Of a DNA stretch of 64,000 nucleotides, positions 1-64,000 are shown piece after piece. Location of the stretch: the NCBI RefSeq assembly GCF_016653405.1, contig NZ_NHSN01000025.1:310001-374000 (forward strand), in the 5' to 3' direction. The DNA comes from Halorhodospira halophila (GTDB lineage Bacteria; Pseudomonadota; Gammaproteobacteria; Nitrococcales; Halorhodospiraceae). Within the stretch, counting starts at the first letter, position 1. Each line of letters begins with the position of its first letter. Below the pieces are notes generated by a model. That model did not search any database, had not been told where the DNA came from, and saw only the letters and a list, made by a program, of their open reading frames with translations. A program made the translations under genes and the position numbers.

Positions 1-16
1 AGACCCGAGCCCCGAG

Positions 17-697
17 ATGGACAACGCTGGCCCGCCCACCCTGTCGAACTTTCCGCCGGTCATCGGCTTCCTGCTGACGGCGAACATCCTCATCTTCCTG
101 CTGCAGATCGTGATCGGGCCGCAACTGCTGATCACCGTCTTCGGACTCTGGCCGCTGACCGGGGGGCTGGACCTACCCCCGACCATGGGGCCGCTACCCG
201 ATTTCCAAATCTGGCAGCTGCTCACCTACGGCTTCCTGCACGGCGGGCTGCTGCACCTGTTCGTGAACCTCTTCGCCATGTGGATCCTCGGCGTCCACCT
301 GGAGTACGCGTGGGGCTCACGGACCTTCGCGCTCTACTTCTTCATCTGCGTCATCGGCGCCGGTCTGGTCCAGCTGTTCGTCGCCACCCAGGCAGCGGCG
401 GATGGCCAGATCTACCCGACCGTCGGCGCCTCGGGCGGGGTGTTCGGCATCCTCCTGGCCTTCGGCATGATGTTCCCCAACTACCGGCTGATGCTGCTCA
501 TCCCGCCAATCCCGATCAAGGCGAAGTACTTCGTCATCGGCTACGGCGCGTTCGAGTTGTTCGCCGGCATCACCGGCACGGTGGCCGGCATCGCCCACTT
601 CGCCCACCTCGGCGGCATGGTGGTCGGCTTCCTGCTGATCCAGTACTGGCGCGGCAAGCTGCCGATCAAACCGCGGTACCAGCGCTTCCACTGGTAG
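17..697 (+). CDS. Rhomboid-family intramembrane serine protease
   Basis: Predicted six-helix inner-membrane protease of the rhomboid family, which cleaves transmembrane segments of other proteins inside the bilayer. The 226-residue protein shows the family signatures: an HxxxN-type element in the second helix (His75 to Asn84), the GxSG catalytic serine motif (GASG, Ser139) and the catalytic histidine in a late helix followed by a GG pair (His197-Leu-Gly-Gly). A WR-type element in the first loop is not obvious. Hydrophobic helices run from about residue 15 to 210 and the tail is basic. The gene starts near the window edge, so its upstream context is unseen; the ATG at 17 gives a normal length. 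The substrate is unknown. The family call is firm. Confidence 0.93.
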   Translation: MDNAGPPTLSNFPPVIGFLLTANILIFLLQIVIGPQLLITVFGLWPLTGGLDLPPTMGPLPDFQIWQLLTYGFLHGGLLHLFVNLFAMWILGVHLEYAWGSRTFALYFFICVIGAGLVQLFVATQAAADGQIYPTVGASGGVFGILLAFGMMFPNYRLMLLIPPIPIKAKYFVIGYGAFELFAGITGTVAGIAHFAHLGGMVVGFLLIQYWRGKLPIKPRYQRFHW

Positions 698-772
698 GCC
701 CCTTCCCCCGTCGGGGCCGACCGGTCTACGCTGGAGCTTCGCTTCAGGGACGAAGCCGAAGGAGAACGCATC

Positions 773-1933
773 ATGGACGACGATCGTGCCACGGTCCGCC
801 TCGTGGACCGTCTCCTGGCCGACGCCGTGCGGCGTCGGGCCTCGGACATCCACCTTCAGCCGGAAGCCGACCGGATCCGCGTGCGGCTGCGTATCGACGG
901 CCTGCTGCGCGAAGCCGAGGCCCCGCCGGCCGCCCTGCACGGGCGCATCGCCGCGCGCATCAAACTGCTCGCTGGGATGGACGTCGCCGAGCAGCGCCTG
1001 CCGCAGGACGGTCGCCTGGAAGCCCGCGACGGTGACGGCCACCGCGTGCAGTTCCGCGTCGCCAGCTGCCCCGGGGTCCACGGCGAAAAGCTGGTCTTGC
1101 GCCTGATCGAGCAGGACGCCCCGACCACCCTCGAGGCCCTGGGCCTGCCCGATCCCGCCCGGCAGGCCCTGGAGGCGGCCCTTGACCGCCCCGACGGCCT
1201 GATCCTGGTCACCGGACCCACCGGCTCCGGCAAGACGGCGACGCTGCACGCTGCGCTGCGCCGGCTGAACACCCCCGAGCGCAACATCTGCGCCGTCGAG
1301 GATCCCGTGGAACTGGACACCCCCGGGGTGACCCACGTGGCCGTCAACCGCCGCGCCGGCATCGACTTCGCCCGGGCCTTGCGCGCCTTCCTGCGCCAGG
1401 ACCCGGACGTGATCATGGTCGGCGAGATCCGCGACGCCGAGACCGCAGCCATCGCCGTCAAGGCGGCGCAGACCGGTCACCTGGTCCTCTCCACCCTGCA
1501 CACGCGCAGCGCCCCCGGGGCGGTAGAGCGCCTGGCACAGATGGGCTTGCCTGGCCACGATCTGGCCTCCAGCCTCTCCCTGGTCGTGGCCCAGCGGCTG
1601 GTCCGCCGCCTCTGCCCGGCGTGCCGGGACACCACCGAGACGGCGCCGCAGCCGATGGCGGCAGAGCCGCCCGGCGACTACGCCCGCCGCGGCTGTCCAC
1701 AGTGTCAGGACGGCTACTGCGGGCGACGCGGTATCTTCCAGGTCATGCCACTCACGCGGACGGTGGCCGATGCCGTACTCGCCGGGGCCTCGGCCCGCGA
1801 GATCGAGACACGCGCCCGGGCGGACGGCATCCCGGACCTGCACGACGCCGGTTGGCCGCTGGTGGAGGCCGGCGAGACCAGCGCCACCGAGCTGCGTCGG
1901 GTCACCCACGAGGCCGACTCTTGGCCCGCCTGA
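773..1933 (+). CDS. PilB/GspE-type secretion ATPase, short form
   Basis: Cytoplasmic hexameric ATPase that would power pilus or type II pseudopilus assembly. Visible are the N2-like domain opening (SDIHLQP near residue 24), Walker A GPTGSGKT near residue 147, the Asp box and Walker B region (DVIMVGEIRD), the His box (LVLSTLHT) and a zinc-binding pair CPAC...CPQC near the C-terminus. At 386 residues it is far shorter than PilB/GspE (about 500-570) because the N-terminal N1 domain is absent; it begins almost directly at N2. An AAGGAG-like site precedes the ATG. It overlaps pilC, with pilD next, so it is probably a type IV pilus assembly ATPase. No pilin gene lies in the window. Confidence 0.88.
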   Translation: MDDDRATVRLVDRLLADAVRRRASDIHLQPEADRIRVRLRIDGLLREAEAPPAALHGRIAARIKLLAGMDVAEQRLPQDGRLEARDGDGHRVQFRVASCPGVHGEKLVLRLIEQDAPTTLEALGLPDPARQALEAALDRPDGLILVTGPTGSGKTATLHAALRRLNTPERNICAVEDPVELDTPGVTHVAVNRRAGIDFARALRAFLRQDPDVIMVGEIRDAETAAIAVKAAQTGHLVLSTLHTRSAPGAVERLAQMGLPGHDLASSLSLVVAQRLVRRLCPACRDTTETAPQPMAAEPPGDYARRGCPQCQDGYCGRRGIFQVMPLTRTVADAVLAGASAREIETRARADGIPDLHDAGWPLVEAGETSATELRRVTHEADSWPA

Positions 1934-3111
1934 GCTGGCGTGGCCTCGACCGCGGCGGGCGTCGCCTGGGCGGAAGCTGCCACGCCGATTCACCGGCCGC
2001 CCTGCGTTACGCCCTGGCCGAGTGGGGGGTGGCGGTGACCGACGTGCGGCGCCAACCGGCCCGACCCCGGCGGCGCCGCACGCGCAGCGTCGAGCGCGCC
2101 GCCGCCCTCCGCCGGCTGGCCTCGGTGCTGGAGGCCGGGGCGCCGTTCAGCGAGGCCCTGCGCGTGGCGGCGGCCCAGGCCCCCACACCGGCGCTGCGCC
2201 AGGGGTTGCGCGGGGTGCGCCACGCGGTCGAGCGTGGCACCGATCCGGCCACCGCCTTCCGCAGTCAGTTTCCGGGGCTGCGCCCGGTCCATGGCGCCCT
2301 GCTCGCCGCCGGCACGTGGACCGGCGACCTACCCGCAGCCCTCGGCAGCGTCGCCACCGAGATCGAGCGCGAGGCGGCCATCGTCGCACTGCTGCGCCGC
2401 GCCCTGAGCTACCCGGCGGTGGTGGCGACAGCCGCCCTGGCCTTGATCAGCCTGCTGCTGACGGCGGTGGTCCCCCGCTTCGAGGGCTTGTTCCAACAGG
2501 GGGGCGAGCCCCTGCCGGCCCCAACACGGGCCGTGCTGACCGCTTCCGAGCTTTTCGCCGTGACGGCACCAGTGGTGGTGCTCGGCGGCCTGGCAGCAGG
2601 CATGGCCCTCACAATGGCGGTGCGCCGTCATCCGGTCCGACGGCAGCGACTCGCCGCACTCGTTGCCCGCCTGCCCTGGCTCGGCGGCCTCCTGCTCGAG
2701 GCGGCACTGGCCCGCTGGGCAGCCACCCTGGCGCGCCTGTACGGTGCCGGTGTACCCCTGCTCGAAGCCCTGCCGCGCGCGGCCGATGCGGCCGGGGGCG
2801 CCGGCCTGGGGCCGCGCCTGAGCCGACTGCACAAACGCATCGAGGCGGGCGAGCCACTGGCCGCGGCCCTGCGCGAGCACCTTCCCGAGGCGCGGGAGAT
2901 CAGCCAGCTGGTGGCCATCGGCGAGAACAGCGGACGCCTCGAGGAGATGCTCCACGACGCCGCGACACTGCATCAGCAGCGGCTGGAGGAGCGCCTTCAG
3001 CGCGCCGGCGCCCTGCTCGAGCCGGCCCTGATCGTCCTGCTCGGTGTCATCACCGCCGGGGTGGTCGGCGCACTCTACCTGCCGATCTTTCGCATGGGCA
3101 CGACACTGTGA
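1921..3111 (+). CDS. pilC: PilC/GspF-type inner-membrane platform protein
   Basis: Polytopic inner-membrane platform protein of the type IV pilus or type II secretion machine, working with the ATPase encoded just upstream. The start chosen is TTG at 1921: it has a GAGG site seven bases upstream, lies inside the end of the ATPase gene (13-base overlap) and gives a 396-residue protein, normal for PilC/GspF. Two GspF cytoplasmic domains are visible, each followed by hydrophobic helices (roughly residues 150-210 and 360-390). The second half contains LYGAGVPLLEAL and the conserved GENSGRLEEML element. A GTG at 1621 in the same frame would overlap the ATPase by 300 bases and is rejected. Confidence 0.87.
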   Translation: MARLSWRGLDRGGRRLGGSCHADSPAALRYALAEWGVAVTDVRRQPARPRRRRTRSVERAAALRRLASVLEAGAPFSEALRVAAAQAPTPALRQGLRGVRHAVERGTDPATAFRSQFPGLRPVHGALLAAGTWTGDLPAALGSVATEIEREAAIVALLRRALSYPAVVATAALALISLLLTAVVPRFEGLFQQGGEPLPAPTRAVLTASELFAVTAPVVVLGGLAAGMALTMAVRRHPVRRQRLAALVARLPWLGGLLLEAALARWAATLARLYGAGVPLLEALPRAADAAGGAGLGPRLSRLHKRIEAGEPLAAALREHLPEAREISQLVAIGENSGRLEEMLHDAATLHQQRLEERLQRAGALLEPALIVLLGVITAGVVGALYLPIFRMGTTL

Positions 3112-3164
3112 TCCGCCCCCCCCCTACAATGGGCGCCCGTTACCCGGCACAGGCGCGGAGAGCC

Positions 3165-4648
<1,484 letters not shown>

Positions 4649-4659
4649 GACGCACCGCG

Positions 4660-5445
4660 ATGAGTGACAAGAACCAGGACTGGGTCGTCTACGAGCACCC
4701 GCTGAATGAACGCCTGCGCACGCTGCTGCGGCTGGAATTCCTCATGGAGACCGCCAGTGCCGCCATGGAGCGCGAGCAGATCATCGACAGCCGCATGGCG
4801 GTGGAGGCGTTCATCCACACCCTCAACGTCCTCGAGCGTGGCGAAGTGCGCTCGGAGGTCATCAAGGAACTCGACCGACTCTCCACCGAGACCGCCTACA
4901 TGGGCGCCCGTGGCGTCTGGTCCGCTTCCCGGGTCCAGGAGGAGACCGACCGCTGCCGGCAACTGCTGCGCCGCGTCGGCGAGCCCGACGCAGCCCTGGG
5001 CCAAGAGCTGCGCGAGGACGAGCTGCTGGGGCTGATCACCCAGCGCTTTGGCGTCGGCGCCGGCACCTGCAACTTCGACCTGCCCAGCTACCACCGCTGG
5101 CTGAGCCGCCCCTACGACGAGCGGCGGGCCGACATGCAGCGCTGGTACGACAGCTTCGCGGACCTGCGCGCAGCGGTCACCTTTGCCCTACGTGTCCAGC
5201 GCGATGCCGGCGCGTTCGCCGACGAGGTGGCCGAGGGCGGCTCCTGGCAGCAGCGCACCCCCTACGACAGCCGGGTCACCCAGATGCTGCGCCTCCAGGC
5301 TCCGATCGAGAACGGCGTCATCCCCGAGATCAGCGGCAACCGCCACCTGGTCACCATCCGCTTCCTGCGCCAGCCGGATACCCGCAGCCGACCGGAACCG
5401 GTGGGTGCCGACGTCTCCTTCCGAATGGCGCGCTGTACGCTCTAG
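4660..5445 (+). CDS. zapD: Cell division protein ZapD (DUF1342/YacF)
   Basis: Cytoplasmic FtsZ-associated protein that bundles FtsZ protofilaments at the division ring. The 261-residue sequence has the family opening (VVYEHPLNERLRTLLRLEFL) and the later CNFDLPSYHRWL segment typical of YacF/ZapD, and the length is normal. Of two possible starts, GTG 4645 would overlap the AGGAG at 4641-4645, so ATG 4660 (protein MSDKNQDW...) is preferred although the spacing is rather long. It follows coaE closely, as in other gammaproteobacteria, where a small yacG gene often comes next; none is seen here. It converges with the next gene with only 13 bases between stops. Confidence 0.92.
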   Translation: MSDKNQDWVVYEHPLNERLRTLLRLEFLMETASAAMEREQIIDSRMAVEAFIHTLNVLERGEVRSEVIKELDRLSTETAYMGARGVWSASRVQEETDRCRQLLRRVGEPDAALGQELREDELLGLITQRFGVGAGTCNFDLPSYHRWLSRPYDERRADMQRWYDSFADLRAAVTFALRVQRDAGAFADEVAEGGSWQQRTPYDSRVTQMLRLQAPIENGVIPEISGNRHLVTIRFLRQPDTRSRPEPVGADVSFRMARCTL

Positions 5446-5458
5446 ACCGGCGCCCACC

Positions 5459-6433
5459 TTACACGCCGGCCCCGGCGTGATCCGCCAGCAGGCCACGGAT
5501 GGCCGCCACACCCTGCCCACCGCAGCTACGCGCCCGCGCGATATCGGCCGGCCCCACGCCGCCGAGGGCGTAGACCGGCAGGCGCGCCCCGGCCACCCAC
5601 TCGGCAAAACACGCCCATCCCATACCGGTCTGCTCGGGGTGGCTGGCCGTCCACTGCACGGGCGAAAGCACGGCAAAATCGGCGCCGCAGGCGGCGGCGC
5701 GCTCCAGCTCGCCGGCATCGTGGCAGGAGGCACCGACCCAGCGCGCCCAGTGCGGGCGCTCTGGCCCAGCTGCCAGCGCGCGGCTGCTCCAGTGCACGCC
5801 GTCGGCCCCGACCGCCCGGGCCTGCTCCGCCGGCGCGTTGGCCAGCAGCCTCGCCCCGTGGGCGTCACAACGCGCACGCAGGGCGCGCCCCAGGCGCACC
5901 CAGGCCGCCGGATCCAGATCCGGGCGACGCAGCTGGACCAGGCGTACGCCCAACGCCAGGGCCGCGTCCACGCGGTCCAGCCAGGCAGCCTCATCGGTTG
6001 GCTCTGCGGGCGTGATCAGGTAGCGATCGGGGAGCTGCAGCGAGCGGATGATCGGCCAGTTGGCAGCCGGCCACGCCCGACCGCCCATCTCCTCGGCGGT
6101 GAGCCAGTCCAGGCTCTGACCCTCGCGGCCGTGGGGCTGCCCGGACCACTCGGCAACATCGAGGACGTGAAGCACCACCCGTCGATGGTTGTACGTCCAC
6201 GGGACACGGATGCGCAGGGCCCCCGGTTGGATCCGGATGCCCAGCTCCTCGGCCAGTTCGCGGACCAGGGCCGCGGCCACCGACTCGCCCGGCTCGATCT
6301 TGCCCCCGGGGAACTCCCACAGACCGCCGTGATCCAAGTGCTTCGGCCGACACTGGACGAGCACGCGGCCATCACCGCCGCGAAGCACCCCAGCGGCCAC
6401 GTGGATCGGTTCGGGGACGACGCCGCCTGCCAC
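5459..6433 (-). CDS. Nudix hydrolase fused to a ThiE-like (TMP synthase/TenI) domain
   Basis: Two-domain protein. The N-terminal half is MutT-like, with a canonical Nudix box (GGKIEPGESVAAALVRELAEELG), expected to hydrolyse oxidised nucleotides such as 8-oxo-dGTP. The C-terminal half (from about residue 150, YLITPAE...) resembles the thiamine-phosphate synthase/TenI TIM barrel, with VQLRRPDL, LLANAPAEQARAVGADGVHW and the phosphate-binding ALGGVGPADI. Such fusions are known in gammaproteobacteria, often near secA-argJ; true thiamine synthesis by the second domain is unproven. GTG 6433 is chosen because GAGCGAGA precedes it; it overlaps the end of argJ by nothing (11-base gap). A longer start at 6502 would overlap argJ. 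Confidence 0.85.
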   Translation of the reverse strand: MAGGVVPEPIHVAAGVLRGGDGRVLVQCRPKHLDHGGLWEFPGGKIEPGESVAAALVRELAEELGIRIQPGALRIRVPWTYNHRRVVLHVLDVAEWSGQPHGREGQSLDWLTAEEMGGRAWPAANWPIIRSLQLPDRYLITPAEPTDEAAWLDRVDAALALGVRLVQLRRPDLDPAAWVRLGRALRARCDAHGARLLANAPAEQARAVGADGVHWSSRALAAGPERPHWARWVGASCHDAGELERAAACGADFAVLSPVQWTASHPEQTGMGWACFAEWVAGARLPVYALGGVGPADIARARSCGGQGVAAIRGLLADHAGAGV

Positions 6434-6444
6434 CCGGGTCTCGC

Positions 6445-7647
6445 TCAGGTCCGGTACTCGGCGTTGATGCGGACGTATTCCGCGGTGAGGTCGCAGGTCC
6501 ACACGGTGGCGGCCGCCCCACCGCGGCCGAGGTCCACCCCTAGGCGCACCTCAGAGCCGGCCAGATACGCGGCGGCGGCCGCCTCGTCGTAGTCGGGGGC
6601 AACCGCACCGCGCTGGGCAACCACCTGGTCGCCGATGGACAGGACCACGGCATCGACGTCGAGGTCGTCGATGCCTGCCCGGCCGACGGCCGCGAGGATC
6701 CGGCCCCAGTTGGGGTCGGCCGCGGCGAGGGCGGTCTTGACCAGCGGCGACTCCGCCACCGTAAAGGCCACCCGCTCGGCCTCGGCGGTATCTTGCGCCC
6801 CCTCGACCGCGACATCCACCAGCCGCGTTGCCCCCTCGCCGTCGGCGGCGATGGCCCGGGCCAGATCGATGCAGACCGCCTCGACGGCGGCCTGGAAGCG
6901 CTCGAAGTCGCCCCCCTCATCGGGCACGCGGGGCCCCCGCCCGGTGGCAGCCAACAGGCAGGCGTCGTTGGTGGAGGTGTCTCCGTCGACGGTGACCCGG
7001 TTGAACGATCGCTCGGTGGCGCGGCGCAGGCAGTCGGCCAGGGCCGCATCGGAGATCTCGGCATCGGTGGCCAGGAAGGCGAGCATGGTGGCCATGTCCG
7101 GGCGGATCATCCCCGCCCCCTTGGCGATCCCGGTCACCGTGCAGGTACCGCCGGCCAGCGTCACCTGGTAGCTGGCGATCTTCTCCCGGGTGTCCGTGGT
7201 CTGGATACCGACCGCCGCCGCCTGCCAACCGTTTTCCTCCAGCGCCTCGAACGCCCCGGGGATGCCGGCAGTGATGCGCTCGACGGGCAGCGGCTCACCG
7301 ATCACGCCGGTGGAAAAGGGGACCACGGCCTCGACGGCGCATCCGGCCTGCTCGGCCACGCCACGGCAACAGGCCAGGGCGTCGGCCTCGCCACGCTCGC
7401 CGGTCCCGGCGTTGGCGTAGCCGGTGTTGATCAGCAGATAACGCGGCGCGGTGGCGGCCAGATGGCGCTCGGCGATGCGCACCGGAGCAGCCCGGAAGCG
7501 GTTGCGGGTGAACACCGCCGCGGCACGCCCCGTCTCGGGCAAGGCCATGACCACCAGATCCGGCCGCCCAGGCTTGCGGATACCGGCCGAGACCGTACCA
7601 AGGCGGAACCCCGGCACTGGATGGATCACCGCATCTGCGCCCGACAT
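6445..7647 (-). CDS. argJ: Glutamate N-acetyltransferase / amino-acid acetyltransferase ArgJ
   Basis: Ornithine acetyltransferase of the arginine pathway. It moves the acetyl group from N-acetylornithine to glutamate, and in bifunctional members also makes N-acetylglutamate from acetyl-CoA. The 400-residue protein carries the family autocleavage site KGAGMIRPDMATML, whose threonine in ATML becomes the nucleophile of the beta chain, and TTDTREK upstream. The start is ATG 7647, one base from the secA stop, so it is in the secA transcription unit. An upstream frame extension into secA is not used. ArgE and ArgA are also encoded in this window, so acetylornithine deacylation looks redundant. Confidence 0.95.
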   Translation of the reverse strand: MSGADAVIHPVPGFRLGTVSAGIRKPGRPDLVVMALPETGRAAAVFTRNRFRAAPVRIAERHLAATAPRYLLINTGYANAGTGERGEADALACCRGVAEQAGCAVEAVVPFSTGVIGEPLPVERITAGIPGAFEALEENGWQAAAVGIQTTDTREKIASYQVTLAGGTCTVTGIAKGAGMIRPDMATMLAFLATDAEISDAALADCLRRATERSFNRVTVDGDTSTNDACLLAATGRGPRVPDEGGDFERFQAAVEAVCIDLARAIAADGEGATRLVDVAVEGAQDTAEAERVAFTVAESPLVKTALAAADPNWGRILAAVGRAGIDDLDVDAVVLSIGDQVVAQRGAVAPDYDEAAAAAYLAGSEVRLGVDLGRGGAAATVWTCDLTAEYVRINAEYRT

Positions 7648-7648
7648 C

Positions 7649-10444
<2,796 letters not shown>

Positions 10445-10452
10445 GGGCACTC

Positions 10453-10494
10453 GATACAGATTTCCGGCGAAGTCAAGTCCAACAGGATACAGAT
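10453..10494. repeat. Pair of 9-bp direct repeats GATACAGAT upstream of secA
   Basis: The word GATACAGAT occurs at 10453-10461 and again at 10486-10494, 33 bases apart start to start (about three helical turns), inside the 147-base gap between secA and dciA. On the secA strand these read ATCTGTATC. They could be a regulator site or part of the secA promoter (a weak TTACCC-16-TGTATC arrangement overlaps the upstream copy). Function is unknown; the repeat itself is directly visible. Confidence 0.4.
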
Positions 10495-10591
10495 AATCGG
10501 TGCGGGAGGGTAAGGCGTCGGCCGCCGATTCAGCCCACCGGGGCGCGGTCCCCCTTGCATCCGAGCGCCGGGGACCGGAGACTCCGACGAC

Positions 10592-11080
10592 ATGAGCGAC
10601 CCGAAACGCTTCAACCCGGCCCGCCCTCCGCGCCGTGAGGGCAAACTGCACCGGATCGCGCCGCGCCTGGCACAGCGCCCCGGGCCGTTGCGCGCCGTCA
10701 TCGACCACGCCCGTGGGCTGGAGCGGCTCGGGCGGCGGCTGCAGCGGAACCTGCCGCCGGAGACGCAGGGCCACTGGCGCCTAGCCCGACTGGATGAGGA
10801 GGAGATGGTCTTGATCGCCGACGGCAGCGGCTGGGGAACGCGGCTTCGTTACCTGTCGCGCCAGCTCCAGGACGCCGCCGAGGCGATCTCCGGGCAGCGG
10901 CCGCGGCGGGTGACCGTGCGCGTCGCCCCGGCCTCGTCGGCCCCGCGCAAGCTCCAGGGACCCGGGCCGCTCAGCGAGCAGGCCGCCAACACCCTGCGCC
11001 GGGCCGCCGCCACCAGCAGCGACCCGGCGCTGCGCGAGGCCCTGGAACGGCTCGCCTCACGGCGGCGCGACGAGGACTAG
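10592..11080 (+). CDS. dciA: DUF721 protein, probable replicative helicase loader DciA
   Basis: Small basic 162-residue protein of the DUF721 family. DciA is the ancestral bacterial loader of the DnaB helicase, used by bacteria without DnaC. The family core is visible: the [15 protein letters not shown] opening, then a KH-like segment ([27 protein letters not shown]) and an Arg-rich end. The position beside secA in divergent orientation is the usual one in gammaproteobacteria. Its TAG stop overlaps the TAG stop of the convergent mrpG gene within the palindrome CTAG at 11077-11080. The family call is good; the helicase-loading role is inferred from characterised homologues. Confidence 0.83.
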
Positions 11081-11463
11081 TGCTCGTCCCGATCCTCGAG
11101 CCCACTGCGCAGGACGTGGGTCTCGGGGTCGTAGTGGTGGCGCAGTTCATCCTTGATCGTCCCGTCCCACAGCGGCACACCGACGAAGTAGCCGGCCCGG
11201 CCGATGACGTGGGCGGCCACCGGGGCGGTGAGCACGATGAAGACGATGATCGCCACCGCCCGTGCCGTCACCGAGGCGTCGGCGAAGTGCACCGCCACCC
11301 CGGCGATGATCAGCGCCGCCCCCAGGGCGCCGGCCTTGGTCGTGGCGTGCATCCGGGTGAGCAGATCCGGCAGGCGGTACAGGCCCACCGCAGCGATGAG
11401 CATCAACCCGCCGCCGAGCAACAACAGGACCGAGGCGATCAGCTCCTGCAGGAAATCAGTCAT
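11077..11463 (-). CDS. mrpG: Mrp Na+/H+ antiporter subunit G
   Basis: Small membrane subunit (128 residues) of the multisubunit Mrp cation/proton antiporter. It shows three hydrophobic helices and the typical MnhG sequence YRLPDLLTRMHATTKAGALGAALI, with APVAAHVIGRAGYF near the end. ATG 11463 begins MTDFLQELIAS; it lies inside the end of mrpF (8-base overlap). It is the last gene of the operon A-B-C-D-E-F-G. Its stop overlaps that of the convergent dciA gene. Confidence 0.93.
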   Translation of the reverse strand: MTDFLQELIASVLLLLGGGLMLIAAVGLYRLPDLLTRMHATTKAGALGAALIIAGVAVHFADASVTARAVAIIVFIVLTAPVAAHVIGRAGYFVGVPLWDGTIKDELRHHYDPETHVLRSGLEDRDEH

Positions 11464-11728
11464 CCCGCGGCCCCCCTTTCTCCAGATACCGGGCGAACCC
11501 CACCGCGGCCATGAAGGCGAGCAGGGCCAAGACGATGGCCACGTCGATGAAGTGGTCAACACCGGTGTGGATGGCGTAGACGCCGATGAACCCGACCAGG
11601 ATCGAGGCGATCAGCTCCAGCGCCACGACCCGATTGGGCAGCATCGGTCCCTTGGCCAGGCGCACGAAGGCCAGCACCAGCGACGCCGAGAGCATGGCAA
11701 AGACGAGGGTTGCGGCAATCCCGAGCAT
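11456..11728 (-). CDS. mrpF: Mrp Na+/H+ antiporter subunit F
   Basis: Ninety-residue subunit with three predicted membrane helices. The family-typical RLAKGPMLPNRVVALELIA segment is visible, with a conserved charged residue in the middle helix. It overlaps mrpE by one base (TGATG-type junction) and mrpG by eight, so the operon is tightly coupled. MrpF is required for assembly and activity of characterised Mrp complexes. Confidence 0.93.
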   Translation of the reverse strand: MLGIAATLVFAMLSASLVLAFVRLAKGPMLPNRVVALELIASILVGFIGVYAIHTGVDHFIDVAIVLALLAFMAAVGFARYLEKGGPRDD

Positions 11729-12201
11729 CAGCGCATCACCTCCAGCACCCGGCGCTCCAGCTCCTTGACCTCATCCAGCAGCGCCTCCTCATCCTCGATG
11801 TACATGGCGTGGATGTAGAGCACCCGCCGGTCGGTGGAGACGTCCAGCGACAGCGTCCCCGGGGTCAGGCTGATCAGGTTGGCAACCACCGTAATCTCGC
11901 CGTCCGTGCGAGCCTCCAGCGGGACACCGATCACCCCCGGCCGCATGCCCCACTCCGGCGTGACCACATCGTAGGCGACCCGGGCGTTGGCCTTGATCAG
12001 CTCCCAGATGTAAAAGAACACGAAACGGATGAACCGCGGCACCCGCTGGCCGTAGCCGGCGAACGCCGGCAGCTGGTTCTGCATCACGGCGATGGCGCCA
12101 TAGCCGAGCAGGAAGCCGAACAGGGCATTGACCGCACTGAAGTTGGCGGTCAGCACCACCCAGACCATGGCCAGGACGACGTTCCAGGCGAATGGGATCA
12201 C
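11728..12201 (-). CDS. mrpE: Mrp Na+/H+ antiporter subunit E
   Basis: A 157-residue membrane subunit. Two N-terminal hydrophobic helices (about residues 5-60) are followed by a cytoplasmic domain with the MnhE hallmarks LISLTPGTLSLDVSTDRRVLYIHAMYI. The start overlaps the mrpD stop by four bases (ATGA). MrpE is often more dispensable than the other subunits in characterised systems. Confidence 0.93.
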   Translation of the reverse strand: MIPFAWNVVLAMVWVVLTANFSAVNALFGFLLGYGAIAVMQNQLPAFAGYGQRVPRFIRFVFFYIWELIKANARVAYDVVTPEWGMRPGVIGVPLEARTDGEITVVANLISLTPGTLSLDVSTDRRVLYIHAMYIEDEEALLDEVKELERRVLEVMR

Positions 12202-13712
12202 TGCGCACCCTCCTCCAGCACGGCGTCGATGTAGACCTGCGGATCAAGCAGCTGCTTGGCGGAGGCCTCGGCCAGCTCGTAGAGCGGCTGCGCGTAAAGA
12301 CCGATGAACAGGGTCAGCAGCGCCAGCCCAGCGATCGGCAGATACATGGCCCACAGGCCCGGGTCGCGCCGCTCGCCGGTGAGCACCGAGGTGTCCTGCA
12401 CATGCTCGGGCACCCCGTGCCAGAACGCCTCCTGCCAGATCTTGGTCATCGAGTAGAGGGTCAGCAGGCCGGTGAGCAGGGCCACAAAGACGATCCCCCA
12501 GGAAGCCTGCTCGACGCCGGCCCAGATGACGATCAGCTTGGCGATGAACCCGGACAGCGGCGGCAGGCCGGCCAGCGACAGCGCCGGCACGGCGAAGAGC
12601 AGCCCCAGGAACGGCCGGTGCTTGTAGAGCCCGCCCAGGTCGCGCAGCTCGTAGCTGCCCAGCATCCGGTAGGCCACGCCGGCGACCAGGAAGAGGTTGG
12701 TCTTCACGATGATGTGGTGCGCGATGTAGAAGACACCGCCGATCAGGGCCAACGGCGTGAACAGCGCCAGGCCCATGATCATGTAGCCGATCTGGCTGAT
12801 GATGTGGAACGAGAGGATGCGGCGCACCTCGTAGTGGTACGCGGCACCCAGCACGCCGGTGATCATCGTGAAGCCGGCCGCCCAAAGCAGGATCTCGTGG
12901 GTGTAGGCGACCTCCTGCGTGAAGATCAGCGTAAACACCCGGTACAGGGCGTAGACACCGACCTTGGTCAGCAGGCCGGCGAACAGCGCCGAAATGGCGA
13001 TCGGCGGGGTGTGGTAACTCGCCGGCAGCCAGAAGAAGAGCGGGAAGGCACCGGCCTTGATGCCGAAGGAGACCATGTACATGGCCGCCAGCACGGTGAC
13101 CAGCCCGGGCTGATCCACCTCGGCGAGCTTCACCGCCATGTCGGCCATGTTCAGGGTGCCGACCAGGCCGTAGGTAATGCCCACCGCCGAGAGGAAGATC
13201 ATCGACGAGAGCAGGTTGAGGGTGACGTACTTGATCGCCCCCTCCATCTGCGCCCGCTCGCCGCCGAGGATCAGCAGCGCGAACGAGGCGACGAGCATCA
13301 CCTCGAACCAGACGTAGAGGTTGAAGACGTCGCCGGTCAGGAAGGCGCCGGCCACACCGGCGAGCAGCAGGTGCAGCAGCGGCCAGTGGCCGTAGTGCTC
13401 GTGCCCGCGCGGCGTGGTGGCCGTAGAGTACACGGCGGTGGCGAAGCCCATGATGCCGGTGAGCACCGCCATGATGGCGCCCAACAGGTCGGCGACTAGG
13501 GTGATGCCGAAGGGCGCCTTCCAGTCGCCCATGTGCATCACCACCACGCCCTCGTGCCAGACCGTGTGCAGCAGCCACAGGGTGCTGGCCAGCAGCGCGC
13601 CGGTGCCGAGCACCCCCAGCCAGCGCTGCACGGTCAGGTGGCGGTGGACCGCCAGCGAGACGGCGCCCAGCAGCAGGGGCAGCAGTACCGGTATGGCGAC
13701 TTGCAGACTCAC
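12198..13712 (-). CDS. mrpD: Mrp Na+/H+ antiporter subunit D
   Basis: Large 504-residue membrane subunit homologous to the proton-pumping NuoM/NuoN subunits of complex I. About 14 helices are visible, with conserved [19 protein letters not shown] and [11 protein letters not shown] segments holding the membrane lysines, and the glutamate-bearing [18 protein letters not shown]. It overlaps mrpC and mrpE by four bases on each side. MrpD with MrpA forms the ion-translocating core. Confidence 0.95.
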
Positions 13713-14056
13713 GTGTCCGTATCCTTCATCTGATCCAGATCGTCGGCCTGCACCACCTGATACGCCTTGTTGATCAGCACCAGCGCAAAGGCCAGCACGC
13801 CGAAGGCGATCACGATGGCGGTCAGGATGAGGGCCATGGGCAGCGGATCACCCACCGCGCCCACCGGCCCGTCGGCGCCCTCGGGGATCAGCGGCGGCGC
13901 TCCCCGCGTCATCCCCGCGGCGGTGAAGAACAGCAGGTTCGCCGCGTTGGAGAGCAGGATCAGGCCGATGACCAGCTTGACGATGGAACGGCGCAGCATC
14001 ATGTAGATGGCGGCGGCGAACATGATGCCCACCAGGACGGCCATTAACGGTTCCAT
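13709..14056 (-). CDS. mrpC: Mrp Na+/H+ antiporter subunit C
   Basis: A 115-residue NuoK-like subunit with three helices; the family pattern [20 protein letters not shown] and a later [15 protein letters not shown] are visible. It overlaps mrpD by four bases and starts four bases after mrpB ends. Assignment is by sequence type and operon position. Confidence 0.94.
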
Positions 14057-14060
14057 AGCC

Positions 14061-14489
14061 TTACTCCTCCGCCTCCGCCAGGCTCACCACGATGGCCAGC
14101 ACCGAGCCGAGCACGGTGAGGTAGACCCCGACGTCGAAGATCAGCGGCGTGTTGATGCTCACCTCCCCGATCAGCGGGATCTCCGGATACCACCACAGCG
14201 CCTTGAAGAAGGGCTCGCCGATGAAGATCGGCGGTACGGCGGCGAGGGTGCCGATGACCAGGCCGACCCCGGCGATGGTCCGTGCATCCACCCGCAGCAC
14301 CTGCTGCGTGGCCGGCACGCCGAAGGCGAACAGGTAGAGGATGAACGCCGAGGAGGCCACCAGCCCGGCGATGAAACCGCCGCCGGGCAGGTCGTGACCG
14401 CGCAGCAGCATGAAGATGGAGAACAGCAGCTGCAGCGGCAGCAACAGCCGCGCCATCGTCGAGAGGATCAGGGACCCGGGCTGGATCAT
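14061..14489 (-). CDS. mrpB: Mrp Na+/H+ antiporter subunit B
   Basis: A 142-residue membrane protein with four hydrophobic helices and the MnhB signature [23 protein letters not shown] near the middle and [14 protein letters not shown] toward the end. It overlaps the mrpA stop by four bases (ATGA). A separate mrpB gene together with the long MrpA means this is a group 1 (seven-gene) Mrp operon. Confidence 0.94.
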
Positions 14490-16804
14490 TGGTTGTCCTC
14501 CTTCTCGGCGGGACTGCTCTCACCGGTCACCCGGTACTTGACCATGGCGTAGACGCCGATGGCGGCCAGAGCGACGACGAAGATCTCGCCCAGGGTGTCC
14601 AGCGCCCGATAGTCCACCAGGATCACGTTGACCACGTTGCGGCCGTGGGCCAGCGGCACACTCTCATCCAGGTGGTAGGCCGAGATCGGCTCGGCGAACT
14701 GGACATCGATGGTGATCAGCAGCAGCGAGGTCACCAGCACGCCCATCACCGCGGCCACCACGCCGTCGCGCACCCGCTGCTGCGGCGCGGAGAAGTTCAT
14801 GAAGCCGGGCAGCCGGAAGAGCACCAGGACCAGCAGGATCACCGTCAGGGTCTCCACCAGGATCTGCGTGATGCCCAGATCCGGGGCGCTGAACAGGATG
14901 AAAATCAGCGCCACGGTGAAGCCCATCACGCCCAGCGACGCCACCGCCCCCAGCCGCGAGTTGGTCACGCAGGCGAAGAGCACCGAGGCGATCAGCACAC
15001 CGGCGATGATCCACTCGTAGAAGTAGACCTCGAGGCCGGCGCCGAAGCCCCCGTCGTAGCGGGTGGCGAGGGTGTAACCGACCAGAAGTACAGTGGTCAG
15101 CACCGTGGTGGTGATGTAGTGGCGCAGGTAACCGTTCTGCAGCACGCGGGTCTGCCAGTCCGCACTCCAGACCAGGGCGTCGAGGGTGCGAAAGTAACCG
15201 GCCTCCGGGCCGCGCTCATAGAGCCAGTCGTACCGGGCCATCGCCTCGCGCACCTGATCCCAGCGGGTGAACAGGAAGGCGCCGGCGGCAATGGCGAACA
15301 GCGACATGACCAGCGGCAGATTGACCCCGTGCCAGAGCGAGAGGCTCACCGAGATCTGCTCACCGGCCAGCGATGAGGCCACGGCACCGATCAGTCCCTC
15401 GGGAATGAACGGGAACACCCCGAAGAGCAGGCTCAGGACACCGAGGACCGCCGGCCCGGCGAGCATCCCCGGCGGCGCCTCGTGGGGCTCCTTCGGGGTC
15501 TCGGTGCGCTCGCCGAAGAACGGCCGGATGACCACGATGCCGGCGACAATGACCACGAGCACGGCGGTGCCCAGGGCGAGCAGGGCCAGCACCGCGGAGA
15601 GGTAGGGCGCCGCCAGCACCGACTCAAGCATCAGCTCCTTGCCGAGGAAGCCGAACAGCGGCGGGATGCCGGCCAGTGACAGGGCCGAGACCGCGGCCAG
15701 CACCGCCGTCTTCGGCATGGCGTGGCGCAGGCCGCCCATCTTGAGGACGTCCTTGGTGCCGGTCTCGTGGTCGAGGGCGCCGGCGACCAGGAACAGGGCG
15801 CCCTTGTAGAGCGAGTGCGCCAGCAGGAAGGCGCCGAAGGCGATCATCGCCCCCTCGGTACCGATACCGGCGAGCATGGTCAGCGTACCCAGGGCCATCA
15901 CCGTGGAGTTGGCCAGCACCCCCTTGATCCCGGTGCTGCGCACGGCGAAGTAGGCGCCGGTGAACATGGTGATGGCGCCGACCAGCGGCAGCAGCGTCAT
16001 CCACAGCGTGGTGTCACCCAGTGCCGGGTGCAGCTTGGCCAGCAGGAAGACGCCGGCCTTCACCATGGTGGCCGAGTGCAGGTAGGCCGACACCGGGGTC
16101 GGCGCGGCCATGGCCCGCGGCAACCAGAAGTGGAACGGCACCTGGGCCGACTTGGTGAAGGCGCCGAGGAGGATCAGCAGGGTCAGCGGCACGTACCACT
16201 CGTGCTCGCGGATCACATCGCCCTGCTTCAGGAGCTCGGAGATCGTGTAGGTGTCGCCGACGATCCCCAGCATGATGAAACCGGCGAGCAGCGCCAAGCC
16301 ACCGCCAACGGTCACCAGCAGACCCTGCAGGGCGTAGCGCCGCGCCTTGGCATCCTCGTTGTCGTAGCCGATCAGCATGTACGAGGTAATGCTGGTCAGC
16401 TCCCAGAAGATGAACAGGGTGATGAGGTTATCGGAGAGCACCAGGCCCAGCATCGACGCCATGAAGGCGAGGATGTGGACGTAGAAGCGCGGCTGACGCT
16501 CGTCGCCATCCAGGTAATCGCTGGCGTAGAGCAGGACGAAGGTGCCGATCCCCGAGATCAGCAGGGCGAAGAGCAGCGACAGCCCGTCCACGTAAAAGGA
16601 CAGGTTGACGTCGAGCCCGGGCACCCAGGTGTACTCCATCCACACCGTCTCGCCGCCGACAATCTGCGGCAGGAAGGTGGCAAAATAGAGGGTGAGCACC
16701 GCGGGCAGCGCGGCGAAAGCCCAGCCGGCGCGGCGGCCCAGGACGGGCTGCAGCCACGGCACGAGGGCGGCGAGCACGAATCCGGAAAGTACTGCAGCAA
16801 GCAT
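14486..16804 (-). CDS. mrpA: Mrp Na+/H+ antiporter subunit A
   Basis: Largest subunit of the Mrp complex (772 residues), homologous to NuoL of complex I. The N-terminal two thirds contain the antiporter core ([48 protein letters not shown] in part, [20 protein letters not shown]); the C-terminal part carries the MrpB-like/NuoJ-like extension typical of MrpA. ATG 16804 gives [15 protein letters not shown]; an upstream in-frame extension lies over the promoter and is rejected. The complex expels Na+ in exchange for H+ and supports growth at high salt and pH. It heads the seven-gene operon. Confidence 0.95.
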
Positions 16805-16850
16805 GCGAGGCCGATCTCCTGACGGTCTCGTCGGCAGACAACGGTTGTGG

Positions 16851-16879
16851 AAGATACCCGATGCTCCGGGGGCTGACAA
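16851..16879 (-). promoter_or_regulatory. Sigma-70-type promoter of the mrp operon
   Basis: On the minus strand, TTGTCA (16879-16874, five of six consensus bases) is separated by exactly 17 bases from TATCTT (16856-16851, four of six). Predicted transcription would start near 16844, giving a leader of about 40 bases to the mrpA ATG at 16804, with an AGGAG site in between. The gap between mrpA and the divergent DUF1631 gene is 154 bases, so this is the natural promoter position. Confidence 0.55.
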
Positions 16880-16958
16880 GTTGGCGCAGCTGCAGGGGCG
16901 CCGGTAACCCCTTGAGTCGCCTTCTCACATCTGCCCGTCGCGGGTATCCTCCCGACCC

Positions 16959-18380
16959 ATGAGCGAAGCCGATATGACCGAGCACCCCCCGGACAATGTC
17001 GTCTACCTCGCCCGCACCGAACGCGGTCAGGGTCGGGCGATCCCCGGTCGGATCGAGCGGCTGCGCCGCCACGTCGAGGGCCGTCTGGTGGGATCGCTGC
17101 GTCAGGGCCTGCACGAGGCGCAGGAGCGGCTCCACGAGCTGGCCGGCGGCGGCGAGCAGGGTGACGCCTACCGCCAAGACATGCAGATGGTCCGACTGCA
17201 CCGCCACGACATGGAAGAGGTCTTGCGCGCCGGTCTCGAGTACCGCTTCGCCGGGCTCATCGACCCGGCGGCCGTTGACCCGCCACCCACCCCGGCGCAC
17301 CACAGCGCGGCGGCGCGCATTCTGACCGATCTGCGCAGCCGCACCGCAGCGACGACCGAGCCGACCACCCGCGCCCTGGACGCCGCCCTCCCCACGGTGC
17401 GCGTGCGCGAGCCGCTCAACCCGCTGGCCGCAGCGCAGGTGGCCGACCTGCTGCTGCGTGTCCAGCAACGCCCGCCGCTCGCCGCCCCGGCACAGGAGGT
17501 GGTGCTCGAAACGCTCGGGGACGCGGTGGGCCGCATGCTGCCGGATCTACACCGCGAGGCGGTGGCGCAGCTCACCGGCGACGGCGCGGCGGACCCCGCC
17601 GGGCCGTCGGCGGCGACCAGCGTCGCCGACGAGACCCGATTCGCAGCACGCGCCGTGCGCAGCCGCGACCGTGTGGAGGCGGCCCGGCAGCGGGTCAGCG
17701 AGGAGATCGAGCGCTGCCTGGAGGGGCGCCGGCCGCCGGCACTCATCGAGCAGCTGATCCGGGACGCCTGGGCACGGCTGCTGCTGCTGATCCACCTGAG
17801 CGACGGCGCGGACTCTGAGAACTGGGTCCGCCACTGCGCGGTGATGGAGCGCCTGGTCTGGAGCGTCGACACCCCGCCGGATGCCACCTCGCGCCGACGG
17901 CTGGTCCTGGAGATCCCCCTGCTCCTCCACGAGGTGGCCGACGGCCTGCGCGAGGTCCTCCATGACCCCTTCGAGGTCAGCAAGGTGCTCCGCGCCCTGG
18001 AGGCCGAGTACCTGAACTGCCTGACCCGCGGCGATCCGGGGCTGGCCCAATTCAGCGCCAGGAACGACGATACCGCCGCGGCGAGCCACCGCGAGGGGGA
18101 CGTGCGCCGGGTGGCCGCCCTGCCCGAAGGGACCTGGATGGAGATCGGCGGGGCACAGGGCGAGCGCCTGCGCGTCCGGCTGGCCGGGCACACCGCCGAT
18201 GGTCGGCTGATCTTCGCCAACCGGGCCGGCTTCAAGGTCCTCGAGCGCAGCACCGAGGCGCTCGCCGCGGCCGTGGCCGACGGGCAGGCCAAGCTGCTCG
18301 ACGACCATGAGCTGCTCAACGACGGGCTCTCGCGGGTCATCCGCCGGCTCGTCGAGCGGCGTGCGGGGCACGGCGAATGA
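16959..18380 (+). CDS. DUF1631-family protein
   Basis: Cytoplasmic protein of 473 residues with no signal peptide. It resembles DUF1631 proteins (sometimes misnamed thymidine phosphorylase): an N-terminal helical part, a conserved block WARLLLLIHLSDGADSENWVRH...ERLVWSVDTP around residues 265-310, and a C-terminal PilZ-like beta region (LPEGTWMEIGGAQGERLRVRLAG...FANRAGFKVLE). Many DUF1631 proteins are about 700-800 residues, so this is a short form. The function is unknown; a regulatory or c-di-GMP link is only speculation from the PilZ-like end. ATG 16974 is an alternative start because no strong ribosome site precedes 16959. It overlaps the acyltransferase gene by four bases. Confidence 0.7.
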   Translation: MSEADMTEHPPDNVVYLARTERGQGRAIPGRIERLRRHVEGRLVGSLRQGLHEAQERLHELAGGGEQGDAYRQDMQMVRLHRHDMEEVLRAGLEYRFAGLIDPAAVDPPPTPAHHSAAARILTDLRSRTAATTEPTTRALDAALPTVRVREPLNPLAAAQVADLLLRVQQRPPLAAPAQEVVLETLGDAVGRMLPDLHREAVAQLTGDGAADPAGPSAATSVADETRFAARAVRSRDRVEAARQRVSEEIERCLEGRRPPALIEQLIRDAWARLLLLIHLSDGADSENWVRHCAVMERLVWSVDTPPDATSRRRLVLEIPLLLHEVADGLREVLHDPFEVSKVLRALEAEYLNCLTRGDPGLAQFSARNDDTAAASHREGDVRRVAALPEGTWMEIGGAQGERLRVRLAGHTADGRLIFANRAGFKVLERSTEALAAAVADGQAKLLDDHELLNDGLSRVIRRLVERRAGHGE

Positions 18381-19141
18381 GCTTGGCCCGCCGCGTACGG
18401 GCGGCCCTGATCCTCGCCTTGGCCCTCGTCCACCTACTCCTCGGCGGGCTGTGGGTCACCGGGGCCAGCCTGCTCTCGCGGCGGCTCGGGCGCCACGCGG
18501 CGGCCCTGTGGAACCGGATCCTCATGGCCCTGATGCGCGTCCGCCTTCACCGGCACGGTCGCCCGCAGCGCGGCGCCCTCCTGGTGGCCAACCACCTCTC
18601 CTGGCTGGACATCGTTGCCCTGTTCGCCCTGGTGCCGGACACCTTCCTGAGCAAGGCGGAGCTGCGCGACTGGCCGATTGTCGGCCGCGTGGCCCGCAAC
18701 CTCGGCACCCTGTTCATCGGCCGCGGCCACAGCGGCGCAGCGCAGCGGGCCGCCGGCGAGATGGCCGAGCGGCTGCGCCGGGGCGATGCCGTGATCTTCT
18801 TCCCCGAGGGCCGGATCAGCACCGAATTCGGCATCCAGCCGTTCCGCCCGCGGCTGTTCCGTGCCGCCCACGAGGCCGACTCCGCAGTGCAGCCGGTGGC
18901 CATCGGCTACCGTCCGCGCCACCGCGGTGACGATCTGGGGGAACTGGTGCCGGAGCGTCGCATGCTGGACAGCGCCTGGTGGGCGGCCGGCCACGGGGTG
19001 GAGGTCCACATCCACTTCCTGGACCCCATCCCGGCCGCGGAGCGGGACCGCCGGCAGCTGGCCGACGAGGCGCGCAAACGGATCGCCGATCGGGCGGGGC
19101 TGCCGCTGCTCGGGCGGACGCCGGCCAACGGCGAACACTAG
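18377..19141 (+). CDS. 1-acyl-sn-glycerol-3-phosphate acyltransferase (PlsC-type)
   Basis: Membrane-associated acyltransferase of the PlsC family, expected to acylate lysophosphatidic acid or a related lyso-lipid. The 254-residue protein has an N-terminal hydrophobic helix (about residues 8-30), the HxxxxD catalytic motif in NHLSWLD (about residues 71-77) and the FFPEGRIS glycerol-phosphate-binding motif about 65 residues later. The ATG overlaps the stop of the DUF1631 gene (ATGA). It converges with the porin gene. It may be PlsC itself or an OlsA-like paralogue; the sequence alone does not separate them. Confidence 0.88.
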   Translation: MSLARRVRAALILALALVHLLLGGLWVTGASLLSRRLGRHAAALWNRILMALMRVRLHRHGRPQRGALLVANHLSWLDIVALFALVPDTFLSKAELRDWPIVGRVARNLGTLFIGRGHSGAAQRAAGEMAERLRRGDAVIFFPEGRISTEFGIQPFRPRLFRAAHEADSAVQPVAIGYRPRHRGDDLGELVPERRMLDSAWWAAGHGVEVHIHFLDPIPAAERDRRQLADEARKRIADRAGLPLLGRTPANGEH

Positions 19142-19191
19142 TTGGGGCCGGCGGCTTGGCCTCGCGCGGCGGCTCCGCCACGGGGCCCGCT

Positions 19192-20319
19192 CTAGAAATC
19201 CATGCGTACGCCGGAGCCCACCGCCCAAGCCGAGCGGCCTGATCCGATTTTCGCATCCTCGCCGCTAGGGCCGGCGGTCCGGCCGACCTCCCAGGGAACC
19301 AACCGCGAGTCGTCGTCGTTGCTCAGATAGGTAGCGGTGGCGTAGAGGCGCAGCCGCTCGCTTGCGTGGAAAATCGGGCCGACGGAGACCAGTCGGGCCC
19401 CGTGACCGGAGGCATCCACGTCCAGGGTGTAGTACTGCAGGCGCAGGTCCAGATCGTCCTCAAGGGCATAGAGCAGCCCCGCGCCGTAGGCAGCGGCGTC
19501 GCTGTAATCAGCGTCATCAACCGCGTAGGCATCCCGGGTCGCCTGCCCCAGCGCGGTCACCCGCAGGGCCTCGGTGGCCTGCCAATCCAGACCCAGCCGG
19601 AGGGCATCAGCACTGCGCACCGCTCCCGCGCGGCCGGCCACCCGCTCGTAGCCCACCGCGACCCAGACGCGCTCGCCGCTGTAGCGCAGGGCACTGCTGA
19701 CGGCGGTGCGTTCGTTGTCGTCCGCCGGGAAGGCCTCATCGTCGTCTTCTTCTCCGTCCCAATCGAAGCTCCCCTGCAGGTCGACGCCCCAGCCGGGCTG
19801 CTCCGGCGAGCTGTAGCGGACCGCATTGGGAAAGCGCTGATCAAAGTGGGGCCTATGGCCAGCGCGCAGCACGTTGCGGGCATTGCCCAACTGACTGCCG
19901 AAGAGATCCACGCGGCTGCGGATGTCCTTAACCGCCGTGTCCATGTAGCCCAGCCGCAGCGTCCCCCACGCCCCGGTCAGCCCCAAGTAGGTATCCCGGG
20001 GAGCCAGGTCGGCGCCGTCGCCGCGATTGTAGTCCAGGGTGCGCTCCAGGCGGCCGTAGACCGTCAGTCCGGTCTCCAGGGTGTGACCAACGCGCAGCCC
20101 CAACCGGGAGGAGTTGCTAGCCAAGTCGCCGGCGGCGTAACCGCCGCCGCTGTAGTAATCAACGCTGACGTCGGCACGGCCGTAGACCGACCAATCGATC
20201 TCTGCGGCCGCCACCGGATTGCCGGCGATACACGGCGCCGCCGGCGCCAGCAGGGGCAGCGCGGCGAGCAGACGCCAGCCGGATGCGGGGCGCCGACGCC
20301 CCGTGCGGATCACTCCCAT
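19192..20319 (-). CDS. Gram-negative general porin
   Basis: Outer-membrane trimeric-type porin of 375 residues. A signal peptide spans about residues 1-38 (Arg-rich n-region, hydrophobic core LLAALPLLAPAAPCIA). The mature part is typical: IDWSVYGRADVSVDY opening, SRLGLRVGHTLETGLTVYGRLE, a long acidic loop (EEDDDEAFPADD) and a C-terminal strand ending in Phe (GSGVRMDF). Strong negative charge suits a halophile. ATG 20319 has AAGGAG six bases upstream; the same frame runs upstream into lgt and is rejected there. It lies 110 bases after lgt on the same strand. A second, not closely similar porin is at 31943. Confidence 0.9.
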   Translation of the reverse strand: MGVIRTGRRRPASGWRLLAALPLLAPAAPCIAGNPVAAAEIDWSVYGRADVSVDYYSGGGYAAGDLASNSSRLGLRVGHTLETGLTVYGRLERTLDYNRGDGADLAPRDTYLGLTGAWGTLRLGYMDTAVKDIRSRVDLFGSQLGNARNVLRAGHRPHFDQRFPNAVRYSSPEQPGWGVDLQGSFDWDGEEDDDEAFPADDNERTAVSSALRYSGERVWVAVGYERVAGRAGAVRSADALRLGLDWQATEALRVTALGQATRDAYAVDDADYSDAAAYGAGLLYALEDDLDLRLQYYTLDVDASGHGARLVSVGPIFHASERLRLYATATYLSNDDDSRLVPWEVGRTAGPSGEDAKIGSGRSAWAVGSGVRMDF

Positions 20320-20429
20320 GCAGTGCTCCTTGAAGACCGTTGGTAGGGACCGGCGCCGTGCGCCCCTCCGGCGCGCCGGAACCGATGGTTGCAACCGGGC
20401 GGGATTGTAACCCGGCGCTGGGCGGCGGA

Positions 20430-21221
20430 TCAGGCGGCCGCGCCCGGGCGCCGCCAGGCCCAGAGCAGCAGCGCCACCCCGCCGAGGATCATGGGCAGGG
20501 TGAGGACCTGGCCCAGGGTCAGCCAGCCAAAGGCGAGGTAGCCGATGTGCGCATCCGGCATGCGGAAGAACTCGACGAAGGCGCGGAAGCCCCCGTACGC
20601 CGTCAGGAACAGACCGGTGACCGCCCCGCGGGCCCGCGGTCGGGCGGAGAACCACCACAGCAGCACGAACAGGGCGATCCCCTCCAGCCCCATCTGATAG
20701 AGCTGCGAGGGGTGGCGCGCCTCGTCGCCCAGGGGCGGATAGACCATGGCCCAGGGGACCTCGGAGGGCCGGCCCCACAGCTCGCCGTTGATGAAGTTGC
20801 CCAGCCGCCCGGCGCCGAGGCCGATGGGCACCAGCGGCGCGGCGAAATCGGTCAGACCCAGCAGCGGGATCCGGTAGCGCCAGGCGTAGACCCCCAGCGC
20901 GGCGGTGACCCCGAGGAGCCCGCCGTGGAAGGACATGCCGCCTTCCCAGAGCCTCAGCAAGGCGAGCGGGTCGGCGGCGAGGCCATCCAGGTTGTAGAAG
21001 AGGTGGTAGCCGAGCTTGGCGCCGACAATCACCCCCAGGGCGCCGAAGAAGACCAAGTCGTCCACCTGCTGCCCGGTCACCGGGCTGTCCGGCCGACGCG
21101 CCCGCCAGCGCCCCAGCCCCCAGGCGGCAAGGAAGCCGACGACGTACATCAGGCCGTACCAGTGGATGGCCACCGGCCCGAGCTGGATGGCGACCGGGTC
21201 GATATCGGGATAGACGAGCAT
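20430..21221 (-). CDS. lgt: Prolipoprotein diacylglyceryl transferase
   Basis: Inner-membrane enzyme that attaches diacylglycerol from phosphatidylglycerol to the lipobox cysteine, the first step of lipoprotein maturation. The 263-residue protein has about seven helices, the N-terminal [12 protein letters not shown], the Lgt signature [19 protein letters not shown] with its essential Arg and Asn, and the C-terminal [11 protein letters not shown]. Its length is normal. Several lipoproteins that would be substrates are encoded later in the window. Confidence 0.96.
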
Positions 21222-21321
21222 GGGCGGAGACTAGTGGAGAGCGACGCGGCAAGGCAAGCGCGGCGCCGACATCCGCGGTAGGAAGCGGGCCAAGCAGGCA
21301 GACAGCCAGGAAGCGAGAAAG

Positions 21322-21366
21322 GATCCCGTGGCCCCGCAGCCGGGGTGGCCGCAGGGCCACGGGATC
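21322..21366 (-). terminator. Long GC hairpin, probable terminator of the small outer-membrane gene pair
   Basis: A perfect 13-bp inverted repeat pairs 21322-21334 (GATCCCGTGGCCC) with 21354-21366, around a 19-base GC-rich loop. On the minus strand the hairpin is followed by a pyrimidine/T-rich stretch (CTTTCTCGCTT). It lies 47 bases after the stop of the 21414-21941 gene and before lgt, both minus-strand genes, so it fits a factor-independent terminator. Confidence 0.55.
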
Positions 21367-21413
21367 AGCGCGCCCGAATCAGCGCGAAGGAAGTGGAGCA
21401 CCCACGGGCGACC

Positions 21414-21941
21414 TCAGAAGCCGAAGCCGAAGCCGACATTCAGGTAGAGGCCATCCAGGTTGTCGGGGCTATCGCCATCGGAAAAAGCGTCTAACTCGTC
21501 GTCTACGGCGTTCGTCCCCCGGTAGGCGATCTTGGTGAACAGCTCCGAGGTGTCCCCGGTGTCCAGGGCGAAACGGCCGTAGATGTCGGTGGCTGTGACG
21601 TCGGCGCTGGCCTGCCCGAACATCAGGCCGACGCTGGTGGCGAAGCCGACACCACCAACCAGATCGTACTCGGCAGTCAGACCACGGAAGTCCCCTGTCG
21701 TGCCTCCAAAGCCATCCAGCCGCTCGTAGTAGACGCCCATGCGGAACTCGTCGTTGAGATGGACGCCGAAGTCGAAGGTGTTGGCGGAGATATCACTGTC
21801 CTCGACGTCGGAGTCGAAGGCGGTGTAGACCGGCGTGTGGCCGTACTTGAAGAAGAACGTCTCGGCGCTGGCCGAGGCGGCGAAGGCCGTGGCCGAGAGC
21901 AGGGCCACGCCGGCGATGGTGTGCCTGGCATGCTTGTGCAT
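21414..21941 (-). CDS. Small secreted outer-membrane-type protein, paralogue 1
   Basis: Unrecognised 175-residue protein with a clear signal peptide (about residues 1-25, ending AASASA) and a mature part with alternating beta-strand pattern, acidic loops and a C-terminal Phe (NVGFGFGF), as in small outer-membrane barrels. It shares with the next gene the N-terminal motif HTPVYTAxDSDVEDSDxSAN and the pattern ERLDG...G...G.SAEY/TAEY...DIYGR.AL. ATG 21941 has GAGGAGG just upstream; an extension to 21980 is not needed. It is probably cotranscribed with its paralogue 86 bases upstream. Possibly YfaZ-like, but that is not established. Function unknown. Confidence 0.75.
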   Translation of the reverse strand: MHKHARHTIAGVALLSATAFAASASAETFFFKYGHTPVYTAFDSDVEDSDISANTFDFGVHLNDEFRMGVYYERLDGFGGTTGDFRGLTAEYDLVGGVGFATSVGLMFGQASADVTATDIYGRFALDTGDTSELFTKIAYRGTNAVDDELDAFSDGDSPDNLDGLYLNVGFGFGF

Positions 21942-22027
21942 GGTCAACCTCCTCTGTTGCCTGTTCTGCTGCACCCGCACCCGCGCCCCGCGCCCCGCGG
22001 TTCGGGGGCGGCGTTTGGGCGATCGTC

Positions 22028-22570
22028 TTAGAAGTGGACGCCGAAGCCGACACTCAGCGTGAAGCCGTGCATGTCACTGGCGTCGTCCGCTGCACCGTCG
22101 AAATCCTGAGCAAAATCGCTGTCCGGCACGGTGCGGTAGGCGAGCTTGGCGTTCAGGTTGGCGTGGTCGTTGGCCAGCAGCGCCGCGCGGCCGTAAATGT
22201 CCGCCACCAGGCTGTTGCCGCTGTCGGAGCGGCCATTGCCAACCATGAAGCCGACACTGCCCATGAAGTCGCCGGTCTCGAGCATGCCGTACTCGGCACT
22301 GATGCCCTGGATGTTGGCGCTATTGCCGTCAACGCCATCCAGGCGCTCGTGGTAGACGCCGGCGCGCAGCTCGTCGGTCACACTGGTGCCGAACTCGAAG
22401 GCGTTGGCGGAGAGATCGCTGTCCTCCACGTCCGAGTCGAGCGCGGTGTAGACCGGCGTATGGCTGTAGTTGAAGAAGAAGCCGTGCTCGGCCACCGCCG
22501 GGCTCGCTGCCAGGGCGCCGGCGGCGACCAGGGCACAGCCGCCGATAATGCGTGGGGAAGCTTTGCGCAT
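22028..22570 (-). CDS. Small secreted outer-membrane-type protein, paralogue 2
   Basis: Unrecognised 180-residue protein: signal peptide to about residue 27 (ending SPAVA), then FFFNYSHTPVYTALDSD and acidic, beta-rich sequence ending LSVGFGVHF. It is homologous to the gene at 21414-21941 across its whole length, so the pair arose by tandem duplication; the copies have diverged strongly outside the N-terminal motif. ATG 22570 follows AAGGAGG. A possible small ORF with its own ribosome site precedes it. Function unknown; predicted outer-membrane barrel. Confidence 0.75.
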   Translation of the reverse strand: MRKASPRIIGGCALVAAGALAASPAVAEHGFFFNYSHTPVYTALDSDVEDSDLSANAFEFGTSVTDELRAGVYHERLDGVDGNSANIQGISAEYGMLETGDFMGSVGFMVGNGRSDSGNSLVADIYGRAALLANDHANLNAKLAYRTVPDSDFAQDFDGAADDASDMHGFTLSVGFGVHF

Positions 22571-22584
22571 GTAGACCTCCTTGC

Positions 22585-22761
22585 TCAAAGGTGTTGTTGC
22601 CGGAAGGCGCCGCCGCCTGCCGGATCGGGCACAGCCCGGGCGGGCGGCGGCGCGGAATAGGGGTGCAGAGGCGCGCGGCCGCAGTGCGCTCGGATAGCCG
22701 CATGGCGGCCCGCCAGGGATCGGGTCAGACAGGAGGGATTCAAGGCCGGGATCGACGGCAT
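22585..22761 (-). CDS. Possible small ORF (58 codons) in the leader of the outer-membrane gene pair
   Basis: Within the 337-base gap between nadC and the paralogue gene, the minus strand has AAGGAG five bases before an ATG at 22761 and an open frame of 58 codons that stops at 22585, 14 bases before the next start. The predicted peptide begins MPSIPALNPSCLTRSLAG and is rich in Ala, Pro, Arg and His, a composition also common in chance GC-rich frames. No family is recognised. It may be a leader peptide, a small protein or a coincidence. Evidence is the ribosome site and the position only. Confidence 0.3.
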   Translation of the reverse strand: MPSIPALNPSCLTRSLAGRHAAIRAHCGRAPLHPYSAPPPARAVPDPAGGGAFRQQHL

Positions 22762-22863
22762 GGGATCTCCTTATCAAGGACGTCCCCGGGAACACGGGCG
22801 CGCCTCCTGCGCACCGCCGTTAATCGCAGGTTAGCAACGGGCCGGAATACGCTCAACGGACAG

Positions 22864-22890
22864 AAAACCGCACGCCGGGGCACCCCGGTG
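22864..22890 (-). terminator. Weak terminator-like element after nadC
   Basis: The palindrome CCGGGG-CA-CCCCGG at 22875-22888, with flanking pairs, is followed on the minus strand by TTTT (22867-22864). It lies 20-40 bases past the nadC stop. The stem has a very short loop and the T-run is short, so this is a tentative call. Confidence 0.3.
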
Positions 22891-22907
22891 ACGCCGCGGG
22901 CGCCCGC

Positions 22908-23756
22908 TCAGCCGGCCGCGTCGAGACGCAGCGAAAGATCCAGGGCGTGGACGTGCTTGGTCAGGGCACCGACGGAGATACGGTCCACGCCGGTGGCGGC
23001 CAGACCGCGCACGGCGTCCAGATCCACCCCGCCGGAGACCTCCAGGGCCACCCGCCCGGCGGCCTGCTCCACCGCCTGACGGATGCCGTCGGCATCGAAA
23101 TTATCGAGCATCACCACATCAGCGCCGGCGGCGATGGCCTCGTCGAGCTGCGCCAGGTCCTCGATCTCTACGGTGATCGGCGTCCCCGCGGCGCGCAGGC
23201 GCGCCACCTCAACGGCCGGGGTGAGCCCGCCGCAGGCGGCGATGTGGTTCTCCTTGATCAGGTAGGCGTCGAACAGCCCGAAGCGGTGATTGTCGGCCCC
23301 GCCGGCGCGCACGGCGTACTTCTGAGCGGCGCGCAGCCCGGGCACCGTCTTGCGGGTATCGAGCACCTGCACCCCGGTGCCGGCCAGGGCATCGGCGTAG
23401 CGCCGTGCCGTGGTGGCGGTCCCGGAGAGGAACTGCAGGAAGTTCAGCGCCGTGCGCTCGCCGGTGAGCACCGCCCGGCTCGGCCCCTGGATCCGGCAGA
23501 CCTCGGTGCCCGGCTCCAGCCAATCGCCGTCGCCGTGAAGCCAGCGCACCCCCACGGCCCGGTCGAGCTGCCGGAAGACCTCATCGAACCAGGCGCTGCC
23601 GCAGAGCACCGCCGCCTCGCGGGCGACGACGTGGCCTTCGGCCTGCCGGCTGGCCGGCACCAGGGCGGCGGTGAGATCACCGCCGCCGACGTCCTCGGCC
23701 AGGGCGCGGGCGACATCGTCACGGATGGTTTCGCGGGGAGGGAGCGGGATGGGCAT
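22908..23756 (-). CDS. nadC: Nicotinate-nucleotide pyrophosphorylase (carboxylating)
   Basis: Quinolinate phosphoribosyltransferase of de novo NAD synthesis: quinolinate plus PRPP gives nicotinate mononucleotide, CO2 and pyrophosphate. The 282-residue protein shows ALAEDVGGGDLTAAL at the start, ALNFLQFLSGTATTARRYAD, the LDTRKTVPGLRAAQKYAVRAGG substrate-binding region, RFGLFDAYLIKENH, and late VMLDNFDAD and LEVSGGVDLDAV. Length and motifs are complete. It follows rlmI by 51 bases on the same strand. Confidence 0.97.
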   Translation of the reverse strand: MPIPLPPRETIRDDVARALAEDVGGGDLTAALVPASRQAEGHVVAREAAVLCGSAWFDEVFRQLDRAVGVRWLHGDGDWLEPGTEVCRIQGPSRAVLTGERTALNFLQFLSGTATTARRYADALAGTGVQVLDTRKTVPGLRAAQKYAVRAGGADNHRFGLFDAYLIKENHIAACGGLTPAVEVARLRAAGTPITVEIEDLAQLDEAIAAGADVVMLDNFDADGIRQAVEQAAGRVALEVSGGVDLDAVRGLAATGVDRISVGALTKHVHALDLSLRLDAAG

Positions 23757-23807
23757 GCTTGATCAGGGTTCCGTGGGCACGATTCACAGGGTGCAGCGTA
23801 CCCGGGG

Positions 23808-25016
23808 TCAGGGCAAGCTGGTGGCGATCACGGCGCGCAGGAACAGCGCCTTGAGGTAGTCGGTCTCGGGGATGGCCGGGTGGATCGGGTGGTCGGCGGG
23901 GAGCCCGCCGCGCTCGAGGATGCGCACCGAGCGATCCAGGTGCCGCCCGGCGGCCAGCAGGATCCCCGACAGCCGCTCCTCGGGCAGATGGGCCGAGCAG
24001 GAGCAGCTGAGCAGTACGCCGTCGCGGCCGAGCAGACGCAGCGCGGCCTCGTTGACGCTGCGGTAGCCGCGCTCGCCGGCCTTGCGGTCGCGGCGGCGCT
24101 TGATGAACGCCGGCGGATCCACCACCGCCACGTCGTAGCGCTCCCCCTCCTGCCGGGCCACCGCCAGGTAGTCGTTCACCTCGCCCTCGACCACCGTCAC
24201 CCGGTCGGCGACGCCGTTGCGCTCGGCGTTGGCGGCGATCCGATCACAGGCCTCGGCGGAGCGCTCCACGGCCACTGCCTCGCGCGCCCCGGCCACAGCG
24301 GCGGCGATGGCGAAGCCGCCGGCGTAGGCATAGGCGTCCAACACCCGAGCGTCCTCGGCATAGGCCGCCAGGCGCTGGCGGTTGCCGCGCTGATCGTAGA
24401 ACCAGCCGGTCTTCTGCCCGCACACCGCCGGCACCTGGAAACGCAGGCCCGCCTCGCGGACCTCCAGCTCCTCCGGACCGGGCGCGCCGAGCCACTCCAC
24501 CCGCCGGTCGAGCCCCTCGCGCTCGCGCACGTTGTTATCCGCCCGCCAGAGCACATGCGTCGGGCCGACCACCTTCGCCAGGGCATCCAGGACCTCGGCC
24601 TGGAGCCGCTCGATGCCCGCGGTGTTGGGCTGAACCACGCAACAGTCGCCGAAGCGATCGACGACCAGCCCGGGCAGGCCGTCGGCCTCGCCGTGGACCA
24701 GCCGATACCACGGCTCGGCGAAGAGGCGCTGGCGCATGGACAGGGCCACCTGCAGGCGGTGGACCAGGGTGGAACGATCCAGCGACACCTTGGCGTCGCG
24801 GCTGACCAGCCGGGCGCAGATCAGCGAGTTGGGATTGACGTAGGCGCAGCCGAGGGCCTTGCCGCGGGCATCCTCCACCACCACCTGCTCCCCGGGGGCG
24901 AAGCCGCGCAGGGGGGTACGGTGGGTGTCTACCTCGTTGCTGAAGATCCACAGATGACCGGCGCGCAGGCGCCGCTCCTCGCCGGTCTTCAGGCGCAGTA
25001 CGGGTCGCTGCTCCAT
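23808..25016 (-). CDS. rlmI: 23S rRNA (cytosine-C5)-methyltransferase RlmI-type
   Basis: SAM-dependent methyltransferase of the RlmI/RlmK family, which modifies C1962 of 23S rRNA in E. coli. The 402-residue protein starts with a PUA domain (LKTGEERRLRAGHLWIFSNEV, about residues 6-80), then an EEHEHE-like beta region and a Rossmann methyltransferase domain with VLDAYAYAGGFAIAAAVAGA and the VVDPPAFIKRR motif. ATG 25016 has AGGAGG upstream and gives the usual N-terminus. It is divergent from the SH3 protein gene. Confidence 0.92.
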   Translation of the reverse strand: MEQRPVLRLKTGEERRLRAGHLWIFSNEVDTHRTPLRGFAPGEQVVVEDARGKALGCAYVNPNSLICARLVSRDAKVSLDRSTLVHRLQVALSMRQRLFAEPWYRLVHGEADGLPGLVVDRFGDCCVVQPNTAGIERLQAEVLDALAKVVGPTHVLWRADNNVREREGLDRRVEWLGAPGPEELEVREAGLRFQVPAVCGQKTGWFYDQRGNRQRLAAYAEDARVLDAYAYAGGFAIAAAVAGAREAVAVERSAEACDRIAANAERNGVADRVTVVEGEVNDYLAVARQEGERYDVAVVDPPAFIKRRRDRKAGERGYRSVNEAALRLLGRDGVLLSCSCSAHLPEERLSGILLAAGRHLDRSVRILERGGLPADHPIHPAIPETDYLKALFLRAVIATSLP

Positions 25017-25168
25017 AGGGCCTCCTGAAAGGAAGCCCGGTATTCTGCGGTGCTGTCGCGCGGCACGCAATCGCACCCGGTCCGGAGCGGCGCCGATGCC
25101 CATCACCATCCGGCGATTGCTTCTTGTTAAACTGACGCCATCGTATTGGCCAAGCTGGAGCGACATCC

Positions 25169-25876
25169 GTGCGCATCAAGTCCGCCCCCGTCGTCATCCT
25201 CTCCGCCGCCCTGGTCACCGCCCTGCCGGCGACCTCCGTCACGGCGCAGACCGCCTATGTCGGCGACGAGATCAGCATCTCCTTCCGCACCGGTGCCGGC
25301 TCGCAGTACGCCATCGAGCGCTTCCTGAGCACCGGCGCCCCCCTGGAGGTCCTCGACCCCCCCGAGGATGCCGAGGAGCGCTTCGGCGAGGCGGCCCTGG
25401 AGGACTGGATCTACGTCCGCGACAACCGCGGCGACGAGGGCTGGGTGCAGGAGCGCTTCCTGATGGCCGAGCCGCCGGCCAGGGTGCGCATCGGCCGGGT
25501 TGAGGAAGAGCGCGACGCCGCCCTGGAGCGGATCGCAGAGCTGGAGGACGAACTGACCGGGCAGGCGGAAGAGAAGGACGCCCTGAGCGAGGAGCTGGCC
25601 GAGGCCGAGGCGCGCATCGAGGAGCTGGAGGCCGACCTGGAGGCCGCCAGCGACGGCTACGAGCTGGTCGAGGCCAACGAACAGCTCCAGGAGCGGGTGG
25701 AGCGGCTGCTCGAGCGCAACGAGCAGCTGGAGGAGCAGAACTCCGCCCTCGCCGAGCGCAGCCGCCAGGAGTGGTTTTTGGCTGGCGCCGGCGTGCTGGT
25801 GGGCGGGCTGATCCTCGGACTGATCCTGCCGCATCTGCGCCCGCGCCGCCGGGACAGCTGGGGCGGCGGGCTGTAA
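25169..25876 (+). CDS. SH3 and coiled-coil membrane protein (TIGR04211/YgiM-type)
   Basis: Envelope protein of 235 residues: signal peptide (about 1-26), a bacterial SH3 domain (about 30-105, with VGDEISISFRTGAG and DEGWVQERFL), a long acidic coiled coil (about 108-200, EEERDAALERIAELEDELT...) and one C-terminal membrane helix (WFLAGAGVLVGGLILGLIL) with a basic tail. This is the YgiM/TIGR04211 architecture: a periplasmic SH3 domain tethered to the inner membrane. The role is not settled; binding to cell-wall peptides is suggested for SH3b domains generally. GTG 25169 has GGAG eight bases upstream. argE starts four bases after its stop. Confidence 0.85.
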   Translation: MRIKSAPVVILSAALVTALPATSVTAQTAYVGDEISISFRTGAGSQYAIERFLSTGAPLEVLDPPEDAEERFGEAALEDWIYVRDNRGDEGWVQERFLMAEPPARVRIGRVEEERDAALERIAELEDELTGQAEEKDALSEELAEAEARIEELEADLEAASDGYELVEANEQLQERVERLLERNEQLEEQNSALAERSRQEWFLAGAGVLVGGLILGLILPHLRPRRRDSWGGGL

Positions 25877-25880
25877 CGCC

Positions 25881-27050
25881 GTGACCGCGCCGCTGCCGGC
25901 CCTGCACGAGATGATCGCCGAGCTGGTCGCCGAGCCGTCGGTGAGCAGCGTCGAGGCGGAGCACGACCAGGGCAACCGTGGCATCACCGAGCGACTGGCC
26001 GGCTGGCTCGAGGATCTGGGCTTCGACTGCCGCATCGAGGCCCTGCCCGGCCGTCCGGAGAAGACCAACCTCACCGCCACCCTGGCCCCAGCGCGGGCAC
26101 CGGAGCGGGGCGGATTGGCCCTGTGCGGGCACACCGACACCGTCCCCTGCGATCCGCAGCGCTGGTCCGGCGACCCGTGGCGCCTGCGCGAGGTGGACGG
26201 CCGCCTCTACGGACTGGGCGTGACCGACATGAAGGCGTTCCTGGCCCTGGCCGTCGAGGCGGCCCGCGAGGTCAACCCGGCGCAGCTACAGGCGCCGCTG
26301 ACCCTGCTCTGCACGGCGGACGAGGAGAGCGGCATGGACGGCGTGCGCGCCCTGCTCGACGCCCACCCGGAGGGCCTGGGCCCACACCATGCAGTGGTCG
26401 GCGAGCCGACCCGCAACCACCCGGTGCACGTGCACAAGGGCATGATGATGGAGGCGCTCCACATCGAGGGGCGGGCCGGGCACTCCAGCGACCCGCGCCT
26501 GGGGCGCAACGCCCTGGACGCCATGACCCGGGTGCTCAACGCCCTGATCGCCTGGCGCGAGGAACTGGCCGCCACCCACCGGGACGAGCGCTTCGCCGTG
26601 GCCCACCCGACCCTCAACCTCGGGCACATCCGCGGCGGCGACAACCCCAACCGCATCTGCGGCGAGGCGGAGCTGCACATCGACCTGCGCCCCCTGCCCG
26701 GCATGGATCCGGCGGCACTGCAGCAGGAGCTCGACCGGCGCCTGGCCGAGGCCCTCGGCGACGACGCCGTACACCTAACCCGCCGCCCCCTGTTCCCGGC
26801 CCATCCGCCCATGGCCACGCCAGCGGACGCCGAGGTGGTGCGCTTCGCCGAGTCGGTCACCGGCCACCCGGCCGGTGCCGTGGCCTTCGCCACGGAGGCG
26901 CCCTACCTGACCCGGCTGGGTATGGACGTGGTGGTCCTCGGCCCCGGCGAGATCGAGCAGGCCCACCAGCCCGACGAGTCCATCGCCATCGAGCGTCTGG
27001 CGCCCACCGTGGCGCTTCTGCGCCGCTTCATCCACCGCTTCTGCCTGTAG
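25881..27050 (+). CDS. argE: Acetylornithine deacetylase
   Basis: Zinc peptidase of the M20 family that hydrolyses N2-acetylornithine to ornithine and acetate in the linear arginine pathway. The 389-residue protein shows the metal-binding GHTDTVP motif, GLGVTDMKAFLAL (metal Asp), the catalytic ADEESGMDG pair, VGEPTRNHPVHVHKGMM and the dimerisation-domain GRAGHSSDPRLGRNALD. The GTG start at 25881 is four bases after the SH3 gene. It is followed by argA, an arginine-pathway pair. ArgJ is also encoded in the window. Confidence 0.92.
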   Translation: MTAPLPALHEMIAELVAEPSVSSVEAEHDQGNRGITERLAGWLEDLGFDCRIEALPGRPEKTNLTATLAPARAPERGGLALCGHTDTVPCDPQRWSGDPWRLREVDGRLYGLGVTDMKAFLALAVEAAREVNPAQLQAPLTLLCTADEESGMDGVRALLDAHPEGLGPHHAVVGEPTRNHPVHVHKGMMMEALHIEGRAGHSSDPRLGRNALDAMTRVLNALIAWREELAATHRDERFAVAHPTLNLGHIRGGDNPNRICGEAELHIDLRPLPGMDPAALQQELDRRLAEALGDDAVHLTRRPLFPAHPPMATPADAEVVRFAESVTGHPAGAVAFATEAPYLTRLGMDVVVLGPGEIEQAHQPDESIAIERLAPTVALLRRFIHRFCL

Positions 27051-27064
27051 GCCGCGGAGCCCCA

Positions 27065-28399
27065 ATGCGTCTCGCCGACCTCGATCCGCAGCAGTTCGTG
27101 GAGTGGTTCCGCCACGCGGCGCCGTACATCAACGCCCACCGCGGGCGAACCTTCGTCGTCGCCTTCCCCGGCGCCGCCGTCGAGGGCCCGCGCATCGACG
27201 GCCTGATCCACGACCTGGCGGTGCTGGCCAGCCTGGGCGTGCGCCTGGTGCTGGTCCCCGGCGCCCGCCCCCAGGTGGAGGGGCGCCTGCGCCGCCGCGG
27301 CCTGGAACCGCGCTACGCCCAGGGCAGCACCGGCCTACGCATCACCGACGGCGACGCCCTGGAGTGCGTGCGCGATGCCATCGGCGAGGTACGCACCCGG
27401 CTCGAGGCGCGCCTTTCCACCGGCGTGGCCACCTCACCGATGGCCGGCCTGCGCCTACGCGTAGCCTCGGGCAACGTCATTACCGCCCGCCCGGTGGGGG
27501 TGCGCGACGGCATCGATCACCTCTACACCGGCGAGGTACGCCGGGTGGACGCCGACGCCCTGCGCCGGCGCCTGGACGACGGCGACGTGGCCCTGGTCTC
27601 GCCGCTGGGCTACTCGCCCACCGGCGAGGCGTTCAACCTCTCGGCCGAGTCCGTGGCCCGGGCCGTGGGCGAGGCGCTAGCGGCGGACAAACTCATCCAT
27701 CTGACCCGGCACGCCCCCCTGCGCGACGCCGACGGCGCCCCGGTGCGCGAACTGACCCCGCGCGAGGCGCGGGCCCGCCTGGACGCCGGCGGGCTCGCCG
27801 ACGACGCCCGGCGCCTGCTGCACAGCGCGCACCAGGCCTGCCTGGGCGGCGTCGGCCGGGTCCACCTGCTCGACCGCACCCAGGACGGCGCCCTGCTGCT
27901 GGAGCTCTTCACCCGGGACGGCGTGGGCACGCTGATCGCCCCGGAGCCGTTCGAGTCCCTGCGCACCGCCGGGCTCGACGACATCCCCGGCATCCTCGGC
28001 CTCATCCGCCCGCTGGAGGAGAGCGGCGCGCTGGTCTACCGCCCCCAGGAGCTGCTCGAAGAGCAGATCAGCGCCTTCACCGTGGCCGAGCGCGACGGCG
28101 CCGTAGTCGCCACGGGCGCCCTGCTGCCGTGGCCGGCCGAGGATGCCGGCGAGATCGCCTGCCTGGCCGTGGACCCGGACTACCGCGGCGCCGGGCGCGC
28201 CGACGCCCTGGTCCGCCGCCTGGAGCAGCAGGCCCGCGGCCACGGGCTGCACCGGCTGTTCGTGCTCACCACCCGGGCCGAGCACTGGTTCCGCGAACGC
28301 GGCTTCGAGCCCGCCGCCCCGGAGGCCCTACCGGCCACGCGGCGGGCGCTCTACGACCGGACCCGGGGCTCGAAGGTCCTGGTCCGGGACATTCCGTGA
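27065..28399 (+). CDS. argA: N-acetylglutamate synthase (kinase-like plus GNAT domains)
   Basis: First enzyme of arginine synthesis: acetyl-CoA plus glutamate gives N-acetylglutamate. The 444-residue protein has an amino-acid-kinase-like domain (about residues 20-285; FVVAFPGAAVEGPRI, VLVPGARPQVEGRL) that usually binds arginine for feedback control, and a C-terminal GNAT acetyltransferase domain (about 290-440; AEIACLAVDPDYRGAG-type acetyl-CoA loop, CLAVDPDYRGAGRADALV). ATG 27065 follows argE by 14 bases and gives the usual N-terminus (QQFVEWFRHAAPYINAHRG). The two-domain form is the classic gammaproteobacterial ArgA. Confidence 0.94.
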   Translation: MRLADLDPQQFVEWFRHAAPYINAHRGRTFVVAFPGAAVEGPRIDGLIHDLAVLASLGVRLVLVPGARPQVEGRLRRRGLEPRYAQGSTGLRITDGDALECVRDAIGEVRTRLEARLSTGVATSPMAGLRLRVASGNVITARPVGVRDGIDHLYTGEVRRVDADALRRRLDDGDVALVSPLGYSPTGEAFNLSAESVARAVGEALAADKLIHLTRHAPLRDADGAPVRELTPREARARLDAGGLADDARRLLHSAHQACLGGVGRVHLLDRTQDGALLLELFTRDGVGTLIAPEPFESLRTAGLDDIPGILGLIRPLEESGALVYRPQELLEEQISAFTVAERDGAVVATGALLPWPAEDAGEIACLAVDPDYRGAGRADALVRRLEQQARGHGLHRLFVLTTRAEHWFRERGFEPAAPEALPATRRALYDRTRGSKVLVRDIP

Positions 28400-28429
28400 T
28401 CCGCCAAACCTGAGGAGTGCTTCGGGCTG

Positions 28430-29224
28430 ATGCGCGCCTATCTCGATCTCGTCCGCCACGTCATGGAGCACGGCCACCGCAAGGCCGACCGGACCGGCAC
28501 CGGCACGCTGTCGATCTTCGGCCACCAGATGCGCTTCGACCTGCAGGCCGGCTTCCCGCTGGTGACCACCAAGCGCGTGTTCTGGCGCGGCGTGGCCGAG
28601 GAGCTGCTGTGGTTCATCCGCGGCAGCACCAACGCCCGCGAGCTGGAGGAGCGCGGGGTGCGGATCTGGTCGCCGTGGGCCGACCCGGACGGCGAGCTGG
28701 GACCGGTCTACGGCGCCCAGTGGCGCAGCTGGCGCGCGGCGGACGGCGGCGAGATCGATCAGCTCCGCCAGGTACTCGACCAGCTGCGCGAGCGCCCCGA
28801 CTCCCGCCGGCACCTGGTCAGCGCCTGGAACGTGGGCGAGCTTGAGCGCATGAACCTGCCGCCCTGCCACCTGCTCTTCCAGTTCTATGTGGCCGACGGG
28901 CGGCTCTCCTGCCAGCTCTATCAGCGCAGCGCCGACCTGTTCCTGGGCGTGCCGTTCAACATCGCCTCGTACAGCCTGCTCACCCACCTGGTGGCCCGCC
29001 ACGTGGGCCTGGACGTGGGCGAGTTCATCTGGACCGGCGGCGACTGCCACCTCTACCTCAACCACCTGGAACAGGCTCGCGAGCAGCTCGGCCGCGAGCC
29101 GCGGCCACTGCCCACCCTGCACATCGACCCGGCGGTCACCGACCTCTTTGCGGTGCGCTTCGAGCACCTGCAGCTGACGGGCTACGACCCCCACCCCAAG
29201 CTGACCGCCCCGGTGGCGGTGTGA
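28430..29224 (+). CDS. thyA: Thymidylate synthase ThyA
   Basis: Folate-dependent thymidylate synthase: dUMP plus methylene-tetrahydrofolate gives dTMP and dihydrofolate. At 264 residues it is the same length as E. coli ThyA. Signatures: [19 protein letters not shown] at the start, [23 protein letters not shown], the catalytic cysteine in [12 protein letters not shown], and the dUMP-binding [25 protein letters not shown] lies upstream of the ATG. It would normally pair with folA, which recycles dihydrofolate; here a two-gene MNT/HEPN module sits between them. Confidence 0.97.
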
Positions 29225-29312
29225 ATCTGCAGCCAATAACTCCGATATGCCATCATGAGGCGTGATATGACGCAGTTTTAAGCGCGACCCACGGCGACCT
29301 CAGGATGCCAGC
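29225..29312. promoter_or_regulatory. AT-richer gap before the MNT/HEPN pair with GATATG direct repeats
   Basis: This 88-base gap is visibly less GC-rich than its surroundings. The hexamer GATATG occurs at 29244-29249 and 29264-29269, 20 bases apart. It probably holds the promoter and possibly an autoregulatory operator of the toxin-antitoxin-like pair, but no consensus -10/-35 pair could be assigned with confidence. Confidence 0.3.
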
Positions 29313-29678
29313 ATGGCCGAGACACCCGCGAAGCCGCAGCACACTTCCAACTACCGGCGACTGCGCACTCAGCGAGCGCAGGCTGCGCGGGATCGCGTAC
29401 TCCCTCTTGCTCATGAGGCATTGGGACGCCTTCAGAAGCTTGGAGTGGAAGCCCGCGTGACGGGATCGCTGGCACGGGGCACATTCCACGAGCGCTCGGA
29501 TGTCGACTTCCTGATCATCCGATTGCCCGACGAGGAGCTGCGGTATCGGCTGGAGCGCGTCATCGAGGAGACGATGGCCGGCATCCCGTTTGATGTCGTC
29601 TATCTCGATGAGGTCAGTCATCCCGAACTCCGCCGACGATTCCTTGAGGCCGCCCGTGACCGAAGCAATCTGGCGTGA
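29313..29678 (+). CDS. mntA: MNT-type nucleotidyltransferase (MntA-like antitoxin)
   Basis: Minimal nucleotidyltransferase of 121 residues. It has the polymerase-beta motif GSx10DxD (Gly51-Ser52, Asp63, Asp65; GSLARGTFHERSDVDFL) and a third acidic residue at Asp94 in IPFDVVYLDE. In characterised HEPN/MNT systems MntA is the antitoxin and adds AMP to a tyrosine of the HEPN toxin. AGGA lies about seven bases before the ATG. The next gene starts within its end (GTG 29656), so the two are coupled. GC content and codon choice look lower and less biased than the neighbours, consistent with acquisition by transfer. Confidence 0.82.
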   Translation: MAETPAKPQHTSNYRRLRTQRAQAARDRVLPLAHEALGRLQKLGVEARVTGSLARGTFHERSDVDFLIIRLPDEELRYRLERVIEETMAGIPFDVVYLDEVSHPELRRRFLEAARDRSNLA

Positions 29679-30144
29679 TATCGAGATTGAACTTGAACGT
29701 CTCGAGCGCGAGGAAGGGTTCACGCAACGCTTGCTCCAGGAAATGCCCGAAGACCCGCCGTCGGACTCTTATGTTGAATGGCGGGATAAGAAGGCGCTCT
29801 CCGATGCCGTTGAGTCCCTCTACACCGGGATGGAACGAGTCCTGAACATCGTTGCCGAGCACTGCGATGGAGAAGCGCCCGCCGGCCGCGACTGGCACCG
29901 GCGCCTGATTGACCGCCTTGCCCACGAAGGCGCCGACAGCCAACGGCCGCCATTGCTCTCATCGGAGACCGCCGAGCGGCTCCACGATCTACGCGGTTTC
30001 AGACATCGCTCCCGCCAGGGCTACGGCGCTGAACTCGACTGGCGGAAAACGCGCCGGGCCGGAGGCGACGCACTCGACGCACTAACCGCCTTCCGCAACG
30101 ACCTGCACGTGTTCGGGCGAGCACTCGGCCTGCACGACCATTAA
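29656..30144 (+). CDS. HEPN-domain protein (HepT-like toxin) with a substituted active-site motif
   Basis: All-helical 162-residue protein of the HEPN type, partner of the MNT gene. The family block is visible near residues 112-128 (LRGFRHRSRQGYGAELDW), matching the usual LRxFRHxxRHxY pattern, but the RX4HXY ribonuclease motif reads Arg116-x4-Gln121-Gly-Tyr123: the catalytic His codon is CAG (Gln). The tyrosine that MntA modifies in studied systems is kept. GTG 29656 has GAGG seven bases upstream and overlaps mntA by 23 bases. The protein may be an attenuated or inactive toxin, or use another residue; this is inference. Confidence 0.72.
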   Translation: MTEAIWRDIEIELERLEREEGFTQRLLQEMPEDPPSDSYVEWRDKKALSDAVESLYTGMERVLNIVAEHCDGEAPAGRDWHRRLIDRLAHEGADSQRPPLLSSETAERLHDLRGFRHRSRQGYGAELDWRKTRRAGGDALDALTAFRNDLHVFGRALGLHDH

Positions 30145-30169
30145 CCCTCTTCCACCGGGGAACGGATTC

Positions 30170-30658
30170 ATGGAAATCGTCCTTGTCGCCATCGTCGGCC
30201 GCAACGGCGTCATCGGCGCCGACGGCGACCAGCCGTGGCACTTCCGCTGTGACCTACAGCACTTCAAGGCGATCACCCGCGGCCACCCGGTGATCATGGG
30301 CCGGCGCACCTTCGCCGCCATCGGCCGCCCGCTGCCGCAGCGGACCAACATTATCCTCAGCCGCGACCCGGCCTTCGCCGCCGAAGGCGTCGAGGTGGCC
30401 GCCGACGCGGAGAGCGCCCTGGCCCGCGCCCAGGCGGCGGCCGGGGGCGAGCAGGTGATGATCCTCGGCGGCGGCGCGGTCTACCGGCTCTTCCTGCCCC
30501 GCGCCCACCGGGTGGAGCTGACCGAGGTGGATGACGCCCCGCCCGGCGACACCACCTTCCCGGCGCTGGGCGACGACTGGCGGGAGACCGCCCGGGACGA
30601 GGCCGAGGAAGACGGCTACCGCCTGACCTTCCGCACCCTGCTCCGTCGCGACGGTTGA
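30170..30658 (+). CDS. folA: Dihydrofolate reductase
   Basis: Reduces dihydrofolate to tetrahydrofolate with NADPH. The 162-residue protein has the N-terminal IVLVAIVGRNGVIGADGDQPWHF, the active-site aspartate in CDLQHFK, VIMGRRTFAAIGRPLPQRTNIILSR and the late GGGAVYRLFLPRA; length is typical of bacterial FolA. It lies on the same strand as thyA with the MNT/HEPN pair between. The following radical SAM gene starts 12 bases after its stop. Confidence 0.95.
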   Translation: MEIVLVAIVGRNGVIGADGDQPWHFRCDLQHFKAITRGHPVIMGRRTFAAIGRPLPQRTNIILSRDPAFAAEGVEVAADAESALARAQAAAGGEQVMILGGGAVYRLFLPRAHRVELTEVDDAPPGDTTFPALGDDWRETARDEAEEDGYRLTFRTLLRRDG

Positions 30659-30670
30659 CCCGGAGGCGCC

Positions 30671-31633
30671 GTGTACCAGTACCTGTTCGGCCCCGTCCCC
30701 TCCCGCCGTCTGGGCATGTCCCTGGGCGTGGATCTGGTCCCGCACAAGGTGTGCAGCTTCAACTGCGTCTACTGCGAGTGCGGCCGCACCACCCGGCTGA
30801 CCGTCGCCCGCGACACCTACGTGCCGCTGGAGGCGGTGACCGCCGAACTCGAGCACTACCTGGCCCACCACCGCCCGCCGGATTTCTTCACCTTCTCCGG
30901 CGCCGGTGAACCCACCCTCAACAGCCACCTGGGCGAGGTGCTGGCCTTCATCCGCGAACGCGCGCCGCAGGCGCGCACGGCGGTGATCACCAACACCAGC
31001 CTGATCGACGACCCGCAGGTGCGCGCCGAGCTGGCCGCCGCCGATGTCGTCATGCCGTCGCTGGATGCCGCCACCGAGCGAACCTTCCGGCGCATGGACC
31101 GCCCCTCGCCGCGGGTGCGCCTGCAGCCGCTGCTCGACGGCCTAGTGGCTTTCCGCGACCGCTTCAGCGGGGCCATCTGGCTGGAGGTGGTGATCCTCCC
31201 CGGCCACAACGACCACCCCGAGGACCTGGCCGCCCTGCGCGAGGCCCTGGTGCGCATCCGCGCCGACCGCATCCAGCTCAATACCCTCGACCGCCCCGGC
31301 ACCGAGACCGACCTACAGCCCGCCCCGCGCGAGCAGTTGGAGCGAATCGCCGCCGAATGGGGGCTGGGGAACGTCCACGTAGTCGGCGCCGCCCCGCCCC
31401 CTGCCACCGAGGCGGGCTACCGCAGCGATGGCGGCTCCAACACCGTACTCGCGACCCTGGCCCGCCGCCCCTGCACCGCCGACGACCTGGCGCACCTGCT
31501 CGGCCTCCCCACCGACGAGGTGACCGCACGCCTGGCCACCCTGGAGGCAGAGGGGCAAATCACCGCCGTGGTGCAGGAGCGCGGGGTGTTCTACCAGGCC
31601 ACGGACCGCGCCGCCCGGGGCGAGGCGGAGTGA
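30671..31633 (+). CDS. Radical SAM protein with C-terminal winged-helix-like domain (COG0731 type)
   Basis: Iron-sulfur radical SAM enzyme of 320 residues. The CxxxCxxC cluster motif is at Cys28, Cys32 and Cys35 (CSFNCVYC) and FTFSGAGEPTLN is the SAM-binding GE motif. The opening YQYLFGPVPSRRLGMSLGVD is typical of the COG0731 group, related to wybutosine-type enzymes but of unknown substrate in bacteria. About 70 C-terminal residues (VLATLARRPCTADDLAHLLGL...) look like a winged helix. The GTG start at 30671 follows folA by 12 bases, so cotranscription is likely. Confidence 0.85.
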   Translation: MYQYLFGPVPSRRLGMSLGVDLVPHKVCSFNCVYCECGRTTRLTVARDTYVPLEAVTAELEHYLAHHRPPDFFTFSGAGEPTLNSHLGEVLAFIRERAPQARTAVITNTSLIDDPQVRAELAAADVVMPSLDAATERTFRRMDRPSPRVRLQPLLDGLVAFRDRFSGAIWLEVVILPGHNDHPEDLAALREALVRIRADRIQLNTLDRPGTETDLQPAPREQLERIAAEWGLGNVHVVGAAPPPATEAGYRSDGGSNTVLATLARRPCTADDLAHLLGLPTDEVTARLATLEAEGQITAVVQERGVFYQATDRAARGEAE

Positions 31634-31942
31634 CGTCAGGGACTTGGGTGCCGCGAAGCCGCGCACGCCTTCAACCACTACTGCAAGAGGCCTGCGAAAC
31701 TTATTGAAAATATTGCGCCATTCCCCACCAGACGTATTGCGCCGATCCTCGACCATCGTGTAAAAGGTGGCGTATCCGCTGAGCCGCTTGAAAAGGCTCA
31801 ACGGAGCCCGTGACGCGGGGGCACTCAAGCATCGCCGGCACCGGCCGACAACGGTTGGTGAGGGACCGGCTCGCGGAAACGGCGGCCCCGGCTGACAGAA
31901 CGACAAAAGCAGAAGCTCAGAAAAAGACGAGGAGCACCCCCT
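31634..31942 (+). promoter_or_regulatory. 309-base gap upstream of the second porin, with TATTGCGCC direct repeats
   Basis: No gene is supported here. The gap has an AT-rich patch around 31695-31715. The nonamer TATTGCGCC occurs at 31711-31719 and 31735-31743, 24 bases apart, and could be a regulator site or promoter parts (TTGCGC-like -35 boxes). The rest is GC-rich leader, ending in GAGGAG eight bases before the porin ATG. This is the likely control region of the porin gene. Confidence 0.4.
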
Positions 31943-33061
31943 ATGAAGAAGCAACTCATCACTCTGGCGACGGCCACCGCCATGGCCGCCCCGGTGGCCG
32001 TCCTTGCCGACAGCCACGACGACGGCATGGGCTGGTTCGACCTGTACGGTCGCGTCCACCTCTCCCTTGACCATGAGGGATACGATGACGCAAACGGCGA
32101 CAGTGGCAGTCTGCAGGTGCACGACCGTCGTTCCCGACTGGGTATCCAGGGCGAGAATGAGCTGGACAACGGCGTCACTGCTTTCTATCAGTACGAGATC
32201 CAGATGAACCTCGACAGCTTCGAGGATCTGGATAACCTCCTGAATGATGGGGATGCCAAGCGAGATACCTTCGTCGGCCTACGCTCTGACGAGCTCGGCC
32301 AACTGCGTGTGGGCCGTCTCGGCATCCTCAACAGCATCGCTTACGGCCCCGGCAACTACTTCGCCACGCAGGCAGGGGACCCGGCCAATATTCTCAGCGC
32401 GGCAACCCCGCTGCCGGCTCGGTACGGGTTCGCCGATGATAACTGGGACGAGGAACAGTCAAACCCGGCCATCGAATACACCACCCCGAGCTTCGGGTCG
32501 GTGTCGGCGCGCGCCATCCTGATGCCCTCGCATGTGGACATCCCCGGGGATCAGGAGCACAACTGGATGGTGATGGTGGACTACGCGGAGGGCCCGCTCT
32601 CGCTGCAGGGCACCGTCGCCGAGTGGTACGCAGTGGACGATCCGGACGACAGCGCCATGGTGTTCGTGGCCCAGGGCAACTACGACCTGGGCGGCGTGAA
32701 TGTCGGCGGCGGCGCGCTGACGGTCAGCAGCGACGACGATGACGCCGACAACAGCGCCGTCTGGTTGGGCGGCAACATGCCGGTCACCGAACGCGGCACT
32801 GCCAAGGCCCAGCTCTCGTACCTGAGCGGGGATCGCAGCGACTCCGACGCGAGCATCTTCGCGGTAGGCTACGACTTCGCGCTGGCTGAGCGCACCACGC
32901 TCTACGCCAACGCTGTCTTTATCGACAATGACGATGAACAAGCCATTGTGCCGCACGGCTACGCTTCTACGGCACCGAGCACTGCCATCGAAGACGAGCC
33001 GAGCATCGAGCCCGGCGATAGTGGCACGGTGGTGTCCGGAGGCGTGATTTACAACTTCTAA
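31943..33061 (+). CDS. Gram-negative porin
   Basis: Outer-membrane porin of 372 residues: a textbook signal peptide (MKKQLITLATATAMAAPVAVLA), then FDLYGRVHLSLDHEG, SRLGIQGENELDNGVTAFYQYE, a constriction-type loop region, and a C-terminal strand GGVIYNF ending in Phe. It is very acidic (many Asp and Glu in loops), as expected for a protein exposed to high salt. It has its own upstream control region and a strong terminator after it, so it is probably monocistronic. It differs from the porin at 19192-20319 in length of loops and in sequence outside the shared strand motifs. Confidence 0.92.
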   Translation: MKKQLITLATATAMAAPVAVLADSHDDGMGWFDLYGRVHLSLDHEGYDDANGDSGSLQVHDRRSRLGIQGENELDNGVTAFYQYEIQMNLDSFEDLDNLLNDGDAKRDTFVGLRSDELGQLRVGRLGILNSIAYGPGNYFATQAGDPANILSAATPLPARYGFADDNWDEEQSNPAIEYTTPSFGSVSARAILMPSHVDIPGDQEHNWMVMVDYAEGPLSLQGTVAEWYAVDDPDDSAMVFVAQGNYDLGGVNVGGGALTVSSDDDDADNSAVWLGGNMPVTERGTAKAQLSYLSGDRSDSDASIFAVGYDFALAERTTLYANAVFIDNDDEQAIVPHGYASTAPSTAIEDEPSIEPGDSGTVVSGGVIYNF

Positions 33062-33120
33062 AGCGGTCCTCACCCGCACAACAAGAAGCCCCGGGTGCAA
33101 CCGGGGCCTTGTCTGACTCC

Positions 33121-33146
33121 AGGGCGCCCTCGGGCGCCCTTTTTTT
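33121..33146 (+). terminator. Rho-independent terminator of the porin gene
   Basis: AGGGCGCC (33121-33128) pairs perfectly with GGCGCCCT (33133-33140) around a CTCG loop, followed directly by a run of seven T (33140-33146). A second GC hairpin lies just upstream (33089-33107, GCCCCGG/CCGGGGC). It serves the plus-strand porin and separates it from the convergent lipoprotein cluster. Confidence 0.9.
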
Positions 33147-33163
33147 GTCTCGAGATCGGGCTG

Positions 33164-35173
33164 CTAATCGAAGTGGGTGCCGGGGCGCGCCTCGACCTCG
33201 GCGGGCAGGCGGTAGCCGCGCTCCATGGCCGTGCCGCCGAGACCGACGAGCAGCAGCGGCCGCAGGCCCTCGCCGCCGGCGGCGATGCGCGCGCTCACCA
33301 GCCACGGTCCCCACTGCCCGCCCAGCTCGAGGAAGGGGTAGCGATTGGAGCTGCGCCCGCCGGGCATGGGGACCGCGCTCTCGTCATCGTCCCAACGGCT
33401 GCGCTCCCACGCCTGGTTGGCGGTGAGCCAGCCCACGCCCCTCTCGCCCAGGGGCCGCCACAACCCGGCGCCGATGGTCAGCTGCACGGTGTCCAGATCG
33501 ACGTCATCGCGCTGGCCGGCGGCGCTCTCCACCCGGTAGCTCACACTGCGCAGACCGAGACTGCCGCTGGCGGTAACCGGCAGGCGATCGGCGAAGTACT
33601 GCCCCTGAACGCCGAAGTGGACGTTGAGTTCGCCGTCGCGCTCCACCCGGGTAAGCCCATCGAAGCCGTCCGGGCGGTCGCTGTAATCGACCCCGCCGTC
33701 GCTGCCCGGCAGGCGGTAGCTGTCGTAGGGCTCGCCGCCAAGGCTGCCCACGCTCACGCCCCAGCGCCAGCCGTAGTGGTAGGGGCGGCGGTAGCGCGGC
33801 TCCTTGTAACGGCGCTCGATGCGCTGGTCCGGGCGCAGCACCAGCTCATCGACGATGTCCTGGTAGTCGGGATCGTCCCGGGTGATGCGCACGGTGTAGC
33901 CCCCGGCCTCGGCGGGGCGGCGGATGGCGCCGGGCTCCTGGTGCTCGTGGCTGTCCAGGCGGATAACGCTGTGCCGGCCGGCGGCACGCAGGTCCAGATG
34001 GCCGTACTGGCGCTCGGTCAGGCGGGCCGAGAAGTAGGCCGCCGGGCTGCGCTCGCCGACTTCCACCGTGGCCGTCTCGCCGCGGTACTCCGCGGTGTCC
34101 AGCACGCGGATGCGGTAGCTGCGCCCCGGGCGCACCGGGACCCGCGCCGGCGTGACGTAATCGCGGCCGTCGACACGTACCACCGCGCCACTAGGCCGGG
34201 TGTGGAGGTAGAGGGTAGCGGGATCCTGTGCCGCTACCCCCTCGGGGCGCGGGTTGACCAGGCAGCAGAGATGCGGCGCCCGGCTGACCGGCTGCGCCGG
34301 ATCGCCCAGGACCTCCACCCGCAGCTGCCCGGAGAGCCCGCGCAGGCTGCGCGCCGCCGTCCAGCCGTCGTCATCGGTGAGCAGGGTCATGCCGCCAATG
34401 CGCAGCTTGAGGTTGGGCTGTGGGCGCAGGGAGTGGCGGTCCACGGCCACGAAGCGGACCTCGCCGTCGGTCACCACCGGGATCACCTGCAGTTGCGCGG
34501 CGGCCTCCCGGGCGGTCTCCTCGAAGTAGGCGGCGAAGGTGGTCTCGCCCAGGCGGGGGCTGTAGAGTCGCTCATCGCCCACGCCGGTGCGCACCACCGT
34601 CTGGTGGCCCCGCGCCGCGCGGGCGAAGCGCTGCCCGGGGCGGTCCTCGGGCACCGCCTCGGTGAGCTCGAACTGCGCCATGGCCGGGGCGTTGCGCCGG
34701 GCCTGGGCGCGCAGCCGATCCATGCGCGCATCGGGCAGGCGAACCCGAACGTACCACCCTTCGGCCACCCGCTGCTCGGCCACTACGCTTGCACCCTCCA
34801 GGGCGACGTGGCTCACCGAGGCCACGGTGGCGGTAAGTTCCAGCTCGGTGTCCCGCTCCACCTCGTCCCCGGCGACCTCACCCCGGCGTTGCAGGCTGCG
34901 GAAGACCTCGCGCTGCTCGCCGCGCACGGCGGTGACCACCTCGCCGGCGATCTCGTAGAGGGCCGACTGGCGTGCCTCCTCGGGGGTCTCGCCGGTGCCG
35001 TGCCCGTAGGTGTAACCCGGCTCCGCCGCCGCCCGCCCCTGCTCGCGCAACTCCGCAGCATCGGGGTGGCGATCGCCGAGCCAGGCACACCCGCCGCCGA
35101 GCACCATCCCGCCAACCAGCAGCAGGACGGCGGCGAAACGTGGCAGGCGGCCCGGCACGGGAGCCCCCGTCAC
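33164..35173 (-). CDS. Large lipoprotein with LPP20-like, PEGA-like and beta-rich C-terminal regions
   Basis: Not a recognised named gene. The 669-residue product has a lipoprotein signal (hydrophobic core LLLVGGMVLGGG, lipobox cysteine about residue 29). An N-terminal part (about 50-220; GETPEEARQSALYEIAGEVVTAV) resembles LPP20/FlgO-type stress lipoproteins; a middle segment (about 320-390; LYLHTRPSGAVVRVDGRDYVTPARVPVRPG) is PEGA-like; the last 220 residues alternate in beta-strand fashion with aromatic girdles, like an outer-membrane barrel. It is the last of three linked lipoprotein genes and overlaps the small lipoprotein gene by four bases. Function unknown; outer-membrane location is inferred. 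Confidence 0.7.
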   Translation of the reverse strand: MTGAPVPGRLPRFAAVLLLVGGMVLGGGCAWLGDRHPDAAELREQGRAAAEPGYTYGHGTGETPEEARQSALYEIAGEVVTAVRGEQREVFRSLQRRGEVAGDEVERDTELELTATVASVSHVALEGASVVAEQRVAEGWYVRVRLPDARMDRLRAQARRNAPAMAQFELTEAVPEDRPGQRFARAARGHQTVVRTGVGDERLYSPRLGETTFAAYFEETAREAAAQLQVIPVVTDGEVRFVAVDRHSLRPQPNLKLRIGGMTLLTDDDGWTAARSLRGLSGQLRVEVLGDPAQPVSRAPHLCCLVNPRPEGVAAQDPATLYLHTRPSGAVVRVDGRDYVTPARVPVRPGRSYRIRVLDTAEYRGETATVEVGERSPAAYFSARLTERQYGHLDLRAAGRHSVIRLDSHEHQEPGAIRRPAEAGGYTVRITRDDPDYQDIVDELVLRPDQRIERRYKEPRYRRPYHYGWRWGVSVGSLGGEPYDSYRLPGSDGGVDYSDRPDGFDGLTRVERDGELNVHFGVQGQYFADRLPVTASGSLGLRSVSYRVESAAGQRDDVDLDTVQLTIGAGLWRPLGERGVGWLTANQAWERSRWDDDESAVPMPGGRSSNRYPFLELGGQWGPWLVSARIAAGGEGLRPLLLVGLGGTAMERGYRLPAEVEARPGTHFD

Positions 35174-35373
35174 CGCTGCTGCATGCGGTCGCGATGCTCG
35201 TCCCGGGCCCGTTCCAGATCCTGCTCGGCCTGCTCCCGCTCCTCGCGGGTCTCGGCCTCCTCCAGGGCGCGCTCGGCGGCCCGCTCGCTGGCGCTGCGCT
35301 CAACCCGCTCGGCACAGCCGCCGAGCAGCAGCGCGCCGAGCAGCGGGATCAACAACGTCCGGCCACGGCGCAT
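35170..35373 (-). CDS. Small Glu/Arg-rich lipoprotein
   Basis: A 67-residue predicted lipoprotein: signal MRRGRTLLIPLLGALLLGGC with lipobox LLGGC (Cys20), followed by an almost purely charged helical or coiled-coil segment (SERAAERALEEAETREEREQ...). It resembles Lpp-sized envelope proteins only in size and helical character. ATG 35373 is eight bases after the upstream lipoprotein gene stops, and its stop overlaps the start of the 669-residue lipoprotein gene (ATGA). Function unknown. Confidence 0.7.
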   Translation of the reverse strand: MRRGRTLLIPLLGALLLGGCAERVERSASERAAERALEEAETREEREQAEQDLERARDEHRDRMQQR

Positions 35374-35381
35374 GGTGCCCC

Positions 35382-35972
35382 CTACTGGTTGACCCGCTCG
35401 CGCAGCCGGTCCAGGTGGTTCTCGGCGGCGCCGCGCAGATCCGAACGCAGCCCATCGTCGTCCTCGGCTCCGATGGCGCGGAAGTAGGCGTCGAAGTCCT
35501 GCTCCAGATCGTACTGCGACATCACCACCCAGCGGCCGTCCTCGGTGACGTCGGTGCGTTTGACCTGCACGCCGACCAGGGTCTGGTCGATCCACTGCTC
35601 GGTGCTCTGCTGCAGCTGCTGCCGGGTGCGCGCGCCCTCCTCGTCACGGCCCAGGTCCTGACGGTCGAAGTATTCGCTGTTGAGCGCCTGGATGGTCTGG
35701 GTCAGCTGCTCGGCGATCTCGGCGGCGGCGTTGGTGCGCGCCTGGCGGCGCATCTGATCCGGATAGTCCGGCTCGGCCTGGGAGACGCCGAAGCCGTAGA
35801 CCACCATGGACTCCTCCGGCGTCTCGCGCTGCACGTACCAGCCGGGCAGCCCCAGGCGCTCCTCGGCCTCGGGCTCGGTCTCGGGCGGCTCGTCGGGGGT
35901 GGTGCCGCAACCGATCAGGGTCGCGGCCAAGGCGCTGGCCGCCAGCAGGGCGGGGAAACGGTTCAGGGGCAT
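35382..35972 (-). CDS. LPP20-family lipoprotein
   Basis: A 196-residue predicted lipoprotein: signal with lipobox LIGC (about Cys22), an acidic linker, then GLPGWYVQRETPEESMVVYGFGVSQ...QMRRQARTNAAAEIAEQLTQTIQALNSEY, the pattern of LPP20/LPP20-like proteins (GxG, then an alpha helix with AR...A...I...). It is the first of three lipoprotein genes read in one direction (35972 to 33164) with gaps or overlaps below ten bases, so an operon is likely. The role of this family outside Helicobacter and flagellar FlgO/FlgP contexts is unclear. Confidence 0.75.
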   Translation of the reverse strand: MPLNRFPALLAASALAATLIGCGTTPDEPPETEPEAEERLGLPGWYVQRETPEESMVVYGFGVSQAEPDYPDQMRRQARTNAAAEIAEQLTQTIQALNSEYFDRQDLGRDEEGARTRQQLQQSTEQWIDQTLVGVQVKRTDVTEDGRWVVMSQYDLEQDFDAYFRAIGAEDDDGLRSDLRGAAENHLDRLRERVNQ

Positions 35973-36062
35973 GGATCCTCCGGGGTGAAAGCCGCTTCGT
36001 GGATGGTCTCCACCAGCCCCTACTATAGCCCAATCACCCCTGCTGCGCGCCGGGTATCCGGG

Positions 36063-36764
36063 CTAGAAGATGCGGCCGAAGACCATGTGCACGCCGGCGC
36101 TGCCGCCGGTGTCCGCGTGCAGGCCGACGTAGCCGGTGCGATCGACCATCAGATCGAGCTGGGTGTAGGCGCCGGTGAGCCGGTCCTGCTCGAAGCCCTC
36201 GCGTACACCATTCACGTACTGATCGCCATCGATGGCACTGAGGTAGCCGCCCACGCTCCAGCGCACCGGGCCGACGCGCACCACCGGCCCGAGCCGCGCC
36301 TGCAGCTCGGTCCACTCGCGCTCGACCTCGCGGCCGTTGCTGCTGCCGTCGACGTCGTGCCAGGTGTAGCGGACCTCGCCGAGCAGGCTCACCGGCTCGC
36401 GGTGGAACAGGTGCGAGCGCACGCCGGCGCCGATGTAGTAACCGCTGAGCCGGGTGGTGTCGGCCACCTGGCTGTCGGGGGCGGGGCCGGGGTCGTCCAC
36501 CCGGGAGCGCATCCAGCCGCCGAACAGGCCGGGCTGGATCTGCGGGTTGCCGACCTCGAAGAGCTGGAAGCCGACGCGGCTGGTGCGGTGCTCGACGGTG
36601 CGATTGCCGTAGTCGAGGTCGGTCTGGGCGTGGGCACCGCTGATGCGCAGATCCACGTCGTATCCGCGCTCACCCTGGTAGCCGTGCGCCGACGCCGGGC
36701 CGGCCACCGCCATCACCACGGCGGCGATCAGCGGGGCACGGACGCGGCGGCGCGGCAGGGTCAT
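36063..36764 (-). CDS. Small outer-membrane beta-barrel protein downstream of rho
   Basis: Unrecognised 233-residue protein with an N-terminal signal (about 1-26, ending GPASA) and alternating beta-strand sequence with aromatic girdles, ending VHMVFGRIF (C-terminal Phe). It is probably an outer-membrane barrel of about eight to ten strands. Its ATG overlaps the rho stop (ATGA at 36761-36764), so translation is coupled to rho, an unusual partnership. The lipoprotein cluster follows 90 bases later on the same strand. Confidence 0.7.
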
Positions 36765-38023
36765 GTGCGCTTCATGGCCTCGAAGAACTCGGTGTTGGTC
36801 TTGGTGTCCTTGAGCTTGTCGAGGAGGAACTCGATGGCGGCGACTTCGTCCATGTTGTTCAAGAGCTTGCGCAGGATCCAGGTCTTCTGCAGCTCCTCCG
36901 GCGTCATCAGCAGTTCCTCGCGGCGGGTCCCGGAGCGGTTGAGGTGGATGGCCGGGTAGATGCGCTTCTCGGCGATCTTCCGGTCCATGTGCAGCTCCAT
37001 GTTGCCGGTGCCCTTGAACTCCTCGTAGATCACCTCGTCCATGCGCGAGCCGGTCTCCACCAGCGCGGTGGCGAGGATGGTCAGGCTGCCGCCCTCCTCG
37101 ACATTGCGCGCCGCGCCGAAGAAGCGCTTGGGCCGGTGCAGGGCGTTGGCGTCGACACCGCCGGTTAGCACCTTGCCGGAGGACGGCACTACCGTATTAT
37201 AGGCGCGCGCCAGGCGGGTGACGGAGTCGAGCAGGATGACCACGTCCTTCTTATGCTCGACCAGGCGCTTGGCCTTCTCGATGACCATCTCGGCGACCTG
37301 GACGTGGCGCGAGGCCGGCTCGTCGAAGGTGGAGGAGACGGTCTCGGCGCTGAGCACCGAGCGGGCGAACTCGGTGACCTCCTCGGGCCGCTCGTCGATG
37401 AGCAGGACGATGAGGTAGCACTCGGGGTAGTTGTAGGTGATGCTCTGGGCGACGTTCTGGAGCATCATCGTCTTGCCGGCCTTCGGCGGCGAGACGATCA
37501 GGCCACGCTGGCCCTTGCCGATGGGGGCGACCAGATCGATGACGCGGGCGGTGAGGTCCTCGGTGGAGCCGTTGCCCCGCTCCATGCGCATGCGGTCGCG
37601 GGTAAAGAGCGGCGTCAGGTTCTCGAAGAGGACCTTGTTCTTGGCCGCCTCCGGCGGCTCGAAGTTGATCTGGTCAACCTTGAGCAGCGCGAAGTAGCGC
37701 TCGCCATCCTTGGGCGGGCGGATCTTGCCGGTGATGGTGTCCCCGGTACGCAGCGCAAAGCGCCGGATCTGGCTGGGCGAGACGTAGATATCGTCGGGCC
37801 CGGCCATGTACGAGGCATCGGCGGAGCGCAGGAAGCCGAAGCCGTCCTGGAGGATCTCGAGGACGCCGTCGCCGTAGATGGAGTCGCCGTTCTTGGCGTG
37901 GGCCTTGAGGATGGCAAAGATGATGTCCTGCTTCCGGGAGCGGGCAGTGCCCTCAATGCCCATGGACTGGGCGATCTCCAGGAGTTCGGTGGCTGGCTTT
38001 CTCTTGAGCTCGGTGAGATTCAT
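36761..38023 (-). CDS. rho: Transcription termination factor Rho
   Basis: Hexameric RNA-dependent ATPase/helicase that ends transcription. The 420-residue protein matches E. coli Rho in size: N-terminal [21 protein letters not shown]-binding cold-shock-like domain with GFGFLRS, Walker [11 protein letters not shown], Walker [17 protein letters not shown], the Q/R loops ([20 protein letters not shown]) and the C-terminal [21 protein letters not shown] 38023 gives the standard start; an extension to 38050 is not needed. It follows trxA by 106 bases, the conserved trxA-rho order. Confidence 0.98.
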
Positions 38024-38129
38024 GGTTCGCTTCGGCGTGGGGAGGGTCACGGGGGCGCCGTCCCGCCGGAGGTCCGCAGGGGCGCGGTAGCGCGGGACTG
38101 CATCCGGGGGCGGCGCCGCGGCGGTTTCG

Positions 38130-38456
38130 CTACAGGTTGCTGTCGATGAACGCGGTCAGCTGGGACTTGGACAGCGCGCCGACCTTGGTGGCCTCGACGT
38201 TCCCGCCCTTGAACAGCATCAGCGTGGGGATCCCGCGGATGCCGTACTTCGGCGGCGTTTCCGGGTTCTCGTCGATGTTCAGCTTGACCACCTTGAGGCG
38301 GTCGCCGTAATCGGCAGCGATCTCTTCGAGAATGGGGCCGATCATCTTGCACGGGCCACACCACTCGGCCCAGTAATCCACCAGCACCGGCACGCTGGCT
38401 TGAAGCACTTCCTGCTCGAAATTCTGGTCGGTGGCGTGCACGATTGCGTCGCTCAC
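38130..38456 (-). CDS. trxA: Thioredoxin 1
   Basis: Cytosolic disulfide reductase of 108 residues with the active site WCGPCK near residues 31-36, the cis-proline region [14 protein letters not shown], and normal length. GTG at 38456 ([13 protein letters not shown]) with GGAGG about ten bases upstream is chosen; the frame continues upstream but is not thioredoxin-like. It lies before rho on the same strand, as in E. coli. Confidence 0.96.
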
Positions 38457-38658
38457 GGTAGAAGACCTCCAGGTTCGATTGCGTCGATATGGGCGGAGCC
38501 GCTGCGCGGGGCTCGGAAAATTGGAAACCGCTCGCTGATTGGAACCGAGGATCCCGACAAGGGGGCCGAATGCGGGATTGGGCGCTGCGCTGCCAAAAGA
38601 GCCGGCGCGCGACGCGCGGTTGTAGTAGGACGGAAAATAGCGGCCCTCGGCCAGCGTG

Positions 38659-39042
38659 TCAACTGCGCTGGCAGGCGCCGAGCGCTTCGCAGCAGCGCAG
38701 ACCACGCTCTGCCACCTGTTTGAGGTCGCGCAGGGCGTCGTGGGCGGCGAGGATCCGCTCCTGGGTCTGCTCGCCGGCGCCTTCGTCGGCGATGGCTGCG
38801 GCGCGTGCCGAATCCGCCGCCTGCTCGAGTTCGATCACCCGGGCGCGGAAACAGCACAAGCGCTGACACTCGACGCAGTTGAGTGTCGCCTCACTCTTGC
38901 GCAGCAGCTCCTCGAACACCGCCCGCAGCACCGGCGAGGCGCCCGGGTCGCTGCAGACCGCCGCCACCGCCTCGGCGACGCAGTGGCTGATACGGGTCAG
39001 CTGCGCTTCCACCTCTTCCAGGGGGGCCATGGACTCGGCCAA
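38659..39042 (-). CDS. Cysteine-rich protein of unknown function
   Basis: Not recognised. The 127-residue, helical, soluble protein has no signal peptide and about nine cysteines: single ones near residues 21 and 30, a cluster CVECQRLCC (about 56-64) and a C-terminal CCEALGAC. The spacing suggests metal or Fe-S binding, or redox activity; this is inference. The TTG at 39042 is favoured because GGAGG lies nine bases upstream; ATG 39030 is the alternative. A candidate promoter lies just upstream (39077-39105). It is read toward trxA, 202 bases away. Confidence 0.65.
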
Positions 39043-39076
39043 TTCCGGTTACCTCCGCTACGGGACAGGCTATGAT

Positions 39077-39105
39077 CCTATAATGATGCGGGTGAGACTC
39101 CACAA
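39077..39105 (-). promoter_or_regulatory. Candidate promoter of the Cys-rich gene
   Basis: On the minus strand TTGTGG (39105-39100) and TATAGG (39082-39077) are 17 bases apart in the AT-rich part of the gap between cysQ and the Cys-rich gene. The -35 box is only partly conserved. The predicted start of transcription is about 28 bases before the TTG start codon. Confidence 0.35.
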
Positions 39106-39127
39106 TCACAAGTACCCCGCTGGCGGC

Positions 39128-39955
39128 CTAGCGTCGCGCCTCCCAGGGCAGGCCGTCGGTAATGCGCGCCCAGTCGTAGGCCGGGTCGCCCACGGCGATG
39201 AAATCGGGATTGAGCAGCGACGCCCCGGTGTTGTAACGCAGCGGGTCCCCGCCGACGTCCATCAGGCGACCGCCGGCGGCCTCCAGCACGCACTGCGCCG
39301 CACCGGTGTCCCACTCGCAGGTGGGCCCGAAGCGCGGGTACAGGTCGGCCTCGCCCTCGGCAATGCGGCAGATCTTCAGCGAGCTGCCCACCGAGAGTTC
39401 GCGGTAATCGCCCAGCCGGGCGAGGATATCGGACACCGCCGCCTCGCGGTGGGAGCGGCTGACCACGGCGGTCAGCGGCGGCTCGGCCGCCCGGGTGCGG
39501 ATGCCGCGCCGCTCTCCGCCGGCCTCGCGCCAAGCACCGGCGCCTGCCGCAGCCGCCCAGGTCACCCCCAGATCCGGGGCGTGCACCACGCCGAGCACCG
39601 GGCGACCGCCGTCGACCAGCGCGATGTTCACGGTGAACTCACCGTTGCGCTTGATGAACTCCCGGGTGCCGTCCAGCGGGTCGATCAGCCAGTACTGCCC
39701 CCACGCCGCGCGCTCGGCCGGCTCGATGTCCTCGCCCTCCTCCGAGAGCTGCGGCAGATCGGGGGTCAGGCCGCCCAACCCGGCCCGGATGGCGTCGTGG
39801 GCCGCCTGGTCGGCCCGGGTCAACGGGCTGTCGTCCGCCTTGGCCTCTACCTCGAAGTCGGCGGTGCGGTACACCGCCATGATGCGCTCACCGGCCTGCT
39901 CGGCGATCTCCTGCACCGGCGCCAGCCAGCGCTGCCACTGTTGCTCTGCCATCAT
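39128..39955 (-). CDS. cysQ: 3'(2'),5'-bisphosphate nucleotidase CysQ
   Basis: Magnesium-dependent phosphatase that turns PAP (from sulfate assimilation) into AMP. The 275-residue protein has the inositol-monophosphatase-type motifs: EAKADDSPLTRADQAAHDAI, the metal-binding EEGED-to-WLIDPLDGTREFIKRNGEF signature, and late TCEWDTGAAQCVLEAAGG. ATG 39955 or 39952 can start it. It is 25 bases after nudE on the same strand; cysQ-nudE neighbours are usual in gammaproteobacteria. Confidence 0.94.
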   Translation of the reverse strand: MMAEQQWQRWLAPVQEIAEQAGERIMAVYRTADFEVEAKADDSPLTRADQAAHDAIRAGLGGLTPDLPQLSEEGEDIEPAERAAWGQYWLIDPLDGTREFIKRNGEFTVNIALVDGGRPVLGVVHAPDLGVTWAAAAGAGAWREAGGERRGIRTRAAEPPLTAVVSRSHREAAVSDILARLGDYRELSVGSSLKICRIAEGEADLYPRFGPTCEWDTGAAQCVLEAAGGRLMDVGGDPLRYNTGASLLNPDFIAVGDPAYDWARITDGLPWEARR

Positions 39956-39980
39956 CCCTTCCGTGTCGTTCGGGCGCGCA

Positions 39981-40535
39981 TTACGCCGTGCGCGCCGCCA
40001 GGTGATCCCGCGCCAGGAACAGCGCGGTAATCGAGCGCGCCTCGGTCAGATCGGCCTGCCCGAGGAGCCGTTCCAGCTCTTCCAGCGGCCAGGGCACCAC
40101 CTCGATCGGCTCCGGCTCATCACCGGGCAGGGGATGCTCGTAGAGCCCCTCGGCGAGGATGAGCTGCGTGCGGTGACTGAAGTAGGCGGGCGCCAGGGTG
40201 ACGCTGCGCAGCACGGTGAGCCGCTCGGCGCCGTAGCCGACCTCCTCCATGAGCTCGCGGTTGGCAGCGCGCAGCGGGTCCTCCTCGGGCTCCACGCGGC
40301 CTTTGGGCAGCCCCAGCTCGTAGCACTCGGTGCCGGCGGCGTACTCGCGGATGAGCAGCACCTCGCCACGGGTGTTCACCGGGACCACCAGCACCGCCCC
40401 GGCTGCGCTGCCCCCCAGTCGCTCGTACTCCACCTCGACGCCGTTACGAAAGCGCAGCCCCACCGACTCGATGCGAAACAGCCGCGAGCGGGCAACGGTG
40501 CTGCGGTGGAGCGTCTCCGGGTAGCGATCGCTCAT
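39981..40535 (-). CDS. nudE: ADP compounds hydrolase NudE
   Basis: Nudix hydrolase acting on ADP-ribose, NADH and AP3A. The 184-residue protein has the Nudix box GLPKGRVEPEEDPLRAANRELMEEVGYG and the NudE-type surroundings (LLIREYAAGTECYEL, SVTLAPAYFSHRTQLILAEGLYEHPLPGDEPEPIEVVPW in part). ATG 40535 (MSDRYPETLHR) is chosen over an upstream extension. It is paired with cysQ. Confidence 0.92.
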   Translation of the reverse strand: MSDRYPETLHRSTVARSRLFRIESVGLRFRNGVEVEYERLGGSAAGAVLVVPVNTRGEVLLIREYAAGTECYELGLPKGRVEPEEDPLRAANRELMEEVGYGAERLTVLRSVTLAPAYFSHRTQLILAEGLYEHPLPGDEPEPIEVVPWPLEELERLLGQADLTEARSITALFLARDHLAARTA

Positions 40536-40600
40536 CGGCCCTGCCTTTCTTCGCGTCGGGCCATTGTACATCCCCCGCCCCGGCGGCGGCGAGCGCCGCC

Positions 40601-41776
40601 TCAGGCGGCCAGGCGGGCGGTGTGGGCGGCGATGACCCGCTCCTCGTCGGTGGGGATAACCCAGGCGCGAAGGGCGCTGCCCGCCGCGGTCAGCCGGGGT
40701 CCACCGGCCTCGTTGGCGGCGCCGTCGAGCTCCAGGCCGAGCCAGGCCAGCCCCTCGAGGATGCGCCGGCGCACCGGCGTGGCGTGCTCGCCGATCCCGG
40801 CGGTGAAGACCACAGCGTCCAGCCCGCCGAGGACCGCAGCCAGGCCACCGATCTCGCGCAGCGTACGGTGGCAGAAGAGATCCACCGCCTCTTCGGCGGC
40901 CGGGTCGTCGCTGTCGAGGAGCACGCGCATGTCGGCGGAGAGCCCGGAGACGCCCAGCAGCCCGGACTCGCGGTAGAGCAGGCGCTCGACCTCCGCCGCC
41001 GTCATCCCCTCCTGCTGGAGCAGGTGCAGGATCACCCCGGGGTCGATGTTGCCGCAGCGCTGCCCCATGGGCAGACCGTCCAAGGCGGTAAAGCCCATCG
41101 TCGTGGCCACGCTGCGCCCGCCGGCCAGGGCGCAGAGGCTGGCGCCGGCGCCCAGGTGGGCGACCACGGTGCGCCCTGCCGCGGCGGCCGGATCGTATTC
41201 CGGCAGGCGGGCGGCGATGTACTCGTAGGAGAGGCCGTGGAAGCCGTAGCGGACCACGCCACGCTGCTCGTAGGCACGCGGCAGGGCGAAGCGCTGGGCG
41301 ACCGCCGGCTGGGTGCGGTGGAAGGCGGTATCGAAGCAGGCCACCTGGGGCAGTTCCGGCGCCACCCGGCGCACCGCTTCGACAGCGGCGAGGTTGTGCG
41401 GCTGGTGCAGCGGCGCCAGGGGCTCGAGCTGGTGCAGGGCCTCGAGCACCGCCGCGTCGATGACCACCGGCGCGCTGTGCGCCTGGCCACCGTGGACGAT
41501 GCGGTGCCCGGCGGCCACCAGATTCAGCTCGCCCAGATGGGCGCGAACCGCGTCGAGCACGGCCGACAGCGCCGCATCGTGGTCGGCACCGGCCCGCAGC
41601 TCGCGGGTGGCGACCGCCCCCTGCAGATCATCCACGTGCAGCCGTGCCGCGGCCCCGATCCCCTCCACCTGGCCACGCAGGTGCAGGGTCAGGGCGTCTT
41701 CATCCCCGTGCCGGTAGACCGCGTACTTGACGCTGGAAGAGCCGGCGTTGAGGACGAGGATGGCGTCGTCGGGCAT
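40601..41776 (-). CDS. ackA: Acetate kinase
   Basis: Interconverts acetyl phosphate plus ADP with acetate plus ATP. The 391-residue protein has the opening VLNAGSSSVKYAVY, the RIVHGG motif, ACFDTAFHRTQP, RYGFHGLSYEY, AHLGAGASLCA and FTAGIGEHA, all standard. It starts 14 bases after the phosphate acetyltransferase gene, which in turn follows phaC, so the three probably form an operon linking acetyl-CoA overflow to PHA storage. Confidence 0.96.
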   Translation of the reverse strand: MPDDAILVLNAGSSSVKYAVYRHGDEDALTLHLRGQVEGIGAAARLHVDDLQGAVATRELRAGADHDAALSAVLDAVRAHLGELNLVAAGHRIVHGGQAHSAPVVIDAAVLEALHQLEPLAPLHQPHNLAAVEAVRRVAPELPQVACFDTAFHRTQPAVAQRFALPRAYEQRGVVRYGFHGLSYEYIAARLPEYDPAAAAGRTVVAHLGAGASLCALAGGRSVATTMGFTALDGLPMGQRCGNIDPGVILHLLQQEGMTAAEVERLLYRESGLLGVSGLSADMRVLLDSDDPAAEEAVDLFCHRTLREIGGLAAVLGGLDAVVFTAGIGEHATPVRRRILEGLAWLGLELDGAANEAGGPRLTAAGSALRAWVIPTDEERVIAAHTARLAA

Positions 41777-41790
41777 CGGGCCGCCTCCGG

Positions 41791-43107
41791 CTAGAGGTGA
41801 GCCAGACCGCGGCGCTGGCGGTCAGCCACCAGCAGCGCAATGGCGCAGGAGGCCAGCCGGGCGATGACGTCATCGGCCCGGGAGGTGAGCACGATGGGCA
41901 CCCGGGCGCCGAGAACGATCCCCGCCGCCTCGGCATCAGCCAGGTAGTAGAGCTGCTTGGCCATCATGTTGCCGGACTCGAGATCGGGCGCGATGAGGAT
42001 ATCCGGGTTGCCGGCCACCCGCGAGTGGATGCGCTTGGTCCGCGCCGCGCTCTCGGAGATGGCGTTGTCGAAGGCCAGCGGGCCGTCGAGCAGACCGCCG
42101 GTGATCTGCCCCCGGTCGGCCATCTTGCACAGCGCCGCGGCGTCGAGGGTCGAGGGGATCTCCGGGTTCACCGACTCGGTGGCCGAGAGGATGGCCACCT
42201 TGGGCTCGGCCACGCCGAGGGCGTGGGCCAGCTCGATGGCGTTCTGGCAGATATCCCGCTTGCAGGCCAGGTTGGGGGCGATGTTGATGGCCGCGTCGGA
42301 GATCAGCAGCGGGCGCGGATAGGTGGGCACATCCATGGCGTAGACGTGGCTGATGCGCCGCTCGGTGCGCAGCCCCTTCTGCCGGCTGACGACCGCGCCC
42401 ATCAGCTCGTCGGTGTGCAGCGAGCCCTTCATCAGGCCCTCGACCTCGCCGCGGCGGGCCAGGTCCACGGCCACCTCGGCGGCCTGGTGGGAGTGCTCGA
42501 CGTCGATGATCGGCGTTGCCCCCAGCTCCAGCCCCGCCTCGTCGGCGGCGGTGCGGATCTTGTGCTCGGGCCCGACCAGGGTGAGCGTCATCAGATCGTG
42601 CTCTGCCGCCTGCATGGCGCCCTGTAGAGCCAGGGCGTCCACCGGGTGGACCACGGCGACGCTCATCGCCGTCAGGTCGTCGGCCATGCGCAGCAGGCGG
42701 TGGAGCTGCCGACGCCGCCCCTTGCTGGTCCCGGCCAGGCTGCCCGGCTCGCCGTTGATGCGCTCAGTGGGCACGCGCACGGTGATCTGTCCGCTGATCA
42801 CCGGGTCGCCGGTGTCCTTGACCGCGCGGGCGGCGATCACCGCCTGCCCGGTCTCGGCATCCTTCTCGACCACTTCCAGGGTGATGGTGACCACGTCGCC
42901 GATGGCGACACTGCCCTGGTAGATCAGATCCTGGGCCACCGGCTGGGTGCCGGGGCCAGGCAACTCTGTACAAACCGCGTTGACCAGCATCGTCCCCGGC
43001 CACAGGCCCTCGCCGAGGGTGCGCACATCCTGGTGATTGAGTCGGCTGGTGGTCTCCACCTGCTGGCCGGGGTGGAGCTCGTCGAAGAGGAAATTCTGCA
43101 CCGTCAT
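41791..43107 (-). CDS. Phosphate acetyltransferase with a defective N-terminal MaoC-like domain
   Basis: The C-terminal 300 residues are a phosphate acetyl/butyryl transferase (VDALALQGAMQAAEHDL...TLVG, MKGSLHTDELMGAV, SDAAINIAPNL, GPLAFDNAIS), converting acetyl-CoA and acetyl phosphate. The N-terminal 120 residues match the MaoC/(R)-enoyl-CoA hydratase domain of the bifunctional family (FDELHPGQQVETTSRLNHQDV..., AVCTELPGPGTQPVAQDL), but the stretch that should hold the SGDxNPxHxD catalytic signature is missing: the sequence passes from NHQDVRTL directly to GEGLWPGTML, about 35 residues short. Total length is 438 instead of about 460-470. It lies between phaC and ackA. Hydratase activity is probably lost. 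Confidence 0.85.
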   Translation of the reverse strand: MTVQNFLFDELHPGQQVETTSRLNHQDVRTLGEGLWPGTMLVNAVCTELPGPGTQPVAQDLIYQGSVAIGDVVTITLEVVEKDAETGQAVIAARAVKDTGDPVISGQITVRVPTERINGEPGSLAGTSKGRRRQLHRLLRMADDLTAMSVAVVHPVDALALQGAMQAAEHDLMTLTLVGPEHKIRTAADEAGLELGATPIIDVEHSHQAAEVAVDLARRGEVEGLMKGSLHTDELMGAVVSRQKGLRTERRISHVYAMDVPTYPRPLLISDAAINIAPNLACKRDICQNAIELAHALGVAEPKVAILSATESVNPEIPSTLDAAALCKMADRGQITGGLLDGPLAFDNAISESAARTKRIHSRVAGNPDILIAPDLESGNMMAKQLYYLADAEAAGIVLGARVPIVLTSRADDVIARLASCAIALLVADRQRRGLAHL

Positions 43108-43121
43108 CGAGACACCCCGGC

Positions 43122-44879
43122 TCACTGCTGCAGCACGTAGGTGCCGGGGGCGTCGGTCAGCGGCTGGTACGAGCCCTCGCTCTGCCCCACGCCGGGCGGC
43201 GCCACACGGTTGCCCGAACGCTCGCGCAGCCACTGCTCCCACTCCGGCCACCACGAGCCCTGCTGCTCCGTCGCCTTCTCGAGAAAGACATGGGAAGGCA
43301 CGTAGGGATCACCGATCCGCCGCGCCAAGCTGCGGTAGATGCGGCGGGGATGCCCCGGCGGCGTGACGATGCCGGCGTTGTGCCCGCCCTGGGTGAGGGC
43401 AAAGGTGACATCGGCGCGCGGCAGGAAGCGGTTGATCTTGTAGACCGAGCGCCAGGGCGCGATGTGGTCCTTTTCGGTGCCTACGGCAAAGGTCGGCACC
43501 TGGATATCGCCGATGTGGATCGGCTGACCACCGACGTCGTAGCGATCCTCGACGAAGTCGTTGTTCAGGAACAGATCCCGCAAGTACTCGCTGTGCATGC
43601 GGTACGGCAGCCGGGTGGTATCGGCGTTCCAGGCCATCAGGTCGATGACCGGGCTGCGCTGGCCCATGAGGTAGTCGTGGATCAGCCGCGAGTAGATCAG
43701 GTCCTTGGAGCGCAGCAGCTGGAACGCACCGGCCATCTTGGCGCCGTCCAGGTAGCCCTCCTCCCACATCATGTCCTCGAGGAAGGTAACCTGGCTCTCG
43801 TCGATGAATAGGTCCAGCTCGCCCGGCTCGGTGAAGTCGGCCTGGGCGGCGAGCAGGGTCATCGTGGCTAGGCGGTCGTCACCGTCGCGGGCCATGGTGG
43901 CCGCGGCCAGCATCAGCAGCGTGCCCCCCAGACAGTAGCCGACGGCGTGGATCTGGCGCTCCGGCACGATGGTCGAGACCGCATCCAGGGCGTCCATGAC
44001 ACCGTCCCGGCGGTAGGTGTCCATGCCCAGGTCGCGATCTTCGCGCCCCGGATTCTTCCAGGAGATGACGAAGACCGTGTGGCCCTTGCCCACCAGGTAC
44101 TCGATGAGCGACTTGCCCGGACGCAGATCGAGGATGTAGTACTTCATGATCCACGCCGGGCAGATGAGGATCGGCTCCGGGTAGACGGTCTTGGTGGTGG
44201 GTTCGTACTGGATCAGCTCCATGATCCGGTTGCGGTAAACCACCTTGCCCGGTGTCACCGCCAGGTTCTCGCCCACCTTCCACTGCTCGGCGCCCACCGG
44301 CGCGCGGCCGCTGATCGTGCGCTCGCTGTCCTCGAGCAGGTTGGCGAACCCCTGTACCAGGTTGGCACCGCCCTGGCTGAGGGTCTCGTCGAGGACCTCG
44401 GGGTTGGTGGGCAGGAAGTTGGACGGCGAGTAGAAGTCGAGCACCTGCCGGCCCATGAAGTTAACCACGTCCTCGTGGTGCTGGCTCACCCCACGAATGC
44501 CCGTCGTGGCGCTGTGCCACCACTGCTGGGTCAGCAGGAAGCCCTGCTCAAGCACGTCGTAGGGGAAACGGTGCCACTGCTCGGCGCTGAAACGGTCGTC
44601 CCCGGACCACGGCTTGGTGCAGGGCTCCGGGCAGGTGCCGGTCAGGCGACTAAAGACGTAGGCGTTGTAGCGCAGGGTGTTGCGCATCGCCTCGTCCATG
44701 AGCGCGAACTGCTTGCCCGGGTGGCTGGACAGATGCACGGCCCAGTCGAAGGTGGCCAGCGACAACGCCGCCGGCGACAGCCCGAGGGTCATCCGGCCCA
44801 GGCCGGCGTGGAACAGGCGATCAACGGTCAGCGCTTCGCGCTCACCTTCCTCGAACTCGGGCATCAGGGGGTGGACCAT
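43122..44879 (-). CDS. phaC: Class I-type polyhydroxyalkanoate synthase, copy 1
   Basis: PHA synthase of 585 residues that polymerises (R)-3-hydroxyacyl-CoA into storage granules. The alpha/beta-hydrolase fold is visible with the lipase-like box GYCLGG (catalytic Cys), the Asp of TEKDHIAPW and the His of QGGHNAGIVTPP. The N-terminal part (WAVHLSSHPGKQFALMDEAMRN) is PhaC-like. ATG 44879 is used; ATG 44864 is an alternative. The operon phaC-pta-ackA has no phasin or phaAB. It is clearly diverged from the copy at 56859-58664, for example NAG instead of IAG after the catalytic His. Confidence 0.9.
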   Translation of the reverse strand: MVHPLMPEFEEGEREALTVDRLFHAGLGRMTLGLSPAALSLATFDWAVHLSSHPGKQFALMDEAMRNTLRYNAYVFSRLTGTCPEPCTKPWSGDDRFSAEQWHRFPYDVLEQGFLLTQQWWHSATTGIRGVSQHHEDVVNFMGRQVLDFYSPSNFLPTNPEVLDETLSQGGANLVQGFANLLEDSERTISGRAPVGAEQWKVGENLAVTPGKVVYRNRIMELIQYEPTTKTVYPEPILICPAWIMKYYILDLRPGKSLIEYLVGKGHTVFVISWKNPGREDRDLGMDTYRRDGVMDALDAVSTIVPERQIHAVGYCLGGTLLMLAAATMARDGDDRLATMTLLAAQADFTEPGELDLFIDESQVTFLEDMMWEEGYLDGAKMAGAFQLLRSKDLIYSRLIHDYLMGQRSPVIDLMAWNADTTRLPYRMHSEYLRDLFLNNDFVEDRYDVGGQPIHIGDIQVPTFAVGTEKDHIAPWRSVYKINRFLPRADVTFALTQGGHNAGIVTPPGHPRRIYRSLARRIGDPYVPSHVFLEKATEQQGSWWPEWEQWLRERSGNRVAPPGVGQSEGSYQPLTDAPGTYVLQQ

Positions 44880-44946
44880 GGTGGGGCTTCCTCGACGTTG
44901 CCAACGGGCCGCTCGCGGCGCCCGCGGGCGCCGTGTCGCACTGCAC

Positions 44947-44975
44947 AATCTGGCCCCGGAAGCGCTGCGTGTCAA
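44947..44975 (-). promoter_or_regulatory. Candidate sigma-70 promoter of the phaC-pta-ackA operon
   Basis: On the minus strand a full consensus TTGACA (44975-44970) is 17 bases from CAGATT (44952-44947, three of six). Transcription would start near 44940, about 60 bases before the phaC ATG. A perfect 7-bp GC stem with a CGCG loop (44916-44933) would lie at the 5' end of the leader. Confidence 0.45.
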
Positions 44976-44999
44976 GGAACCCCCCGCCGCAACACCGGC

Positions 45000-46289
45000 T
45001 CAGAAGGTCACCCCGGCACCAACGCTGAACATCAGTGAGCGCGGGTAGGACTCGTCGTCGTGCTCCACCGAATCCCGGGCGTAGGCCAGGTCCAGATCGA
45101 TGACCGAGAACAGCGTCAGGCCGGTGGTGATGTACTCGAGCTCGGAGCCGGTGAGATTCTTGCGGTAGCCGAAGCGCACACCGGGCAGCCAGCCCTGGGG
45201 CGGGGCGGCCGAAACACTCACCGTGGCCCACTGGTGGTCGTCGCCAAAGGCGTCCTCCACGCCGTTGGCGTCCAGCGAGCCGGCCACCACCCAGCTCCGG
45301 TCCGGGGTGTAGACGGCGCCCTCGAGACCGAGCTGCCGCTCCAGGGTGTAGTCCGGGCGGGCCTCCAGCTCACCGCTGTCGATGAACTGCGCGGCGGCAT
45401 CACAGCGCGACCGGGCGGTGCTGTCCGTATCGTAGTCATCGCAGTCCGTGCCGATGCGCCGGTAGTCGAGGCTCGGCTCGTTGACGTTGCGCAACGTCGC
45501 CCCGGCCTGCCAGCGCTCGGCCACCCACAGCGCGCCAAGGTCGACGCCGAGCCGCGTGGTGGCCTCGGTGTCGTCGCGCAGGGCGTCATCGAGGACATCG
45601 GCGGTGTCGTCATCCTCCACCTCGTCGAAGGGGATGACCGCCTGGGAGAGCTCGCCCTGGATCATGTTCAGCCGGGCACCGCCCACCAGTCGCCCCTGCT
45701 CGCGGACGACCAGCGGGCGCGCATACCCCAAGCGTAGCTCCCGGATCGTGGCATCCTGGATCTGGAAGGCCACCTCGGGATCGTCCGGATCCCAAGTGCC
45801 CCCCGGGAAACCGCCGTCGTCGAAGAGCAGGCCCAGCCGCGCCTGCCCGGAGCCGCGGGCCTCCACGGTTAGGGCGTCGCCGCGCTCCTCGCTCAGCGGC
45901 ACCACCACCGGCGTCAGCGGGAGCTGGGCGGCGCCGCCGAGCTTGAGGTAACCGTCCTCCACGGCCACCTCGAAGAAATCGATGAACTCAAGGAACTCGT
46001 CCTCCTCGTCAAGGTCCGCCTCCAGGGCGTCGTCCAGGCGGTCGATGAAACCGTCCACCGGGCCCAGCTCGGCCCCGGCGCTCACCGAGCCAAGCCCCAC
46101 GTGCCGCTGCCCGGGTCGGGCGGCGGCACCGGCGGGGTTGGCGAGCCCCCCTAGGGCGTGGGGGTGACTGGTGGCACCCAGGGTGAACCCCGGGCTCACC
46201 GCGGCGCCGGGGGCCGCCGCCAGCGCCGCGGCGGGCGCGGCGGCCACCGCCAGGGCGCCGGCCAGATACAGACTGCGACGGCGGCTCAC
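45000..46289 (-). CDS. TraF_2/FadL-like outer-membrane barrel protein, copy A
   Basis: Secreted 429-residue protein of the type annotated as conjugal transfer TraF (PF13729-like), which looks like a FadL/OmpP1-type outer-membrane barrel. Signal peptide about 1-25; LANPAGAAARPGQRHVGLGSVSAG; an acidic helical segment (DDALEADLDEEDEFLEF); strands with NVNEPSLDYRRIG and the end GSELEYITTGLTLFSVIDLDLAYARDSVEHDDESYPRSLMFSVGAGVTF in shortened form. Motifs NEPSLDY and SELxYITxGLTLFxV are shared with the gene at 48260-49741. Its start overlaps the stop of the preceding gene by four bases. No conjugation genes are nearby, so a transfer role is unlikely. Confidence 0.75.
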   Translation of the reverse strand: MSRRRSLYLAGALAVAAAPAAALAAAPGAAVSPGFTLGATSHPHALGGLANPAGAAARPGQRHVGLGSVSAGAELGPVDGFIDRLDDALEADLDEEDEFLEFIDFFEVAVEDGYLKLGGAAQLPLTPVVVPLSEERGDALTVEARGSGQARLGLLFDDGGFPGGTWDPDDPEVAFQIQDATIRELRLGYARPLVVREQGRLVGGARLNMIQGELSQAVIPFDEVEDDDTADVLDDALRDDTEATTRLGVDLGALWVAERWQAGATLRNVNEPSLDYRRIGTDCDDYDTDSTARSRCDAAAQFIDSGELEARPDYTLERQLGLEGAVYTPDRSWVVAGSLDANGVEDAFGDDHQWATVSVSAAPPQGWLPGVRFGYRKNLTGSELEYITTGLTLFSVIDLDLAYARDSVEHDDESYPRSLMFSVGAGVTF

Positions 46290-47512
46290 GATCCATCCTC
46301 CTCTGCACCGTGCCCCAGGGGTTCGCGCTGATCCCGGCCCACCAGGATGCGGACATCGGCCCCGCGGGGCAGTTCGCCCTCGGTCACCTCCTGGATCCGC
46401 TCCAGGGACTCACCCAGGGCGACGGCCTGCTCGCCGTGGCCGGGACGGTAGCGGATGTGCGTGGTCTGCTGGCCATCGCGGCCGTGCGCCGAGTCCTGGA
46501 CGCGCACCACGTAGTGCCCTTCCTCCCGTACGCGATCCGCCATGGCCCGACCCATTCCCACCTCGCCGGAGGCGTTGATGACCTCGACGTCGAGCTGCCC
46601 GGCGCGGCGGCGCAGCAGCTCGATCCGCTCGCGCTGCTCGTCGGCCCGGCCGGCCTCCATGGCGGCCCGGGCCCGGGTGCTGGCGTGGGCGGCTTCCAGG
46701 TGCTCGACCCGTGCCACCAGCTCGCGCCGCGACGGCGCCGGCTGCGGGCGGTGGGTAAGCTGGGCCGTCACGGTATTCGTGGGCTCGACCCCGCTGTCCG
46801 GCAGATCACGCCCGGCGCTGAGGGCAAGATCGATGGTGGGACCAAGGTGGAGGCGCACCCCGGGGCGCAGGGCGAGCCCGAATTGGTTCTGCACCTCGTC
46901 GCCGCTGACCCCGTAGACGGCGGCCGCCTCCAGGGTGAGATCGAGGGACGCGGCCACGCGGTGCTCGGCGCGGGCCCCGTAGCGCAGCCGGTTGACGGCG
47001 CGGTAGCCGGGCTGACCGTCGATCTCCGCCACATCGGCCCGCTCCACCGCCACACTGCTGTGCAGCCGCGTGGCGCCCAGGTCGTCGCTCAGGTGCAAGC
47101 CGAGACCAAGGTTGTGGCTGCCGCTGCCGATGCCCGAGTCGCCGTCGGCCGGGGCGACGGTGCCGTAGCCGGCCAGGGTGATGTCCGCTGCGCCCGGCTC
47201 CCGGCGCAGCGGCGTCGCCGCCTCCAGGGCCAAGTGGCGCAGGCCATTGCCGTCATCGCCCTGCGACCGGTGGTTGGCGGAGAGACCGATCTCGTAGCCG
47301 GCGGGCAACCCGTAGCGGACCCGGGGCTCGATGAGCTGCGCATCTTCCCGCTCCGAGCCCGACCAGCTCTGACGGCCAACGGACAGGGCGTGCACGGCAG
47401 CCCCATCCTCAAGAACCTCGGCGCCGCGGACCCCGGCGGGATCCGCGGCGCTGGCCGCGGTGCTCACCGCGGCCAGCAACAGGCCCAGCACTGCTACGAA
47501 TGTCCGATCCAT
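46286..47512 (-). CDS. Secreted protein: beta-barrel-like N-terminus and LytR_C-like C-terminus
   Basis: Unrecognised 408-residue protein. A signal peptide (1-22, ending ASAAD) is followed by about 250 residues of alternating beta sequence (RYGLPAGYEIGLSANHRSQ, SHNLGLGLHLSDDLGATRLHSS) like an outer-membrane barrel, then a short coiled coil (about 265-305) and a domain (about 308-395; LDVEVINASGEVGMGRAMADRV...THIRYRPGHGEQAVALGESL) resembling the LytR_C domain seen at the end of LytR-CpsA-Psr and related cell-envelope proteins. Overlaps the next gene (ATGA). It may link the outer membrane to a periplasmic or cell-wall partner; this is inference. Confidence 0.65.
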   Translation of the reverse strand: MDRTFVAVLGLLLAAVSTAASAADPAGVRGAEVLEDGAAVHALSVGRQSWSGSEREDAQLIEPRVRYGLPAGYEIGLSANHRSQGDDGNGLRHLALEAATPLRREPGAADITLAGYGTVAPADGDSGIGSGSHNLGLGLHLSDDLGATRLHSSVAVERADVAEIDGQPGYRAVNRLRYGARAEHRVAASLDLTLEAAAVYGVSGDEVQNQFGLALRPGVRLHLGPTIDLALSAGRDLPDSGVEPTNTVTAQLTHRPQPAPSRRELVARVEHLEAAHASTRARAAMEAGRADEQRERIELLRRRAGQLDVEVINASGEVGMGRAMADRVREEGHYVVRVQDSAHGRDGQQTTHIRYRPGHGEQAVALGESLERIQEVTEGELPRGADVRILVGRDQREPLGHGAEEDGS

Positions 47513-47584
47513 GGGAAGGCCTTATCGGAAAAACCTATCCCCGGTTAACGGCCGACCAACGCGCGCCTTGAATGCTGTGAAAGG

Positions 47585-48211
47585 CTACGATTCAGCATCT
47601 CCGCCGGCTTCGTCATCGGCCGCTCCCTGGCCCTCGTTCTGCTCCTCAGCCTCGTCCTGCTCCTCGGCCCGGTCCTGTTCCGCGGCAGCCTCTTCGGCCG
47701 CTTCCTCTCGCGCCGCCCGCCGGGCCTCGGCGCGCTCCCGGGCCAGCTGCTCGCGCAACTCAGTCACGCGTCCGCCAAGCTCCTCGAGCCGCTCATCATC
47801 GGCGAAGACCACCACCGCGCGGGCCTCGGTGCCCCGCACCCAAGGGTGCAGGCCGCCGACGCCGGCCAAGGCGAACCACCCCCAACCGGTAGTGCAGATC
47901 GGCTCGGCGGTGGTGGAGCCGTCGTCGAGGTTGGTCCAGCGCACGTTGATCAGAGCATTGCCACCCTTCTCCGCGGCCTGCTCGGCCAGCTCGTCGGCGA
48001 CCTGATCAACCAGCGCGTCGCAACTGGTCCAGGCAAAGCCGCGGGCCGAGGCCTCCACCGGGCCGATTTCCACGTAGGGAAGGTTGCCGGCGGTACCACC
48101 GGAGTAAAAGGCGCGCTCGTCGTAGTCGGTATAACTGGAGGTGGTGCTGCACCCCGCCGCCACCAGGCCGGCACCGACGATGGCGATGATCCCTAGGCTT
48201 TTCTGCTGCAT
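47585..48211 (-). CDS. Lipoprotein with conserved small domain and acidic coiled-coil tail
   Basis: Predicted 208-residue lipoprotein: lipobox VAAGC (about Cys20), then a domain of about 110 residues (YVEIGPVEASARGFAWTSCDALVDQVADELAEQAAEKGGNALINVRW), with paired cysteines, reminiscent of small RcsF/YbjQ-type envelope domains, and a C-terminal Glu/Ala-rich coiled coil (RVTELREQLARERAEARRA...). ATG 48211 follows GGGGGAG. It lies between the two TraF_2-like genes on the same strand, 72 bases before the LytR_C-like gene. Function unknown. Confidence 0.7.
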   Translation of the reverse strand: MQQKSLGIIAIVGAGLVAAGCSTTSSYTDYDERAFYSGGTAGNLPYVEIGPVEASARGFAWTSCDALVDQVADELAEQAAEKGGNALINVRWTNLDDGSTTAEPICTTGWGWFALAGVGGLHPWVRGTEARAVVVFADDERLEELGGRVTELREQLARERAEARRAAREEAAEEAAAEQDRAEEQDEAEEQNEGQGAADDEAGGDAES

Positions 48212-48259
48212 GGGTCTCCCCCCAAGGCAATACGTCACACATGGGCCGCCGGTGGGCGG

Positions 48260-49741
48260 CTAGAATCCGAGTTCGAGGCCGACATTGACCAGCGCCGAGC
48301 GGGGCACGGAGGAACCGTCGTGCTCCACATCGTCGGTACTCACCGCGGCGTCGATGTTCAGGACGCGGAACAGGGTCAAGCCGCCGGTGATGTACGACAG
48401 CTCGCTGCCGGCGTTATTGGTCCGGTAGCCGAGCCGGAACCCCGGCCAGAGATAGCTCTCACTGGCATAGCCCACGCCCACCGCCGTCCACTGGTACTCG
48501 TTGTTGTTCTCAGCGCCGTGGGGCCCCTCGACGCTGTTGAGATCGTGACTGAAGCCGAGCATCCAGCGCCGATTGGGCGAGTGGAGCGAAGCCTCCACCG
48601 TGCCCTGACGCTCCAGGGTGTAGCTCTTGGTGCGACTGACCCGGTCCTGCACCGAGGCAGGCAAGTCGTCGTAGCCGGCGATCTCCGGGTAGTCGAGGCT
48701 CGGCTCGTTGAGGTTCTTGCCGGTCAGCCCGACCTGGTAGTTGCGCGCCACCCAGAGCAGGCCCAGATCGACGCCGAAGGCGTCGTCGCTGGAGCGGCTG
48801 TCGGAGAAGTCGTCACTCAGGGTATCCAGCGCGTCGTCGTCGATCTCGCTGACCGCCCGGGCCATCTCGGCCTGGTAGTAGTGACCGCGGCCGCCGACGA
48901 AGAGCTCACCGTCGCGGCTGCTGTAGGTGCGGGCGGAGTAGCCGAGGGAGAAGCGCCCAATGGCGGCGGCTTCCATGTCGGAGTAGACACCAAGGCTACC
49001 GTCGGCTATGTCGACTTCGTCACCGCCCTCTTTTACGCTGTCATCGTCGATTGTCCACTCGACGCCGTCGGGGCCTGTGGCGGTGAACTTGCTACCATCT
49101 GTACCCCAATCATCCGAGCTCAGCGGGATACCGGCCAACCCGGTCTCGAAGGTCCCGTCGGTCATCACGCCAACCCGGCCACTGACGCTGCCGTGTATAT
49201 CGAAGCTCACGGCGCCGCCCAGAACGTCGTGGTTAACCACCAAGGGCGTAAGTGCACGGAAGGCACCGGTAAGGTTGAGCGCGGCGTTGTCGCCCACCGA
49301 CTGGATCAGGGTATCGCCTGCCTGCTCGACCTCAAGCAGCCGCTCAATGGAAGCGAGGAGATCCTCAAACTCTTCCAGATCACTCGGATCATCGCTTGGG
49401 CTTATATCACTGAAGTCCAAGTCTTCGACTGAGTCGCCGACCGAGTCGATCAGGGCGCTCCGGTCGACGCCCTCATCCGCCCAGGTCTCGAAGGCGTCGA
49501 GGAAGTCGTCCACCTCGCCGAGCTCATAACCGACCCCGAGGGAACCGAGGCCAAAGCGAAAGCCCCGCGGCATGGCGGCGCCGGAGGCGGGGTTGGCGAC
49601 GCTGCCCATCACCCCCTGGGTGTGGCTGATCTCACCGTAGGCGAGGTTGGCGCCGGACGGATGGTAGGGTGCGGCCAGCAGCGGTGTGCAGGCCAGGGTG
49701 GCGGCCAGGCCGGTGCCTGCACCGAGGAGTGCTCTTCTCAT
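48260..49741 (-). CDS. TraF_2/FadL-like outer-membrane barrel protein, copy B
   Basis: Secreted 493-residue protein, paralogue of the gene at 45000-46289. Signal peptide about 1-25; SVANPASGAAMPRGFRFGLGSLGVGYELGEVDDFLD; an acidic helical region (DLDFSDISPSDDPSDLEEFEDL); NLNEPSLDYPEIAGY; an end like copy A (SELSYITGGLTLFRVLNIDAAVSTDDVEHDG, final GLELGF). ATG 49741 has a purine-rich AAGGGGGA upstream. It is first in the transcription order of the four-gene cluster. Probable outer-membrane channel or export component; the substrate is unknown. Confidence 0.75.
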   Translation of the reverse strand: MRRALLGAGTGLAATLACTPLLAAPYHPSGANLAYGEISHTQGVMGSVANPASGAAMPRGFRFGLGSLGVGYELGEVDDFLDAFETWADEGVDRSALIDSVGDSVEDLDFSDISPSDDPSDLEEFEDLLASIERLLEVEQAGDTLIQSVGDNAALNLTGAFRALTPLVVNHDVLGGAVSFDIHGSVSGRVGVMTDGTFETGLAGIPLSSDDWGTDGSKFTATGPDGVEWTIDDDSVKEGGDEVDIADGSLGVYSDMEAAAIGRFSLGYSARTYSSRDGELFVGGRGHYYQAEMARAVSEIDDDALDTLSDDFSDSRSSDDAFGVDLGLLWVARNYQVGLTGKNLNEPSLDYPEIAGYDDLPASVQDRVSRTKSYTLERQGTVEASLHSPNRRWMLGFSHDLNSVEGPHGAENNNEYQWTAVGVGYASESYLWPGFRLGYRTNNAGSELSYITGGLTLFRVLNIDAAVSTDDVEHDGSSVPRSALVNVGLELGF

Positions 49742-49840
49742 CGGGATCCCCCTTCCCGTGCGGCAGGCCACGGGGCGCGCCTGCCCATAGGGGTGAAATT
49801 ACCCGACAACACGAGAGATCACAAGGATTTTATCGCCGCA

Positions 49841-49872
49841 GGGCAACCGGCCGCGGGTGCGGCCGGTTGCCC
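49841..49872 (-). terminator. Perfect 14-bp hairpin after the ABC exporter operon
   Basis: GGGCAACCGGCCGC (49841-49854) pairs perfectly with 49859-49872 around a GGGT loop, 14 bases past the permease stop. No U-run follows on the minus strand, so it is either a Rho-type or processing hairpin or a bidirectional boundary element. It separates the ABC operon from the TraF_2-like cluster downstream on the same strand. Confidence 0.55.
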
Positions 49873-49885
49873 GGGCCCTAGCGGC

Positions 49886-52393
49886 TCAGGACTCGCCGCC
49901 GCGCAGCAGCTCCATGGGGCTGCTGCGCCAGTCCCGGCGGGCCCCCAGCCAGCCCGCGCCGGCCACCGTCACCGCGCCGACGACCGCACCCAGCACCACC
50001 ACCGATCCGGGGAAGGCGTAGGTCAGATCGAACAGGTACCGGGCCGCCAAGTAGCCGCCCGAGGCGGCGGCGATGCCGGCCAGCAGCCCGGCCAGCGCCC
50101 CGGAGGCCGCGAGCTCGGCCACCGCGATGGCCTCCAGCCGTCGCCGCGAGGCGCCCAGGGCACGCAGCAGCGAGGCCTCGAAGCGCCGCTGCGCCGCCGC
50201 CGTGCGCAGCGCTGCGAGCAGCACGACCACCCCGGCCACCAGGGTCAGAGCAGCCATCAGCTCCACCACCCGTGCCCCCTGGCCGATGATTCGCCGGGCG
50301 GTCTCCAGGATGGCCCCGATATCCAGCGGCGTAGCCCCGGGGAAGCGCTCGTTGAGCTCCGGCAGCACCCGCTCGGCGGCATCCCCCAGGCGGAAGCTGG
50401 TGATGTACTCCGGATGGGCATCGATCATCCCCGGCGCGGCGATGACAAAGAAGTTGGGATTGAAGCTGTCCCAGCGCAGCTCGCGCAGCGAGGTCACCGT
50501 ACCGCTAACCGGCTCGCCGTCGATGACGAAGCTGATCTCGTCGCCCACGCCGATGCCCACGCGCTCGGCGTAACCGGCCTCCACCGACCACTCGGCACCG
50601 GGGTCGTCGCCCCACCATTCGCCGGCGACCACGCGGTTGTCCTCGGGCAGCGTCTCGGCCCAGGTGAGGTTAAGATCCCGGTCGACCATGCGCTGGGTCC
50701 GCGGCGACTCGAAATCACCGGGGCGGACGCGGTCCTCGTTGATGGCGTCGAGCCGGCCGCGGGTGATGGCGTAAAGGGTCACCTCGGTGTCCAACTCCTC
50801 GGCCAGGAAGGCCTGCAGCGGCTCGACCTCCTCCGGCGCCACGTCGATGAGGAAGGTATCCGGCGCATCGTCGGGGATGCCGGCCTGCCAGGTATCGAGC
50901 AGGTCCTCGCGGACCGCCGAGAGCAGCAGCAGCGCCATCAGCCCCAGGCCGACGGCCACCACCTGCACCACGGTGGCGCCGGGACGCCGGCTCGGCCCGG
51001 TGAGCCAGAGCAGCCGCGAGCCGCTGCGCGCACGCAGCCAGCCGGCCAGGCGCACGGCGGCATACGCAGCGATGGCCAGGGCGGCCAGGGTGGCGGCCGT
51101 GGCCGCCAGGACCACGCCGGCGAGGGTGAGATCGCCGGCCCGCCAGACCATGAGCGCGGCGATCACCGCCGCCGCCACGGCGTAGGCCCCGCCGGTCCGC
51201 ACCACGCCGGCACCTGCGGTGCGCCGCAGCACCCGCATGGGCGGCACATGGCGCAGCCGCGCCGCCGTGGGCAAGGCGAACCCGGCCGCCGCGGCCACCC
51301 CGAGGCCCACCCCGTAGACGGCCGGCAGCGGCCCCGGAGGTGGCAGGTTGGGCGGCAGCACATCGGTCAGCAGGGCGATCATCACCGCGTGCAGGGCGAA
51401 GCCGATGGCCGCGCCGAGCACGCCGGCGGCGAACGCCACCGCGCCGAGGACCGCGGCCTGGATGGCCACCACCCGGCCCTGCCGAGCGCCGAGCACGCGC
51501 ATGACCGCCACGCGGTCGAGCTGCGCCTCGGCATAGTGCCGGGCGGTGAGCAGCACCGCGGCGGCGGCCACCACCACCGTGATCAGCGCTGCCAGGCCCA
51601 GGAAGCGCTCCGCCTGGCCGACGATCTCCTGGATGGCCGGCTGCGCCTCGGTGCCGGTAAGCACCTCGGCCTCCGGGCCATCCGCCCCGCGCAGCCACTC
51701 AGCGAAGGCATCCAGCTCGGCATCGGGGCCGGCGAGCAGCAGGGCGTGGCTCACCCGCGCGCCCTCGCCCACCAACCCGGTACCTGCGATGTCCTCCCAG
51801 GCCATCAGCACCCGGGGCGCCACGGTGCCGAACATGCCGGCACGATCGGGCTCGGCGGTAACCAGCCGCGTCATGGGCAGCTCGCTGTCGCCGACCTCCA
51901 GCGATCCGCCGAGCTCGGCGCCGAGCAGGTCGAGCAGTCGCGGCTCAACCCAGGCCTCACCCGGCTGCGGGCGCTGCTCCGCCACCCGGTCGGCGCTCTC
52001 GCGATCCTCTGCGTAGCGCAGCTCACCGCGCAGGGGGTAGCCGACCTCCACCGCCTTGGCGGAGACCAGGCGCGTGCTGCCATCGGCAGCCACCACGGTG
52101 GGGAACTCCACGGTGCGCGCCGCCTGCAGGCCGCGCTCGCGGGCCTCGTCCAGCCACGCCTGCGGAGCGGCGTCGTCGGTGCGCACCAGGCGATCGGCGG
52201 CGATCAGCTCCGCCGCGCGCTCGGTGGTGGCCGCCCCCACCCGGTCGCCCAGCCACCCAACGGCGGTCACCGCGGCCACAGCCACAACCAGCGCGGCGGC
52301 GAGGATCCCCAGCCGGCCGGCGGCCAGATCGCGTCGCAGGAAGCGCGCGGCTAGCCGCAGCGTGGTGCCAATCGCAGAGTTCGGGGCGCTCAT
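49886..52393 (-). CDS. ABC transporter permease, FtsX/MacB type (YbbP-like)
   Basis: Inner-membrane permease of 835 residues with two FtsX-like four-helix blocks (N-terminal helix at about 28-48, then clusters near 250-420 and 740-830) separated by large periplasmic domains, the architecture of YbbP in the YbbA-YbbP exporter. Its ATG overlaps the stop of the ATPase gene (ATGA). The ATPase and tesA neighbours match the gammaproteobacterial ybbAP-tesA locus. The substrate is unknown; a lipid or lipoprotein-related role has been proposed for such systems. Confidence 0.9.
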   Translation of the reverse strand: MSAPNSAIGTTLRLAARFLRRDLAAGRLGILAAALVVAVAAVTAVGWLGDRVGAATTERAAELIAADRLVRTDDAAPQAWLDEARERGLQAARTVEFPTVVAADGSTRLVSAKAVEVGYPLRGELRYAEDRESADRVAEQRPQPGEAWVEPRLLDLLGAELGGSLEVGDSELPMTRLVTAEPDRAGMFGTVAPRVLMAWEDIAGTGLVGEGARVSHALLLAGPDAELDAFAEWLRGADGPEAEVLTGTEAQPAIQEIVGQAERFLGLAALITVVVAAAAVLLTARHYAEAQLDRVAVMRVLGARQGRVVAIQAAVLGAVAFAAGVLGAAIGFALHAVMIALLTDVLPPNLPPPGPLPAVYGVGLGVAAAAGFALPTAARLRHVPPMRVLRRTAGAGVVRTGGAYAVAAAVIAALMVWRAGDLTLAGVVLAATAATLAALAIAAYAAVRLAGWLRARSGSRLLWLTGPSRRPGATVVQVVAVGLGLMALLLLSAVREDLLDTWQAGIPDDAPDTFLIDVAPEEVEPLQAFLAEELDTEVTLYAITRGRLDAINEDRVRPGDFESPRTQRMVDRDLNLTWAETLPEDNRVVAGEWWGDDPGAEWSVEAGYAERVGIGVGDEISFVIDGEPVSGTVTSLRELRWDSFNPNFFVIAAPGMIDAHPEYITSFRLGDAAERVLPELNERFPGATPLDIGAILETARRIIGQGARVVELMAALTLVAGVVVLLAALRTAAAQRRFEASLLRALGASRRRLEAIAVAELAASGALAGLLAGIAAASGGYLAARYLFDLTYAFPGSVVVLGAVVGAVTVAGAGWLGARRDWRSSPMELLRGGES

Positions 52394-53100
52394 CGGGCCA
52401 GCACCCCCTCGCGGAAGCGATAGACGGTCTCGCAGCGCTCGGCCACCGAGGGATCGTGGGTAACCAGGATCAGGGTGGTGCCGTGCTCCCGGTTGAGGTC
52501 GAAGAGCAGGTCCACCACCTGGGCACCGATGGTGTCGTCCAGGTTGCCGGTGGGCTCGTCGGCCATTAGTAGCCGCGGCTCCGTCACGAAGGCGCGGGCG
52601 ATGGCCACCCGCTGCTGCTCGCCGCCGGAGAGCCGCTCGGGGGTATGGTGCAGGCGATGCCCCAGCCCCACCCGCTGCAGCGCCGCAGCCGCCGCCTCAC
52701 CGTCGCCACCACGGCCGGAGAGTTCCAAGGCCAGGCGCACGTTCTCCAGCGCCGAGAGCCCGCCGAGCAGATGGAAGGCCTGGAAGACAAAACCGATGCG
52801 TCCGGCCCGCGCTGCCGCACGCCCGTCCTCGTCCAGCGCGGTCAGCTCCTCGCCGTCGACACAGACCTGCCCGCTGGCGGGCTGCTCCAGGCCGGCCAGC
52901 AGCCCGAGCAGGGTCGATTTACCGGAGCCCGAGGCCCCCAGGATGGCGACGCTCTCGCCGTGGCGGATGGTAAGATTCAGGTTATCGAACAGGACGACCT
53001 CGCCGTCGGGGCCACGAAAGCGCATCCCCAGGCCGCGGGCTTCCAGCGCCGGGTGAGGGGTGCCCGCCGCGGCGGGGGCGTCGGCTTCTTCCTTCAGCAT
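52390..53100 (-). CDS. ABC transporter ATP-binding protein (YbbA-like)
   Basis: Cytoplasmic ATPase of 236 residues in the LolD/MacB-like group. Walker A GASGSGKSTLLGLLAG (about residues 55-70), Q loop, ABC signature LSGGEQQRVAIARAF, Walker B LLMADEPTGNLD and the switch His (LVTHD) are all present. It pairs with the FtsX-type permease by a four-base overlap and is divergent from tesA, 15 bases away start to start. Confidence 0.93.
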   Translation of the reverse strand: MLKEEADAPAAAGTPHPALEARGLGMRFRGPDGEVVLFDNLNLTIRHGESVAILGASGSGKSTLLGLLAGLEQPASGQVCVDGEELTALDEDGRAAARAGRIGFVFQAFHLLGGLSALENVRLALELSGRGGDGEAAAAALQRVGLGHRLHHTPERLSGGEQQRVAIARAFVTEPRLLMADEPTGNLDDTIGAQVVDLLFDLNREHGTTLILVTHDPSVAERCETVYRFREGVLAR

Positions 53101-53115
53101 CGGGTGTTCGCTCCT

Positions 53116-53769
53116 ATGGCTGGTACCGGCTGCTTCTTTTTGCCCCTGCGCCGGGCGTTGTTCGCCGCGGCACTGGCGCTGCTCCTGGCGCCGGCGGCGG
53201 CCGCCGCCGAGCGTCCGACCATCCTGGTCTTCGGCGATTCACTCTCCACCGCCTACGGCTTCGACCGCGACGAGGCGTGGCCCGTTCTACTCGAGACACG
53301 CCTGGACGAGGCCGACCTGCCCCACCGGGTGACCAACGTCAGCCGCAGTGGCGAGACCACCAGCGGCGGGACCCGGCGCCTGCCCGACGCCCTCCAGGAA
53401 CACGAGCCGGAGATCGTCCTGCTCCAGCTCGGGGGCAACGACGGCCTGCGCGGCCAACCCCCGGAGCGGATCCGCAGCAACCTGGCGCGGATGATCGAGC
53501 AGGCCCACGAGGCGGACAGCCAGGTATTGCTGATCGGCATCCGCATCCCACCGAGCTACGGGCGAACCTACACCGAGCAGTTCGCGGCCATCTACCCCGA
53601 ACTGGCCGAAGAGCACGACCTGCCGGTGATCCCCTTTCTCCTCGATGGGGTCTGGGACCGGGACGGGATGATGCAGAACGACGGGGTCCACCCCACCGCC
53701 GAGGCGCAGCCGAAGATCGCCGAGCGGGTGTGGGAGACCCTGCGCGAGCTACTCGACGCCCCCTCCTGA
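53116..53769 (+). CDS. tesA: Arylesterase / acyl-CoA thioesterase I / lysophospholipase TesA
   Basis: Periplasmic GDSL-family esterase of 217 residues. A signal peptide (about 1-28, LFAAALALLLAPAAAAA) precedes the catalytic GDSLSTAYG block, then the oxyanion residues in GGND and the catalytic Asp/His in DGVHPTAEAQ. ATG 53116 gives the signal peptide; the longer frame upstream runs antisense to the ATPase gene and is rejected. The divergent position next to the YbbA-like gene is classic. No strong ribosome site is seen. Confidence 0.92.
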   Translation: MAGTGCFFLPLRRALFAAALALLLAPAAAAAERPTILVFGDSLSTAYGFDRDEAWPVLLETRLDEADLPHRVTNVSRSGETTSGGTRRLPDALQEHEPEIVLLQLGGNDGLRGQPPERIRSNLARMIEQAHEADSQVLLIGIRIPPSYGRTYTEQFAAIYPELAEEHDLPVIPFLLDGVWDRDGMMQNDGVHPTAEAQPKIAERVWETLRELLDAPS

Positions 53770-53829
53770 CGGCTGACTGACGCCCCCGACCGGCGAGGGC
53801 GGGGTGAGGCCGGGGTCGGCCAGGGGCCT

Positions 53830-53851
53830 CGCTCGCCAGGGACGGCGAGCG
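53830..53851. terminator. Hairpin between convergent tesA and rdgC
   Basis: CGCTCGCC (53830-53837) pairs perfectly with GGCGAGCG (53844-53851) around AGGGAC, in the 180-base GC-rich gap between the two convergent genes. No T-run follows on either side. It may help end transcription from either direction; otherwise nothing else is seen in this gap. Confidence 0.35.
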
Positions 53852-53949
53852 TGGAGCCCCCAAAGGTGGGCGGGTAGCGTCCCCAGGTCGGCACCGGCGC
53901 CAGCACGCCCCCGCCGGCGGTGATCGTCGGTCGCCCCTGGGGGCAGGTA

Positions 53950-54844
53950 TCAGGAGGTGGCTTTCTCGCCGCCGAACCACTCCATCATGCGCGGGATCAG
54001 GGTGCGCAGCTCAAGGGTCATCAGCGAGAAGTCGGCATCGAGCTGCTCGGCCTGGCTCTCCGGGTCGCGGTCGCCGGCCTGCTCGCGGATGACGTCGTGG
54101 AATTTCAGGCGGCGCAGGCTCAAGTCGGTGTCGAGCACCGCGCTGAGCCGCTCGCTGTAGGTCACCGCCAGCCGGCGAACGCGCTTGCCGGCATCGATGT
54201 GGGCACGCATCTCGTCGGAGGTCAGGTCCTGGCGCTTGACGCGGACCTCGCAACCCTCGGCGTTGGGGTCCTCGAGCACCGCCTCTTCGCCTAGCTCCAG
54301 GTCACCGGGCAACTGCTGCTGCGCCAGCCAGCGGGTCATGATGGTCCCCGGCCCCATCTCGGTCTCCGGCGGACTGAGGGTGAGATCCCCCCACGCCTCG
54401 CGCAGCTGCTCGACGAAGTGCTCGGCCTGTTTCTCGGAGCCGGCGTCCACCACCAGGTAGCCGGCCTCAGTATCCAGGTAGCCCCAGGTCCGCTTGTGGC
54501 GGCTGAATGCCCGCGGCATCAGGTCGGTGACCACCTCGTCGCGGATGCGGTCGCGCTCGCGCTTGCGCACCTTGCGATGCTCGGCCGCCTCCACGGCGCT
54601 GATGCGCTCGTCCATAGCCTCGCGAATCACCGCCGCGGGCAGCAGCTTCGTCTCCTCCTGCAGACAGAAGAGCAGGCTGCCGGCGGCGGCGTGCACCAGC
54701 GGCGCCCCGGGGCCGAGCGGCGGTACGAACCCACTGCGGCTCGGCTCCAGTGCCCCGCAGGGCGTGAAGGCGAGCGCACCCAGGCGCTGGTCGGCGGTCT
54801 CGGGGTCGTAAGCGACGTCATCGCGCAGGCGGTAGGGGATCAGG

Positions 54845-54858
<14 letters not shown>
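53950..54858 (-). CDS. rdgC: Recombination-associated protein RdgC
   Basis: DNA-binding ring-shaped protein that restrains RecA. The 302-residue protein starts MWFRNLIPYRL, has FVPPLGPGAPLVH and the KLLPAAVIREAMDERI segment, and later KRVRRLAVTYSERLSAVLDTDLSLRRLKFHDVI, all typical of RdgC; length is normal. Its start lies 14 bases inside the end of purK, so it is cotranscribed with purE-purK. Confidence 0.94.
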
Positions 54859-55995
<1,137 letters not shown>

Positions 55996-55999
<4 letters not shown>

Positions 56000-56487
56000 G
56001 AGAGCTCCTCCCCATAGACGCGCTCGGCCTGCTGGGTGCGGAAGGCCTTGAGCGCGTCGGCGTAGCGCGGATCCTCGCGGGCGAGCATGGCCACCGCAAA
56101 GAGCGCCGCATTGCGCGCGCCGGCGGTGCCGATGGCGAAGGTGGCGGTGGGCACGCCGGCCGGCATCTGGACGATGGACAGCAGCGAGTCGAGGCCGTTA
56201 AGGGCCTTCGACTGCACCGGCACCCCGAGCACCGGGACGATGGTCTGCGCGGCGAGCATGCCGGGCAGATGGGCGGCACCGCCGGCGCCGGCTATGATCG
56301 CCCGCAGGCCGCGCTCTTCGGCCTCGGCGGCGTAGTCGGCCATCAGTTGCGGGGTTCGGTGGGCAGAGACCACTCGGGCCTCATGGGGCACCTCGAAGTC
56401 ACGAAGCACCTCGGCGGCGCCGGAGAGGGTGTCCCAATCGGAACTGCTGCCCATCACGACGCCCACTAACGGCTGCGCGTCGGTCAT
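55996..56487 (-). CDS. purE: N5-carboxyaminoimidazole ribonucleotide mutase
   Basis: Class I PurE, 163 residues, converts N5-CAIR to CAIR. Signatures: [12 protein letters not shown], the SAHRTPQLM active-site loop with its histidine, [16 protein letters not shown] and [29 protein letters not shown]-type PurE middle ([16 protein letters not shown]). It heads the purE-purK-rdgC unit. Confidence 0.97.
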
Positions 56488-56532
56488 AACGGGTCCACTC
56501 GCAAAAGCGAAAATTGTAGCACGGGCGGGAGG

Positions 56533-56769
56533 TCAGGAGCGGATATTGAGCAGCGTGCCGGTCATCTCGTCGACGGCCCGCACGACGCGGACGCCGGCGT
56601 GTCCCTGCTGCTCGTAGCTCAGCGACTGGATGACCGCCGTGTGCATCTCCTCGGAGCGAGGATCGGACTGCGCTGTAACCCGGGCCACCTGGGCGGCGGT
56701 CCGGGTCAGGCCCTCGTCCGCGCGGTGGATGGCCTGCATCCCCGCCGGATTGAAAGCGGTCACGTCCAT
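56533..56769 (-). CDS. Small conserved protein resembling a flagellar-rod-like C-terminal region
   Basis: A 78-residue soluble protein starting MDVTAFNPAGMQAIHRADEGL and ending VRVVRAVDEMTGTLLNIRS. The ending resembles the C-terminal helix of flagellar rod/hook proteins (NxxxANxxTxxYK-like heptads) and similar short proteins are sometimes labelled FlgE-like in proteobacteria, but no real flagellar link is visible here. ATG 56769 is preferred; ATG 56796 is possible; neither has a strong ribosome site. It lies between phaC copy 2 and purE on the minus strand. Function unknown. Confidence 0.5.
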   Translation of the reverse strand: MDVTAFNPAGMQAIHRADEGLTRTAAQVARVTAQSDPRSEEMHTAVIQSLSYEQQGHAGVRVVRAVDEMTGTLLNIRS

Positions 56770-56858
56770 GGCAACGCGCTGCCCGCAAGTTTGCATCAGT
56801 GAATAAGTGTAATCCGGGCCGGCCGTCGACACCAGCCCGCCCGACCCGGAAGATGGCT

Positions 56859-58664
56859 TCAGTCGCCGTAGAGCACGCCGTGGCGGACGTAGGAGCCCGG
56901 TGCCGGCTCGATCGGGGCGTGCTTTTTCGACCCGACCTTCCGTGCAGCAACGCTCTCGCCGCCGTGGCCGGCCAGCCACTGCCCCCAGTCGTTCCACCAT
57001 GAGCCCTCGTGGGCCTCGGCCCCGGCCAGCCACTCATCCTGATCCACCGTCTTGGCGGTGTTGGTCCAGTAGCCGTACTTGTTCTTGTGGGGCGGATTGA
57101 TGACGCCGGCGATGTGGCCGGATCCGCCAAGCACGTAGCGGGTAGGACCGGAGAGCAGCCGCGGGCCACGGATGGTGCTCTTCCAGGGGGCGATGTGGTC
57201 TTCCTTGGCCGACATGAAGTAGGCCGGGATGTCGACCCGGCCCAGGTCGATGGCCTCCCCCGCCAGCTCCAGGGCACCCGGCTCCTTGAGCAGGTTGCGC
57301 TGATACATGTTGCGCAGGTAGAAGCTATGCATCTTGGCGGGCATGTTGGTGGAATCGGAGTTCCAGTAGAGCAGATCGAAGGGGAACGGCTCATCGCCCT
57401 TGAGGTAGTTGTTCACGAAGAACGACCAGATCAGGTCGTTGGCGCGGAGCATGTTGAAGGTCGTGGACATGTACCGACCCTCCAGATAGCCCTTCCGGCT
57501 CATGCGCCGCTCCAGCGTGGCGATCTGCTCCTCGTCGAGGAAGACCTCCAGCTCACCGGGGTACTCGAAGTCGAGCATGCAGGTCAGGAAGGTCGCGGCC
57601 TGAATGCGCCGGTCCCCGCGGGCCGCCAGCCAGGCCAGGGTGCAAGCCGACAGGGTCCCGCCGAGGCAGTAGCCAACCAGGTTCATCTCGTCGCTGCCGG
57701 TGATCTCCTGGACGACATCCATGGCCGTCACCGGCCCCTCGAGCATGTAATCCTCGAAGCGCTTCTCGGCCAGGCTCTCGTCGGGGTTGCGCCAGCTGAT
57801 GATGAATACGCTATGGCCCTGATCCACCAGCCACTTCACCATGGACTTCTCGCTGTTGAGATCCATGATGTAGTACTTGTTGATCCACGCCGGCACCAGC
57901 AGCAGGGGCCGCTTGTGGACCTCGGCGGTGGTGGGCTCATACTGGATGAGCTGCATGAGTTCGTTCTGGTAGACCACCTGCCCCGGGGTGGTGGCGAGGT
58001 TGGTGCCGACCTCGAAGGCGTCGTAGTCGGTCATCTTGATGTCGAGCCGGCCACGACCCCGCTTGAGGTCGTCGAGCAGATTGCTCAGCCCCTGCAGCAG
58101 GTTCTGGCCGCCGGTCTCGACAGTCTTCTCGAGCACCTCGGGGTTGGTGGCCACGAAGTTCGACGGGGCCATGGCGTCGATGAACGCCCGGGTGTAGAAA
58201 TCCACTTTCTTCTTGGTCTGATCATCGAGCCCTTCCACGTCCCGGACCACCGCGTGGGTGTGATCCGCCGCCAGGAGGTAGGACTGCTTAACGAAATCGA
58301 AGAAGGGGTGATCCTCCCAGTGCTGGTGCTGGAAGCGCCGATCCCCCTTGGCCGGCTGCGCCACCGGCTCGGACTCCAGCCCCCAGAAGCGCAGGGCCAC
58401 GTTCTGCATCAGGCTCATGTAGTCCTGCCAGAAGGACATCTGCACCTGCATCAGGCGGGCCGGATCGGCCATCACCCGCGCGCTCAGCTGCTGGAACAGC
58501 TGCGCCATCTGCGCGGCATCCTCCATGGCCACGTGGTGCGTCGACTGCTCCTGCTGCAGGAACTCCTGCACCAGCTCCTGACTCTTGGCGGTAATCTCGG
58601 TCAGCGACCGGGAGAGCGCCTCGTAATCGATGTCCTGGTTCCGGGTGCCGTTCTCTTGTGCCAT
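56859..58664 (-). CDS. phaC: Class I polyhydroxyalkanoate synthase, copy 2
   Basis: PHA synthase of 601 residues and the more typical of the two copies. Catalytic Cys in GYCLGG, Asp in AKEDHIAPW and His in GGSGHIAGVINPP are intact. The N-terminal part (about 1-120; FWQDYMSLMQNVALRFWG) is the usual class I PhaC_N. ATG 58664 has GAGGAG upstream; the frame runs on through the rsmJ region but is not used. It stands alone, divergent from rsmJ, with no phaAB or phasin gene next to it. Confidence 0.95.
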   Translation of the reverse strand: MAQENGTRNQDIDYEALSRSLTEITAKSQELVQEFLQQEQSTHHVAMEDAAQMAQLFQQLSARVMADPARLMQVQMSFWQDYMSLMQNVALRFWGLESEPVAQPAKGDRRFQHQHWEDHPFFDFVKQSYLLAADHTHAVVRDVEGLDDQTKKKVDFYTRAFIDAMAPSNFVATNPEVLEKTVETGGQNLLQGLSNLLDDLKRGRGRLDIKMTDYDAFEVGTNLATTPGQVVYQNELMQLIQYEPTTAEVHKRPLLLVPAWINKYYIMDLNSEKSMVKWLVDQGHSVFIISWRNPDESLAEKRFEDYMLEGPVTAMDVVQEITGSDEMNLVGYCLGGTLSACTLAWLAARGDRRIQAATFLTCMLDFEYPGELEVFLDEEQIATLERRMSRKGYLEGRYMSTTFNMLRANDLIWSFFVNNYLKGDEPFPFDLLYWNSDSTNMPAKMHSFYLRNMYQRNLLKEPGALELAGEAIDLGRVDIPAYFMSAKEDHIAPWKSTIRGPRLLSGPTRYVLGGSGHIAGVINPPHKNKYGYWTNTAKTVDQDEWLAGAEAHEGSWWNDWGQWLAGHGGESVAARKVGSKKHAPIEPAPGSYVRHGVLYGD

Positions 58665-58726
58665 ACCGCTCCTCGCGATCGGGGCCACGTGCCCCGCGGG
58701 TGTCTTGTCTCCGGAGGAACATACTA

Positions 58727-59524
58727 ATGCACGCAGGATTGCGTTGCGATGCGCCAACCGATGCCGGGCTGCGCGGCGTGCTGGCCGACGGCGACGATGC
58801 CCTCGCCGCCGCATGGGCCGAGCGCCTGGGCGTGCCCCAACTCGACGCCCACCCCGACGCCGGCCCCGGGGTGGTGCTGCGCGCCGGCGACCCGCCGGCG
58901 CTGCAGATGCTCGGCCGGCGCGCCCCCGGACCGGTGGCGGTGGACTTCGCGGACCGGCAGCTGAAGCGCCGGGTGGCCGGCTCCACGCCCCGCCGCGACC
59001 CGTTGGCGCGCGCCGTGGGGCTACATAGACGACCGCAGACGGCAGTGGTCGATGCCACCGCCGGACTCGGCCAGGACGGCTGGGTGCTCGCCGCTCTGGG
59101 CGCCTCGGTGACCTGGATCGAGTGCAGCCCGGTCCTCTCCGCCCTGCTCGCCGCCGCCCTCGAGCGGGCTGCCGCCGAGCCGCAGCTGGCCGCCACGACC
59201 GAGCGCATCCGCCTGCAACCGGGGGATCTGCGCGACGTGCTGGGGCGGCTCCCCACCGCCTCGTGCGAGGTGGTCTACGTTGATCCGATGTACCCCGACG
59301 GCGCCACCCGCGGCGCCGTCGGCCGCCCAGCGCAGGTCCTGCGGGCCCTGCACGCGAGCGCACCGCCCCCGGCCGAAGCCGACCTGCTGGCCGCGGCGCT
59401 GGCCCACGCCACCCGCCGGGTGGTGGTCAAGCGTCCGCAGCGCGCGGCCCCGGTGTCCGGCCCACCGCCAAGCCGGGCGGTATCCGGCCGGGCGGTGCGT
59501 TTCGACATCTACGAGCGGGGCTAG
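58727..59524 (+). CDS. rsmJ: 16S rRNA (guanine(1516)-N(2))-methyltransferase RsmJ
   Basis: SAM-dependent methyltransferase of 265 residues. It shows VDFADRQLKRRVAG, the SAM motif VVDATAGLGQDGWVLAALGA, EIECSP-type (WIECSPVLSALL) and the catalytic-region VVYVDPMYPDG, characteristic of RsmJ/YhiQ. ATG 58727 has GGAGG upstream and gives normal length. It converges with the tRNA-Gln/rpsI unit. Confidence 0.9.
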   Translation: MHAGLRCDAPTDAGLRGVLADGDDALAAAWAERLGVPQLDAHPDAGPGVVLRAGDPPALQMLGRRAPGPVAVDFADRQLKRRVAGSTPRRDPLARAVGLHRRPQTAVVDATAGLGQDGWVLAALGASVTWIECSPVLSALLAAALERAAAEPQLAATTERIRLQPGDLRDVLGRLPTASCEVVYVDPMYPDGATRGAVGRPAQVLRALHASAPPPAEADLLAAALAHATRRVVVKRPQRAAPVSGPPPSRAVSGRAVRFDIYERG

Positions 59525-59564
59525 GATATACGGCGGCGTCGAGAGGAAGGGAGGCCGGACGAAA

Positions 59565-59597
59565 GCGCCAGCGGCACCCGAGGGTGTCCGCTGGCGC
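59565..59597 (-). terminator. Hairpin terminator downstream of tRNA-Gln
   Basis: GCGCCAGCGG (59565-59574) pairs perfectly with CCGCTGGCGC (59588-59597), and the loop can extend the stem by four pairs (CACC/GGTG) with one bulge. On the minus strand it is followed by TTTCGTCC. It lies between the convergent rsmJ and tRNA-Gln/rpsI/rplM units and probably ends the latter. Confidence 0.6.
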
Positions 59598-59616
59598 GGG
59601 GCATAGGCCGTATAGA

Positions 59617-59690
59617 TGGCTGGGGGAGGTGGATTCGAACCACCGCTGACGGAGTCAGAGTCCGTAGTCCTACCGCTAGACGATCCCCCA
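59617..59690 (-). tRNA. tRNA-Gln (anticodon CUG)
   Basis: Minus-strand cloverleaf of 74 bases with encoded CCA (59619-59617). The acceptor stem TGGGGGA/TCCCCCA pairs fully, the D arm has AGCGGTAGGAC, the anticodon stem ACGGA/TCCGT encloses the loop CTCTGAC with anticodon CTG, and the T arm has GGTGGTTCGAATCCACC. U1 opposite A72 is typical of glutamine tRNA. It lies 24 bases downstream of rpsI on the same strand. Confidence 0.97.
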
Positions 59691-59714
59691 GCAGGAACTG
59701 CTGCTTTCGCCGCG

Positions 59715-60107
59715 TTAACGCTTGGAGAACTGCGTCGCGCGACGGGCCTTGTGCAGGCCGATCTTCTTCCGCTCGACCATGCGCGCATCGCGGGTGATGA
59801 AACCAGCACGCCGCAGCGGCGCCTTGAGCTCGGCGTCGTAGTTCGCCAGCGCCCGGGCAATGCCGTGGCGCACCGCACCGGCCTGCCCGCTGGACCCGCC
59901 GCCCGAGACGGTCGCCTTGATGTCGAACTTGTCCGCGGCGTCCACCTGATCCAGCGCCTGGCGCACGATCATGCGCCCGGTCTCGCGCCCGAAGTACTCG
60001 TCGAGCGGGCGACCGTTAACGGTGATATTGCCGTTACCCGGGGTCATGAACACCCGCGCGGCAGAGGTCTTGCGGCGTCCGGTTCCGTAATACTGCTGAT
60101 TCGCCAT
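59715..60107 (-). CDS. rpsI: 30S ribosomal protein S9
   Basis: Ribosomal protein uS9, 130 residues, ending in the conserved basic tail [11 protein letters not shown] that reaches the P-site tRNA. It has [15 protein letters not shown] at the start and [19 protein letters not shown] in the middle. It follows rplM by 26 bases, the universal rplM-rpsI pair. Confidence 0.98.
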
Positions 60108-60133
60108 GGTCTTGATCGTTCCCGATTGTAGCC

Positions 60134-60562
60134 TCAGAGCTCCAGCGGCTGCGGCTGCTGAGCGTGATGACGGTGCTCGTTCCCGGCGTAGACCTTGAGC
60201 TTCTTGAGCATGGCCCGGCCCAGACGGTTCTTCGGCATCATCCCGCGCACCGCGCTCTCGATCAGGCGCTCCGGATGACGTTCACGCACTTCGGCCACGG
60301 ACCGGCTCTTGATGCCGCCCGGGAAACCGGTGTGCCAGAAATACTGCTTGTCCCGCTCTTTCCGCCCGGTCAGGCGAACCTTGTCGGCGTTGATCACGAC
60401 AATATAATCGCCCGCGTCGACGTGCGGAGTAAAGACCGGCTTGTGCTTGCCGCGCAGGCGATGCGCGACCTCGCTGGCCAGCCGCCCGAGCGTCTTGTCG
60501 GTGGCGTCGACCAGGTACCAGTCGCGTTGAACCTCTGCGGGCTTGGCGCTATACGTCTTCAT
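60134..60562 (-). CDS. rplM: 50S ribosomal protein L13
   Basis: Ribosomal protein uL13, 142 residues: [41 protein letters not shown], and [24 protein letters not shown] are the family segments. It starts the rplM-rpsI operon, about 25 bases after the predicted transcription start. Confidence 0.98.
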
Positions 60563-60591
60563 CGCTTCGCTCTCTCCGTCGAAGACCGCGC

Positions 60592-60620
60592 ATAATAACG
60601 GAAGGCGGCGGTACTGGCAA
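60592..60620 (-). promoter_or_regulatory. Sigma-70 promoter of rplM-rpsI
   Basis: On the minus strand TTGCCA (60620-60615) and TATTAT (60597-60592) are exactly 17 bases apart, in the gap after speD. The boxes match the sigma-70 consensus at four and five of six positions. Transcription would start near 60585, 23 bases before the rplM ATG at 60562. Confidence 0.65.
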
Positions 60621-60649
60621 CCGCCACTGCCCCCGCCGTCCGCGGCGGC

Positions 60650-61468
60650 TCAGACTTCTTGGTTGGCCGGCAGGTTGCGCCCGGCGAAGATCTCCATCAT
60701 CTCCCGGCGCAGATGCCTGCGGATCGTGTTCGCCTCTTCATCGTCAAGGTCGGCACTCGACTCGCCGAAGAGGTAATTATCCAGGTCGAACTCGCGCAGG
60801 ATCATCTTCGTGTGGAAGATGTTCTCCTGGTAGACGTTCACGTCCAGGGTCTGGTAGCGCTCCTTGGTGTCCTCGGAGAGGTAGTTCTGGATCGAGTTGA
60901 TCTCGTGATCGATGAAGTGCTTGTGCCCCTCCACGTCGCGGGTGAAGCCGCGCACGCGGTAGTCCATCGTCACGATGTCCGAGTCGAACGAGTGGATCAG
61001 GTAGTTGAGCGCCGTCAACGGCGAGATCACGCCGCAAGTGGAGACATCGATGTCCGCCCGGAAGGTGCTCACACCCTTGTCCGGATGCATCTCCGGGTAG
61101 GTGTGCACGGTGATGTGCGACTTGTCCAGGTGGGCAACGACATCGTCGGGCAGCGGCCCGGGCCGCGCCTCGGCGCTCTCCTCGGCCTCCTCGGGCGACA
61201 CCGGACCCTCGGAGATGAGGATGGTCACGCTGGCCCCCTGGGGGTCATAGTCCTGGCGCGCGACGTTGAGCACATTGGCGCCGATGATCTCGGCGACGTT
61301 GGTCAGGATCTCGGTCAGCCGTTCGGCGTTGTACTCTTCGTCGATATATTCGATATACGCCCGCCGCTGCGCCTCGGTCTTGGCGTAGCAAACGTCGTAG
61401 ATGTTGAAGCTCAACGACTTGGTCAGATTGTTGAAGCCGTGGAGCCGGATGCGGGTGTAATCGACCAA
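60650..61468 (-). CDS. speD: S-adenosylmethionine decarboxylase (proenzyme)
   Basis: Pyruvoyl enzyme that decarboxylates SAM for spermidine synthesis. It is the E. coli-type single-chain precursor; the cleavage site is in [13 protein letters not shown], where the Ser becomes the pyruvoyl group. Strongly conserved segments: [60 protein letters not shown]. The TTG at 61468 is chosen because family similarity begins right after it ([13 protein letters not shown]) and GGGAGG lies about nine bases upstream, giving 272 residues; a start at 61594 would add 42 dissimilar residues. Confidence 0.93.
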
Positions 61469-61624
61469 CGCCTGGGCCCTCCCGTCGCCGGTGGGAAGTG
61501 TGCGCTCAAGGAAGCAGGGAATTATGCACAAATCTGGCGATAACGCCACCGTTGTAATGGACAGTAGCTCCGCGGCCGACGTTCCGTGGAACACCCGCCG
61601 CGCGGCCCACGGCCACCCCGCCGG

Positions 61625-62443
61625 TCACGCCCCAGCGGGGCCGCCGAAGAGCTCGGCGAGCCGTTCCCCCGGGCTCTCCGCGGACATGAACGCCTCGCCG
61701 ACCAGGAAGGCGTGGATGCCGGCCGCGCGCATACGGGCCACATCCCCGGCGGTGTGGATGCCGCTCTCGGTCACTGCCAGGGCACCGGAGGGCATCGCCC
61801 CGGCCAGCGCCTCGCTGGTTGCCAGATCGGTATGGAAGGTCCGCAGGTCCCGGTTGTTCACGCCGACCAGCGCCGGCCCCAGCGGTGCGACCCGGGCCAG
61901 CTCCTCGGCGTCGTGGACCTCGATGAGCACATCCATGCCCAGTTCCACCGCCAGGGCGTGCAGCTCTGCCAGCTGCGCATCACCCAGCGCCGCGGCGATA
62001 AGCAGGATGCAGTCCGCCCCGAGGACACGCGCCTCGTAGACCTGATAGGCATCGACGGTGAAGTCCTTGCGGAGCACCGGCACGGTGACGGCCTCGCGGG
62101 CCTCCTGCAGATGGGCGTCATCGCCCTGGAAGAAGTCGCGGTCGGTCAGCACCGACAGGCAGGCGGCACCGTGACGCTGGTAGTCGGCGGCGATGGCCGC
62201 CGGCCGGAAGTCGTCGCGGATCACGCCACGGCTGGGCGAGGCGCGCTTGATCTCGGCGATGACCCCGGCGCCGCCGGCCTCAACCCGCTGCAGCAGCGCA
62301 TCGCAGAACCCGCGGGTCGGCGCCAGGTCGGCAGCGGCGGCCGACAACTCGCGCAGCGATCGGGCCTCGGCGCGCTCGACCACCTCCTCGGCCTTGCGGC
62401 GCAGGATGCGGCGCAGGATATCCGGCGTCCCGGTGGCGCTCAT
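61625..62443 (-). CDS. trpC: Indole-3-glycerol phosphate synthase
   Basis: TIM-barrel enzyme of tryptophan synthesis that closes the indole ring of CdRP. The 272-residue monofunctional protein (no TrpF fusion) has DILRRILRRKAEEV, VIAEIKRASPSRGVIRDDF, SVLTDRDFFQG, VPVLRKDFTVDAYQVYEARVLGAD and VGVNNRDLRTFH plus ALAVTESGIH. It overlaps trpD by four bases (ATGA). Confidence 0.97.
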   Translation of the reverse strand: MSATGTPDILRRILRRKAEEVVERAEARSLRELSAAAADLAPTRGFCDALLQRVEAGGAGVIAEIKRASPSRGVIRDDFRPAAIAADYQRHGAACLSVLTDRDFFQGDDAHLQEAREAVTVPVLRKDFTVDAYQVYEARVLGADCILLIAAALGDAQLAELHALAVELGMDVLIEVHDAEELARVAPLGPALVGVNNRDLRTFHTDLATSEALAGAMPSGALAVTESGIHTAGDVARMRAAGIHAFLVGEAFMSAESPGERLAELFGGPAGA

Positions 62444-63468
62444 TGGGCGAGCTCCCGGGTCGTCGCCACGAAGCGCTCCAGGGTCTGGGCGGCGGCCCCG
62501 GAGGTCATGAGTTCCCGAGCCCGCTCCACACCACGACGCAGATCGGGCGCCTCACCGCCGACATAGAGCGCGGCACCGGCGTTGGCGGCGATCAGCTCCA
62601 TGGCGGCAATGCGCTCGCCGGCGAAGGCGGCACGGATCATCGCCAGGCTGTCCTTGGTGCCGGAGATGGTCACCTCATTGAGCGGCGCGCTGCGCAGCCC
62701 CAGATCCTCCGGCGTGACGGTGTACTCCTCGATCTGCCCGTTGCGCAGCTCGGCGATCCGCGTCGGGGCGGCGATGCTGATCTCGTCCAGCCCGTCCTCG
62801 GCGTGGACCACCAGCACATGATCGCTGCCCAGGGTCTGCAGCACCTCGGCCACCGGGCGCACCCACTCCTGGCCGAACACCCCGAGCAACTGGCGCCGCG
62901 CCCCGGCCGGGTTGGACAGGGGGCCGACCAGGTTGAACAGGGTGCGCACACCGAGTTCCTTGCGCGGCCCCACGGCGTGCTTCATGGCGCTGTGGTGCAG
63001 CGGGGCAAAGAGGAAACCGACGTTGACCCGGCGGATGCACTCGGCCACCGCCTCGCTGCTGAGCTCCAGCGTGGCGCCGCAGGCCTCGAGCAGATCGGCA
63101 CTGCCACTGCGCCCGGAGACCGAGCGGTTGCCGTGCTTGGCCACCGGGATGCCCCCGGCGGCGGTGACGAAGGCGGCGGCGGTGGAGACATTCAGGGTGC
63201 CGCTGGCATCACCGCCGGTGCCGCAGGTGTCCACCAGGCGGTGGAAGTCGTCGCCGACATCGACCCGCTCGGCGAGCTCACGCATGACCGAGGCAGCAGC
63301 GGCCATCTCCTGGACCGTCTCCCCCTTCAGGCGCATGCCGATGAGGAAGCCACCGATCTGCGCCGGCGTGGCCCCACCGGTCATGATCGTGCGGAAGACC
63401 GCGGTCATCTCATCGGGGCTGAGGTCCTGGTTTTCCGTGATTCGACGAAGGGCGGCGGTTAGGTCCAT
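62440..63468 (-). CDS. trpD: Anthranilate phosphoribosyltransferase
   Basis: Transfers PRPP to anthranilate. The 342-residue protein has the PRPP-binding DTCGTGGDASGTLNVSTAAAFV, KHGNRSVSGRSGSADLLEACGA and the FLFAPLHHSAMKHAVGPRKELGVRTLFNLVGPLSNPA region in pieces, all standard. It is in the usual trpG-trpD-trpC order on the minus strand. Confidence 0.97.
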   Translation of the reverse strand: MDLTAALRRITENQDLSPDEMTAVFRTIMTGGATPAQIGGFLIGMRLKGETVQEMAAAASVMRELAERVDVGDDFHRLVDTCGTGGDASGTLNVSTAAAFVTAAGGIPVAKHGNRSVSGRSGSADLLEACGATLELSSEAVAECIRRVNVGFLFAPLHHSAMKHAVGPRKELGVRTLFNLVGPLSNPAGARRQLLGVFGQEWVRPVAEVLQTLGSDHVLVVHAEDGLDEISIAAPTRIAELRNGQIEEYTVTPEDLGLRSAPLNEVTISGTKDSLAMIRAAFAGERIAAMELIAANAGAALYVGGEAPDLRRGVERARELMTSGAAAQTLERFVATTRELAQ

Positions 63469-63513
63469 GGGGTGCCTCGGTTTTTTGATGGTTCAGGGTA
63501 CTAGGGGCAGGGT

Positions 63514-64000
63514 TCAGGCGACGGCGCGGGGCTGCTCGAGGAAGTTGCGTAGCAGATCGTGGCCGGACGATGTGAGGATCGATTCCGGGTGGAACTGCAC
63601 CCCCTCGACCGGGAGACGGCGATGGCGCAGACCCATGATCTCGTCGACGGCGCCGTGGGCCCCCTCGGTCCAGGCGGTGATCTCCAGCTCCTCAGGGAGG
63701 CTTTCGCGCTCGACGATCAGCGAGTGGTAGCGGGTGGCCTCCAGCGGCTCGGGGAGGCCGGCGAAGACTCCCTGGCCGCGGTGACGCACCGCGGACGTCT
63801 TGCCGTGCATGACCTCGCGGGCCCGGACCACGCGGCCACCGAACACCTGCCCGATGGTCTGATGCCCGAGACAGACGCCGAGGATGGGCACCTCGCCGGC
63901 CAGGCAGCGGACCACCTCAAGCGACACGCCGGCCTCGTTGGGCGTGCAGGGCCCTGGCGAGATCACGATGCGCTCCGGACGCAAGCGGCGCACCTCATCG
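63514..64000 (-). CDS. trpG: Anthranilate synthase glutamine amidotransferase component (partial)
   Basis: The 5' end lies beyond the window; 162 codons including the stop are seen. The glutamine amidotransferase class I signatures are present: [15 protein letters not shown], the catalytic cysteine in [15 protein letters not shown], the MHGKTSAV element, RYHSLIVE and [12 protein letters not shown] (catalytic His-Glu). Ahead of trpD-trpC it is most likely TrpG, though it may also serve as PabA in folate synthesis. It ends 45 bases before the trpD start. The catalytic Cys, His and Glu are intact. Confidence 0.93.

Follow-up and report, generated by a model that had tools for sequence, protein, structure and literature searches.

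Four envelope genes that lie side by side in the halophilic purple bacterium Halorhodospira halophila, two of them encoding TraF_2 (PF13729) proteins, are a local joining of recurring gene pairs and not one conserved machine. The conserved units are smaller than four genes and comprise LC with T2, a TraF_2 gene with a large lipoprotein gene, and a barrel gene with LP. The two TraF_2 proteins are, by predicted structure, FadL-fold barrels and not conjugation proteins, and it is the general pairing of barrel and lipoprotein that is worth following. The genes belong to genome G000 (2.86 Mb, 99.9% complete) and are located in the window, the whole stretch of 64,000 nucleotides that was analysed, as follows:

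48260-49741, minus strand: T1, TraF_2 (PF13729) outer-membrane barrel of predicted FadL type with a signal peptide (ATG start, 493 aa)
47585-48211, minus strand: LP, small outer-membrane-type lipoprotein with the lipobox VAAGC, weak similarity to YbjQ_1 and an acidic tail (208 aa)
46286-47512, minus strand: LC, predicted barrel followed by a helix and a C-terminal LytR_C domain (408 aa)
45000-46289, minus strand: T2, TraF_2 barrel with a predicted FadL fold (GTG start, 429 aa)
44880-44999, minus strand: slot between T2 and phaC from which the large-lipoprotein gene is missing, leaving 120 nt

Layout of the Gene Cluster

All four open reading frames (ORFs), including that of the lipoprotein, share one strand, as stated in the original prediction; this is the minus strand, and transcription proceeds from right to left through T1, LP, LC, and T2. 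Gaps of 48 nt and 72 nt separate T1 from LP and LP from LC, respectively, and the four-base overlap that had been claimed is found between LC and T2, where the stop of the former and the start of the latter share GTGA. A strong AGGAGG ribosome site lies ahead of T2. This supports genetic coupling of LC and T2, and their translational coupling suggests that the two proteins are made in step. Upstream of the cluster are an FtsX-type permease and its ATPase, while phaC, encoding polyhydroxyalkanoate (PHA) synthase, and a phosphate acetyltransferase gene lie downstream. A scan for sigma-70 promoters and terminators found none (0.2 and 1.6 expected) and is uninformative. A third TraF_2 gene is located elsewhere in G000, on C14.

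The region is also bracketed by two PHA synthase-like genes (43122-44879 and 56859-58664) that lie approximately 12 kb apart and fall into the same similarity cluster. The first of these adjoins the phosphate acetyltransferase gene, and the arrangement of the two is retained in relatives. In genome G002, a TraF_2 gene of the other subfamily (L077 9423-10838; subfamilies are treated below) is found on the opposite strand between phaC and an ABC permease gene, thus the same slot is taken by different TraF_2 types across genomes.

Family and Predicted Fold of the TraF_2 Barrels

T1 and T2 match PF13729 with E values of 4.5e-35 and 9.9e-34, both above the gathering scores. Their proposed paralogy is borne out by 32% identity over 479 columns (E 1e-50), and the motifs NEPSLDY and SELxYITxGLTLFxV are visible in both. 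The AlphaFold2 model of T2, built from 8 sequences (pLDDT 71.6, pTM 0.71), contains about 14 strands, with low confidence for residues before 49. Over residues 27-429, the N-terminal hatch included, this model aligns with E. coli FadL (best Z 26.0, 287 residues, rmsd 4.7), and further fold matches are to CymD, TodX, PorV (Z 21.7), and chains of BamG (Z 21-22). N51 and P52 of an NPA-type motif are invariant in 25/25 TraF_2 sequences and resemble the NPA hatch motif of FadL, as named in the PDB titles of FadL mutant entries. The FadL family (FadL, TodX, and CymD) therefore shares with the predicted T2 a barrel of the 14-strand type, an NPA-type hatch, and a fold match over the whole length (Z 21-26). 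However, neither T1 nor T2 matches Toluene_X, the Pfam family of FadL, at E <= 1, identity in the fold alignments is 12-15%, and TraF_2 genes are paired with lipoproteins. A search with T1 against the sequences of solved structures gave nothing significant.

Conservation of the Set

The four-gene set had been proposed as a unit to be sought in other genomes. A single conserved four-gene system is rejected, as the exact set is present in none of 94 other genomes and is seen in the window genome only. Co-occurrence in relatives thus failed for the whole set and held for the smaller units. In the family sample of 12 genomes (G000-G011), the window copy of LC is present in 6/12, and in all six the T2 orthologue comes next; these orthologues form one clade (support 100/99). 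A TraF_2 gene precedes LC in 3/6 (window, G009, and G011). One ancestral T1-LC-T2 triad is rejected by the AU test (p 0.006, for a group chosen after the first tree), and since the window T1 is not orthologous to the upstream TraF_2 of G009 and G011, the triad appears to have arisen on two occasions. LP is located between T1 and LC in the window only.

Lipoproteins Behind TraF_2 Genes

Two profiles divided the TraF_2 ORFs into subfamily A (41) and subfamily B (63), from each of which two genes with under 600 nt downstream were dropped. A lipoprotein was counted as directly behind a gene when its ORF, recognized by an automatic lipobox rule, started -60 to +200 nt behind that gene. This was the case for 14/39 subfamily-A genes, compared with 9/626 controls from the same loci (odds ratio 38, p 3e-13, a value that overstates independence given the relatedness of the loci). 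No clear association was observed for subfamily B (3/61 vs 9/626 controls, p 0.08). Twelve of the 14 lipoproteins behind subfamily A are members of a single family that Pfam does not name, referred to here as the large lipoprotein. Counting against the pairing, 25/39 subfamily-A genes have no lipoprotein by the automatic rule, though three of these (L073, L089, and L176) do carry a member of the large-lipoprotein family that the lipobox rule missed. Flanks were read for 78/91 TraF_2 matches of the class sample, the window included. In two related genomes (L133 and L136), a short lipoprotein is found behind a subfamily-B TraF_2; it has what we take, from its sequence, to be a LemA-like look.

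The large lipoprotein (about 450-510 aa) is encoded behind T2 in G006, G007, G008, and G011, the last copy being cut by the contig end, while the G009 contig ends just behind T2. T2 in the window has lost this partner, which its orthologues keep. The large lipoprotein has no match anywhere in G000, so it is not needed there, and this counts against the explanation favored below. Each of the 15 copies in the fetched loci immediately follows a subfamily-A TraF_2 gene of the same orientation, a count that is one-sided if taken alone because TraF_2 or LytR_C genes served as the anchors for fetching. A reverse search of 370 genomes of the class found 6 full-length matches, all adjoining TraF_2, of which 5 had themselves been part of the search alignment; weaker matches are largely confined to the first 80 residues and lie within other large proteins. 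Among 59 relatives, all matches below 1e-6 adjoin TraF_2, several of them from the search alignment, and two weaker ones (G020 and G039:75204) are not adjacent to it.

The N-terminal 200 residues of the large lipoprotein share homology with lipoproteins that follow TraF_2 in other families (probability 99.1, E 9e-19), and the six large lipoproteins scanned against Pfam have no family above the cut-off and no enzyme domain. An aspartate follows the anchor cysteine in 14/14 aligned large lipoproteins, in a QDxG-like setting, and is a candidate address signal. An export signal of the Bacteroidota type, with at least two acidic residues among the six that follow the cysteine, is not claimed, as it is present in only 7/14.

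Including the window, five copies of LP are known, with homologs in G006, G008, G029, and G369; G333 matches LP in part only, inside an unrelated protein. In 5/5 copies, LP comes after a TraF_2 or FadL-like barrel:

Window: preceded by T1
G008: preceded by TraF_2
G006: preceded by TraF_2, with the large lipoprotein between
G029: preceded by a barrel that matches the TraF_2 profile (E 6.5e-10)
G369: preceded by an ORF cut at the contig end, whose C-terminus resembles the G029 barrel by eye

No single clade unites the barrels found ahead of LP, which counts against the explanation favored below. LP scores 22.4 bits against YbjQ_1, where the cut-off is 23. Its Pfam scan contains no enzyme domain, and the sequences of solved structures gave no useful match. 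No homology to E. coli RcsF was found with the LP profile, whose alignment to RcsF covers the signal peptide only.

The LytR_C Barrel Protein

The barrel-like N-terminus and LytR_C-like C-terminus that had been described for LC are both upheld. LC scores 39.1 bits against PF13399 (cut-off 22.2, E 1.4e-9), and its predicted architecture consists of a 12-stranded barrel (approximately residues 39-254), a 43-residue helix (262-304), and the LytR_C domain (307-394). The model was built from 4 sequences, and only one of five was good (mean pLDDT 68.4; others 49 or less). The modeled barrel reaches Z 20 to both the COG4313 channel and FapF, with which it shares a 12-stranded fold. As the fold search took in the barrel only (model residues 30-258), the assignment of LytR_C comes from Pfam; C-terminal to the barrel, the model contains a long helix and then an alpha/beta domain. 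LC gave no useful match among the sequences of solved structures.

LytR_C proteins are found in 6/39 genomes of this order, all 6 within this genus. LC-like matches occur in 13/370 genomes of the class, most spanning just the LytR_C part, and no TraF_2 gene was found beside full-length LC relatives outside the family in the loci read, a further point against the favored explanation. G000 encodes a second LytR_C barrel protein (C1 81616-82782; L059 9544-10779), which is solitary and adjoins a hemN-like gene. This solitary paralogue is present in 9/12 family genomes and is thus kept more widely than the window LC. In another family of the class, LytR_C is also carried by small lipoproteins (L123, L124, and L125, in G330, G243, and G398) whose genes adjoin one that appears CYTH-like by eye. 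They give LytR_C a second setting at the outer membrane of Gram-negative bacteria. LytR_C is found as well in a locus (L126) that looks Tad-like by eye.

The original prediction of an uncharacterized outer-membrane export or wall-linking system stands insofar as the genes form an envelope cluster. Linking of wall polymers in the manner of LCP proteins is unlikely, since no LCP catalytic domain was found in LC or in G000; of the control genomes, 7/14 were positive. The only functional hint of a wall tie for LC comes from LytR_C solo proteins of Mycobacterium that act in wall upkeep, such as VirR (PMC11832169). Like LC, VirR carries LytR_C and no LCP domain, whereas in LC, which comes from a Gram-negative, LytR_C is fused to a barrel, and no LCP partner was found in G000. 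Literature on LytR_C and the outer membrane was searched, and no barrel fusion is described among the works found. A likeness to OmpA can also be drawn, as OmpA is an outer-membrane barrel fused to a periplasmic C-terminal domain. The predicted barrel of LC has 12 strands rather than the 8 of OmpA, and LytR_C replaces the OmpA domain.

Proposed Function and Alternatives

From gene order and predicted folds, the best explanation of the cluster, held tentatively and at a little under even confidence, is that it encodes outer-membrane assemblies of barrel and lipoprotein with an LC channel alongside. Related barrels in other bacteria have matching lipoproteins as neighbors, suggesting that the two function together. 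A subfamily-A TraF_2 barrel would work with the outer-membrane lipoprotein encoded directly behind it, serving as a membrane platform that may hold its partner or bring it to the surface, as BamG holds BamH. In the window, LP would be the partner of T1. LC would form a 12-stranded channel of its own. Its helix and LytR_C domain would extend into the periplasm, where the C-terminus would probably anchor the barrel either to the wall or to some other envelope protein, much as in OmpA. The gene pairs, the overlap, and the fold matches of the predicted models are observed; physical complexes, surface exposure, and wall binding are what we infer for the four proteins.

BamG of Bacteroidota is the nearest solved analog of such a pairing of FadL-fold barrel and lipoprotein. 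Its loops bind the surface lipoprotein BamH, the N-terminus of which is wedged between two BamG strands, and BamG2 and BamH2 form a putative operon (PMC12578637). Both systems resemble TraF_2 in combining a FadL-fold barrel with an outer-membrane lipoprotein, either as neighboring genes or as bound proteins. They differ in belonging to another phylum; TraF_2 is not known to contact BamA, nor are its lipoproteins known to be related to BamH or BamH2. PorV, a component of type 9 secretion, also has the FadL fold and has been proposed to bind and shuttle substrates (PMC12578637), but no type 9 genes were recognized in the flanks of the window cluster. Slam proteins are likewise outer-membrane barrels with neighboring lipoprotein genes, which were reported adjacent to 185/353 Slams (PMC5449769), whereas neither T1 nor T2 matches DUF560 or TPR at E <= 1.

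The main rival to the holding of lipoproteins by barrels is the import of hydrophobic compounds, which is judged unlikely though it deserves serious weight. TraF_2 would take up small hydrophobic molecules, the lipoprotein would bind or cleave the substrate outside, and LC would add one more channel, of the COG4313 type. The closest solved folds agree with this, as they include FadL, CymD, and TodX for T2 and are COG4313 and FapF for LC, and in Vibrio cholerae the surface lipase VolA supplies FadL (PMC12208996). However, the Pfam scans of LP and of the six large lipoproteins gave no enzyme domain, and no catabolic operon was recognized in the flanks read.

It is distinctly unlikely that there is no joint machine at all, T1, T2, LP, and LC having met by chance near phaC and acting independently. 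The restriction of the exact set to one genome, the separate origin of T1 and the upstream TraF_2 of G009 and G011, and the solitary paralogue and other solitary relatives of LC are in keeping with such independence. Set against this are the invariable succession of LC and T2, the position of LP behind a barrel in every copy, the enrichment of lipoproteins behind subfamily A, and the placement of TraF_2 upstream of LC-T2 twice independently.

That TraF_2 is a conjugation or pilus part, as its Pfam name says, is extremely improbable given the FadL fold of the predicted T2 model, the lack of any relative of T2 or of the C14 TraF_2 among 72,556 plasmid records, and flanks in which, as originally claimed, genes for conjugation, a secretion ATPase, or pili were not recognized, nor any transfer gene beside the orthologues in the loci read. 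The suspicion that the TraF label misleads is thus well founded.

Meaning for the TraF_2 Family

Beyond barrel/lipoprotein assemblies in this cluster, a wider reading may be entertained as a long shot. TraF_2 subfamily A would be a Slam-independent, FadL-fold route that takes cognate lipoproteins to the gammaproteobacterial surface or keeps them there, with the lipoprotein address behind the cysteine, and Halorhodospira would add a wall-tethered channel. No description of such a route was found in the literature searched, which also contained nothing relevant on PF13729 proteins, TraF-type outer-membrane barrels, FadL/lipoprotein gene pairs, or the Halorhodospira outer membrane.

Although PF13729 is named after a conjugation protein, it occurs in 62/370 genomes of an evenly drawn sample of the class, and two queries from it had no plasmid match. 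Through a FadL-fold identity, in some cases with a dedicated lipoprotein, a mislabeled family would gain a testable function, and so would two lipoprotein families that lack names. The TraF_2/lipoprotein pairs are compact enough for testing in E. coli, and they bear on how lipoproteins may cross the outer membrane beyond the Slam and Bacteroidota systems.
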